This document shows positions 1 to 39,982 of a DNA stretch of 39,982 bases, one piece after another (the first letter of the stretch is position 1; the number at the start of each line of letters is the position of its first letter). The notes under the pieces were generated by a model. That model worked only from the letters and a program-made list of their open reading frames with translations. It was not told the DNA's origin and did not search any database. The DNA lies in contig JAADGO010000133.1 of the NCBI GenBank assembly GCA_013152355.1, forward strand, positions 1-39,982, written 5' to 3'. The DNA is from Chlorobiota bacterium. Its GTDB lineage: Bacteria > Bacteroidota > Bacteroidia > Bacteroidales > Prolixibacteraceae. The translations under genes and the position numbers were made by a program.

Positions 1-101
1 TTGTTTTTAGGCAGTCTTTTAGAGGCCTCCTGAGATATATCCCTGCAATAACCGCACGGCAGTATTCCTTTTTGGTACTGGCAATTCACAACATTTTGCA
101 T
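1..101 (-). CDS. Partial N-terminus of a Cys-containing hypothetical protein (runs off left edge)
   Basis: A reading frame opens with ATG at position 101 on the minus strand and stays open to the left edge (33 codons). It begins MQNVVNCQYQ and has a Cys-x8-Cys-x2-Cys arrangement (LPCGYC) that could be part of a small metal-binding knuckle. A purine-rich stretch (GTGAAAAAG) precedes the ATG. It would be transcribed away from the peptidase gene at 297. A frame this short can be open by chance, so the call rests on the start context and cysteine spacing. No family was recognised. Confidence 0.3.
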   Translation of the reverse strand, partial: MQNVVNCQYQKGILPCGYCRDISQEASKRLPKN

Positions 102-123
102 CTTTTTCACAACAAAATACCTT

Positions 124-216
124 ATCTATTGTTATAAAACATAAGGGGGGCTCTTAAAAAATTATTTTTGTAATAAATAGTAATTTTTTGAGTCCCCTTT
201 AACTTTAAACAACTTC
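124..216. repeat. Degenerate palindromic repeat (family 1 end) with long hairpin
   Basis: The right end (197-216) reads CTTTAACTTTAAACAACTTC, the same terminal sequence as the full elements at 9732-9909 and 28516-28679. Inside it, 145-164 and 181-197 form a hairpin: GGGGGCTC, a TT bulge, then AAAAAATTA pairs with TAATTTTTTGAGTCCCC. The left arm outward from 143 resembles the complement of the right end but has drifted. It lies between the divergent partial gene at 1-101 and the peptidase gene. Confidence 0.55.
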
Positions 217-237
217 GTTAAATGCTTTTTTTGTTAA

Positions 238-250
238 GAGACTGTTTAAT
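238..250. repeat. Solo end of palindromic repeat family 2
   Basis: GAGACTGTTTAAT matches 12 of 13 bases of the terminal inverted repeat of the element at 38102-38261. No partner end is seen nearby. It sits directly upstream of the candidate -7 box of the peptidase gene, so it could influence that promoter. Confidence 0.45.
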
Positions 251-256
251 TTTTTA

Positions 257-264
257 TATTTTTG
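257..264 (+). promoter_or_regulatory. Candidate Bacteroidetes -7 box for the C1 peptidase gene
   Basis: TATTTTTG matches TAnnTTTG and lies 32 bases before the ATG at 297. A TTTG at 230-233 is 23 bases upstream, longer than the usual 19-21, so the -33 element is uncertain. Confidence 0.4.
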
Positions 265-296
265 GTAAGTCATAAATTATATGTTATAGAGGGGAT

Positions 297-1502
297 ATGA
301 AAAACTTACGTTATTTATTGTTCGTTTTAATTGCGTTATTTCTTACATCAACAATTAAGGCTGTAAATGAGGGGGATAAGACTGAAGGTTTCAAATTTCA
401 GGATATCATGGTTTTGCCTGCCACACCGGTAAAAGACCAGTACAAATCGGGTACATGTTGGTCGTTTTCAGGATTGTCGTTTTTAGAATCGGAAATGTTG
501 CGGATAGGGAAGCCTGAAGTAGACCTTTCGGAAATGTTTGTCGTCAGGTACAGCTATTCCAACAAAGCCCTGAAAGATGTAAGGATGCATGGGAGCCTGA
601 ACTTTTCTGCCGGTGGTGCTTTTCATGATGTAATAAATGTCATAAAAAAATATGGTATTGTACCCGAAGAGGTGTACAAAGGGTTAAATTATGGCGAGGA
701 AAAACATGTACACGGCGAAATGGACAGGGTTTTAAAAAGCTATGTAGATGCTGTTATTCTGAATAAAAACAAAAAATTAAGTTCTGTATGGCACGAATCG
801 CTAGATGCTATCTTAGATACATACCTTGGAAAGGTGCCCGAGGCTTTTGAATACGAAGGGGAAGAATATACGCCGATAAGCTTTGCCCGTGATTATGTGG
901 GGCTTGATTTGGATAACTATGTTGAGATATCTTCATATTCGCACCAGCCGTTTTATTCGGAGTTTATTTTAGAAGTACCTGATAACTGGGCATGGGGGGA
1001 AGTATATAATGTACCTTTAAATGAGTTGATGGAAATTATCGATTCTTCTCTGGAAAGCGGATATACGGTTGCCTGGGCTGCCGATGTTAGTGAAAAAGGT
1101 TTTTTAACCAGTAAAAAAGGTGTTGCCGTGATGCCTGAGGTTGACCTGGAGGACATGTCGGATACAGAAATTGCACATTGGGACAGTTTATCTGAGAAGG
1201 AGCAGCAAGAGGAACTGTTCAAGCTGGATAAACCTTATAAAGAGGTAAACGTCACGCAGGAAATGCGCCAAACAGCCTTTGATAATTACCAGACTACCGA
1301 TGACCATGGAATGCATATTATTGGACTGGCAAAAGACCAGAATGGGGAAATGTATTACAAAGTGAAAAATTCATGGGGCGATTACAACCTGTATGACGGT
1401 TATTTTTATGCATCAAAACCTTATGTGAGGTACAAAACTACCTGCATAATGGTGAATATACAATCTATTCCGCAGCATATTCGAACAAAATTAAATCTTT
1501 AA
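297..1502 (+). CDS. Secreted C1-family cysteine peptidase (bleomycin hydrolase/PepC-like)
   Basis: Papain-fold peptidase of 401 residues. Residues 1-22 form a signal peptide (basic start, then a hydrophobic run ending TSTIKA), so the enzyme is exported, unlike the cytoplasmic PepC and bleomycin hydrolase it resembles. The active site is intact: oxyanion Gln48 and nucleophile Cys54 in KDQYKSGTCWSFSG, catalytic His337 in DDHGMH, and Asn358 in KNSWGDY. The long insert between Cys and His is typical of the bleomycin-hydrolase branch. It probably cleaves peptides in the periplasm or outside the cell. The gene stands alone, with a -7 box upstream and a hairpin terminator just after its stop. Aminopeptidase activity is inferred from the family. 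The usual C-terminal blocking tail of PepC is not evident here. Confidence 0.9.
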   Translation: MKNLRYLLFVLIALFLTSTIKAVNEGDKTEGFKFQDIMVLPATPVKDQYKSGTCWSFSGLSFLESEMLRIGKPEVDLSEMFVVRYSYSNKALKDVRMHGSLNFSAGGAFHDVINVIKKYGIVPEEVYKGLNYGEEKHVHGEMDRVLKSYVDAVILNKNKKLSSVWHESLDAILDTYLGKVPEAFEYEGEEYTPISFARDYVGLDLDNYVEISSYSHQPFYSEFILEVPDNWAWGEVYNVPLNELMEIIDSSLESGYTVAWAADVSEKGFLTSKKGVAVMPEVDLEDMSDTEIAHWDSLSEKEQQEELFKLDKPYKEVNVTQEMRQTAFDNYQTTDDHGMHIIGLAKDQNGEMYYKVKNSWGDYNLYDGYFYASKPYVRYKTTCIMVNIQSIPQHIRTKLNL

Positions 1503-1536
1503 GGTTTCTTTTAGGCAGCTTCTTAAAAATACCGGG

Positions 1537-1565
1537 CCTTCCTGTATTTATGGGAAGGTTTTTTT
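1537..1565 (+). terminator. Rho-independent terminator after the C1 peptidase gene
   Basis: CCTTCC (1537-1542) pairs with GGAAGG (1553-1558) around a 10-base loop and is followed by seven T residues (1559-1565). It lies 35 bases past the peptidase stop. Confidence 0.7.
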
Positions 1566-1572
1566 ATCTTTG
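1565..1572 (+). promoter_or_regulatory. Candidate -7 box for the exported protein gene at 1606
   Basis: TATCTTTG fits TAnnTTTG and overlaps the end of the preceding terminator. No TTTG is seen at the -33 position. A start of transcription near 1579 would exclude the upstream TTG codon at 1570 as the translation start and favours ATG 1606 or 1621. Confidence 0.4.
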
Positions 1573-1605
1573 GGCAAGGACAATTCATCCGGGGTTGCCG
1601 ATATA

Positions 1606-2553
1606 ATGTTGATCACAGGTATGTTAAGATATAAATCCATTACATTTAGAATCAAAGGGTTGAGGGGATGGGCCATTTTATTGTTAATGATTATAACCCC
1701 TTTTTTGTCAAAAGGCGATGACAGTGGGTGGTGGAATGCCTTGCATGGCTGGCAGCCCGGAATGCCGGGGTGGAGGATGTGGATCAACATAAGCCCCGGG
1801 TATTTGGGCCCCAATGCCCTGCCTGTCCCCGAATTGAAAAGGGGGATTATTACTAATAAAAGTGAAGTGGAGCTGAGTGCTGATTTTCATTTTATGAAGG
1901 GGGACCCTACCCAGGACATTGCCGGGAGGATTTATATACCCTTTGCAAATGAGAAGATTGCCCTCGAATTGTACGGGGTGATGGTAGAAAAGTACCAAAT
2001 GTCGGATGCAGTACGTGACGAACGGATTGCACGCGACCGCGATGGCAAAGGGGTAACCCAGGGAGACCTTTACTTTAGCACCCTGGTTCAGCTGGTTAAA
2101 GACAGGAAGTTCCCCAATACATTACTTCGTATGGCTGTAAAAACAGCTTCCGGGGGAGCCTACAACGCAGCCAGGTATTCGGATAGCCCCGGATATTTTT
2201 TCGACCTGAGTTTCACAAATAAACGCAAGCCGGATAAAATTGCGGGCGTTAATGTGTTTGCAACAGTCGGCTTTTACAGCTGGCAAACTACCGATGCGGA
2301 TAATTTGCAGAACGATGCGTTCCTGTATGGGGGAGGGCTTGAGTATTTTAAAGGTTCGTGGACTGCAGCAACTTCTCTTTCCGGCTATATGGGCTATAAA
2401 GATGAAAGAGACCAGCCGGTTGTCGTTAATATTGATGTCAGGAAAGATTTTGGGCAGAAGGCTTTAAGGTTGCAGTACATTAAAGGTTTGAAAGATTGGA
2501 AATATACTACCCTTAAATTTTCGTTTATCTGGTACTTTAAAGGTGTGAATTAA
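1606..2553 (+). CDS. Exported protein of unknown function, possible outer-membrane beta-barrel
   Basis: Not assigned to a named family. From ATG 1606 it is 315 residues; ATG 1621 is nearly as likely, and the longer frame from TTG 1570 is unlikely because it overlaps a candidate promoter. The N-terminus has basic residues followed by a hydrophobic segment (GWAILLLMIITPFLS), consistent with a signal sequence. The mature part is rich in alternating polar and aromatic residues. It has repeated strand-like stretches (VNVFATVGFYSW, LYGGGLEYF, TLKFSFIWYF) and ends close to an aromatic-rich strand, a pattern common in outer-membrane barrels. The PAP2 gene follows 39 bases later. Barrel topology is an inference; it could also be a soluble periplasmic beta-protein. 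Confidence 0.6.
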   Translation: MLITGMLRYKSITFRIKGLRGWAILLLMIITPFLSKGDDSGWWNALHGWQPGMPGWRMWINISPGYLGPNALPVPELKRGIITNKSEVELSADFHFMKGDPTQDIAGRIYIPFANEKIALELYGVMVEKYQMSDAVRDERIARDRDGKGVTQGDLYFSTLVQLVKDRKFPNTLLRMAVKTASGGAYNAARYSDSPGYFFDLSFTNKRKPDKIAGVNVFATVGFYSWQTTDADNLQNDAFLYGGGLEYFKGSWTAATSLSGYMGYKDERDQPVVVNIDVRKDFGQKALRLQYIKGLKDWKYTTLKFSFIWYFKGVN

Positions 2554-2565
2554 AGTTTCCTTTTT

Positions 2566-2573
2566 TATTTTTG
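2566..2573 (+). promoter_or_regulatory. Candidate -7 box for the PAP2 gene
   Basis: TATTTTTG fits TAnnTTTG and lies 19 bases before the ATG at 2593. There is no clear -33 box, so the gene may instead be read through from the gene upstream. Confidence 0.3.
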
Positions 2574-2592
2574 AGGAATTGAAAAGCAATAC

Positions 2593-3258
2593 ATGTTAAA
2601 AATACTATTTCAAAAAAGTTTCCTTTATTTTATTTTACCATTTATTGCCCTGGTGCTGGGTGGTGCTGTATTGTTATTGTTTTTTGAGAAGGGTGATATG
2701 CTTTTATCTATCAACAAAATCTCAAACAAAGGGCTGGATACTTTTTTCCTTTTTATTACCAATTTTGGGTTGGGAGGGGTTGTTGCCATAGCCGGAATTT
2801 TATTTTCAATATATAAAATTCGTTGGTCGTTGCTTATTTTAACCAGCCTGGGGCTGGTAGGGATATTTACGAACCTGTTTAAAAAAGTATTCTTCCCCGG
2901 CCTGACGCGCCCATTCCATTATTTCTTATACGATGATTTTCATCGGTTTATACATGAAGTACCTCTTATATATTTCAGTACTTTCCCATCGGGCCACACC
3001 ATGGCAATTTTTGCTTTCTGTAGCATGCTGGCATACCTGGCCAGGCAAAAAATATTGAGTGTGCTTTTATTTGCCATTGCATCAATAGTCGGTATTTCCA
3101 GGGTTTACCTGTTGCAGCACTTTTTTATTGATATTTATTTTGGGGCGATCCTGGGGGTCATTTCAACTCTTCTGGCCATTTGGTTAATCGATAAGAAGTT
3201 GATTAAGAATAAAGCACTCCCGGATAAAGGGCTAATGCAGCTGATCTTTAAAAGGTGA
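2593..3258 (+). CDS. PAP2-family membrane phosphatase
   Basis: Integral membrane phosphatase of 221 residues. The three PAP2 signature pieces are present: Lys97/98 to Arg106-Pro107 (LTRP), the central PSGH at 132-135 with the histidine that protonates the leaving group, and SRVYLLQHFFID at 169-180 supplying Arg170, nucleophile His176 and Asp180. About six hydrophobic segments surround them. The family removes phosphate from lipid phosphates such as undecaprenyl pyrophosphate, phosphatidic acid or lipid A, with the active site facing the periplasm. The exact substrate cannot be read from the sequence. The spacing between the first Lys and RP is one residue longer than the usual six if Lys98 is the catalytic one. 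It converges with the DUF2027-Smr gene. Confidence 0.88.
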   Translation: MLKILFQKSFLYFILPFIALVLGGAVLLLFFEKGDMLLSINKISNKGLDTFFLFITNFGLGGVVAIAGILFSIYKIRWSLLILTSLGLVGIFTNLFKKVFFPGLTRPFHYFLYDDFHRFIHEVPLIYFSTFPSGHTMAIFAFCSMLAYLARQKILSVLLFAIASIVGISRVYLLQHFFIDIYFGAILGVISTLLAIWLIDKKLIKNKALPDKGLMQLIFKR

Positions 3259-3330
3259 GGGGTAAGTAAGTCAAAGGATTGCTTACCAGTGCCTAGCCCT
3301 TTTCTACTTATGGGGTATCGAATGTGCCGG

Positions 3331-4371
3331 TTAGCCTCTTTGAAAGATCACCATTGTAGCCCCGTAGCCATACTCTTTAAAAGAAGCATCCTGGAAATAA
3401 TACTTCCTGTATTTTGTTTTAAGCTCTTTAATTATTTCTGCCTTCAGTGTACCCTGCCCAATACCGTGGATAAATACAATACGCTTGGCCTTGTTTTTTA
3501 TGGCCCGTTCCATTTCCGACCTGAACCTGTCCATTTGAATATCAAGGATTTCGTGGTTGCTTAAGCCTGAATAATTATCGAGTAATTCATGAATATGCAG
3601 GTCTACTTCAACAAAATCGGCACTTCGCTTCTTTATACCCGGTTTCTTGGGCTGTATTGATTCTGCTTGTTTTTGCCTCAATACTTCCTGCACGTCCGAA
3701 TTTGTTAGTTTATCCAGTTCAACCGACTGCAGATTATTTGAGATTGCCAGCAGCAAGGCATTGCGTTTAAAAAACATGGTCTTGAAGAATGTCTTTTCTT
3801 TGTAGAACTTTACAGGGTTAACCTTTATTTCTTTAACTACCGGTTGGTATATTTCCCTGCTTTCTTCTGAAAAATAGATGACCTGAAAACAAAAACCGGG
3901 TAGGTCTGTCAAATCGATATGGCTAAAGTCTTCAAGGTGTTTCACCGAATTGGGCTCTTGCGTCCCTGCCCAAACACTTTTGTACAAACCATCAACATTA
4001 TGTGAATAATGGACAATAAGGTGAAAATTACTGTCGTTGACCAGCCATGCCTCAATATCGCCACCTACAGGATTCTCCTCAATTTGCGGGACAAAAGCAA
4101 GGTAAAAGTCAGGATTATCTTTACCCTCAATAAATACGGGCTTTGTTTCTGCCTGAAGGATTGGTTCTTCAGTTGATTCAACTTCCCCGGTGTTTCCAGG
4201 CAGGCTAAACGATTCTGTGACCTCCTCCACCTTCACCAGCTGGGATATCAGGGTGGGTATTTCAAACCCGTCTTCATTTTCAACATGGGCCAGGTTTTTA
4301 CCAACTATCCTGGTTACAACCCCTCCTCCAATATCATTCAAAAACTTAACCTTGTCGCCAACTTTTACCAT
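3331..4371 (-). CDS. DUF2027 protein with C-terminal Smr domain
   Basis: 346 residues. The N-terminus begins with a small basic beta-fold (MVKVGDKVKFLNDIGGGVVTRI), which resembles the strand-binding region of MutS2-like proteins. A DUF2027-type middle part follows (about 90-220). The C-terminal Smr domain (about 255-346) has VDLHIHEL in place of the classical LDLHG motif and an intact HGIGQG loop. Smr domains are associated with nucleic-acid nicking in MutS2 and related proteins. This two-part protein is common in Bacteroidetes, but its role is unknown to me. It is transcribed divergently from queA from a 72-base shared intergenic region. Confidence 0.85.
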   Translation of the reverse strand: MVKVGDKVKFLNDIGGGVVTRIVGKNLAHVENEDGFEIPTLISQLVKVEEVTESFSLPGNTGEVESTEEPILQAETKPVFIEGKDNPDFYLAFVPQIEENPVGGDIEAWLVNDSNFHLIVHYSHNVDGLYKSVWAGTQEPNSVKHLEDFSHIDLTDLPGFCFQVIYFSEESREIYQPVVKEIKVNPVKFYKEKTFFKTMFFKRNALLLAISNNLQSVELDKLTNSDVQEVLRQKQAESIQPKKPGIKKRSADFVEVDLHIHELLDNYSGLSNHEILDIQMDRFRSEMERAIKNKAKRIVFIHGIGQGTLKAEIIKELKTKYRKYYFQDASFKEYGYGATMVIFQRG

Positions 4372-4387
4372 TTCCTTCCATTTTTGG

Positions 4388-4395
4388 CAAATTTA
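4388..4395 (-). promoter_or_regulatory. Candidate -7 box for the DUF2027-Smr gene
   Basis: Read on the minus strand this is TAAATTTG, a match to TAnnTTTG, 17 bases upstream of the ATG at 4371. The -33 position has no clear TTTG. It lies beside the queA promoter on the opposite strand. Confidence 0.4.
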
Positions 4396-4401
4396 CAATA
4401 T

Positions 4402-4432
4402 TTTGGACATCTAAAAGATTAATTTACTTTTG
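4402..4432 (+). promoter_or_regulatory. Consensus Bacteroidetes promoter of queA
   Basis: TTTG at 4402-4405, a 19-base spacer, and TACTTTTG at 4425-4432 match the TTTG-N19-TAnnTTTG consensus exactly. The ATG at 4444 is only 11 bases past the -7 box, so the transcript would be leaderless or nearly so. Confidence 0.75.
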
Positions 4433-4443
4433 CCTGTCATTTT

Positions 4444-5682
4444 ATGAGCGGCTATTCAAATAATAACTATCCCGATGTGGGCAGCATCAATACAAGGGAT
4501 TACAATTACGATTTGCCCGAAGAGCGGATTGCCAAATACCCATTGCCCCAAAGAGATGAATCGAAGCTGCTGGTTTGGGAAAAAGGACATATTTCTGAAA
4601 GCAGGTTTAACCAATTGCCTGACTTACTGCCACAAAGCTCAATGCTGGTGTTCAACAATACAAAAGTCATCAGGGCAAGGCTACTTTTTCAGAAAGAGAC
4701 CGGGGCAAAAATCGAGATATTTTGCCTGGAGCCGGTTGACCCTTCAGACTATCAACTGGCATTTATGCAAACATACCGGGCCGATTGGAAATGTTTTATC
4801 GGGAATGCTAAAAAATGGAAAGAGGGGCAGTTGAAAAGGGCCGTAAAAATAAAACAGGAAGAAATTACCCTTACTGCTGAAATGCTCAAAAAAGGGCAGA
4901 ATGATTACATCGTGCGGTTTCGATGGGGTAAACCGTACACATTCAGCGAAATAATAGAAAATACCGGGATTATCCCCATACCCCCTTATCTGAACAGGGA
5001 AACCGAAGAGAGCGATAAAAGCAGGTATCAAACGGTTTTTGCCAAAATAAAAGGCTCGGTTGCCGCACCTACGGCAGGGCTTCATTTTTCCGATGAGGTT
5101 TTAAAAAAACTTGACGGCAACCTGGTCAGGAGGGCTGAGCTGACCCTCCATGTGGGCGCAGGTACTTTTCACCCGGTAAAAACAGAAACCATAGCCGGGC
5201 ATATTATGCACAGCGAAGCGGTGACAGTTTCAAAATCATTGATATACGAACTTATTCAGTGCGGGGGAAATAAAATTATTGCTGTTGGCACAACCTCGGT
5301 GCGTTCGCTTGAAAGTTTATACTGGCTGGGTGCCCGGTTGAAAAAGGCTAAACCCAACTCGCCGGATCTTCATATTTCACAATGGGAGCCTTATTCTTTA
5401 GAAACAAAACTCACTAAAACAGAGGCATTGGAAGCTATTGTAAATTATATGGAAACCTCGCTACTTGAGGAGCTTCACTTTTCCACCCAAATTATAATTG
5501 CCCCGGGTTATACATTTCATATTATTGACGGTATGCTAACTAATTTTCACCAGCCACAAAGTACTCTTTTACTGCTCGTTGGTGCATTCTTAGGAGACGA
5601 TTGGGTAAAGGTATATAGGTATGCGCTTAATAATGGTTTCCGGTTTTTAAGCTATGGCGATAGTAACCTGTATTTAAGGTAA
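4444..5682 (+). CDS. queA: tRNA preQ1 ribosyltransferase-isomerase QueA
   Basis: S-adenosylmethionine:tRNA ribosyltransferase-isomerase. It transfers and isomerises the ribosyl part of AdoMet onto 7-aminomethyl-7-deazaguanine in tRNA, giving epoxyqueuosine in the queuosine pathway. Recognisable blocks are YDLPEERIAKYPLPQRD (22-38), VAAPTAGLHFS, LHVGAGTFHPVK, GTTSVRSLES and the C-terminal TNFHQPQSTLLLLVGAF. At 412 residues it is longer than the roughly 350-residue enterobacterial enzyme. The extra length is about 20 residues before the first conserved block plus middle insertions. ATG 4444 is the only plausible start, and a consensus promoter lies just before it. No other queuosine genes are in the window. 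Confidence 0.95.
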   Translation: MSGYSNNNYPDVGSINTRDYNYDLPEERIAKYPLPQRDESKLLVWEKGHISESRFNQLPDLLPQSSMLVFNNTKVIRARLLFQKETGAKIEIFCLEPVDPSDYQLAFMQTYRADWKCFIGNAKKWKEGQLKRAVKIKQEEITLTAEMLKKGQNDYIVRFRWGKPYTFSEIIENTGIIPIPPYLNRETEESDKSRYQTVFAKIKGSVAAPTAGLHFSDEVLKKLDGNLVRRAELTLHVGAGTFHPVKTETIAGHIMHSEAVTVSKSLIYELIQCGGNKIIAVGTTSVRSLESLYWLGARLKKAKPNSPDLHISQWEPYSLETKLTKTEALEAIVNYMETSLLEELHFSTQIIIAPGYTFHIIDGMLTNFHQPQSTLLLLVGAFLGDDWVKVYRYALNNGFRFLSYGDSNLYLR

Positions 5683-5725
5683 ATGTAAGCTGGCAGTTAT
5701 AGTGCTAACCAATTCATACAATTCT

Positions 5726-7606
5726 TTATTCTCGGTTCGAATAGAAGCGGTCCAGGATTGAACCATCATTTGCTTCTTTTGATAATGATTCAATAACCTT
5801 TTTCGGGACCTCGAATATATCAAGTATGATAAGCCCATCCAGGCAGTTGTTGAATTTCGGGTCGACATTAAAACCTATAATCTTAGCATTTAGCTTAATA
5901 TATTTTTTTAAGAGTACCGGCAAGCCTGAGTTCAGTGCATCAAGGTCGCCAATACATTTGTCGAGCTTATTGATGTCCTGCTCCATATTCTCCATCAGGA
6001 TATTTATATTGGGGTTGTTGCTTTTGAATTTGTAACGGTTCCTTGGTTTTATGTTTACTGCTTTACGCCAATCAAAATGGTTGGCCATAATGAACCTTAT
6101 AATCAGGTCTTTCGATATTTTCGAATAGTTATTACTGATGCTCACCGGGCCTATCAGGTAACGGTATTCTGGGTTTTTTAGCAGGAAGTATAAAATGCCT
6201 TTCCACAAAAGGAACAAAGGCATGGGTTGGCGTTGGTATTCTTTAATTACAAACGAACGCCCAAGCTCAAGGCTCTCATTTAAGACTGTTGTGAATTGAT
6301 GGTTTGCCCTGAATAAAGTATAGAAATAAAAACCACGTTTACCATACATCCTTAATATTTCCTTGCCTTTCCCAATCCTGTATGCCCCAACCAATCGTTC
6401 TTTATCGTCATCCCATATAAACATTTGGTGGTAATACAGGTCAAATTCATCAATATCAATACTGCGGTTTGTCCCTTCGCCAACTTCCCGGAATGTAATT
6501 TCGCGAAGCCTCCCGATTTCATTTAAAATATTGGGTATTAGCTTTGAGGGGGCACAGTATATGGTGTAGTTCTTTAGTTTTAATAATGTAAATTCATTTT
6601 TTATATGTTGAATCTCATTCAGCAATACCTCTTTAGGCATAGGTTCAATAATAGGTTCAGGCTTGCTGCCGGGTTTGAGCGGATAGTTAAAAAACCATTT
6701 TATTTCTACTTTCGACCTGGTTTCCATGCTATATGTTTTGGCCCTTAGGTACCTTCCGAAATGGTATGTGTCGGCAAATTTTTCCTGGTCTGCAACTCTT
6801 ATCGGATTGCCAATCCTTACCCTGATAGTTTTATTGCGCCTGCTTAACAGTTCTGTTGGTAGTTTATTAGCCCGGAAAGCAGGGTAGATCTTTTCAATCA
6901 GTTTTATCAGCCGGCTGCTTGACCCCTGGAAATAGATCGGTACGACAGGGACGCCCGCCTCTTTTATAAATTTAATTACCGGGTATTGCCATTGTTTGTC
7001 CGAAAAATTCATAAAAGTTTCGTAGCTGCTTGCCTCGCCCGAAGGGAAAATGCTTAATACCCCGCCCGCTTCAAGATGGCTTAATACAGATTTTACCCTA
7101 TTGGGGTTTATTTGGCCATCGTCTTCAGGGGCAAAAGGATTATCGGCAAGGAAATAATCGGCAATTGGTTCGATTTTTCGTAACAGGAAGTTGGGAAGCA
7201 CCTTGATATCGCTACGGGCCAATGTAAGTATCTTAATCAGTAATATGCCGTCAAGCCCGCCAAACGGATGGTTTGAAACGGTAATTACCGCCCCCTGTTC
7301 AGGAATCCTTTTTAGTTCGTTTTCATCAAATTCAAACTTGACCTCTAAAAAACGGATAATTTCGTCAATGAATTCAATTCCCTGTTTCTCACTTACTTTC
7401 CCAAAAATATTATTCAGCTTATTGAATCGAAGTATATACATTAAGAACCTGGCAAAATACTCTCCCCCAAGATAGGTTAACGCAGGACTTGACTTTAAAA
7501 AATCTTTTGGTTTTAAAAGTTCCATTTGCCATTCCAATAGGTTGTTAAAAATAAGCATCGCTTTTGATATTGCGCAAAAAAACAATATGTTTTTTATAAT
7601 ATTCAT
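5726..7606 (-). CDS. Bifunctional O-/N-acyltransferase (OlsF-like aminolipid synthase)
   Basis: A 626-residue fusion. The N-terminal half is a PlsC-type acyltransferase with NHPFGGLDG (112-120) and FPSGEAS (188-194). Five residues separate His and Asp, where four is usual, a form common in this subgroup. The C-terminal half (about 330-530) looks like the GNAT/hemolysin-type N-acyltransferase: DKERLVGAYRIG, then a Tyr/Phe-rich stretch, ELGRSFV and YRYLIGPVSISNNY. Such fusions (OlsF type) are known to make ornithine or glycine lipids: the C-terminal domain N-acylates the amino acid, and the N-terminal domain adds the second acyl chain. The amino acid used here cannot be read. ATG 7606 gives a hydrophobic leader; ATG 7525 (residue 28) is an alternative start. 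It diverges from the ygiQ-like gene. Confidence 0.8.
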   Translation of the reverse strand: MNIIKNILFFCAISKAMLIFNNLLEWQMELLKPKDFLKSSPALTYLGGEYFARFLMYILRFNKLNNIFGKVSEKQGIEFIDEIIRFLEVKFEFDENELKRIPEQGAVITVSNHPFGGLDGILLIKILTLARSDIKVLPNFLLRKIEPIADYFLADNPFAPEDDGQINPNRVKSVLSHLEAGGVLSIFPSGEASSYETFMNFSDKQWQYPVIKFIKEAGVPVVPIYFQGSSSRLIKLIEKIYPAFRANKLPTELLSRRNKTIRVRIGNPIRVADQEKFADTYHFGRYLRAKTYSMETRSKVEIKWFFNYPLKPGSKPEPIIEPMPKEVLLNEIQHIKNEFTLLKLKNYTIYCAPSKLIPNILNEIGRLREITFREVGEGTNRSIDIDEFDLYYHQMFIWDDDKERLVGAYRIGKGKEILRMYGKRGFYFYTLFRANHQFTTVLNESLELGRSFVIKEYQRQPMPLFLLWKGILYFLLKNPEYRYLIGPVSISNNYSKISKDLIIRFIMANHFDWRKAVNIKPRNRYKFKSNNPNINILMENMEQDINKLDKCIGDLDALNSGLPVLLKKYIKLNAKIIGFNVDPKFNNCLDGLIILDIFEVPKKVIESLSKEANDGSILDRFYSNRE

Positions 7607-7668
7607 AAATTTTCATCCAAAACTGTTGTATTATTGTTGCTTGTAGAGTGAAGAAAGGTAAGGTTAAG

Positions 7669-9513
7669 ATGGCTTATGTAAACCAGGATATAGATTTATG
7701 GCTTCCTTCTAGTCGTAAAGAGTTGGAAAAGAGGGGGTGGGGGAGTGTTGATGTAATCCTTTTTTCGGGCGATGCTTATGTCGACCACCCATCGTTTGGG
7801 GCAGCGGTAATCGGGCGCGTTTTAGAGGCCGAAGGCTTAAAGGTGGCAATTGTCCCGCAACCCAACTGGCAGGATGATTTAAGGGATTTTAAGAAACTGG
7901 GGAAGCCAAATATGTTTTTTGCCGTGACAGCAGGGAGCATGGACTCAATGGTAAACCACTATACGGCTAATAAACGGAAACGCTCAAACGACTCATATAC
8001 CCCCGGGGGGAAGCCTGGCTACAGGCCCGATTATGCTACAATTACTTATTCGAAGATTATCAGGGAGTTATACCCTGAAGTCCCCCTGGTAATAGGAGGC
8101 ATTGAAGCTTCTTTGCGGAGGGTGACCCACTACGATTACTGGTCGGATAAATTAATGCCTGGTATTTTGGCTGATTCCGGTGCCGATTTGCTTTTTTGCG
8201 GAATGGCCGAAAAATCTATTGTTGAGTTTGTGAAACTGCTACAAAAAGGAGTACCCATCGCGAAGCTTACAACCATTCCCCAAACGGCATTTATTAAGCC
8301 TGTTAATGAGGACTATGCAACAAAACCTGGTTGGGAAGAACTGGAACTTGCTTCGCATGAAGAGTGCCTGGCCGATAAAAGGAAATTCGCACGTAATTTT
8401 ATGCATGTCGAAGAGGAGTCGAACAAAGTGCAAGCCTGTAAACTGGTTCAAAAGGCAGGCAACCGGCAGATTGTGATAAATCCCCCATGGCCTCCGTATT
8501 CAGAAAAAGAGATTGACCGGGTTTATGATTTGCCTTACACAAGGCTGCCGCATCCACGGTATCATAATAAAGAAGCGATTCCTGCCTATGAAATGATCCG
8601 GCATTCGATTAATATCCATCGCGGTTGTTTTGGCGGTTGTACATTTTGCACTATCTCAGCCCACCAGGGCAAATTTGTTGCCAGCAGGTCGGAAAAATCT
8701 ATCTTAAAGGAAGTTGAGAAAGTAACGCGAATGCCTGATTTTAAAGGCTATATCTCCGACCTTGGCGGGCCTTCGGCAAACATGTATAAAATGAAGGGTA
8801 TCCATCAGGAGGTATGCGACAAATGCAAAAGGCCATCATGTATTTTCCCATCGGTATGTAAAAACCTTGATACCAACCATAAGCCGATGACCAGCCTTTA
8901 TAAAAAGGTAAGGAGCCACCCGAAAGTAAAAAAGGCATTTATCGGTAGCGGGATACGTTACGATTTGATCCTGGAAAAAACCGGGAGGGAAGAGGTGGAT
9001 GAAAAAAACATGGATTACCTTAGGGAAGTGATAAAAAACCATGTCTCAGGAAGGCTAAAAGTAGCTCCCGAACACACTTCGGACGAGGTGCTTAAATTTA
9101 TGCGGAAGCCTTCGTTTGACCTGTTTAAGCAGCTTTATCACGAATTCAAAAAAATAAATAATGAGGAAAACCTAGGCCAGCAGTTGGTGCCTTATTTTAT
9201 TTCGAGCCACCCGGGCAGCCGCACCGAAAACATGGCAGAGCTGGCAATAGAAACGAAAAAACTGGATTTCAGGTTAGAACAGGTACAGGATTTCACCCCA
9301 ACACCAATGACCCTGGCTACTGTCACCTTCTATTCGGGATACCATCCATACACCATGCAGAAAGTGTATTCAGCCAAAGGTAAACAAGAGAAACTCAATC
9401 AGCGGCAGTTCTTCTTTTGGTACAAGAATGAATACCGAAGGTCGATCATTAACGAATTAAAGGCAAAAAACAGGGAGGATTTGGTAGTGAAATTGTTCGC
9501 AAAAGGGAAATGA
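7669..9513 (+). CDS. ygiQ: YgiQ-family radical SAM protein
   Basis: 614 residues from ATG 7669, which has AAGG a short distance upstream. The GTG at 7648 would add seven basic residues without homology to the family. The N-terminal region matches the YgiQ/UPF0313 group (LPSSRKELEKRGW, GDAYVDHPSFGAAVIGR), then comes the radical SAM cluster motif CFGGCTFC (Cys-x3-Cys-x2-Cys, near 8627-8650). A downstream DUF3362-like part includes further cysteines (VCDKCKRPSC) that might bind metal. The enzyme should bind a 4Fe-4S cluster and cleave AdoMet, but the substrate of the family is unknown. A long non-coding gap follows it. Confidence 0.9.
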   Translation: MAYVNQDIDLWLPSSRKELEKRGWGSVDVILFSGDAYVDHPSFGAAVIGRVLEAEGLKVAIVPQPNWQDDLRDFKKLGKPNMFFAVTAGSMDSMVNHYTANKRKRSNDSYTPGGKPGYRPDYATITYSKIIRELYPEVPLVIGGIEASLRRVTHYDYWSDKLMPGILADSGADLLFCGMAEKSIVEFVKLLQKGVPIAKLTTIPQTAFIKPVNEDYATKPGWEELELASHEECLADKRKFARNFMHVEEESNKVQACKLVQKAGNRQIVINPPWPPYSEKEIDRVYDLPYTRLPHPRYHNKEAIPAYEMIRHSINIHRGCFGGCTFCTISAHQGKFVASRSEKSILKEVEKVTRMPDFKGYISDLGGPSANMYKMKGIHQEVCDKCKRPSCIFPSVCKNLDTNHKPMTSLYKKVRSHPKVKKAFIGSGIRYDLILEKTGREEVDEKNMDYLREVIKNHVSGRLKVAPEHTSDEVLKFMRKPSFDLFKQLYHEFKKINNEENLGQQLVPYFISSHPGSRTENMAELAIETKKLDFRLEQVQDFTPTPMTLATVTFYSGYHPYTMQKVYSAKGKQEKLNQRQFFFWYKNEYRRSIINELKAKNREDLVVKLFAKGK

Positions 9514-9731
9514 TTTTGTTTGTGTAGTTATCTTTCAAAAGGCTCGCCAGTCTTGACTTTTTTTGTTTCGTTTTTTGCGTCAAGGCAAAAAATGAAATCC
9601 AGCCTGGAAAGACAAAACAAGAAGGGTAATTCTGCGTTGAATGAATTTATGCCAATGATCAGAGATGACTAATCTAAAGGTAGGCAGGGGTAATTTTCAG
9701 ATAGCTTCTCAAGTGGAGGGGTATTAATAAT

Positions 9732-9909
9732 GAAGTTGTTTAAGGTCAAATTGAAAACCTGCGAGTAACATCTTGATACCATTGAACCCCAGCTAATTTT
9801 CCTTGCATCCCGAACACTCGGGATGCAAGGAAAATCGAGCTCCCCGAATGCTTGGGGCTGAAGATCAATCTGTCACTCTCGAAGATCCTATTTAATTTTA
9901 AACAACTTC
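9732..9909. repeat. Palindromic element family 1, copy A (MITE-like)
   Basis: Starts GAAGTTGTTTAAGG and ends TTTAATTTTAAACAACTTC, giving inverted ends that continue imperfectly for about 45 bases on each side. The centre has a perfect 18-base stem, ATTTTCCTTGCATCCCGA (9796-9813) with its complement at 9818-9835, and a loop of four bases (ACAC). About 90 percent of the left 73 bases match the copy at 28516. No open reading frame is inside. Confidence 0.75.
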
Positions 9910-9954
9910 TACACAAATTTTCGACTGAACCTGATTAAACCCATGATTTATTTA

Positions 9955-9962
9955 TAAGTTTG
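9955..9962 (+). promoter_or_regulatory. Candidate -7 box of the nuo operon
   Basis: TAAGTTTG fits TAnnTTTG. The -33 position lacks TTTG (TTTTCG lies nearby). If used, it gives a leader of roughly 230 bases before nuoA. No better match was seen closer to the gene. Confidence 0.35.
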
Positions 9963-10202
9963 CACCTTCGAAATTGGTTTTTTTTTAGCTTGTTTTCTGT
10001 TTTATTATTTCGGATAGCTATGTAGGCTGATGAAATAATTGACTTTTAGAATTTTCTATCGCTTGACTTTATGAAATTTCTTTTTAGTTTTGTTCCAAAG
10101 AAAGTTTTCTTGTTTTTCTTGTTTGTAAAACAACAATCTTCTTACACTCAACAAACTTTCTGTTTTTTCATAAATTTCTTGGGATAAATTAGGTAACTTA
10201 TT

Positions 10203-10553
10203 ATGAATGGAGAATCATTAATTTTATTTTTTGTTATTGCCGTTATTCTGGTGGGTGGTGGCATTGTTTTCGCCTTAATAGTTGCACCGAGGTCCTCTAA
10301 TTCTCAGAAATTCGAACCTTATGAATGTGGAATCCCCACCGAAGGGCCTACATGGATTCAATTCGGGGTAGGTTACTACCTGTTTGCCATTATTTACTTG
10401 GTTTTTGATGTCGAAACAGTATTTCTTTTTCCCTGGGCTGTGGTTATGAAATCAATAGGTATGCGGGCTTTTATCGAAATAGTTATTTTCTTTTTCATTA
10501 TTGGCCTGGGCCTTTTGTATGCATGGAAGAAAGGAGCATTGAAATGGGTTTAA
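10203..10553 (+). CDS. nuoA: NADH-quinone oxidoreductase (complex I) subunit A
   Basis: 116-residue membrane subunit with three hydrophobic helices (about 4-26, 59-84 and 88-108). The family loop [12 protein letters not shown] follows helix 1, and [12 protein letters not shown] lies in helix 2; both carry the conserved acidic and cysteine-containing loop that joins the membrane arm to the peripheral arm near the quinone cavity. It is the first gene of an eleven-gene nuo operon. Its last codons overlap the start of nuoB by 10 bases. Confidence 0.95.
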
Positions 10554-11119
10554 AGATTAAATCGATGAAGAACGAGGACTTCAGGGATAATGAATCGCTG
10601 GAAGCCTTGAAAGAGCTGAGTAATAATATTTTTTTAACAACAATTGACGAAGTGTTAAATTGGGGGCGCTCTAACTCGATCTGGCCACTGACCTTTGCAA
10701 CCAGTTGCTGTGGAATTGAAATGATGGCTGCCGGTGCATCGCGGTACGATTTTGCCCGTTTCGGAATAGAGGTTTATCGTGCATCACCACGACAAGCGGA
10801 TGTTATTGTTGTTGCAGGAACTGTCGTTCATAAAATAGTTCCCGTATTAAAACGGCTTTACGATCAAATGGCCGAGCCTAAATATATTATTGCCATGGGA
10901 GCCTGTGCCGTATCGGGAGGCCCTTTTTTTTATAACAACTATTCGGTGGTGCGGGGGGTCGACCACGTGTTGCCGGTAGATGTTTATATTCCGGGATGCC
11001 CACCCAGGCCGGAAGCCTTACTTTATGGCGTAATGCAACTTCAGCGCAAAATAAAGTCCAAATCACTGGCAGGGAAATATAAAAAGGATAGTGGAAAATC
11101 TAAGGTTAATGAAAAATAA
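10544..11119 (+). CDS. nuoB: Complex I subunit B (carries cluster N2)
   Basis: 191 residues from ATG 10544, chosen because AAGGAG (10531-10536) sits seven bases upstream and the ATG overlaps the nuoA stop. A longer frame exists in phase, and ATG 10565 is also possible. The four ligands of the terminal 4Fe-4S cluster N2 are seen: adjacent Cys55-Cys56 in [10 protein letters not shown], Cys121 in [10 protein letters not shown] and Cys152 in [12 protein letters not shown]. The subunit passes electrons from the iron-sulfur chain to quinone. Its lysine-rich C-terminus overlaps the beginning of nuoC. Confidence 0.96.
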
Positions 11120-11573
11120 AGAAGAAATTAAAGGGCTTTTAACTAATTTGATACCTTATGGGATCATTAAAGAGGGCATACAATACCCTGAATTAACAAT
11201 ACCTTCGGAAAGACTGCACGAAACGGCACAAAAATTAAGGGGCAATAAGGACACCCCCTTCGATTATCTTATCAGCCTTACGGCAGTTGACTATCTGACA
11301 AAGTTCACAATGGTTTATCATATAGAATCAACCCTTACAAATGACCTTGTGGTTGTGAAGGCTGATGTGGAAAACCGTGAAAAGCCACAAATTGATACGG
11401 TTTCTGATATCTGGGCTACTGCCGAATTCCATGAACGGGAAGTGTACGACCTGTTTGGGATCAGATTTAACCAACACCCCGACCTAAGGCGGTTGTTTTT
11501 AGAGGGGGATTATGGTTATCCTTTAAGAAAAGACTTTAAAGACGATATTAATATAATTGAACTCCCGAACTGA
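11109..11573 (+). CDS. nuoC: Complex I subunit C (30 kDa)
   Basis: 154 residues from ATG 11109, which overlaps nuoB by 11 bases. The upstream in-frame codon at 11091 would only extend the overlap. The family signature [13 protein letters not shown] is followed by [21 protein letters not shown]-type sequence at the C-terminus. It is a peripheral-arm scaffold subunit next to NuoD. Here nuoC and nuoD are separate genes, not fused as in enterobacteria; they are separated by one base. Confidence 0.95.
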
Positions 11574-11574
11574 T

Positions 11575-12702
11575 ATGAGTGAAGAAGTAATAAAAAATAT
11601 AATCGTAAGGGAAGATGAGGATTATATTATTAATATGGGGCCGCAACACCCTTCCACCCATGGCGTTTTAAGATTGGAGGTTTGTTTGAACGGAGAAACC
11701 GTGAAATACATGGTCCCGCATATTGGGTACATTCACCGGGCAATTGAGAAGATGTGTGAGTCGGATACATACACGCAAATTATTCATCTGACCGACAGGA
11801 TGGATTATCTTTCCGCCCATATAAACAATGAAGCTGTTTGTTTGGCTGTTGAGAATGCGCTTGAGGTTGATATTCCTGAACGTGTAAAATATATAAGGGT
11901 GGTTCTTGCCGAACTATCCCGTATTGCATCGCATCATTTGTGGTGGAGTGCCTTTGGTATGGACCTGGGGGCCCTGACTACCTTTTTTTATGGTATGCGT
12001 GACCGCGAAAAGATCCTTGCCATCTTTGAGGAATCTTTTGGCTCCCGTTTACTGCATAGCTTTAATACACCTGGGGGGCTGATGCATGATGTGCATCCCG
12101 GCTTTCAAAAGCATACCATGGACTTTGTCCACTATTTCCGGAAAAAACTCCCTGAGTACAAACAATTACTAACCGACAACGTAATTTTCCAAATGCGTAC
12201 CAAAGGAATTGGGGTAATGCCCCGCGATACAGCCATCTCTTACGGTATTACCGGCCCCTCGGGAAGAGGTTCTGGGTTTTCATGCGACATCAGGAAGGCA
12301 GCCCCTTATGGAATTTACAACCAGGTGGATTTTAAGGAGGTTTTGTACGACAAAGGAGATTCTTTTGCCCGCTATATGGTGCGTATGGACGAAATGGAGG
12401 AGTCGTTGAAAATTATTGAACAGGTGGTAGATAATATTCCAGGAGGAGGCTTTGCCGCAAAGATGAAGCCAGTTATTAAACTTCCGGAAGGAGAGTATTT
12501 CCAGCGGGTTGAAACTGCCCGTGGCGAATTGGGTGTTTATATTGTGAGTGATGGGAAGAAGCATCCTTACCGGGTCAAATTCCGTTCCCCCAATTTCAGC
12601 AACTTATTTATACTGAATTCATTGGCTTCGGGAAACAAAATTGCAGACCTGGTTGCTATCTGTGGCTCGCTTGATTTGGTAATTCCTGATATTGACCGAT
12701 AA
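11575..12702 (+). CDS. nuoD: Complex I subunit D (49 kDa, quinone-site subunit)
   Basis: 375 residues from ATG 11575, just after the nuoC stop. The frame could extend six codons upstream, but that would overlap nuoC. The N-terminal quinone-cavity motif [15 protein letters not shown] is intact, as are [14 protein letters not shown] and the [12 protein letters not shown] stretch related to [NiFe] hydrogenase large subunits. The C-terminus reads DLVIPDIDR, close to the usual GEVDR ending. It forms the quinone-binding pocket together with NuoB. Confidence 0.96.
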
Positions 12703-12713
12703 ACCTTATAGAT

Positions 12714-13802
12714 ATGATCCTGAGCATTTATAGTTTTTCAACTTTAACAGCAAGTATCGACAAAACCTTGCACAGGGCAATGCCCCCCAGCATAGCTGTT
12801 CTTGCCGAATTTGTTTTGATAGGATTGTTGTTTTTAATATTTTATGCGCTGCTTGGTTTGTTCCTGGTGTACCTCGAACGTAAAGTTTGTGCGGTGATGC
12901 AGAACCGTATCGGACCCAACCGGGTAGGGAAATGGGGGCTGCTGCAAACGATAGCCGATTTGATAAAACTTCTCACGAAAGAGTTGATTACCATCAAAAA
13001 TGCCGATAATTTTTTATTTAACCTGGCCCCCTTTATTGTTATTATCTCCTCTTTTATGGCCATAGCTGCCCTTCCCTTTGCCAAAGGCTTACAGGCCATT
13101 GACTTTAACATTGGGATCTTTTATGTAATTGCCGTATCCTCTCTGGAGATTGTTGGGGTCTTGATAGCAGGTTGGTCCAGTAATAGCAAATATTCGTTGA
13201 TTGGGGCCATGCGTAGTGGAGCCCAGATTGTGAGTTATGAACTCTCTGTGGGATTGTCATTACTTTCAATCGTTATTTTTTCCGGAACTATGCAATTGTC
13301 AACTATTGTGGAAAGCCAGGCCGATGCCTGGTGGATATTTAAAGGGCATATTCCTGCGTTTATTGCTTTTGTCATTTATTTAATTGCAAGTACTGCTCAA
13401 ATCAACCGCGGCCCTTTTGACCTTGCCGAAGCCGAGTCGGAACTTACTGCAGGGTTCCACACAGAATATTCGGGAATTAAATTTGCTTTTTTCTTCCTGG
13501 CCGAATATATCAATATGTTTATTGTGGCGGGCATTGCTGCAACCATGTTTTTCGGGGGCTGGATGCCTTTTCACATTGGGCACTGGGAAGGTTTTAACGA
13601 GGTGATGGATTATATCCCATCTATCGTATGGTTTTTTGGGAAAACCTTTTTTATTATTTATTTAATCATGTGGTTTAAATGGACTTTCCCACGCTTACGA
13701 ATCGACCAGTTGTTAAATCTGGAATGGAAATACCTGTTGCCGCTAAGCCTGATGAACATTGTGATAATCTCTTTTGTGGTGCTGATGGGTTGGTATTTTT
13801 AA
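12714..13802 (+). CDS. nuoH: Complex I subunit H (membrane, quinone channel)
   Basis: 362-residue membrane subunit with about eight or nine hydrophobic helices. The signature [18 protein letters not shown] begins the second helix loop, followed by [16 protein letters not shown]. The acidic loop [20 protein letters not shown], rich in glutamates, links the quinone cavity to the proton channels. It starts 11 bases after nuoD. The position right after nuoD is where nuoEFG would come first in many other bacteria; they are absent here. Confidence 0.96.
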
Positions 13803-13824
13803 TTGAAGATATTGAATAATAAAT

Positions 13825-14310
13825 ATGAATAGTGTTATAAAATACTTTACCGATATTTATAAAGGAGTCCGCTCCTTATGGGCAGGTATGATGGTAACCG
13901 GGAAATATTTTGTGAGCCCCGGGGAGATTGTAACTGAACAGTATCCTGAGAACCGGGCTACCCTGAAAATGGAAGAACGATTCAAAGGAGAAGTAGTTAT
14001 GCCACATGATGAGAATAACCAACACCGTTGTACCGGATGTGGGATATGTGAGATAAATTGCCCCAACGGCTCTATCGAAATCATTACCGAAAGAATCCCT
14101 AACGAGGAAGGTAAGATGGTACGTGTTATTGATAAGCATATTTATCATTTATCAATGTGTACTTTTTGTGAGCTGTGTATTAAAACGTGCCCATCTAATG
14201 CTTTAGCGTGGGGGCAAAACTTCGAACATGCCGTATTTGACAGGTCAAAATTGACCAACGTCTTAAACAAGCCGGGTTCATCACTTAAAAAGAAGGAGGC
14301 TAAATTATGA
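13825..14310 (+). CDS. nuoI: Complex I subunit I (two 4Fe-4S clusters)
   Basis: 161 residues. Two ferredoxin-type motifs are complete: Cys69, 72, 75 and 79 (CTGCGICEINCP) and Cys112, 115, 118 and 122 (CTFCELCIKTCP). These hold clusters N6a and N6b, which carry electrons to NuoB. In an enzyme without NuoEFG this subunit would be the natural entry point for an electron donor such as ferredoxin or an unidentified partner; that last point is inference. Its stop overlaps the nuoJ start (ATGA, 14307-14310). Confidence 0.96.
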   Translation: MNSVIKYFTDIYKGVRSLWAGMMVTGKYFVSPGEIVTEQYPENRATLKMEERFKGEVVMPHDENNQHRCTGCGICEINCPNGSIEIITERIPNEEGKMVRVIDKHIYHLSMCTFCELCIKTCPSNALAWGQNFEHAVFDRSKLTNVLNKPGSSLKKKEAKL

Positions 14311-14819
14311 CCTTAAATGTTCTCATGTTTTATTTGTTATCAGGGACTATTCTTACGTTCTCGGTTTTGACAATCACCTCCAGGAGGATGTTGAGGGCAG
14401 CAGTTTACCTCTTGTTTGTACTCGTAGCGACCTCAGGGCTTTATTTTTTATTGAATTACCAGTTTCTTGCAGCAATACAACTGACATTGTATGCCGGGGG
14501 CATCGTTGTCCTAATTATCTTCAGTATTTTGCTTACCGGCCATATAAGCGAGAAGTTTAAGAATCCGGCACCCTGGAAGTTATGGATGGGCGCCAGTGTG
14601 TTTATAGTAGGTAGTGCTGTGGCTTTGTGGGCACTGCTTTCCAATGAGCTTGTAAGAGATACAGGGGTGGAAGAGGTACAGATTGATATGCATCTGATTG
14701 GGAATCAGCTTATGGGAACAGGAAAGAATGGCTTTGTCTTGCCTTTTGAGATTATCAGTATATTATTACTTGCTTCTATGGTTGCAGCCATAGTTATTGC
14801 TAAAAAAGAAAACAATTAA
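14307..14819 (+). CDS. nuoJ: Complex I subunit J (membrane)
   Basis: 170 residues with five hydrophobic helices. The family stretch LYAGGIVVLIIFSILL is in helix 3, the region with the conserved pi-bulge and acidic or aromatic residues of the central water chain. It overlaps nuoI by four bases and ends just before nuoK, so translation is probably coupled. Confidence 0.93.
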   Translation: MTLNVLMFYLLSGTILTFSVLTITSRRMLRAAVYLLFVLVATSGLYFLLNYQFLAAIQLTLYAGGIVVLIIFSILLTGHISEKFKNPAPWKLWMGASVFIVGSAVALWALLSNELVRDTGVEEVQIDMHLIGNQLMGTGKNGFVLPFEIISILLLASMVAAIVIAKKENN

Positions 14820-14832
14820 AAACAGACCTACC

Positions 14833-15150
14833 ATGATACAGGGAATATCAATTCATCATTTTCTTATTGTCAGCACCCTCATGTTCTTTATAGGAATAAC
14901 GGGCTTCATAATTCGCCAAAACCTAATTACCATTTTGTTGTCTGTTGAGCTAATCCTTAATTCGGTGGTGATTAACTTCTTGGTTTTTAACCGGTATCTC
15001 TACCCCGACCAATTACAGGGGCATTTCTTTTCGCTCTTTATAATAGGTGTTGCAGCTGCGGAAGCTTCAGTGGCAATAGCCTTAATCATAAATATTTATC
15101 GGCGGATTCATAATATTGAGGCGGATAACGTGGATAGAATGAAATTTTAA
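14833..15150 (+). CDS. nuoK: Complex I subunit K (membrane)
   Basis: 105 residues from ATG 14833. An in-frame TTG at 14797 would overlap nuoJ and add a lysine-rich tail absent from the family. Three hydrophobic helices are seen. Helix 2 carries VELILNSVVINF with the conserved glutamate, and helix 3 reads IGVAAAEASVAIALI with the second conserved glutamate. Both belong to the proton path through the membrane arm. Confidence 0.94.
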   Translation: MIQGISIHHFLIVSTLMFFIGITGFIIRQNLITILLSVELILNSVVINFLVFNRYLYPDQLQGHFFSLFIIGVAAAEASVAIALIINIYRRIHNIEADNVDRMKF

Positions 15151-15172
15151 AAGAACTCAAACCTGTTTTGCC

Positions 15173-17092
15173 ATGATTGATTTTTCATATACAATATTAA
15201 TCCCCCTTATCCCATTTGTGGTTTTTCTTATCACCGGGCTGCTGGGGATGAAGTGGAAGCCCTTGGTTTCAGGTATTATTGGAACCATTGGCATGGGGAT
15301 TTCGTTTGTGTTGTCATTGTTTGCCGCTTACCAGTATTTTTTTGTTACAGTAGCCGATGGTTACCATGCTATTATCCCGGTAAATATGCTCTGGCTTTCG
15401 TTTACCGATACTTTGCAAATTTATATGGGGATATTGCTGGACCCCATCTCTGTGATGATGCTTGTGGTTGTTACCACCGTTTCTTTTATGGTGCATATTT
15501 ACAGCCTTGGGTATATGAAAGGGGAAAAAGGTTTTCAGCGTTTTTACGCATTCTTATCCTTATTTACTTTTTCCATGCTTGGAGTGGTGGTGTCCACCAA
15601 TATTTTCCAAATGTATATTTTCTGGGAACTGGTGGGGGTATGTTCTTTTCTCCTTATAGGCTTTTATTACGATAAACCTTCTGCAGTTGCTGCAGCAAAA
15701 AAAGCCTTCATTGTTACCCGTTTTGCCGACCTGGGTTTTTTGGTTGGGATACTGTTATTGTCATACTTTACAGGTACTTTCGACTTTGATAAGCTTACCC
15801 AGCCCGGCACTAGTTTGTTTGCCGGGATTGCAGGTGTCAGTTTTCTTGGGCTTTCCGGTATCTCCTGGGCAATGGTTCTTATTTTTATGGGAGCTGCAGG
15901 CAAGTCTGCCATGTTCCCGCTTCATATATGGCTCCCCGATGCTATGGAAGGCCCTACCCCTGTGTCGGCCTTAATTCATGCGGCAACTATGGTGGTAGCC
16001 GGTGTTTTCCTGGTTGCCCGTTTGTTCCCTATTTATCATTTCCAAACTCCTGGCGTATTGGTTTTTATTGGTTATGTTGGAGGTTTTACTTCACTCTTTG
16101 CCGCCGTAATCGCTATTACCCAAAACGATATCAAAAGGGTGTTGGCCTATTCTACTTTGTCGCAGATAGGCTATATGATGGTGGCACTGGGGGTTTCCGG
16201 CTACGGTGGTGAACAGGGCCTGGGGTTCATGGCATCTATGTTCCATTTGTTTACCCATGCCATGTTTAAAGCCCTCCTCTTTTTGGGTGCCGGCTCCATT
16301 ATTCATTCCGTACACTCAAACCTGATGAAAGATATGGGCGGCTTAAGAAAGTATATGCCTGTTACTCATTTTACTTTTTTAATAGCCAGCCTTGCTATAT
16401 CTGGGATACCCCCCTTTTCCGGTTTCTTCAGTAAGGATGAAATTCTGGCAGCAGCTTTCCAATCCAATAAATTCCTATTCTATGTGGAATATATTACGGC
16501 CGGGATTACCTCATTTTATATCTTCCGCCTTTATTTTAATATCTTTTGGGGAAAGGATACAAAATATAAACATATACCCCATGAAGCCCCGCTGAATATG
16601 GCCATACCATTAATTGTTTTGGCACTGGGGGCTGCTTTTAGCGGATTCATACCTTTTCATAACCTCGTAACCTCCAATATGAAACCATTTGCTATTGAGA
16701 CAAATTTTTTGATTGCCTTGCCTTCGGTAGCAATAGGCCTCCTTGGAATTGCGGTTGCCTGGGTATTGTACAAGAAAGAGAATGACCTTTCCGGTAAAAT
16801 TGTAAAAAGGATGGGGGTACTTTATACAGCCACCTTCCATAAATTCTATATTGACGAGATATACCTGTTTGTTACGAAAACAATCATTTTCAATTATATA
16901 GCAAGGCCTATAGCATGGTTCGACCACAACGTTGTGGATGCATTTATGATTGGCATTGGGACAATGTCTATGAAGTTTTCATATAAAATTAAACGTTTGC
17001 AGTCCGGTGAACTCCAACAATATGCTTTTGTTTTTGTTGCCGGGGCTTTGGTTTTGGGGCTCTCGTTACTCTATTTTTTTGGGTCTCATTGA
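15173..17092 (+). CDS. nuoL: Complex I subunit L (antiporter-like proton channel)
   Basis: 639 residues with many hydrophobic helices. The antiporter-type core is clear: FWELVGVCSFLLIGFYY with its glutamate, GAAGKSAMFPLHIWLPDAMEGPTPVSALIHAATM in the middle (read as two overlapping motifs) with a buried lysine and histidine, and a C-terminal extension expected to form the long lateral helix. It is the distal proton channel of the membrane arm. It begins 22 bases after nuoK. Confidence 0.96.
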   Translation: MIDFSYTILIPLIPFVVFLITGLLGMKWKPLVSGIIGTIGMGISFVLSLFAAYQYFFVTVADGYHAIIPVNMLWLSFTDTLQIYMGILLDPISVMMLVVVTTVSFMVHIYSLGYMKGEKGFQRFYAFLSLFTFSMLGVVVSTNIFQMYIFWELVGVCSFLLIGFYYDKPSAVAAAKKAFIVTRFADLGFLVGILLLSYFTGTFDFDKLTQPGTSLFAGIAGVSFLGLSGISWAMVLIFMGAAGKSAMFPLHIWLPDAMEGPTPVSALIHAATMVVAGVFLVARLFPIYHFQTPGVLVFIGYVGGFTSLFAAVIAITQNDIKRVLAYSTLSQIGYMMVALGVSGYGGEQGLGFMASMFHLFTHAMFKALLFLGAGSIIHSVHSNLMKDMGGLRKYMPVTHFTFLIASLAISGIPPFSGFFSKDEILAAAFQSNKFLFYVEYITAGITSFYIFRLYFNIFWGKDTKYKHIPHEAPLNMAIPLIVLALGAAFSGFIPFHNLVTSNMKPFAIETNFLIALPSVAIGLLGIAVAWVLYKKENDLSGKIVKRMGVLYTATFHKFYIDEIYLFVTKTIIFNYIARPIAWFDHNVVDAFMIGIGTMSMKFSYKIKRLQSGELQQYAFVFVAGALVLGLSLLYFFGSH

Positions 17093-17143
17093 TGAGTGGG
17101 AAATAATTTTTAAGAAGTTAAACTGAATAAAAAAATATAAAAG

Positions 17144-18646
17144 GTGAGTATTCTGAGTTTGTTTGTGTTGGTTCCTGTTTTAACCATTATGGGGATCTTA
17201 TTTACCAAGGGCCTCAGGGGAGCCCGGATGGTATCAGCGGTAGGAATGGGGATACAGTTGGTGCTTGCTGCTTTCCTGGTGTTTTATTATTTCTCAGTCC
17301 GTGGTGCAGGTAACCTGCACGAAATGGTTTTAACGGCTGATTATACCTGGTACCCCAGTTTAAATATTCATTATTTCGTAGGGGTTGACGGTATCTCCGT
17401 TTCGCTGATTGCACTGACTGCCATTGTTGTTTTTGCAGGTATTTTTGCATCATGGGAAATGGAATCCCTTTCGCGCGAGTTCTTTATAACCCTTATTTTA
17501 TTGGCGACAGGAGTTTTTGGTTTTTTTATCTCACTTGATTTGTTCACGTTGTTTCTCTTTTATGAGTTGGCAGTGATCCCCATGTACCTTCTCATCGGAA
17601 TTTGGGGAAGCGGCCCTAAAGAGGCTTCGGCAATGAAGCTTACGCTGATGCTGATGGGAGGGTCTGCTTTGCTTCTGGTGGGTATTTTCGGGATCTATTT
17701 TAATTCTGCCCCGGATGGAGGGCAGTTCACCTTCAATATTCTGGAGATTGCCAGGGTCCATATCCCCGTAACTGCCCAAAGATTCTTTTTCCCGCTCACT
17801 TTTATTGGCTTTGGTGTACTTGGCGCCCTTTTCCCCCTTCATACCTGGTCACCCAGTGGCCATGCCTCAGCACCTACAGCAGTATCGATGCTTCATGCCG
17901 GGGTATTAATGAAACTTGGGGCGTATGGCTGCTTCCGTATTGCCATTTATCTGATGCCGGAGGCTGCCAAAGAAATGGCCTGGATCTTCATTATCCTGAC
18001 TTCGATAAGTGTGGTTTACGGGGCTTTGGGCGCTATTATGCAAAAAGACCTGAAATTTGTTAACGCTTATTCTTCCGTTAGCCATGTGGGGCTTATCTTG
18101 TTTGCCCTGTTAATGATGAATAAAACGGCTTTTGACGGGGCTATTTTGCAGATGATCTCGCACGGGCTGATGACAGCACTTTTCTTTGCTTTGATTGGTA
18201 TGATTTACGGGCGTACCCATACACGGAATATTGATGAAATGGGTGGGCTGATGAAAGTTATTCCCTTCCTGGCGGTTATGTATATGGTTGCCGGCCTTGC
18301 ATCGCTTGGTTTACCGGGCTTCAGTGGCTTTGTTGCCGAAATGACGATTTTTGTCGGAGCATTCCAACATCCGGGTATTTTTTATCGCATTGCCTCTATA
18401 TTAGTTGTTTCATCCATTGTTATTACCGCAGTGTATATACTTCGGGTTGTGGGTAAATTGCTTCTGGGGCCTATTAAGCAGGAGGCACACCTGAAAATTA
18501 AAGATGCTACATGGTTTGAGAAATTAAGTACCACTACCTTGTTGATTGGGATTGCAGGTATAGGTATATTCCCGTTGTGGCTTTCCAATACCATACTGGA
18601 CAGCTTGCAACCAATCATGGATAAGTTGGCTATTTATTTGCATTAA
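17144..18646 (+). CDS. nuoM: Complex I subunit M (antiporter-like proton channel)
   Basis: 500 residues. The start is GTG 17144 after an AAAAGG stretch. The first in-frame ATG would remove most of the first helix (MSILSLFVLVPVLTI), so the GTG is preferred. Key features are GVDGISVSLIALTA, the helix FLFYELAVIPMYLLIGIWG with the conserved glutamate, and FPLHTWSPSGHASAPTAVS. It is the middle antiporter-like proton channel. It lies 51 bases after nuoL. Confidence 0.95.
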   Translation: MSILSLFVLVPVLTIMGILFTKGLRGARMVSAVGMGIQLVLAAFLVFYYFSVRGAGNLHEMVLTADYTWYPSLNIHYFVGVDGISVSLIALTAIVVFAGIFASWEMESLSREFFITLILLATGVFGFFISLDLFTLFLFYELAVIPMYLLIGIWGSGPKEASAMKLTLMLMGGSALLLVGIFGIYFNSAPDGGQFTFNILEIARVHIPVTAQRFFFPLTFIGFGVLGALFPLHTWSPSGHASAPTAVSMLHAGVLMKLGAYGCFRIAIYLMPEAAKEMAWIFIILTSISVVYGALGAIMQKDLKFVNAYSSVSHVGLILFALLMMNKTAFDGAILQMISHGLMTALFFALIGMIYGRTHTRNIDEMGGLMKVIPFLAVMYMVAGLASLGLPGFSGFVAEMTIFVGAFQHPGIFYRIASILVVSSIVITAVYILRVVGKLLLGPIKQEAHLKIKDATWFEKLSTTTLLIGIAGIGIFPLWLSNTILDSLQPIMDKLAIYLH

Positions 18647-18686
18647 AATTAAATTTGAAAAAGATACAGTTATAAATATCGATATA

Positions 18687-20114
18687 ATGATGGATTTTAG
18701 GTATATCTTACTCATGCGCCACGAATTGCTCCTTGTCCTGGCTGCAATTATTATATTAATAGTAGACCTTTTCACTAGCAACGGGAAGAAAACCAATCTG
18801 ATTAAGTTTTTCTTGTCTCTTTTTGCCCTGGTAATGTTTATAGGTTTTATTCCTGCAAAATCGGGTATAATCTTTGGCGGGGCGTTTCATGGGAATCCTT
18901 TGATAGGCTTTTTTAAGAACATCTTAAACCTGGCCGTGATGATTATCTTCTTGCAATCGGATGGCTATTTGAGGAAGAGTGAAAATTCAGGGAAGGTGGG
19001 TGAATTCTTCGTGTTGATTATTTTAACCCTTGTAGGGATGGACTTTATGATCTCTTCGGGGGATTTCCTGACATTCTTTATCGGCTTGGAAACTGCCTCT
19101 ATCCCGATTGCCGGATTGGTAGCTTTCGACCGGTATAAAAGACGTTCGGCAGAAGCTGGGGTTAAACTTATTTTGCTGTCGGCCATATCCTCCGGGATTT
19201 TACTTTTTGGGCTGTCGTTGATTTATGGTGCAACGGGCTCCATATATTTTTCCGATATTGCCGAACATATCACAGCATCTCCTCTTATCATCCTAGGGTT
19301 TATCTTCTTTGTCAGCGGAATGGGGTTTAAAATTTCCCTGGTACCCTTTCATTTATGGACTGCCGATGTTTATGAAGGGGCGCCTATGAATATTACCGCT
19401 TACCTTTCCGTGGTATCAAAGGGGGCAGCTGCTTTTATTTTTACCATTATCATATATAAAGTTTTTAAGAATATCACCGGTATATGGGAAACAGCCCTCT
19501 ATACACTGTCCATTCTTACTATGACGGTGGGTAACCTGTTCGCTTTGCGCCAGGATAATATTAAACGTTTTTTAGCTTTTTCTTCCATAGCACAGGCAGG
19601 TTTTATCCTTTTGGGGATTATGGGTACAGGCAGTCTGGGAATGGGCTCCCTTGTCTATTTTATTCTGATCTATGTGTTTTCCAACCTGGGGGCTTTCGGA
19701 GTGGCATCGGCTATTTACAACGAATCGGGTGTGGAGTCTATCTCGGGGTACAATGGACTTTATTCCACCAATCCCAGATTAAGCCTTGTGATGATGCTGT
19801 CGTTATTCTCTTTGGCAGGAATTCCTCCGGTTGCCGGGTTCTTTGGGAAATTCTTCTTGTTTACCTCCGCCGGAAGCCAGGGGTATTTTATACTGATCCT
19901 GATTGCTGTACTGAATGCAACCGTTTCTTTGTACTATTACCTGGGTGTGGTCAGGGCCATGTTTATTAATAAAAACGACAACCCTGTCCCCTCTTTCCGT
20001 AGTTCAAATACCATGCGGATAAGTCTTTTGTTGTGCGGCGCAGGTTTACTTTTTATAGGTTTTGTTGGTGGTATCTTTGAATACATCTTGTCCATTAGCC
20101 ATACTCTTTTTTAA
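18687..20114 (+). CDS. nuoN: Complex I subunit N (antiporter-like proton channel)
   Basis: 475 residues; ATG at 18687 or the adjacent 18690. Hydrophobic throughout, with the family segments DFLTFFIGLETASIPIAGL (conserved glutamate), LVPFHLWTADVYEGAPMN and GIPPVAGFFGKFFLF. It is the proximal antiporter-like channel and the last recognised complex I gene. No nuoE, nuoF or nuoG is found anywhere in the window. Confidence 0.95.
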   Translation: MMDFRYILLMRHELLLVLAAIIILIVDLFTSNGKKTNLIKFFLSLFALVMFIGFIPAKSGIIFGGAFHGNPLIGFFKNILNLAVMIIFLQSDGYLRKSENSGKVGEFFVLIILTLVGMDFMISSGDFLTFFIGLETASIPIAGLVAFDRYKRRSAEAGVKLILLSAISSGILLFGLSLIYGATGSIYFSDIAEHITASPLIILGFIFFVSGMGFKISLVPFHLWTADVYEGAPMNITAYLSVVSKGAAAFIFTIIIYKVFKNITGIWETALYTLSILTMTVGNLFALRQDNIKRFLAFSSIAQAGFILLGIMGTGSLGMGSLVYFILIYVFSNLGAFGVASAIYNESGVESISGYNGLYSTNPRLSLVMMLSLFSLAGIPPVAGFFGKFFLFTSAGSQGYFILILIAVLNATVSLYYYLGVVRAMFINKNDNPVPSFRSSNTMRISLLLCGAGLLFIGFVGGIFEYILSISHTLF

Positions 20115-20129
20115 CTAAAAATTCTTCAA

Positions 20130-20465
20130 ATGCCTTTAAACCAGGGAAAACATATCATAAAAGAAATTGATGGAGTCCGTTGTAGCCTTGTAGAAGAAAA
20201 TATTCCTAAAGACAGGGCTGATTTCCTGAGGGAATTATTGACTCATAATGGTTTCGATGTGAAGATTGAGCAAAATAATGGAGATGATTCCTTGTTTACG
20301 ATTGGGGTTACCGACAAACTGTTTAACCCGGTGGTTTACGTCTATGAACTTTGCCTGAAAACGCCGGGTGGCAAAATAGTAACGCCTGCCTATTGGCTGC
20401 AACTGGCACCGGAGGGGATTAATAAAGGTGAGGAGGATTTTTACTGGGGCTTAAAGACTTCCTGA
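20130..20465 (+). CDS. Small conserved-looking protein downstream of nuoN, function unknown
   Basis: 111 residues, no signal peptide or membrane helix, mixed alpha/beta composition. It starts 15 bases after the nuoN stop on the same strand and so is probably the last gene of the nuo transcript. Visible stretches are KEIDGVRCSLVEENIPKDR, a likely helix RADFLRELLTHNGFDVKI, and LFTIGVTDKLFNPVVYVYE. There are two isolated cysteines but no cluster motif. The composition is that of a real soluble protein and the codon use matches its neighbours. I do not recognise the family. A role in assembly of the complex or in electron input is only suggested by position. Confidence 0.75.
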   Translation: MPLNQGKHIIKEIDGVRCSLVEENIPKDRADFLRELLTHNGFDVKIEQNNGDDSLFTIGVTDKLFNPVVYVYELCLKTPGGKIVTPAYWLQLAPEGINKGEEDFYWGLKTS

Positions 20466-20537
20466 ACGATAAAAAAATAAGTTGAAATAAAGGGGCTAAA
20501 TATTATTTTACTATCTTTCTCTCCCATTAAGCTTGGG

Positions 20538-20557
20538 GTTGTTTAAATTTAAACAAC
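20538..20557. repeat. Perfect 20-base palindrome, minimal family 1 element
   Basis: GTTGTTTAAA is followed at once by TTTAAACAAC. This equals two family 1 ends joined head to head with the middle missing; 20548-20560 also carries the full TTTAAACAACTTC end. It lies in the 214-base gap between the nuo operon and the secreted cluster. That gap otherwise contains only AT-rich sequence and a short GGAAGGCCTTTTCC near-palindrome. Confidence 0.55.
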
Positions 20558-20679
20558 TTCATATCCTGGTTTCTGATACCCATCCCGATTATTACTGATT
20601 CGGCTGCTTTCGGGAAGGCCTTTTCCTGGGTTGTAGCCTTTGGGATTTCAAAACTAACTACTAAACTAAACTAATAACT

Positions 20680-23382
20680 ATGAAAATTTACAATCAACTG
20701 ATTTTCTCAGTATTGTTCCTGTCCTTAATTACTTGCGGATTGGGCAATGCACAAAACTTAAATGCTTTTAAGCTTGTTGAACCCCCGGATGGCAGTATGC
20801 CCATAATCCGGGATAAGATGTGTTTTAATGGTTATACCAGTTATTGGAATGATACCTACCGGAATTGGTATCGTTATGGAAACCTTTTTAAGATGGTGGT
20901 TGCCGATGTTTCAGCCACCGTTGCGCAAAACAAGGTGGATATAGCCGAAGAACTGGGAATTCCCGGTTTACACATGGAAGAGGGTTTTATAAAACGGTTG
21001 TTCGAAACTGATGCAACGTTATTAAATCATCCGACAATAACAGAGCTTGAAGCTGCCTCTGCCGGGGAAGATGTGCTGGTTTATGCTTTGCCCGGCTCGG
21101 AGGTTGGGAAAAAGCTTCTGGTTTTGGCTGGTGACCTTAATAAATGGAAAAAGGGATTGACAAGCCACCAGTTTAATGCGCTTGATTTCACATCTACAGA
21201 TGCTTTTTGCCTGGAGAATAAGGATAGGAAAATATTTGCCGTTATATCTTCCGATACTAAGGCATTGGAAAAATTTGATAACCTGCAAAGAAAAGCCAAA
21301 GAAATTATTGAGTTGTATGATTTGCGTAAAGGATGGATGGGGGCGGAAACTTTATATATGTCGGTTACAGCTACCTACGGACACCCACTTGATTTGATTG
21401 GAAGAGGGATGGATGAGGGGAATACCTGGTTTGTTTTTAGTGGCTACAACGACTTCCGGGCAAAAGATGAATATATTTCATGGATGGACGAATTGGGAAA
21501 TCCTGCCCTGGTGGATGTGGGCTCATTTACCCCCTCATATATAACCGGCAGCCGGAATTTTTTGTTTGGCTGCGATGATTATGAGGGGCTTCAGGAGCAG
21601 GATATTACCAAAGATGAGTATGTGGAATTTGTTCATAAAAAGAATGGGTTTATTTACCGTCCGGTATACGATACCATTGCTGACCATCATCAGTTTGATG
21701 GATATGTGGCCATTGAAGGTAATAAGGAACAGATTGACGAGGAGGACGTTCCTTTTGTAACCCTGACAGGCAATTTATCCGGTGGTGCTGCTTCGTCAAT
21801 GGTTTTGTTTATTGAAAAGGGGACTAAATTTACCAAGGACGCCTTAGTTAATGCCATCAGGGAAAGGAAATCTGTTGGCGTGCTGCCCGAAGGTAAAATG
21901 GTGGGGGCAGCTATTTACCGCAATACCCTTCAACTGTTGTTGCTCGACCGGGTTTACCTGGAAGAATATTATGGAGACCGGATCAGCCTAAAAGCCGAAA
22001 CCCGGGGGTCGGAGCTTAGGCTTAGCCTGGTAAACCATTATGCCCATCCGGTTTCAGGAAAACTATCGGTAGTGTTGCCCCGGTATCTGGAGTTAGCTGA
22101 TAAAGAGGTAGAGGTTAGCCTGCCTGCCTTTAGTGAAAAGGATTTGAAGTTCAGGTTGAAAATAAATAAAGAAGCCATGGGCAAGACTAATCCTATAGGC
22201 CTTAGTTTTGAATGGGACGGGAAAAGGAAATCAACCGTTACTATGATGAAGATGCCTCCTGCTGTTATGGTTCATCAGTTATTATACGGGCAATCGCCGG
22301 TTGTGGAATACCCGGTGTCGGTGCGGAACTTCTCCCGTCAATCGTCTTTTCCTGTTAAGGTACAGGTTTACAAAATGGGGCAACCCGGAAAAGTTATTCT
22401 TGAAAAAGAACAGATTTGCACACTTGCCCCGGATGCTTATACCGAATTATTCTTTGATCTGGAAATACCAGCCGGCAGTTACCGGGTTACAGCTTCTGCA
22501 TTAGGTACACTGGCTGAGACTCAGCTTGGCGTTGGTAAAGAAGGCGGCAAGCCGATTTTGTCACTTGTCGACCTTAATTCGGATGGGGTTAAGGAATACC
22601 GGATGGAAAATGACCAGGTTAGGGTTACTTTATTAGCCACCGGAGCCCGGGTGATTGAATACATCGTAAAAAGTAAAAACGATAATGTACTATTCAAAAA
22701 ATGGCCTGGGAAACCTATTGATGATAAACGACCGTTCAGAAAACGGCAATTCTATCCTTTTGGTGGTTTTGAAGATTTTCTGGGGCAGCCCAGTATGGAA
22801 ACCCATAAGGTATATGATGTGGAGATAGTTAAGGACAAAGGCTCAAGTGTGAGTGTGAAAATGACAGCCGATTATTTCGGGAACAAACTGGAGAAGATAT
22901 TTACTCTATATGGGAATTCCCCGCTTTTGGAGGTGAAATTCAAGCTCGACTTTAAAAATCCGGAAGCTAACATGATTGGGCCACAGCCTATATTAGAGAT
23001 GGGAAAAGAGCATGGCCCTGAAGATGTGTTTGTGGTGCCGGATATGGAAGGGTTGTTGGAATACCGTATGCGGCCGGAAAATTATTATGGGCACATCTTC
23101 TATTTGGAAGAGGGGTGGAATGCCGGATATGATACCAAAGAAGATGTTTCATTTGTTGGGGCTTTCCCGGTTGGCCAACCCGAATTCTTGCACATGTGGA
23201 TGAACCACCCGAAAAACCCCGGATCACATTATTATTATATGGAGTTTCAGCCCTGGGTACATATTGTCCAAAAAAATAATATGTATTTTTCTTACTATAT
23301 GTGGGCTACCGAAGGAAGTTGGAAAAAAGGCGTTAAAGCTCTTCGGGAGAGGAACCTGGTGATGACAAGAAAGAGCCAATAA
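20680..23382 (+). CDS. Large secreted protein with sugar-mutarotase-like C-terminal part
   Basis: 900 residues. The N-terminus is a signal peptide (QLIFSVLFLSLITCGLGNAQ), probably cut after NAQ; the cysteine is not in a convincing lipobox. Residues about 30-330 form a domain I cannot name, with many Trp/Tyr residues (GYTSYWNDTYRNWYRYGN). About 350-620 look like beta-sandwich repeats. DLNSDGVKEY (about 631-640) resembles a calcium-binding loop. The rest (about 640-900) resembles the galactose-mutarotase-like beta-sandwich of carbohydrate enzymes (VRVTLLATGARVIEYIV, YPFGGFEDFLGQP). It is the first of three secreted genes ending with a YdjC-type deacetylase, which suggests glycan degradation. 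No catalytic residues could be assigned. Confidence 0.6.
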   Translation: MKIYNQLIFSVLFLSLITCGLGNAQNLNAFKLVEPPDGSMPIIRDKMCFNGYTSYWNDTYRNWYRYGNLFKMVVADVSATVAQNKVDIAEELGIPGLHMEEGFIKRLFETDATLLNHPTITELEAASAGEDVLVYALPGSEVGKKLLVLAGDLNKWKKGLTSHQFNALDFTSTDAFCLENKDRKIFAVISSDTKALEKFDNLQRKAKEIIELYDLRKGWMGAETLYMSVTATYGHPLDLIGRGMDEGNTWFVFSGYNDFRAKDEYISWMDELGNPALVDVGSFTPSYITGSRNFLFGCDDYEGLQEQDITKDEYVEFVHKKNGFIYRPVYDTIADHHQFDGYVAIEGNKEQIDEEDVPFVTLTGNLSGGAASSMVLFIEKGTKFTKDALVNAIRERKSVGVLPEGKMVGAAIYRNTLQLLLLDRVYLEEYYGDRISLKAETRGSELRLSLVNHYAHPVSGKLSVVLPRYLELADKEVEVSLPAFSEKDLKFRLKINKEAMGKTNPIGLSFEWDGKRKSTVTMMKMPPAVMVHQLLYGQSPVVEYPVSVRNFSRQSSFPVKVQVYKMGQPGKVILEKEQICTLAPDAYTELFFDLEIPAGSYRVTASALGTLAETQLGVGKEGGKPILSLVDLNSDGVKEYRMENDQVRVTLLATGARVIEYIVKSKNDNVLFKKWPGKPIDDKRPFRKRQFYPFGGFEDFLGQPSMETHKVYDVEIVKDKGSSVSVKMTADYFGNKLEKIFTLYGNSPLLEVKFKLDFKNPEANMIGPQPILEMGKEHGPEDVFVVPDMEGLLEYRMRPENYYGHIFYLEEGWNAGYDTKEDVSFVGAFPVGQPEFLHMWMNHPKNPGSHYYYMEFQPWVHIVQKNNMYFSYYMWATEGSWKKGVKALRERNLVMTRKSQ

Positions 23383-23466
23383 AACCCATCACCTGGAGTT
23401 TCTTTTAAAGAATGGCGGCATGAGTCGTATTAAAGATTTAATCAACTAATTATAACATATATACGA

Positions 23467-25275
23467 ATGAAACAAAAATTATCCTTCCTACCCCTGCTTT
23501 TTGCTTTGATTATCTTAGGGAGTAAAATACAGGCAAAAGAAACACTGATTGTCAAGCATGTCGAGTTGGGTTACCCTTGCCCGGCTATCCCTTTTTATCA
23601 TTTTTCGGCCGATTTGGAATTGCCTGAACCTTCGATTATTGAAGTGCAGGCTGCGGTAAATGGAAAAATTCTTCGGGCTACCGACCTGCACCGGGCTAAA
23701 GATGCGATGGAACTAAATCATCCGCCTTTGTCGCATCGCCCACCTTCGGGATATGGTTTGTCGCAAGATGGTACGTTGTATAAAACCCCGCATCTGGTTG
23801 GCTGGGTAAGGTGGGAGCCCGGTAAAAGTTATACAATTAAATTATCAGTACGTATAAAGAAGAGTGTAAAGGGCCTGGCAGACGATACCTGGCTGTCGAG
23901 TACAGTAACGGTTAAAGCCCCTGAGGGAGTAGCTGTATTCGACCCGGCCTGGAAAAATTATAAAGCGGTAGTTGTAAGTGAAACTGCCGGAATCGGCCGG
24001 AAGTCAGAAGCCGTTGAGGTGTTATTGCCCTTTTATCCTGATGAGGCTTTCGATTTAAAGCGGGAAATCCGTGTTGTAGCGGTCGATCCGCAAACACATG
24101 CCTTATCGGGTGTGCCATGCCAGGTTTATGACTTGGAAAAATTTATGTTGGAAGACGACATGGCACCGGATGAGAACGGCAAGCCCACCCGTGAAGTGCC
24201 TTTGTGGTATCCCACGATAAGTGCAAGGGTGGCTTTTATAGCCGATGTGCCGGCAAATTCCAGCAAGGTTTACCTGGTATACTACAACAACGATAAAGCT
24301 ATGTCTAAGGTTTACAGCAGCCAACTGAAGGTACAGGGTGAAATGCCAGGTATAAGTGTGGAAAATGGAGTGCTTTCAATTGTGCTTCATCCCAATTCGG
24401 GGCATGTAGACCAGCTGACCCTGGACGAAAAACCGGAATTCCCTCTATTTCACCGGATGGAGACCAATGGAGCTATTCACTGGAACCCGGGTATTTATTC
24501 GCCGCCACGCCCGTGGACACATACGGCCGATTGGAAACCTCCTCAACATATAAACCTTATTTCTGGCCCGGTTACTGCCGTTGTCGAATTGTGGGGTAAC
24601 TTGCGAGATATTCCGGAGGTAGATGCCTCGGTGCGGTACGAATTTTTCCCCAATGTCCCCTATTTTTTTAGTTCCACCAGTATGCGGATTAATAAGTCCA
24701 TTAATTGTATTGCTTTGCGAAATGGGGAGATTGTGTTTAAACGTGAGCTGATGACGCATGCTGCCTGGTACGATGTGATTCGCGATAGGGTGATAACTTA
24801 TAATGTAGCTGATATGCCCGACCTCACCGACCTGAAAATGGAGGCTGATGTGCCGTGGATAACCTTTTATAATAGTGAGGAAGGTATTGGTTTTGCCGGT
24901 ATTCAGCTGGATTACACTAATGCCGGGCTGGAATCGAGGGAGCGGTTATTGAATCCGTATATGTATATTACCGGAGGCCCATGGATTTACTGGGCACGTG
25001 CTTTATCGCTTCCTTTCCTGTCGTCTAATATGCAACAAATGGTGCCGGCAATGAAAGGGAATTTCTTCACAGAAAAATGGGCGTACCTGGTTTATAAAAT
25101 TGAAGATGCTGAGAACCCGTATCAGCCGGTTTTGGAATGGAGAAAACGTCTGACTAGCCCTTTAAGGGTGCACCTGGTGGAAGAAGTAGATGACCGTGTT
25201 TCCAAATCGGTACAGGAAATATTTATCGATGAAGGACGAAGTGGCTGGGAAGAGCGTGAAACCGGAAAACATTAA
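23467..25275 (+). CDS. Secreted beta-rich protein, possible polysaccharide-lyase-like
   Basis: 602 residues with a signal peptide (LSFLPLLFALIILGSKIQA, cut before KE). An N-terminal beta domain (about 27-150) is followed by VVVSETAGIGRKSEAVEVLLPF and ARVAFIADVPANSSKVYLVYY. These passages recall the opening beta-sandwich of exo-rhamnogalacturonan-lyase-like proteins. A large second domain contains many Trp/Tyr/His residues (HWNPGIYSPPRPWTHTADW, LMTHAAWYDVIRDR, GGPWIYWARA) typical of sugar-binding clefts. It is 84 bases after the 900-residue gene and 40 before the deacetylase start, so probably in one transcript. The lyase reading is a resemblance, not an assignment. Confidence 0.55.
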   Translation: MKQKLSFLPLLFALIILGSKIQAKETLIVKHVELGYPCPAIPFYHFSADLELPEPSIIEVQAAVNGKILRATDLHRAKDAMELNHPPLSHRPPSGYGLSQDGTLYKTPHLVGWVRWEPGKSYTIKLSVRIKKSVKGLADDTWLSSTVTVKAPEGVAVFDPAWKNYKAVVVSETAGIGRKSEAVEVLLPFYPDEAFDLKREIRVVAVDPQTHALSGVPCQVYDLEKFMLEDDMAPDENGKPTREVPLWYPTISARVAFIADVPANSSKVYLVYYNNDKAMSKVYSSQLKVQGEMPGISVENGVLSIVLHPNSGHVDQLTLDEKPEFPLFHRMETNGAIHWNPGIYSPPRPWTHTADWKPPQHINLISGPVTAVVELWGNLRDIPEVDASVRYEFFPNVPYFFSSTSMRINKSINCIALRNGEIVFKRELMTHAAWYDVIRDRVITYNVADMPDLTDLKMEADVPWITFYNSEEGIGFAGIQLDYTNAGLESRERLLNPYMYITGGPWIYWARALSLPFLSSNMQQMVPAMKGNFFTEKWAYLVYKIEDAENPYQPVLEWRKRLTSPLRVHLVEEVDDRVSKSVQEIFIDEGRSGWEERETGKH

Positions 25276-25315
25276 TTAATATTGAAAGAGATTGACTAAT
25301 TTAGAATCAAATAAT

Positions 25316-26260
25316 ATGAAATTAAGGAATATATTATTTATAATAATGGCATTAACTATTTCAACAACGTTGTTTGGCCAGGGAAAATTACTTTCCGAAA
25401 GGTTGGGCTATAAACCAACGGATAAGCTTTTAATTGTTAATTGTGATGATGTGGGTATGTGCCATGCTGCAAACCTGGCAGCAATCCAGGGGTTGGAGGA
25501 AGGGCTAATCACTTCAGGCACGATTATGGTGCCATGCCCCTGGTTTCCGGAGATTGCCGATTATGCTGCAAAGAATAAGGGCGTGGACCTGGGGGTACAC
25601 CTGACGCATACATCGGAATGGAAGTATTACCGTTGGCAACCTTTATCAGATATTTGTTTGGTGAAAGGGCTTGCAGATAAAATGGGATTTATGTGGCGCG
25701 AGGTAAGTGAGGTTTACGAACATGCAACCCCGGAGGAGGCCCTGATTGAAGGGCGTGCGCAAATCAGGAAAGCCCTGGATGCAGGTGTCCCCGTTACACA
25801 TATTGATTCGCACATGGGTACACTGCAATATAAACAGGAGTACATGCAGGTATATTTGCAATTGGCAGTTGAATTTAACCTCCCGGTACGTATGGCGTCA
25901 CAGTCTACTTTGGAAAGGATGGGGGCTCCCGGCCTTCGTGAAACATTTGCCGGGGAAGGGATTGTTTTCCCTGATTATTTTGTTTACGATGAATTGGAGT
26001 CGTATGATAAAAATGATGTAAAGGGTTTTTGGGAAGGTGTTGTCCGGGGCTTAAAACCTGGTGTTACCGAGGTTTTTATACATGCATCGACCCCGGGCGA
26101 TGAGATAAAATCTATAACCAATAGCTGGCAGACACGGATTCAGGAGTATGAGCTTTTTGTAACAGACTCCGGATTTAAGGCACTCCTTGAAAAAGAAGGG
26201 GTTAAACTAATTGGTTACCGCCCATTGCTGGAACTACAACGGTCGATCAAAAACAAATAA
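25316..26260 (+). CDS. Exported YdjC/ChbG-family carbohydrate deacetylase
   Basis: 314 residues from ATG 25316; the in-frame TTG 24 bases upstream is less likely because it would put a polar tail before the signal peptide. Residues 1-22 are a signal peptide (IIMALTISTTLFGQ). Family motifs are VNCDDVGMCHAAN with Asp44, Asp45 and His50, GVHLTHTSEW with His95, and THIDSHMGT with His162 and His166. These residues bind a divalent metal and catalyse removal of acetyl groups from sugars such as chitooligosaccharides. ChbG itself is cytoplasmic, whereas this one is exported with two other secreted proteins. The substrate is unknown. Confidence 0.85.
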   Translation: MKLRNILFIIMALTISTTLFGQGKLLSERLGYKPTDKLLIVNCDDVGMCHAANLAAIQGLEEGLITSGTIMVPCPWFPEIADYAAKNKGVDLGVHLTHTSEWKYYRWQPLSDICLVKGLADKMGFMWREVSEVYEHATPEEALIEGRAQIRKALDAGVPVTHIDSHMGTLQYKQEYMQVYLQLAVEFNLPVRMASQSTLERMGAPGLRETFAGEGIVFPDYFVYDELESYDKNDVKGFWEGVVRGLKPGVTEVFIHASTPGDEIKSITNSWQTRIQEYELFVTDSGFKALLEKEGVKLIGYRPLLELQRSIKNK

Positions 26261-26284
26261 TATTGTAATGTATTGGGTTTGTTA

Positions 26285-26314
26285 ATTACCCCGGGATACC
26301 CGGGGTAATCTTTT
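26285..26314. terminator. Hairpin terminator between the convergent secreted cluster and tkt
   Basis: ATTACCCCGGG (26285-26295) pairs perfectly with CCCGGGGTAAT (26299-26309) over a three-base loop, followed on the plus strand by CTTTTATATTATTTTT. The T-rich tail overlaps the last codons of tkt. It should stop transcription of the secreted cluster. On the minus strand the tail is weaker. Confidence 0.8.
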
Positions 26315-28340
26315 ATATTATTTTTCTCACCTGCCTGTAAACATTCTCACCGTTAAAACCAAGTTTTTCATCCAGTACTTTATAAGGTGCTGAATAACCA
26401 AATGATTCAAGTCCCCATGTTTTACCATTTTCGCCAACCAACCCTTCCAGTGTTACGGGCAATCCTGCCGTCAGTCCAAATCTTTTTATCCCTGGCGGAA
26501 GTATGCTTTCCTGGTATTCTTTTGGTTGCGAACGGAATAAGCCTTCGGAAGGTACGGATACAATACGTATTTTAATTGCATCTTTTTCTTTCAGCAATTT
26601 TGCTCCTTCAACCAGTGTAGAAACTTCGGAGCCGCTGGCTAATAAAATTACATCAGGGGTGCCTTCGCAGTCTTCTACAATATAAGCACCTTTTTCTGAC
26701 TGCAATGCTTCACTATAACGGTTTCCTTTTGCAGGCAAGCTTGTAATATTCTGACGCGACAAAATCAAGGCACTTGGTGTTGCTGTGTTCTCAAGAGCCA
26801 GTTTCCATGCAATGGTTGTTTCATCGGCATCGGCAGGGCGTAGTACCAGCATGCTGTTCCTGCCTTTATGGTTTTTCAGTTTCTCCATCAGCCTGAGTTG
26901 GGCTTCCTGCTCTACAGGCTGGTGGGTTGGGCCGTCTTCGCCTACACGGAAAGCATCGTGAGTCCATACATATTTTACCGGTATCTCCATTAGAGCTGCC
27001 AATCGTAAAGCCGGTTTCATGTAGTCTGAGAATACGAAGAAAGTTCCGCAAACCGGGATAATGCCTCCATGCAATGCCATTCCGTTTGCCACGGCAGCCA
27101 TGGTTAGTTCGCTAACTCCGGCCTGTAAGAAAGAACCGCTGAAATCGCCTTTTTTAAAGGCAGTGGTTTTTTTTAGGAATCCGTCTGTTTTATCCGAATT
27201 TGATAAATCGGCTGATGAAACAACCATGTTTTCAACCTTGCTGGCAAAAGCTGCTAATACAGTGCTTGATGCCCCACGTGTGGCTGAATTGGCTTTTTGT
27301 TCAATCTCCGAGAAATTAAACTCAGGTGCCTTTTTGTCGAGGAACCTATTAAGTTTTGCAGCTAATCCGGGGTTGGCGGCTTCCCATTCGGCTTGCTTTG
27401 CTTTTTTTGCGGCAGCAGCTTCAATTAGTTCTTCTCTGCGTTTTGCGTACGCTTCTTTTACATCGTCAAATATTACAAATGGGTTTTCAGGGTCGCCGCC
27501 TAAGTTTGTAATCGATTTTACGAACGATGCGCCTGCATTGGTCAGCGGCATACCATGCGTGGAGCATTGCCTTTCGAAGCTGTCTCCATTCTCAGTAATT
27601 GCGCCTTTCCCCATTATTGTTTTGCCAATTATCAGGGTTGGCCTTTCCGATTCGTTATTTGCTTCTTTTAATGCAGCCCTGATTGCTTCGGCATCGTTGC
27701 CATTAATTGTAATGACTTTCCATCCCCATGCTTCGTATTTTTTTGCAGTATCTTCTGCTGTAACTTCGTCTGTTGAGGTAGAAAGCTGGATGTCGTTCGA
27801 GTCGTAAAATAAAATCAGGTTGCTCAGTCCCAGGAATCCTGCTATCCGCCCTGCCCCTTGGGAAATTTCTTCCTGGACACCCCCGTCTGATATGAAGGCG
27901 TAAGTTTTGTGCGCCATCCATTCTCCAAAACGGCTAACCAGGAACCTTTCTGCGATTGCAGCTCCAACAGCCATTGTATGCCCCTGCCCAAGTGGGCCTG
28001 AAGTATTTTCCACTCCACGTAAAACATCTAGTTCAGGATGCCCGGGGGTAACACTGCCCCATTGGCGGAAATTTTCCAGGTCGGACATAGTATAGTAGCC
28101 GGCTAATGCCAATACGGAATAAAGCATTGGAGACATGTGCCCGGGGTCCAGGAAAAACCTGTCGCGGTTGGGCCATCCCATATCGGAAGGGTCGTAATTT
28201 AAGAATTCAGAGTAAAGTATATTAATAAAGTCGGCACCTCCCATTGCACCCCCCGGATGCCCTGATTTTGCTTTTTCTACCATTGCTGCAGCCAGGATAC
28301 GAATATTATTGGCTGCCTTTTCTACTACTGCTGTGTTCAT
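26313..28340 (-). CDS. tkt: Transketolase
   Basis: 675 residues, usual length for the bacterial enzyme. It moves two-carbon units between sugar phosphates in the pentose phosphate pathway, using thiamine diphosphate. SGHPGGAMGGADF (26-38) and GPLGQGHTMAVGAAIAERF are in the N-terminal domain. The cofactor motif is SDGGVQEEISQGAGR (151-165) instead of GDG at the first position, a variant I associate with this branch. EDGPTHQPVEQ in the second half marks the pyrimidine-binding domain. The gene is single, transcribed from a 400-base divergent gap. Confidence 0.95.
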   Translation of the reverse strand: MNTAVVEKAANNIRILAAAMVEKAKSGHPGGAMGGADFINILYSEFLNYDPSDMGWPNRDRFFLDPGHMSPMLYSVLALAGYYTMSDLENFRQWGSVTPGHPELDVLRGVENTSGPLGQGHTMAVGAAIAERFLVSRFGEWMAHKTYAFISDGGVQEEISQGAGRIAGFLGLSNLILFYDSNDIQLSTSTDEVTAEDTAKKYEAWGWKVITINGNDAEAIRAALKEANNESERPTLIIGKTIMGKGAITENGDSFERQCSTHGMPLTNAGASFVKSITNLGGDPENPFVIFDDVKEAYAKRREELIEAAAAKKAKQAEWEAANPGLAAKLNRFLDKKAPEFNFSEIEQKANSATRGASSTVLAAFASKVENMVVSSADLSNSDKTDGFLKKTTAFKKGDFSGSFLQAGVSELTMAAVANGMALHGGIIPVCGTFFVFSDYMKPALRLAALMEIPVKYVWTHDAFRVGEDGPTHQPVEQEAQLRLMEKLKNHKGRNSMLVLRPADADETTIAWKLALENTATPSALILSRQNITSLPAKGNRYSEALQSEKGAYIVEDCEGTPDVILLASGSEVSTLVEGAKLLKEKDAIKIRIVSVPSEGLFRSQPKEYQESILPPGIKRFGLTAGLPVTLEGLVGENGKTWGLESFGYSAPYKVLDEKLGFNGENVYRQVRKII

Positions 28341-28399
28341 GTTGGATTATTGTATTTTAAATTCATATTCAAATAAATAAGTATGAGGGAATGTTTGAG

Positions 28400-28407
28400 C
28401 AAAAATA
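28400..28407 (-). promoter_or_regulatory. Candidate -7 box for tkt
   Basis: On the minus strand this reads TATTTTTG, fitting TAnnTTTG, 60 bases upstream of the tkt ATG. There is no TTTG at the -33 spacing. Confidence 0.35.
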
Positions 28408-28515
28408 ATAAAAAAGAGGGGTATGCCTCATGAAACCTTTCTTTATATCAATATTTTCTTTATTATTCAACAAATTTTTAAAGTATCCTTATTGTGTAAT
28501 TTTAGGGGTTTTATT

Positions 28516-28679
28516 GAAGTTGTTTAAAGTCAAATTGAAAACCTGCGAGCAACATCTTGATTTCATTGGGCTTCAGCTAATTTTCCTTCCATAGCTTTGG
28601 CTATGCAAGAAAAATCGAGCCTTGCCACTGATAATCAATCTGTCACTCTCGAAAATCCACTTTAACTTTAAACAACTTC
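28516..28679. repeat. Palindromic element family 1, copy B (MITE-like)
   Basis: Starts GAAGTTGTTTAAAGTC and ends CTTTAACTTTAAACAACTTC. It shares about 90 percent of the left 73 bases and most of the right 47 with copy A at 9732. The central stem is ATTTTCCTTCCATAGC (28580-28595) against GCTATGCAAGAAAAAT (28600-28615), 14 of 16 paired. The apical stem differs from copy A on both arms. ATT flanks both ends, a possible three-base duplication. Confidence 0.75.
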
Positions 28680-28740
28680 ATTGCTACTTGTAGTGGAATG
28701 TTATTTTAAATTTCTATGTTGCATCTGTAATTTATATACG

Positions 28741-29328
28741 ATGGATTCAAATATATTAATCATAAATAGTGCAGAACCGGGGGTGTCTGAGTTTTATTTA
28801 AGTATAGAGGAGGTTTTAAAGCCATTAAATACCCGGTTTAAAAGTATTGAGTACAAAAAATCGCAAGATATTGATTTTAGCCATTGGGATGGAATCATCA
28901 TAACCGGCTCGCCGAAAGGAGATGATATTGTTGCTCACCACCTCCCGTATTTTCAGTGGATAACTACTTGTGGGAAACCAATTTTTGGGATTTGTGCAGG
29001 GCATCATATTACGGGCGTCCTTTATGGGGCAAAACTATTACGAAACAGAGAGCCTGAGTCGGGTGATTCAGAGGTAGATATTATTAATGAAGACCCGATA
29101 TTGGATGGTATCCACTCGCCTTTTAAAGTAAAACAGATGCACAACGACTCGATTACTTTACCAGGTGGTTTCATTCAATTAGCGACTTCCCGCGTATGTA
29201 AAAACCAGTTAATGAAGCATAAGGGCAAGCCGGTTTATACCTGCCAGTTCCACCCTGAATTTTATAATGCGGATATTTTCAGGAACTTTATTCGAATTGT
29301 GGACAACTCTCTGAGCCATCTGAAATAA
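28741..29328 (+). CDS. Stand-alone class I glutamine amidotransferase-like protein
   Basis: 195 residues from ATG 28741; a longer frame from TTG 28681 adds an odd cysteine-rich tail and starts at the edge of a repeat. The triad is intact: Cys85 in FGICAGHH, His171 and Glu173 in QFHPEF. The family cuts glutamine to ammonia for a partner synthase or, in some members, cleaves gamma-glutamyl amides. The sequence is closest in style to the GMP synthase amidotransferase domain. No synthase domain is attached or adjacent; asnB nearby already has its own glutaminase. The physiological substrate is unclear. Confidence 0.82.
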   Translation: MDSNILIINSAEPGVSEFYLSIEEVLKPLNTRFKSIEYKKSQDIDFSHWDGIIITGSPKGDDIVAHHLPYFQWITTCGKPIFGICAGHHITGVLYGAKLLRNREPESGDSEVDIINEDPILDGIHSPFKVKQMHNDSITLPGGFIQLATSRVCKNQLMKHKGKPVYTCQFHPEFYNADIFRNFIRIVDNSLSHLK

Positions 29329-29356
29329 GTGGGCATTTCATAAAGTTGTGGACTAA

Positions 29357-29513
29357 GGGATTGTGAAGAAATAACCTAACCGTTTTGACTCGTTCTCTTG
29401 CACGCTAACTTCGTTAAAAAGCCTCGCCGTAACTATGGCTATCTGCGTTTTTTGCCTTGTTATCGCACAAAATAATTACGTCAATTCCAGTCATGTTATT
29501 TCTTCATAATCCC
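29357..29513. repeat. Palindromic element family 3 (157 bases, MITE-like)
   Basis: The left end GGGATTGTGAAGAAATAAC (29357-29375) is inverted at the right as GTTATTTCTTCATAATCCC (29495-29513), 18 of 19 matching. The inner arms also pair imperfectly (for example CACGCTAAC on the left against GTTATCGCA on the right). There is no coding frame inside. It begins 28 bases after the amidotransferase stop. Confidence 0.65.
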
Positions 29514-29571
29514 TAAACATAAATTTTGGACAATCTGAATAAGAAAAAATTAACATCAGCTACTCCTCTTT

Positions 29572-29606
29572 TAGTGAGGGTTTCACTTTAAGTGAAGCCC
29601 TCACTA
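29572..29606. repeat. 35-base near-perfect hairpin
   Basis: TAGTGAGGGTTTCACTT (29572-29588) faces AAGTGAAGCCCTCACTA (29590-29606) with a single central base and one T/G difference. There is no T-run after it, so it is not a typical terminator. It could be a cruciform, a protein-binding site or a processed RNA hairpin. Confidence 0.6.
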
Positions 29607-29704
29607 CTAACAGGAAGTACTAAGACTTGGGTGTTCCATACCTATGTCAGGCAGGCTTATTGGGTTTGTCTTTTTGAAAAAATCCCCCCCCCCACAATTT
29701 CAAT

Positions 29705-29744
29705 AAAAACCACCTTTCCACACCTGCGTGGAAGGATGGTTTTT
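29705..29744 (-). terminator. asnB: Terminator hairpin at the end of asnB
   Basis: AAAAACCACCTTTCCAC (29705-29721) pairs with GTGGAAGGATGGTTTTT (29728-29744), a 17-base stem with two G/T-type mismatches and a six-base loop. T-runs flank it on both strands, so it can also work for the convergent gene. It lies 28 bases beyond the asnB stop. Confidence 0.75.
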
Positions 29745-29748
29745 ACAT

Positions 29749-29768
29749 ATAATTTTTAAACAGTCTCT
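29749..29768. repeat. Solo end of palindromic repeat family 2
   Basis: ATAATTTTTAAACAGTCTCT is identical over all 20 bases to 38243-38262, the right end of the complete family 2 element. It ends three bases from the asnB stop codon. Confidence 0.6.
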
Positions 29769-29771
29769 AAA

Positions 29772-31478
29772 TCAGGATATTTTTTTTCCCCGGCTTTTCT
29801 TCAGGTCTGAGAATTCTGTCCCATGCTCGTGTACCGATGAAACAGCACGCCCTGATGGGTCGGCATTGTTCTGGAATGCCTTGTCCCACGCCAAAGCCTC
29901 GCCTGTACTACAGGCAATTGAGGGGACAGAAGGTACACAGGCAGCAGCCTGGTCGGATGGGAAATGTTCGCTGAAAATTACGCGGTACATATATTCCTCT
30001 TTGTTTTGAGGTGTACTTACCGGGAAACGGTATTCTGCATTTGCCATCATATCGTCTGACACCTGCTCCTGCGCAATTTTTTTCAATGTGTCGATCCAGC
30101 CATACCCGACACCATCCGAGAATTGCTCTTTTTGCCTCCAGGCAACACTCTCGGGCAGGATGTCTTCAAAAGCTTTCCGTACGACCCATTTTTCAATTTT
30201 GCCGTTTTTCGACATTTTATCTTCCGGGTTGATACGCATTGCCACATCAATAAACTCTTTGTCGAGGAAAGGTACACGCCCTTCGACACCCCATGCAGCC
30301 AGCGACTTGTTTGCCCTTAAGCAATCGTATAAATGAAGGCGGCTTATTTTCCTGAGCGTCTCCTGGTGGAACTCCTTTGCATCAGGTGCTTTGTGGAAGT
30401 ACAAATAACCACCGAATATTTCATCGGCACCTTCGCCGGTAAGTACCATTTTTATACCCATCGACTTAATTACACGGGCAACAAGGTACATTGGTGTAGA
30501 GGCGCGTATTGTGGTTACGTCAAAAGTCTCCAGGTGGTAAATCACATCGCTGATAGCATCCAAACCCTCCTGGATGCTATAATGGATTTCATGGTGGACC
30601 GTCCCGATATGGTCTGCTACTTTTCGTGCAGCAGCAAGGTCGGGCGAACCTTCAAGCCCGATAACAAACGAGTGCAACTGAGGCCACCATGCAACTTGCT
30701 GGTCGCCCGATTCAACCCTTTTTGCAGCATATAGTTTGGCAATAGCCGAAGTAATGGAAGAATCCAGCCCTCCGGATAACAATACGCCATAGGGGACATC
30801 GGACATCAACTGGCGATGTACAGCATCTTCCATGGCCTTCTTCAGTTCCTCTATATCGGTTGTATTGTTTTTAACATTCTCATAGTCCATCCAGTCGCGT
30901 GAATACCACCTTTTTATTTCACCTTCTTTACTATAAAGGTAGTGGGCAGGTGGGAATTCCTCAATCTTCCTACAATAACCTTCTAAAGCTTTCAGCTCGG
31001 AAGCCACATAAAAATTGCCGTATTCGTCCCATCCCATATATAGGGGGATGATACCTATATGGTCGCGGGCAATTAAGTATGCGTCATTTTCTTCATCATA
31101 AAGTGCAAATGCAAAAATACCATTCATATCATCAAGGAATGCTGCCCCTTTTTCACGATATAGTGCCAGGATGATCTCGCAGTCTGATTTAGTGAGGAAT
31201 TTGTAGTCCTCTTTTAGCTGGCCGCGGAGCTCAATGTGGTTATAAATTTCGCCATTAACGGCTAAAATAAGTTTCCCGTCATCGCTGTATAGCGGCTGCC
31301 CTCCCGACTCCGGGTCGACAATCGAAAGCCTTTCATGTGCTAAGATTGCTTTATCGCCACAGTAAATCCCCGACCAGTCGGGCCCTCTGTGCCTTAGCCT
31401 TTTCGACATTTTCAATACCTGCTTCCTCAAACTCTGCGAGTCAACTTTCAAATCAAAAACACTAACTATTCCACACAT
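29772..31478 (-). CDS. asnB: Asparagine synthetase B (glutamine-hydrolysing)
   Basis: 568 residues. After removal of Met1, Cys2 (MCGIVSVF) is the N-terminal nucleophile of the class II glutaminase domain (about 2-190, with RLRHRGPDWSG and VNGEIYNH). The synthetase domain has the pyrophosphate loop SGGLDSS (235-241), the ATP-binding GEGADEIFGGYLYFH and GRVPFLDKEF. It makes asparagine from aspartate, ATP and glutamine in the cytoplasm. The tail after about residue 535 is Ser/Lys-rich and low in conservation. A consensus promoter precedes it and a strong hairpin follows it. Confidence 0.95.
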   Translation of the reverse strand: MCGIVSVFDLKVDSQSLRKQVLKMSKRLRHRGPDWSGIYCGDKAILAHERLSIVDPESGGQPLYSDDGKLILAVNGEIYNHIELRGQLKEDYKFLTKSDCEIILALYREKGAAFLDDMNGIFAFALYDEENDAYLIARDHIGIIPLYMGWDEYGNFYVASELKALEGYCRKIEEFPPAHYLYSKEGEIKRWYSRDWMDYENVKNNTTDIEELKKAMEDAVHRQLMSDVPYGVLLSGGLDSSITSAIAKLYAAKRVESGDQQVAWWPQLHSFVIGLEGSPDLAAARKVADHIGTVHHEIHYSIQEGLDAISDVIYHLETFDVTTIRASTPMYLVARVIKSMGIKMVLTGEGADEIFGGYLYFHKAPDAKEFHQETLRKISRLHLYDCLRANKSLAAWGVEGRVPFLDKEFIDVAMRINPEDKMSKNGKIEKWVVRKAFEDILPESVAWRQKEQFSDGVGYGWIDTLKKIAQEQVSDDMMANAEYRFPVSTPQNKEEYMYRVIFSEHFPSDQAAACVPSVPSIACSTGEALAWDKAFQNNADPSGRAVSSVHEHGTEFSDLKKSRGKKIS

Positions 31479-31825
31479 ATTTTATGTTATTATTTTATTT
31501 ACTGAATTCACGAAGCAAAAATAATCACTTTGTTATTATTTGCAAATAAAATACGACAATTTTCTATTTAAATAAAGGTAATGCTTTACAAAAGCGTGAA
31601 AAAGGCACTGTTTGTATAAAAAGTGTAAAAGTGCAATATTTTGTTTATACCCCCTTTTGCAATCAAGAATCAACCTGGAAAGCATGTTTTTTTGAAGCCT
31701 CCCCCCTGGATATTTCCTTTACTTTGCCAAATTTTTGTTAGGATGGGGGGATTACCCCTTAAATTTTTATTTTAGAGTGTTCTATATTAGAAAGAGTAGA
31801 GTAGGGAAGATGAGGTATTATTTTT
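31479..31825. other. 347-base gap between asnB and ychF
   Basis: Contains the asnB promoter (31516-31546). The remainder is AT-rich with short GGGG/CCCC segments (GGGGGGATTACCCC near 31744) that could form a weak hairpin after ychF, but no T-run follows on the minus strand. No coding frame is supported. Confidence 0.55.
31516..31546 (-). promoter_or_regulatory. asnB: Consensus Bacteroidetes promoter of asnB
   Basis: Read on the minus strand: TTTG (31546-31543), a 19-base spacer, and TATTTTTG (31523-31516), an exact TTTG-N19-TAnnTTTG match. The leader before the asnB ATG would be about 30 bases. Confidence 0.75.
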
Positions 31826-32926
31826 TTATACATTGAACCTGAAATGCATGATGTCGCCATCCTGCACCACATATTCTTTTCCTTCGACAGCTATTTTCCC
31901 GGCTTCGCGGCAAGCATGTTCCGAACCATATTTTATATAATCGTTATATTTTATGACTTCTGCACGTATAAACCCCTTTTCAAAATCTGTATGGATAATC
32001 CCGGCAGCTTGTGGTGCTTTTATCCCGTCTGTAAATGTCCATGCCCTTGATTCGTCGGCCCCGGTGGTGAAATATGTTTTCAGGTTGAGGAGGTTATATG
32101 CTGCATGTATCAGTTTATTCACGCCTGGCTCGTCCAGTCCTAATTCTTCAAGGAAAAGCTGTTTTTCCTCATATTCTTCCAGTTCGGCAATATCGGCTTC
32201 AGTAGCTGCTGCAATTACCAGGAATTCAGCAGTTTCTCCCTTAACAGCCTCTCTTATAGCATCTACGAACTTATTCCCATTTTTTGCTGAGGCTTCATCC
32301 ACGTTACAGACATACAAAACCGGCTTGTTGGTTAACAGGAAGAATTCTTTGGCAATTTTTGCCTCTTCGCCGGATAGTTTTAATGTACGTGCCGATTTCC
32401 CCTGCAACAAAACCTCACGGTAGCGAAAAGCAACCTCAACCATTTTTTTCATTTTGGGGTCATTATTGTGTTTTGCCTGTTTTTCCAGTTTTTCAATACG
32501 GCTTTCAATGGTTTCCAGGTCTTTTAATTGTAATTCAAGGTCGATAACCTCTTTGTCCCTGACGGGGTTAATTGAGCCATCGACATGCGTAATATTATCA
32601 TTCTCAAAACAACGCAGTACATGTACAATAGCATCTGTTTCACGGATATTTGCCAAAAATTTGTTCCCTAAACCTTCGCCTTTGCTGGCTCCTTTCACCA
32701 ACCCTGCAATATCTACAATTTCGATAGTTGTGGGTATTACTTTTGCCGGTTTGTCAATTTCTGCGAGTTTTATTAAACGTTCGTCAGGAACCGTAATAAT
32801 CCCAACATTGGGTTCGATAGTACAAAACGGGAAATTAGCAGATTGAGCTTTTGCATTCGACAAACAATTAAAAAGAGTTGACTTGCCAACATTGGGCAAC
32901 CCTACAATACCACACTTCAATGCCAT
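31826..32926 (-). CDS. ychF: YchF/OLA1-family P-loop ATPase
   Basis: 366 residues. The G1 loop GLPNVGKST is at 9-17, switch II DIAGLVKGASKGEGLGNKFL at 72-91, and NVDE replaces NKxD at G4, in line with the known ATP preference of this family over GTP. A coiled middle region (about 135-175) and a C-terminal TGS domain (about 280-360, FTTGADESRAWTFTDG and DGDIMHFRFNV) complete the usual architecture. The protein binds ribosomes and is linked to stress and translation quality. It is a single gene with its own -7 box. Confidence 0.95.
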   Translation of the reverse strand: MALKCGIVGLPNVGKSTLFNCLSNAKAQSANFPFCTIEPNVGIITVPDERLIKLAEIDKPAKVIPTTIEIVDIAGLVKGASKGEGLGNKFLANIRETDAIVHVLRCFENDNITHVDGSINPVRDKEVIDLELQLKDLETIESRIEKLEKQAKHNNDPKMKKMVEVAFRYREVLLQGKSARTLKLSGEEAKIAKEFFLLTNKPVLYVCNVDEASAKNGNKFVDAIREAVKGETAEFLVIAAATEADIAELEEYEEKQLFLEELGLDEPGVNKLIHAAYNLLNLKTYFTTGADESRAWTFTDGIKAPQAAGIIHTDFEKGFIRAEVIKYNDYIKYGSEHACREAGKIAVEGKEYVVQDGDIMHFRFNV

Positions 32927-32952
32927 TATCTTTTTTATTTAAATTAGTTGTG

Positions 32953-32960
32953 CAAAGTTA
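32953..32960 (-). promoter_or_regulatory. ychF: Candidate -7 box for ychF
   Basis: On the minus strand this is TAACTTTG, a match to TAnnTTTG, 27 bases upstream of the ychF ATG. The -33 TTTG is missing. Confidence 0.45.
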
Positions 32961-33081
32961 ATGGTTTCGTACACTCAATTCCTGATTCTGTTAAAAAAGT
33001 TAAAGAAGGTGCCTTAAATAAAATATAGGATATATCTTAAACCTTTATTATTTTAACAGGTCATACAGGAAATAAAAGTTT

Positions 33082-33633
33082 ATGCACAAGAGCGACCGGG
33101 AATTGATTGCAGGCTTAAAGGCGGGGGAAATGCAAAACCATGCCTTTCAAATGCTTGTTGAGAAATACCAGGAGCGTTTGTACTGGCATATACGCAGGAT
33201 TGTGCTTGACCATGACGATGCAGACGATGTTTTACAAAATACATTTGTGAAAGTATGGAAGAACTTAAATAATTTCAGAGAAGAATCAGGGCTTTATACA
33301 TGGCTTTACAGGATTGCCACAAACGAATCATTAACGTTTATTAATTCTAAAAAGCGGAAAAATATGTTCCCAATGAGCGAGTTAAGCGACTACCTGGTGG
33401 ATAACCTTGAGGCAGACCCGTATTTTGATGGCGATGAGATACAGGAAAAACTTCAAAAAGCGATAATTACCCTACCAGAGAAACAACGCCTGGTTTTTAA
33501 TATGAAATATTTTGACAACCTGAAATACAAGGAAATGTCCAAAATACTGGATACATCGGTTGGGGCTTTAAAAGCTTCGTACCACCATGCGGTCAGGAAG
33601 ATTGAAGAGTTTTTAAGTAAAATAGAAGATTAA
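33082..33633 (+). CDS. ECF-type RNA polymerase sigma factor
   Basis: 183 residues, the usual two-domain ECF layout. Region 2 (about 20-95) includes DHDDADDVLQNTFVKVWKNL and the -10 recognition segment GLYTWLYRIATNESL. Region 4 (about 125-180) is LPEKQRLVFNMKYFDNLKYKEMS followed by the helix-turn-helix ILDTSVGALKASYHHA. The next two genes encode a membrane protein and a periplasmic Spy-like protein, so the sigma factor is probably controlled by an envelope signal through them. No -7 box of the housekeeping type was seen upstream, which may fit self-activation. Confidence 0.92.
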   Translation: MHKSDRELIAGLKAGEMQNHAFQMLVEKYQERLYWHIRRIVLDHDDADDVLQNTFVKVWKNLNNFREESGLYTWLYRIATNESLTFINSKKRKNMFPMSELSDYLVDNLEADPYFDGDEIQEKLQKAIITLPEKQRLVFNMKYFDNLKYKEMSKILDTSVGALKASYHHAVRKIEEFLSKIED

Positions 33634-33673
33634 ACCTTTTCCGGTTTGTTCCGTCAAAATACTAAATTGCGAT

Positions 33674-34144
33674 ATGGATGATTTAAAGAAAATAGCGCCA
33701 AAATTGTCAAGTGTAAAAAAAGGCAACCCATACAGGGTGCCAGGCAACTATTTTGAAGATTTTTACGCACGCCTTGAACCGAAACTCCATACGGAAGGTG
33801 CAGATAAGAAGAAAAGGCAAACGACATTTATCAGGCTGTTAAAACCGGTACTGGGGCTGGCTGCAAGTATCACCTTAATCTTCCTGATTGTTTACTGGCC
33901 ATTAAGCAGGTTTGATACGTCTCCCGTTGCCCAAAACAATTTTTACCCGGGACAGAACGAAAAAAATGAACAATACTCAATACTTGTTGACGAGCTGGAT
34001 GAGAACTCTTTATTTGCACTTCTTGAGAATAATTTGGAAGATGGGAATTATAGCGATGATGAACTAATTGGGTATCTTAGTACTTCATTTGACGAATACG
34101 AACTTTTTCTTGAATCAGATAAAAAAATGAAAAATGAAAAATAA
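33674..34144 (+). CDS. Single-span membrane protein, probable anti-sigma factor
   Basis: 156 residues, 40 bases after the sigma gene. A cytoplasmic N-terminal part of about 57 residues (with NPYRVPGNYFEDFYARLEPK) is followed by one membrane helix (about 58-75, LGLAASITLIFLIVYW). The remainder is an acidic periplasmic tail (DELDENSLFALLENNLEDG). There is no HxxxCxxC zinc motif of the common anti-sigma domain. The anti-sigma role is inferred from position, topology and the short cytoplasmic domain. Its end overlaps the next gene by 11 bases. Confidence 0.7.
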   Translation: MDDLKKIAPKLSSVKKGNPYRVPGNYFEDFYARLEPKLHTEGADKKKRQTTFIRLLKPVLGLAASITLIFLIVYWPLSRFDTSPVAQNNFYPGQNEKNEQYSILVDELDENSLFALLENNLEDGNYSDDELIGYLSTSFDEYELFLESDKKMKNEK

Positions 34145-34595
34145 GAATCTTTTATTGTTGATTGCATTTATTTTTGCATTTGGAACCCAGGCAATTGCCC
34201 AGGGAGGGCACAAAAGGCCTGATTGGGATAGGTTCCGTGCTGAAAAGATATCATTTATCACGCAAAAACTGGACCTGACGCCTGACGAAGCACAAAGATT
34301 CTGGCCTGTATATAATCTTTTCGATAAAAAAAAGATGGAAGTACTTGCCCGAAGGAGGAAGTTAGAAAGGCTTGCCCAGGGCGGCGATGGTAATTACTCG
34401 GAAAAGGAGGTAAGAGAATTGACATACCAGGTAGTGCAAACCTTTCAGGATGAAGCCGGCCTGATGAAGGAATACAATGAAAAATTCCTGGAAGTATTAC
34501 CTCCCGAAAAAGTACTCCGCCTCTATCAAACGGAAAATCAGTTCCGCATGTATATGCTTAAACGGTTCCGTATGCGCGGGAAAGGGGATTTGTAA
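34134..34595 (+). CDS. Periplasmic Spy/CpxP-like protein of the sigma operon
   Basis: 153 residues with a signal peptide (LLLLIAFIFAFGTQAIAQ, cut near residue 22). The mature protein is helical, highly charged and basic (RARRRKLERLAQ type stretches). It has the pattern LDLTPDEAQRFWPVYN, which resembles the LTxxQ helix of CpxP/Spy proteins, then a second helix EKVLRLYQTENQFRMYMLKRF. Such proteins sense or chaperone unfolded envelope proteins. Overlap with the anti-sigma candidate suggests coupled translation. It converges on hutH with only nine bases between stops. Confidence 0.75.
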   Translation: MKNKNLLLLIAFIFAFGTQAIAQGGHKRPDWDRFRAEKISFITQKLDLTPDEAQRFWPVYNLFDKKKMEVLARRRKLERLAQGGDGNYSEKEVRELTYQVVQTFQDEAGLMKEYNEKFLEVLPPEKVLRLYQTENQFRMYMLKRFRMRGKGDL

Positions 34596-34601
34596 CGGTT
34601 G

Positions 34602-34616
34602 ATTTTAAACAACTTC
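34602..34616. repeat. Family 1 end sequence at the hutH stop codon
   Basis: ATTTTAAACAACTTC matches the right terminus of family 1 elements. Read on the minus strand it supplies the last four hutH codons (Glu-Val-Val-stop). A 15-base match could be chance, but the same end occurs five times in the window. Confidence 0.4.
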
Positions 34617-36110
34617 AATAAGCCTTCCTTTATCTAAAAATTCAATTGTTTCATTGATCCCTTTATACATTAAAGTATCCTCATCAATAAACCTTACTTT
34701 CAACCTGTATTGTGCAAGAAAGCCATCGAGGTATGCCGATGTTTTTTTAGGCTTCCTGAAATCCATTGCCTGGGCCGCATTGTATAATTCAATGGCTAGT
34801 ATTTTCTGGACATTTAATACAACTTTTAGAGCTTTTGTAGCTGCATTGCCTCCCATGCTTACATGGTCTTCCTGCTCATTTGACGAGGGTATGGAATCGA
34901 CTGAAGACGGTGTACACAATTGTTTATTCTGGCTTACAATTGAAGCCGCCGCATACTGCGGGATCATAAAACCTGAATTAAGCCCTGGGTTTGCTACCAG
35001 GAATTCAGGCAACCCCCTTTCGCCGGAAATAAGCCTGTAAGTACGCCTTTCAGAGATGCTTCCAAGTTCGGATACGGCAATTGCTAAGAAGTCAAGAGCC
35101 AAAGCCAGTGGCTCGCCATGGAAATTCCCCCCTGAAACAATTAAATCTTCATCGGGGAATACGGTTGGGTTATCGGTAACCGAGTTTATTTCTGTTTCAA
35201 TAATACCCGAAACATATTTTACCGTATCTTTTACTGCGCCGTGTACCTGTGGGATACAACGAAATGAGTACGGATCCTGGATGTGTTGCTTTTTTTGTGC
35301 AATAAGCTGGCTTCCCTTGAGTAAAAGCCTGAAATTGAATGCTGTTTGTGCCTGCCCTGCATGTGGGCGGATTTTTTGAATGTTTTCGAGGAAAGGCTCA
35401 ATTAACCCATCAAAACTATCCAATGACAATGCACCGATGATATCGGCGTATTTTACAATCCTGAAAGTCTTCAGTAACGTGTACACTCCATGGGCACTCA
35501 TAAACTGGGTGCCGTTTAATAAAGCTAACCCCTCCTTTGCCTCCAATTTTACAGGCTCCCACCCAAACCTCTTCATTACCTTTGAAGCATCCTGCTTTTC
35601 CCCTTCGAAATAAACTTCTCCTAAGCCCAATAGCGGCAAAAAAAGCATGGCTAACGGAGCAAGGTCTCCACTGGCGCCCAGTGACCCCTGTTCGCATACA
35701 ACAGGAATAATATTGTTGTTGAACAAATCGATTATTCGCTGGACTGTAACCAGTTGTACGGCAGAATTCCCTTTTGCAAGGGCATGGGCTTTTAAAAAGA
35801 GCATCAGCCGTATAACATCTGAAGGCACTTCGGGCCCAATGTTGCATGCATGCGAAACAATTAGGTTCTCCTGAAGCTTGCTTAAATCGGCATTGGATAT
35901 TTCGATGTCGTACAAAGCTCCAAATCCGGTGTTAATGCCATACATCGGCCCATCGGTTTTTGCAATTTTTTCATCCAGGTAATCTTTACTTTTCTGAATA
36001 AGCTTTTGGGATTCTTGCGACAACTCCAGTTTTATATTATTCTCAAGTATCTTTTCTATTAACTCAAAGGTTATATCGGCGGGGGATATATAATGAATTT
36101 TATTTTCCAT
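34605..36110 (-). CDS. hutH: Histidine ammonia-lyase
   Basis: 501 residues. The Ala-Ser-Gly at 146-148 (GSLGASGDLAPLA) cyclises to the MIO cofactor. Ser86-His87 in LIVSHACNIG are the residues that select histidine over phenylalanine or tyrosine in this family, and NGTQFMSAHG and NEQEDHVSMGG are also typical of histidine lyases. It converts histidine to urocanate and ammonia, the first step of histidine use. The other hut genes (hutU, hutI) are not in the window. The next gene on the same strand upstream is hisS. The start ATG at 36110 fits the family. Confidence 0.93.
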   Translation of the reverse strand: MENKIHYISPADITFELIEKILENNIKLELSQESQKLIQKSKDYLDEKIAKTDGPMYGINTGFGALYDIEISNADLSKLQENLIVSHACNIGPEVPSDVIRLMLFLKAHALAKGNSAVQLVTVQRIIDLFNNNIIPVVCEQGSLGASGDLAPLAMLFLPLLGLGEVYFEGEKQDASKVMKRFGWEPVKLEAKEGLALLNGTQFMSAHGVYTLLKTFRIVKYADIIGALSLDSFDGLIEPFLENIQKIRPHAGQAQTAFNFRLLLKGSQLIAQKKQHIQDPYSFRCIPQVHGAVKDTVKYVSGIIETEINSVTDNPTVFPDEDLIVSGGNFHGEPLALALDFLAIAVSELGSISERRTYRLISGERGLPEFLVANPGLNSGFMIPQYAAASIVSQNKQLCTPSSVDSIPSSNEQEDHVSMGGNAATKALKVVLNVQKILAIELYNAAQAMDFRKPKKTSAYLDGFLAQYRLKVRFIDEDTLMYKGINETIEFLDKGRLIEVV

Positions 36111-36291
36111 GGTAACTATTTAATAAGAGTTAGGAATTTTATGCCTTCAATAACGAAAGCATGGAAAAAGGCAGTTGGATTTGAAAGCCCTCATGGGAAA
36201 CGTATGTCGCCACCAATTGTTTTAGCCAGACGATTTGTCTCGGTAGTTTTTCGCATAGGTTGATTTTGAGGGTAATTTCGGGTATTTTTTA

Positions 36292-37656
36292 CTATTCAGA
36301 AAGGATTTTTATCAGTTCTGATGAAGTTACCAATTGCTGGTTGCCGGTTTCCATATTTTTCAACGTCATTTTTTGCTGTTGTATTTCCGATTCTCCTGCC
36401 AATACAACATAGGGGATTTGCTTCCTGTTGGCATAATTCATCTGCTTCTTCATTTTAGCCGGCTCGGGGTAAATTTCTGCATTAATCCCTTTTTGCCGCA
36501 CTTCAGATAAAATACCCAGACTATATAGCTCTTCGTCTTTCCCGAAATTCACAAATAAAATTTTGGTAGCCTCTAACGATTCTGATGGGAATAATTCCAG
36601 TTGTGAAAGGACATCATATATTCTTTCTGCCCCAAAGGAGATGCCAACCCCTGATACATCCGGCAAACCGAAAATCCCTGTCAAATCATCGTAACGCCCG
36701 CCTCCGCAAATACTCCCGATCTCAACATCTTTGGCTTTTACCTCGATAATTGCGCCGGTATAGTAATTTAACCCACGTGCAAGTGTTAGGTCAAGCTCTG
36801 CTTCTACCGGCAGTTGCAGTGTTTCGAAATAGCTAAAAAGAGTGTTTAATTCGCCAACCCCTTTTAAGCCTGTTTCCGAACCGGCCAGAATACCCTCAAG
36901 TTGCCGGAGTTTTTCAGAAGTTGTGCCTGCCAAATGCAAAATGGGCTGTAGCTTTTTTATGGCTTCTGCCGGGATGCCTTTTTCAGCCAGTTCAAGATTA
37001 ACTTTATCCTGCCCGATTTTTTCAAGTTTATCAATAGCCACTGTAATATCCGTAATTCGGCCGGCTTCGCCAATAACCTCAGCAATACCTGCCAATATCT
37101 TACGGTTATTGATTTTTACTACTGATTTAATTTTCAGCCTTTGAAAAACATCGCCAATAATCTGGGCCAGCTCAACTTCGTTAAGTAAGCTGTTGCTGCC
37201 AATTATATCTACATCGCACTGGTAAAATTCACGGTACCTTCCTTTTTGTGGCCTATCGGCACGCCAAACAGGTTGTATCTGGTATCGTTTGAATGGGAAA
37301 ATAATATCGTTGCGGTGTTGCACCACGTACCTGGCAAACGGGACGGTTAAATCGTAACGCAACCCTTTTTCTGAGATCTTAGTGGTGATTTTCGCAGAAT
37401 TCTTTTCTTCGAGGAGGACGTCTGGCACTTTCGAGATAAAATCGCCAGAGTTTAAGATCTTGAACAACAGCTTATCTCCTTCTTCTCCGTATTTCCCCAT
37501 TAATGTTGACAGGTTCTCCATGGAAGGGGTCTCAATAGGCTGAAAACCATACAACATGAAAACCTCTTTAATGGTATTAAAAATATAGTTGCGCCGGGCC
37601 ATTTCAACCGGGGAAAAATCGCGAGTCCCTTTTGGGATCGAAGGTTTTTGTACCAT
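36292..37656 (-). CDS. hisS: Histidine-tRNA ligase
   Basis: 454 residues, class II synthetase. [18 protein letters not shown] is the N-terminal signature. Motif 2 lies around [15 protein letters not shown] and the arginine-bearing [19 protein letters not shown]. The histidine-specific loops [13 protein letters not shown] and [13 protein letters not shown] are present. The C-terminal anticodon-binding domain begins near residue 360 (TKILFVNFG). It attaches histidine to its tRNA. It is 40 bases downstream of the DUF4870 gene and may be read from that promoter. A 181-base gap, with nothing recognisable, separates it from hutH. Confidence 0.95.
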
Positions 37657-37696
37657 TGTGCTTGCTAAAAAAATTTATAGGATGCGAAAATAAGCA

Positions 37697-38053
37697 TTAT
37701 TTTATAAAACACAGAGTCAATGGATAACGGTAATGGATGCCTTCATTCGCTTTAACTGTACCAATAATTACCAGGATCAGCCAGGCAATCCCAAACCCTA
37801 TCAGCATCAAAACCCCTATTCCGATAATAATAAATAACGCTGAAACAATAAAAATGAGTGACCATGTAATTTGAAAATTCAGGACTTCTTTCCCCTGGTC
37901 TGCTACAAATTCATATTCATCTTTTTTTATCAGGTAAATAATCAGCGGCCCGACAAAGTTGCCAAAAGGGATTCCTATAAAAAGGGCTAAAGCTGTAAGG
38001 TGGCATAGCATTCCCCACATTTTTTCATTTGGGTCGGTAATAATACGTTCCAT
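37697..38053 (-). CDS. DUF4870 small membrane protein
   Basis: 118 residues from ATG 38053; a TTG in the same frame 24 bases upstream is a poorer start. The start is MERIITDPNEKMWGMLCHL, followed by hydrophobic segments (HLTALALFIGIPFGNFVGPLI, then LNFQITWSLIFIVSALFIII, then IGFGIAWLILVIIGTVKA), which is the usual DUF4870 layout of about three to four helices. Function is unknown. It may share a transcript with hisS (40-base gap). Confidence in the family is good; a role cannot be given. Confidence 0.82.
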   Translation of the reverse strand: MERIITDPNEKMWGMLCHLTALALFIGIPFGNFVGPLIIYLIKKDEYEFVADQGKEVLNFQITWSLIFIVSALFIIIGIGVLMLIGFGIAWLILVIIGTVKANEGIHYRYPLTLCFIK

Positions 38054-38101
38054 AATAGTATCTTTTAGTTGAACCAAGTTAGGTAAATTTTAGCATATTT
38101 T

Positions 38102-38261
38102 GAGACTGTTTAAATTTTATTTTTATGAATTATTATAGTGTTTTTTTTTGTCAGATAAAGCAATTTTGAGGCGAATACAACATTGTATTTAACGATAAAT
38201 TGCTAAAATATGACGGAAAAAGACGCATAATAAACGTAAAGGATAATTTTTAAACAGTCTC
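38102..38261. repeat. Palindromic element family 2, complete copy (160 bases)
   Basis: Begins GAGACTGTTTAAA (38102-38114) and ends TTTAAACAGTCTC (38249-38261), a perfect 13-base inverted pair. Inside, AGCAATTTT (near 38160) pairs with AAATTGCT (near 38200). It is AT-rich with no coding frame. Single ends of the same family are at 238-250 and 29749-29768. Confidence 0.7.
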
Positions 38262-38320
38262 TTGTAATGAATGGATTCGCCAAAGAGCCTGGCAGAGTGC
38301 CCAAATTAAAAGCTATTCCT

Positions 38321-38352
38321 TTTGGTGGTCACGGGGAAAAGGGATAAATTTA
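38321..38352 (+). promoter_or_regulatory. Candidate promoter of the sulfatase gene
   Basis: TTTG at 38321-38324 and TAAATTTA at 38345-38352 (one mismatch to TAnnTTTG) with a 20-base spacer. The ATG at 38390 is 37 bases farther. Confidence 0.45.
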
Positions 38353-38389
38353 GCATACTGATTTCAATACAAATCTAAACCAATTGATA

Positions 38390-39739
38390 ATGAGAAGATT
38401 CGTGTTCATATCCTTGTTTATTCCTTTATTTTCATGTAACATACAAAATCAAACTCCTGATTTACCGGATAAGCCCAACATTATCTTTATATCTGCCGAT
38501 GACCTGGGGTATGGAGACCTGAGTTGTTATGGGGGGAAAGACATACTAACGCCGGAACTGGATAAACTTGCTGCAAGTGGGGTCAGGCTTTCAAATTATT
38601 ATGTAAACTGCCCGGTTTGCTCACCTTCCAGGGCATCATGGTTAACCGGCAAGTACCCCGATAAGGCCGGTGTGCCCGGAGTGGTCAGGCCTATTGAGAG
38701 TATAAATTTCGGCTACCTCGACCCTAATACAACGCTATTGCCTGCATTGCTGAAAGAAGAAGGTTACCAAACCGCCCTCATAGGGAAATGGCACCTCGGA
38801 CTCGAAAGCCCAAACCTGCCGAACGACAGAGGGTTTGATTATTCAAAAAGCTGGTTGAGTGGGATGACCGATTATTACACCCATATTCAGCACGGCCAAA
38901 ATTTTTTGAGGGAAAACAACAAAGAATTTAAAGAGGAAGGGCATCTAACCGGATTAATAACAAAATGGGCAATCGAATACCTTGATAATTATAAAGAATC
39001 AGATGGTCCGTTATACCTTTACCTGGCATATACCGCACCGCACGACCCCATTCAGCCTCCGGAAGAATGGCTTGAGAAAGTAAAGGGGAGAGAATCGGGG
39101 ATGAATGAAAAAAGGGCAAAAATAGTTGCGCTCATCGAACATCTTGACTTTAACATTGGGCAGGTTTTGGAGAAGGTCAAATCGAAACTCGACATGAATA
39201 ATACTATGATCGTATTTACTTCCGATAATGGTGGCAACCTTCGATTTAATGCTTCAAACGGTGAGCTGCGGGGTGGAAAGCAGGACATGTACGAAGGGGG
39301 GATCAAAGTCCCCTGCTTTGTTTATTGGCCCGGGAATGTGGTTGATACCAACGTAAGTGACGAGCTTATTGCGGGGATGGACTGGTTTACCACTATATGT
39401 AACTATGCCGGGGTGTCAGATGTCCCTGAAGTAGACGGGATTGATATTTCACCAGTATTCAATAAGGGAGGGCACCTACCCGCCCGGACTCTGTTTTGGG
39501 TAAGGCGAGAGGGCTGGAGATACGTGGGAGTAGCCTACTATGCAGCCCGTTACCTGAATTACAAACTGGTTTATAACAGCCCGTTTGAGCCTATGCAGTT
39601 TTTCGACCTGGAGCAGGACCCCAAAGAACAGTACCCTTTAAAGGAAGGGGATAACCCTGAATTTAAGAAACTAAAGTCAGCATTGGTTAAGCATATTCAG
39701 GAAGCAGGAGAAGTCCCGTGGCAAAAGAGAGGCGATTAA
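38390..39739 (+). CDS. Lipoprotein arylsulfatase-type sulfatase (family S1)
   Basis: 449 residues from ATG 38390; the TTG at 38384 is not needed. A lipobox ends at Cys16 (IPLFSC), so the enzyme is probably a lipoprotein facing the periplasm or surface. Metal ligands begin with Asp37-Asp38 in SADDLGYGD. Cys77 in CSPSR is converted to formylglycine, the catalytic residue of S1 sulfatases; TSDNGG and GKWHLG are further family motifs. It removes sulfate from sulfated glycans or other sulfate esters; the substrate cannot be told. The maturation enzyme is not in the window. The gene is single, with a strong terminator behind it. Confidence 0.92.
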   Translation: MRRFVFISLFIPLFSCNIQNQTPDLPDKPNIIFISADDLGYGDLSCYGGKDILTPELDKLAASGVRLSNYYVNCPVCSPSRASWLTGKYPDKAGVPGVVRPIESINFGYLDPNTTLLPALLKEEGYQTALIGKWHLGLESPNLPNDRGFDYSKSWLSGMTDYYTHIQHGQNFLRENNKEFKEEGHLTGLITKWAIEYLDNYKESDGPLYLYLAYTAPHDPIQPPEEWLEKVKGRESGMNEKRAKIVALIEHLDFNIGQVLEKVKSKLDMNNTMIVFTSDNGGNLRFNASNGELRGGKQDMYEGGIKVPCFVYWPGNVVDTNVSDELIAGMDWFTTICNYAGVSDVPEVDGIDISPVFNKGGHLPARTLFWVRREGWRYVGVAYYAARYLNYKLVYNSPFEPMQFFDLEQDPKEQYPLKEGDNPEFKKLKSALVKHIQEAGEVPWQKRGD

Positions 39740-39830
39740 ATACTATGTCCCACTTCCGGCAAGTGAGACTTTGGCTAATCCTAATTTAGCTAATTAACCA
39801 GGTAAATATATTCCATGTCCAAATGAAAGC

Positions 39831-39861
39831 GGAGGCATATTTCATGATATGCCTCCTTTAT
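39831..39861 (+). terminator. Terminator after the sulfatase gene
   Basis: GGAGGCATAT (39831-39840) pairs perfectly with ATATGCCTCC (39847-39856) over a six-base loop, followed by TTTATTTTGCCTTTT. Confidence 0.8.
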
Positions 39862-39884
39862 TTTGCCTTTTCAGTAAAATTTAT

Positions 39885-39915
39885 TTTGTGAGTTAGTTAA
39901 TATTAACTAACTTTG
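39885..39915 (+). promoter_or_regulatory. Consensus promoter with a perfect palindrome (operator) in the spacer
   Basis: TTTG at 39885-39888, a 19-base spacer, and TAACTTTG at 39908-39915 match the consensus exactly. A perfect 22-base palindrome, AGTTAGTTAAT then ATTAACTAACT (39891-39912), fills the spacer and runs into the -7 box. A dimeric repressor bound there would block polymerase. The controlled gene lies to the right, beyond the window. Confidence 0.7.
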
Positions 39916-39940
39916 TTGCAAGTTGATTAATGAATTTATT

Positions 39941-39982
39941 GTGATAAAGTTTTTGGACAAAAAAAAGCAGGATTTGAACACA
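39941..39982 (+). CDS. Possible N-terminus of a regulated gene (runs off right edge)
   Basis: A frame from GTG 39941 stays open to the window end (VIKFLDKKKQDLN). The same frame could begin at TTG 39923. It lies just past the consensus promoter and palindrome at 39885-39915. The ATG at 39930 leads to a stop after four codons. Fourteen codons are too few to assign anything. Confidence 0.2.
   Translation, partial: MIKFLDKKKQDLNT

Follow-up and report, generated by a model that had tools for sequence, protein, structure and literature searches.

Among described elements of this kind, the closest Bacteroidota relatives that we found are the IS5-family MITEs of Porphyromonas gingivalis (MITE239, MITE464/PgRS, MITE700 and BrickBuilt; PMC4596501) and a Cardinium MITE from an IS982-family element (PMC9769881). 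The P. gingivalis elements resemble the repeat studied here in being non-coding and carrying IS5-family ends, but the present family has another end sequence, no minisatellite core and no parent IS detected in its genome, and its target-site duplications are a consistent 3 bp whereas those of BrickBuilt vary (PMC4596501). The Cardinium MITE is likewise IS-derived and the product of a recent, lineage-specific burst, although the parent is an IS of a different family, of which intact copies persist there (PMC9769881). The QMITEs of Coxiella burnetii are also short with inverted ends, and long stem-loops are predicted for their transcripts (PMC5896051; review PMC10969869); their ends are different, and their duplications span 7-9 bp versus 3 bp here.

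Covariation is usually taken to prove that an RNA structure is under selection, and the family described here constitutes a natural test of that inference. Template switching between the arms of an inverted repeat leads to arm homogenisation and spacer inversion (PMC8604942), and one proposal holds that it both gives rise to hairpins with compensatory changes and keeps them in being (PMC8794818). The arm homogenisation, multi-base two-sided changes and loop inversions of those cases recur here, in a many-copy mobile element that provides replicate hairpins within one genome rather than in RNA genes (PMC8794818) or yeast coding genes (PMC8604942).

Here, we examined a 39,982-nucleotide stretch of contig JAADGO010000133.1 (hereafter, the window) from the Chlorobiota bacterium assembly GCA_013152355.1. 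We consider it probable, at roughly 0.85, that a repeat with two full-length copies in the window is an IS5-derived MITE, orphaned in this genome, whose central hairpin covaries mainly through template switching. MITEs are a known kind of element, of which this family is an additional member. It clearly exemplifies a MITE at high copy number that has apparently persisted in a genome longer than its transposase, and its dozens of near-identical hairpins, most likely functionless, still covary significantly and show a loop inversion, as template switching predicts. We caution that covariation alone is insufficient to call palindromic mobile repeats RNA genes.

Copy number and structure of the repeat family

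The first-pass annotation had grouped the two copies at 9732-9909 and 28516-28679 as one repeat on the basis of shared ends and arms, and both were recovered at full length with those ends (Table 1). The two copies fold strongly relative to dinucleotide shuffles (z = -9.0 for the 9732 copy and -6.3 for the 28516 copy), hold no ORF of at least 80 aa, and lie upstream of nuoA and of a glutamine amidotransferase gene. The 28516 copy is flanked by a perfect duplication of its target site; no intact duplication surrounds the 9732 copy, where it is lost.

Table 1 Features of the repeat families in the window.
Feature	Position	Strand	Remarks
Solo family end	204..216	-	No partner end found; window start 204 bp off
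Full-length MITE copy, 178-bp subfamily	9732..9909	+	Flanks AAT/TAC
Left terminal inverted repeat, GAAGTTGTTTAAG	9732..9744	+	1 mismatch vs family end
Central hairpin H1, 9732 copy	9796..9835	+	Perfect 18-bp stem, 9796-9813 / 9818-9835
H1 loop ACAC, 9732 copy	9814-9817		Exact inversion of GTGT in 10 other copies
Second short hairpin H2, CCCCGA-ATGC-TTGGGG	9842..9857	+	Confined to 178-bp subfamily
Right terminal inverted repeat	9897..9909	-	GAAGTTGTTTAAA on minus strand
Mini-copy of 26 bp, two ends alone	20535..20560	-	GGGGTTGTTTAAA/TTTAAACAACTTC
Target-site duplication ATT, left copy	28513..28515	+	
Full-length MITE copy, 164-bp subfamily	28516..28679	+	
Central hairpin H1, 28516 copy	28580..28615	+	Tip CATAGC-TTTG-GCTATG above C-C mismatch in stem
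Target-site duplication ATT, right copy	28680..28682	+	
Second family, ends GAGACTGTTTAAA	29755-29767 and 38102-38261		
Solo family end	34604..34616	-	Gives stop codon of aromatic amino-acid lyase gene 34605-36110 (minus strand)

The first-pass annotation had proposed a genome-wide search for the ends and had named few further copies, or uncompensated stem changes, as grounds for refutation; the check, when run, did not refute the observation. The 13-bp end GAAGTTGTTTAAA has 206 exact occurrences in the 3.38-Mb genome, versus 0 occurrences of its reversed, non-complemented pattern, which served as the control. Full-length copies number about 35-45; a search with a 164-bp query recovered such copies dispersed over many contigs, several of which end within the element, as is expected of a collapsed repeat. 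Full copies are approximately 160-180 bp long, AT-rich and non-coding, with inverted ends GAAGTTGTTTAAAGTTAAA, and they fall into two subfamilies that are each common to many copies. The subfamily of approximately 164 bp, to which the 28516 copy belongs, has the tip CATAGC-TTTG-GCTATG, and that of approximately 178 bp, represented by the 9732 copy, has the tip CATCCCGA-GTGT-TCGGGATG plus the second small hairpin.

Perfect 3-bp target-site duplications were found in 30 of the 43 full copies with readable flanks, and another 11/43 match at two of three positions; comparing flanks between unrelated copies gave an expected full match of 11%. The duplicated triplets are AT-rich (ATT, AAT, TAT, ATA, CAT, ACA, GAT and others). 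Shorter copies of 26, 38, 46, 71, 80, 121 and 124 bp also have both ends and matching flanks, and 26-bp copies consisting of the two ends joined keep matching 3-bp flanks at three loci (L011, L104 and L028). Copies are intergenic and occur in every orientation to their neighbours, with 27 co-directional, 9 divergent and 4 convergent contexts according to approximate ORF calls. At the orthologous glutamine amidotransferase locus of a same-genus genome (G002), no element lies upstream of the gene, and the intergenic DNA there is too diverged to align; a search of three same-genus genomes gave no match to nuoA.

Relationship to IS5-family elements

The repeat displays the sequence features of a MITE: it is short and lacks a transposase gene, has terminal inverted repeats and target-site duplications, is present in many dispersed copies, and shares its ends with an autonomous IS, the last of these being seen in three other genomes (G002, G094 and G122) and not in the window's own. 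G002 holds an intact 891-bp IS (L085:1383-2273) with ends GAAGTTGTTTAAAGT/GAAGTTGTCAAAAGT, the target-site duplication TTC/TTC and a transposase gene whose product matches PF13340 and DDE_Tnp domains and, above its cut-off, the NCBIfam 'IS5 family transposase' model. Full-length homologs with both kinds of end and 78-89% identity are present in other members of the same bacterial family, G094 and G122, flanked by 3-bp duplications wherever the flanks could be read; the one-contig genome G122 (G122:C1) has 11 full-length copies, ten of which score alike. Three homologs passed the cut-off of this model (NF033580). Several MITE copies in G002 retain the asymmetric ends of the IS (GTCAAAAG on the left, GTTTAAAG on the right) and thereby connect the two elements. 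The named metagenome-assembled genomes with the element are those of a Draconibacterium sp. and a Bacteroidetes bacterium. A 3-bp duplication fits the ISL2 and IS1031 groups of the IS5 family alike.

Searches of the window's own genome at the protein, family and DNA levels detected no such transposase. The IS DNA matched there only over short stretches of end length or at chance level, and among the first 100 end matches listed no paired ends lay 1-3 kb apart as a full IS would require. Since a multicopy IS can drop out during assembly or binning, its absence from this assembly (estimated 98.4% complete, 242 contigs) is less than proven. Because its ends and 3-bp duplications are those of the relatives' IS and no transposase was detected here, the element is, judged by sequence, a MITE of an IS5-family IS, apparently orphaned in this genome. 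This agrees with the earlier proposal that the element is non-autonomous and would be moved by an enzyme encoded elsewhere. We propose that such an IS, approximately 890 bp long, gave rise to the family by internal deletion, that its transposase would have spread the family through cross-mobilisation, and that loss of the IS may then have orphaned it.

A palindromic, intergenic, high-copy repeat with short inner palindromes (CCCGAnnnnTCGGG) could also belong to the REP/RAYT type, in which a single-strand Y1 (IS200/IS605-like) transposase spreads palindromes by way of the hairpin. However, the 3-bp target duplications are clear and the inverted ends are shared with DDE-type IS5-family elements, and REP elements are not known to have either. 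Contradicted by the target duplications, this explanation was rejected as very improbable.

Covariation in the central hairpin

The first-pass annotation had observed that the top of the central stem differs between the two window copies on both strands. Its letters for the 9732 copy (GCATCCCGA/TCGGGATGC) are exact; those for the 28516 copy (CCATAGC/GCTATGC) are one pair too long, as the real stem there is CATAGC/GCTATG, underlain by a C-C mismatch. These two copies differ mostly because they come from separate inherited subfamilies, with no independent compensatory event, and the pair is therefore weak evidence of covariation, which is real across the family. Across 40 copies drawn from several genomes, two-sided changes affect 12 of the 32 pairs tested (shuffle mean 3.6), amounting to 25 two-sided cells versus 5.7 in shuffles, and none of 500 shuffles reached either value. 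The signal disappears when the partner is slid by 1-3 columns. Pairing is thus kept while sequence changes, as had been claimed, and the changes are compensated well beyond expectation. Examples include CATAGC/GCTATG replaced by CGTAGC/GCTACG in one genome (G012), a T/A pair at columns 100/135 replaced by C/G in a single copy (L105), and a Draconibacterium copy (L139) in which the stem is perfect over 15 bp with other letters.

Covariation is concentrated beside the 4-base loop and fades in the outer arms, which lie approximately 130 bases from each other. On a copy tree built from approximately 145 columns outside the stem, which is poorly resolved so that 'same branch' can conceal intermediates, H1 partners changed on the same branch 15 times (deranged partners: mean 3.5, maximum 7), whereas the outer arms did so 4 times versus 1.6, a value reached by 18/200 shuffles and hence no significant excess. 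The inherited C-C mismatch has been resolved variously among copies, to G-C, C-G, T-A or A-T. Loops occur in inverted form in both hairpins (ACAC/GTGT in H1 and ATGC/GCAT in H2).

These observations bear on whether the hairpin is maintained by selection as RNA or as single-stranded DNA, with the MITE as the vehicle and the compensatory changes as a sign of function, be it in stabilising mRNA, in termination, in regulating adjacent genes or in being recognised when the element transposes. The strong folds of both window copies and their positions upstream of genes are consistent with such a role, and selection on the hairpin would also produce two-sided changes in excess of shuffles. However, the window has no matches to Rfam families, the gene context of the copies is inconsistent, and changes in the outer helix are mostly uncompensated. 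Non-Watson-Crick stem states, counted by hand, are of G-U type in 11 columns and of A-C type in 17 columns without a clear strand bias, so that no clear single-strand RNA signature emerges, and selection does not predict loop inversion. Nor is there a convincing terminator at the copies: no intrinsic terminator, with a T run after a GC-rich stem, was found at 28516, and the 9732 copy has one weak minus-strand match (5 pairs). We regard this explanation as unlikely, if worth serious consideration, and selection as the cause of the covariation alone as slightly less likely still. That the central hairpin functions as RNA or extruded DNA, the orphan MITE having become a dispersed regulatory element under selection after transposase loss, appears decidedly improbable; if true, its users would be the host or the transposition machinery.

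Recombination or gene conversion between oppositely oriented MITE copies could also give rise to two-sided changes. Each genome does hold many similar copies, and hybrids exist, such as a copy combining a 178-type H1 tip with a 164-type second segment (L070). Yet many two-sided states are private to single copies (L105, L071, L139 and L138), which leaves them without a donor among the sampled copies, and we consider such exchange improbable as the source of the covariation.

We favour, as somewhat the more probable cause, a mutational copying process over selection or exchange between copies, given the same-branch changes of both arms near the loop, the varied resolution of the C-C mismatch, the loop inversions and the lack of a significant excess in the outer arms. 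Given the limited resolution of the tree and the non-independence of the copies, we infer this cause from the pattern of changes. In such a process, known as quasi-palindrome correction, a replicating polymerase would switch template within the palindrome and copy one arm from the other, which may account for most two-sided changes; the same switch would invert loops, as in the 9732 copy, and a separate RNA function would be unnecessary. The first-pass annotation had left the choice between selection and a copying process open; the evidence favours the latter, and nothing specific supports RNA selection.

Solo ends and other repeats

Of 120 GAAGTTGTTTAAA ends sampled, chiefly from the first 100 matches listed, 59 lack a partner end within 200 bp. 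At these solo ends homology mostly stops 16-32 bp in, and the outer triplet is AT-rich like the target duplications. They resemble genuine insertion ends, the rest of which would have been lost. In two cases an end supplies the stop codon of a host gene (...Glu-Val-Val-stop), namely at the lyase gene in the window (34604-34616) and at an ORF in G002 (L085:1383-1394).

A second repeat family, with ends GAGACTGTTTAAA, gave 69 exact end matches genome-wide (control: 0), and its ends form pairs approximately 150-180 bp apart. Its end is similar to that of the IS5-family ISPg4, GAGACTGTTGCA (PMC4596501). Solo ends were also considered as hybrids with this family, which was rejected: a GAGACTGTTTAAA partner lies within 250 bp in 7/59 cases versus 2 in an upstream control.

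Some copies of the first family carry a tandemly duplicated end (L025 from position 1332 onward (C25), L054 and L101; e.g., CTTC-ATAACTTTAAACAACTTC), possibly through nested insertion or slippage. Extra small palindromes are present within single copies at L139:2121-2297 and L069:1501-1685 (ATCCCGATGTACATCGGGAT; CTGTCTGCCGACAAAGCAGGCA), and look as if hairpins had been gained as modules.

Follow-up and report, generated by a model that had tools for sequence, protein, structure and literature searches.

Three genes for secreted proteins, P1, P2 and P3, lie in a row in a Bacteroidota genome, and the last of them resembles the YdjC family of deacetylases. Do the three form one system for an acetylated glycan polymer, as a sequence-only reading of this DNA had proposed, or is the conserved unit a smaller one? 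We addressed this question from the window, the whole stretch of 39,982 nucleotides that was analysed, and from relatives of its genes in other genomes.

Gene layout and the hairpin

P1 (900 aa, 20680-23382) and P2 (602 aa, 23467-25275) are open reading frames for secreted proteins on the plus strand. P3, an exported protein similar to YdjC-family deacetylases, follows in the same direction at 25316-26260 (314 aa), with an in-frame ATG start and a match to PF04794. The P3 frame extends upstream to a TTG (25292-26260, 322 aa), and the ATG at 25316 is most likely the start because the signal-like segment begins there. The gap between P1 and P2 is 84 bp, and that between P2 and P3 is 40 bp from the ATG or 16 bp from the TTG. 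By inspection, all three proteins have N-termini that resemble signal peptides.

Between P3 and a transketolase gene on the minus strand (26313-28340), a convergent flank that lies outside the system, there is a palindromic, terminator-like hairpin with no assigned strand (26285-26309). Its stem of 11 pairs encloses a 3-nt loop, and the tail is rich in T. Together with its flanks, it folds at -19.2 kcal/mol against a shuffle mean of -12.0 (z -3.0), a value equalled by one of 200 shuffles. Across the scan, terminator-like sites are about as frequent as chance predicts (10 versus 8.2 expected), and this hairpin alone stands out. The three secreted frames, short gaps and strong hairpin described from the sequence alone are therefore real. 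The gaps, the signal-like N-termini and the hairpin are consistent with a single P1-P2-P3 transcription unit. Since the hairpin is positioned between convergent genes, it may serve both P3 and the transketolase gene. The G+C content of P3 (0.45) gives no signal of horizontal origin when set beside P1 (0.43), P2 (0.47) and the transketolase gene (0.46).

No glycoside hydrolase adjoins the P1-P2 pair in the window. The window also contains no open reading frame of SusC size (~1000 aa), so the locus lacks the adjacent SusC/SusD pair that would make it part of a PUL.

The P1-P2 pair across Bacteroidota

One scan of a collection of GTDB genome contigs (described as covering 84,980 species) with a P2 pattern (A1) gave 52 loci with P2 relatives, at 57-76% identity. 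They belong to Maribellus, Draconibacterium, Mariniphaga, Cyclobacteriaceae, Aureibaculum, Flaviramulus, Urechidicola, Tannerella MAGs, Phocaeicola abscessus, Saprospiraceae and others, and one lies in a MAG labelled Neomarinimicrobiota. The carriers range from cultured marine genera to Tannerella MAGs of the termite-gut type. Because the loci were picked by P2 patterns, the rates given here for P1 and P3 are conditional on P2.

By tblastn, P1 is found in 47 of the 52 loci. Three of the five loci without it are short upstream: L015 and L061 begin within P2, and L018 has only 472 bp ahead of it. In L046 and L048, which have ~8 kb upstream, P1 is genuinely absent. According to the ORF calls, P1 lies directly upstream of P2 in 41 loci, with a median gap of 34 bp (range -4 to 385). 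It follows P2 in L057, occurs as tandem copies in six loci, and in L058 is masked by an antisense frame in the greedy ORF calls and detected by tblastn. The identities of P1 and P2 covary over 38 members (Mantel rho 0.44, with none of 999 permutations as high). P3, instead, is found by tblastn in none of the 52 loci, and this absence is informative because 45 of them continue for 1.2 kb or more beyond P2. Therefore, the conserved unit is the P1-P2 pair and not the P1-P2-P3 trio. The gene-neighbour linkage on which the sequence-only reading was to be judged holds for the pair and fails for the deacetylase.

The pair is patchy across Bacteroidota, often within PUL-type loci. As a single-sequence query, P1 matched only its own genome among 247 genomes of the phylum. 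A profile of the P1 alignment (A3; built from the 45 of 52 ORFs that reach 860 aa) found P1 in two of 247 genomes of the order. The second of these P1 proteins is 31% identical, and its 4.1-kb contig carries no P2. P2 is present in two of 247 phylum genomes and three of 295 order genomes, its own genome counted each time. No P1 was found on viral contigs, and literature searches around the PL26 structure, DUF4861, 8JQE, YdjC deacetylases (including their link to polysaccharide utilization and to Cyclobacterium marinum) and PHP or mutarotase domains in PULs gave nothing on the pair.

Upstream sequence reaches 4.6 kb or more in 28 loci, and 12 of these carry a SusC-SusD pair on the same strand directly upstream of the P1-P2 block; in two of these 12 the SusD-like gene comes from another cluster, and one, L048, lacks P1. 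We also collected genes on the same strand up to three positions from the block, with gaps of up to 400 bp (scan A7; 83 proteins); SusC/SusD clusters 2 and 3 were excluded, as were genes below 150 or above 1000 aa and any with X. DUF4838 and CBM9_1 (six each), GH67N (four) and rhamnosidase (three) are among the families of these neighbours. The glycan-type neighbours comprise DUF4838/GH67N, GH109-like, CBM9, alpha-L-rhamnosidase, GH31, GH127, GH5, GH9, GH92, GH95-like, GH2 and DUF4962 with heparinase II/III. URO-D is also found, and universal stress proteins, transketolase, PQQ dehydrogenase and hemN represent non-glycan neighbours. The SusC-SusD pairs upstream and the glycan-active neighbours place P1-P2 in PUL-type loci in other genomes, although the window has no SusC. 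The proposed absence of SusC/SusD thus stands for the window and not for the conserved pair, and the proposed link to carbohydrate is supported by these neighbours. Since the flanks vary widely among loci, no single substrate can be deduced, and the context points to glycan use in general.

Predicted folds of P1 and P2

P1 has no Pfam or NCBIfam match and no PDB sequence match of note. A search of NCBIfam with 46 P1 members produced no more than four matches, each in a single member, the best to a HAD-family model (E 5.8e-4). Pfam matches scattered over the A3 members, to Ig-type models (FixG_C, NPCBM_assoc) and singletons, were set aside. The model of P1 (pLDDT 86.5, pTM 0.87) predicts an alpha/beta domain (~43-430), two Ig-like domains (~435-625) and a galactose-mutarotase-like beta-supersandwich (~635-895). 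The predicted C-terminal domain has the mutarotase fold, matching GalM (4bze; Z 20.5, rmsd 2.9, 232 residues) and BDI_1685 (5cd6; Z 20.4, rmsd 3.5, 259 residues), in agreement with the mutarotase-like part suggested from the sequence. Unlike these two proteins, P1 is secreted and multi-domain, and identity over the aligned regions is 13-14%. No Pfam mutarotase family is among those listed for P1 members. The domain holds nearly all of the deeply conserved charged residues of P1 and could also be catalytic. Residues 675-707, which have pLDDT <50 despite many invariant positions, are a probable active-site loop that the model renders with low confidence.

The best Foldseek row of P1 by E-value (1.1e-8) is the two-domain PHP protein 3e38 (BVU_3505), with low TM-scores (0.18/0.44) and an rmsd of 18. 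In profile comparison, P1 350-540 corresponds to the PHP-domain tail and the Ig domain of 3e38-type proteins (probability 94%, pairwise E 1.7e-7). Cropped alone, the N-terminal domain reaches a probability of 12%, and the metal-carrying part does not align. No His, Asp or Glu is conserved at depth in P1 43-427, which leaves the domain without the metal-binding His/Asp set of PHP proteins. Because the tail matches PHP proteins but the metal ligands are missing, a degenerate PHP domain is the likely identity of this part. Having retained no His or acidic residue at depth, it resembles a module for binding or scaffolding.

P2 likewise has no Pfam or NCBIfam match and no PDB sequence match of note; 47 P2 members used as queries matched no NCBIfam family, and a profile of the P2 alignment (A4; built from the 46 of 52 ORFs that reach 590 aa) matched no PDB sequence at E up to 10. 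The claim that P1 and P2 have no clear family thus holds. The P2 model (pLDDT 81.6, pTM 0.83) predicts an N-terminal Ig-like domain (~28-150), followed by a beta-sandwich and a beta-supersandwich (~160-575). P2 160-572 matches residues 23-510 of the PL26 exo-rhamnogalacturonan lyase 5xqg (Z 17.7, rmsd 4.5, 340 residues), which suggests a shared fold of the beta part, at 9-10% identity and with the remainder of PL26 missing in P2. The beta regions of GH38 proteins tie with this match (7ufs, Z 17.7, rmsd 3.8, 230 residues; 2wyi, Z 17.2, rmsd 4.2, 323 residues). The GH174 fucanase 8jd7 (Z 16.3, rmsd 3.9, 254 residues) and mutarotases (Z near 15) are also matched. The possible lyase-like part of the earlier proposal therefore corresponds to the resemblance of P2 to lyase or hydrolase beta domains (PL26, GH38). 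Profile comparison found no relation between P2 and the mutarotase domain of P1 (probability 1%).

A weak link connects P2 with DUF4861 (PF16153), secreted proteins that open with the same beta-sandwich pattern. The profiles align over 81-82 columns (probability 72-76%, pairwise E ~2e-5 to 4e-5), and comparisons with unrelated parts in local mode give 0.3-2.3%. With a limit of E 1, DUF4861 is touched by three of 47 P2 members, the lowest E being 0.025; no member reaches significance, and P2 of the window gives no match within this limit. In addition, the charged residues of the supersandwich have no convincing alignment in DUF4861. The supersandwich of P2 carries H338, D355, R390, Y391, R418, N419, E421, H431, D461, W464, Y508 and R511, a set with little or no variation down to a relative of 31% identity. 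No catalytic residue is carried over from a characterised relative.

The fold matches of P1 and P2 are mostly to carbohydrate-active proteins. Beta-supersandwich domains are, as a counterpoint, frequently accessory, and non-enzymes contain them too: the matches of P2 include YidC, and those of P1 complement C3.

The exported deacetylase and the competing readings

P3 is a clear member of the YdjC family (PF04794, E 1.3e-49; 169.9 bits against a curated cut-off of 29.7), with 8jqe, 2e67, 2i5i and 7vi8 as relatives in the PDB. In kpChbG (7vi8), the Zn ligands and general base and acid are D10, D11, H61, H125 and H206 (PMC9402603). P3 keeps all five, as D44, D45, H95 and H166 by alignment and as H256 by its FIHAS motif, which aligns to IH in 8jqe. 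It differs from ChbG in being exported and in scoring far under the ChbG equivalog cut-off (NF002559; 70.3 versus 227 bits). Among 247 genomes searched, ten others hold 12 matches to P3 at E up to 1e-30, with 31-40% identity, one of them part of a 1438-aa fusion. All 12 start with a signal-like N-terminus by inspection, so export is usual in this branch of the family, contrary to the view that an exported YdjC protein is unusual. Neither P1 nor P2 is found near any of these relatives (L062-L073; nine with wider flanks, L076-L084).

P1, P2 and P3 as one system for an acetylated polymer would account for the co-directional genes, the 40-bp gap, the shared hairpin and the five retained ChbG active-site positions. 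We consider this reading improbable, and the trio is unlikely as a conserved system, since P3 is absent from all 52 P1-P2 loci, including the 45 with sufficient sequence after P2, and none of its 12 matches elsewhere has P1 or P2 nearby. In L027, moreover, a transketolase gene whose product is 73% identical to that of the window follows P1-P2 with no YdjC gene between them. The deacetylase is thus rejected as a conserved partner, and the claim that it belongs to the system is not supported. P3 would instead be a separate exported deacetylase, catalytically plausible and placed behind the pair in this lineage. In this organism P3 could nevertheless work together with P1-P2; its role would then be to remove acetyl groups from an amino sugar in what the pair produces.

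The remaining readings concern what P1 and P2 do. P2 might be a polysaccharide lyase on uronic-acid or rhamnose glycans with a PL26-like mechanism and P1 as its partner, a reading that draws on PL26 chains among its top fold matches (340-353 residues), on its conserved His, Tyr, Arg and Asn, and on genes of the rhamnosidase, DUF4838/GH67N and DUF4962/heparinase-II/III types near the pair in some loci. We regard it as rather doubtful: GH38 beta domains fit P2 just as closely (Z within 1), the PL26 alignment ends near residue 520 of ~900, leaving the rest of that enzyme without a counterpart, and many neighbours hydrolyse other glycans (GH92, GH31, GH127, GH9). P1 and P2 could also be non-catalytic, SGBP-like glycan-binding proteins of the surface or periplasm in SusCD systems, which would explain why substrates vary and why the proteins carry Ig and degenerate domains. 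The position directly after SusD in 12 of 28 loci, the multiple Ig domains of both proteins and the lack of conserved metal ligands in the P1 N-terminal domain fit this possibility, for which we see a limited chance. The usual surface proteins of SusCD systems are lipoproteins with a lipobox; none of 45 P1 or 46 P2 homologs has a lipobox-like motif. P2 is, besides, highly conserved, and the charged positions that do not vary cluster in the supersandwich domains.

We therefore favour, with moderate confidence, a conserved and probably co-transcribed pair of secreted glycan-processing proteins, in which P2 is the probable catalyst, a lyase or hydrolase with its conserved residues on the beta-supersandwich. 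P2 is likelier to be the catalyst than P1, which probably acts with P2 and may bind or assist. The genes, their pairing and their genomic context are shown directly and the fold classes by prediction, while catalysis, substrate and joint action are inferred. A more speculative extension is that P2 founds a new catalytic beta-supersandwich family without an alpha/alpha or TIM-barrel domain, as an obligate pair with P1, whose metal-less PHP-like domain would have become a glycan-binding module; we hold this only tentatively.

The tempting reading of the locus is thus corrected: the exported deacetylase does not define the system and is a local neighbour here. Instead, two families for which the window proteins match no Pfam or NCBIfam model form a conserved pair in many Bacteroidota. 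The P1-P2 pair is a concrete target for CAZyme discovery, and substrate tests are feasible because Maribellus and Draconibacterium, both cultured, have members of the pair linked to SusCD.

P1 and P2 relatives found apart

At L075 (276-2903), a divergent homolog of P1, the 900-aa secreted protein, shows 31% identity and adjoins a HAD-like ORF on the opposite strand. The 4.1-kb contig carries no P2, and from this locus P1-like proteins may occur without P2. L004 (1018-2205) encodes a secreted P2-like protein of 396 aa (P0005), which is 31% identical to P2 and lacks its N-terminal Ig domain. The P0005 gene is placed after a DHDPS-like gene, and P1 was not found in this genome, which was searched for both P1 and P2.

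Related domains outside the pair

In L080, a relative of the YdjC-type deacetylase-like P3, the YdjC domain is located C-terminally in a very large secreted protein (ORF of 1438 aa), an unusual fusion. The window's own genome has a gene of DUF4861, a family weakly similar to P2, on contig C215 (14563-15742). It matches in two adjoining pieces (L099 and L109) and is apparently split, broken or mis-assembled.

Genes flanking P1 and P2

Upstream of P1 in the window, a 111-aa ORF (20130-20465) lies between P1 and an NADH-dehydrogenase-type gene, named by inspection, that ends at 20114. After P2, a URO-D-like gene (cluster 10) is present in L018, L021 and L045. L018 and L045 also share creatininase-like, RidA-like and short-chain dehydrogenase genes (names partly by inspection), odd company for a glycan pair. 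In L017, L019, L021, L032, L037 and L060, P1-type genes stand in tandem 5' of P2, which suggests P1 paralogs with divided roles.
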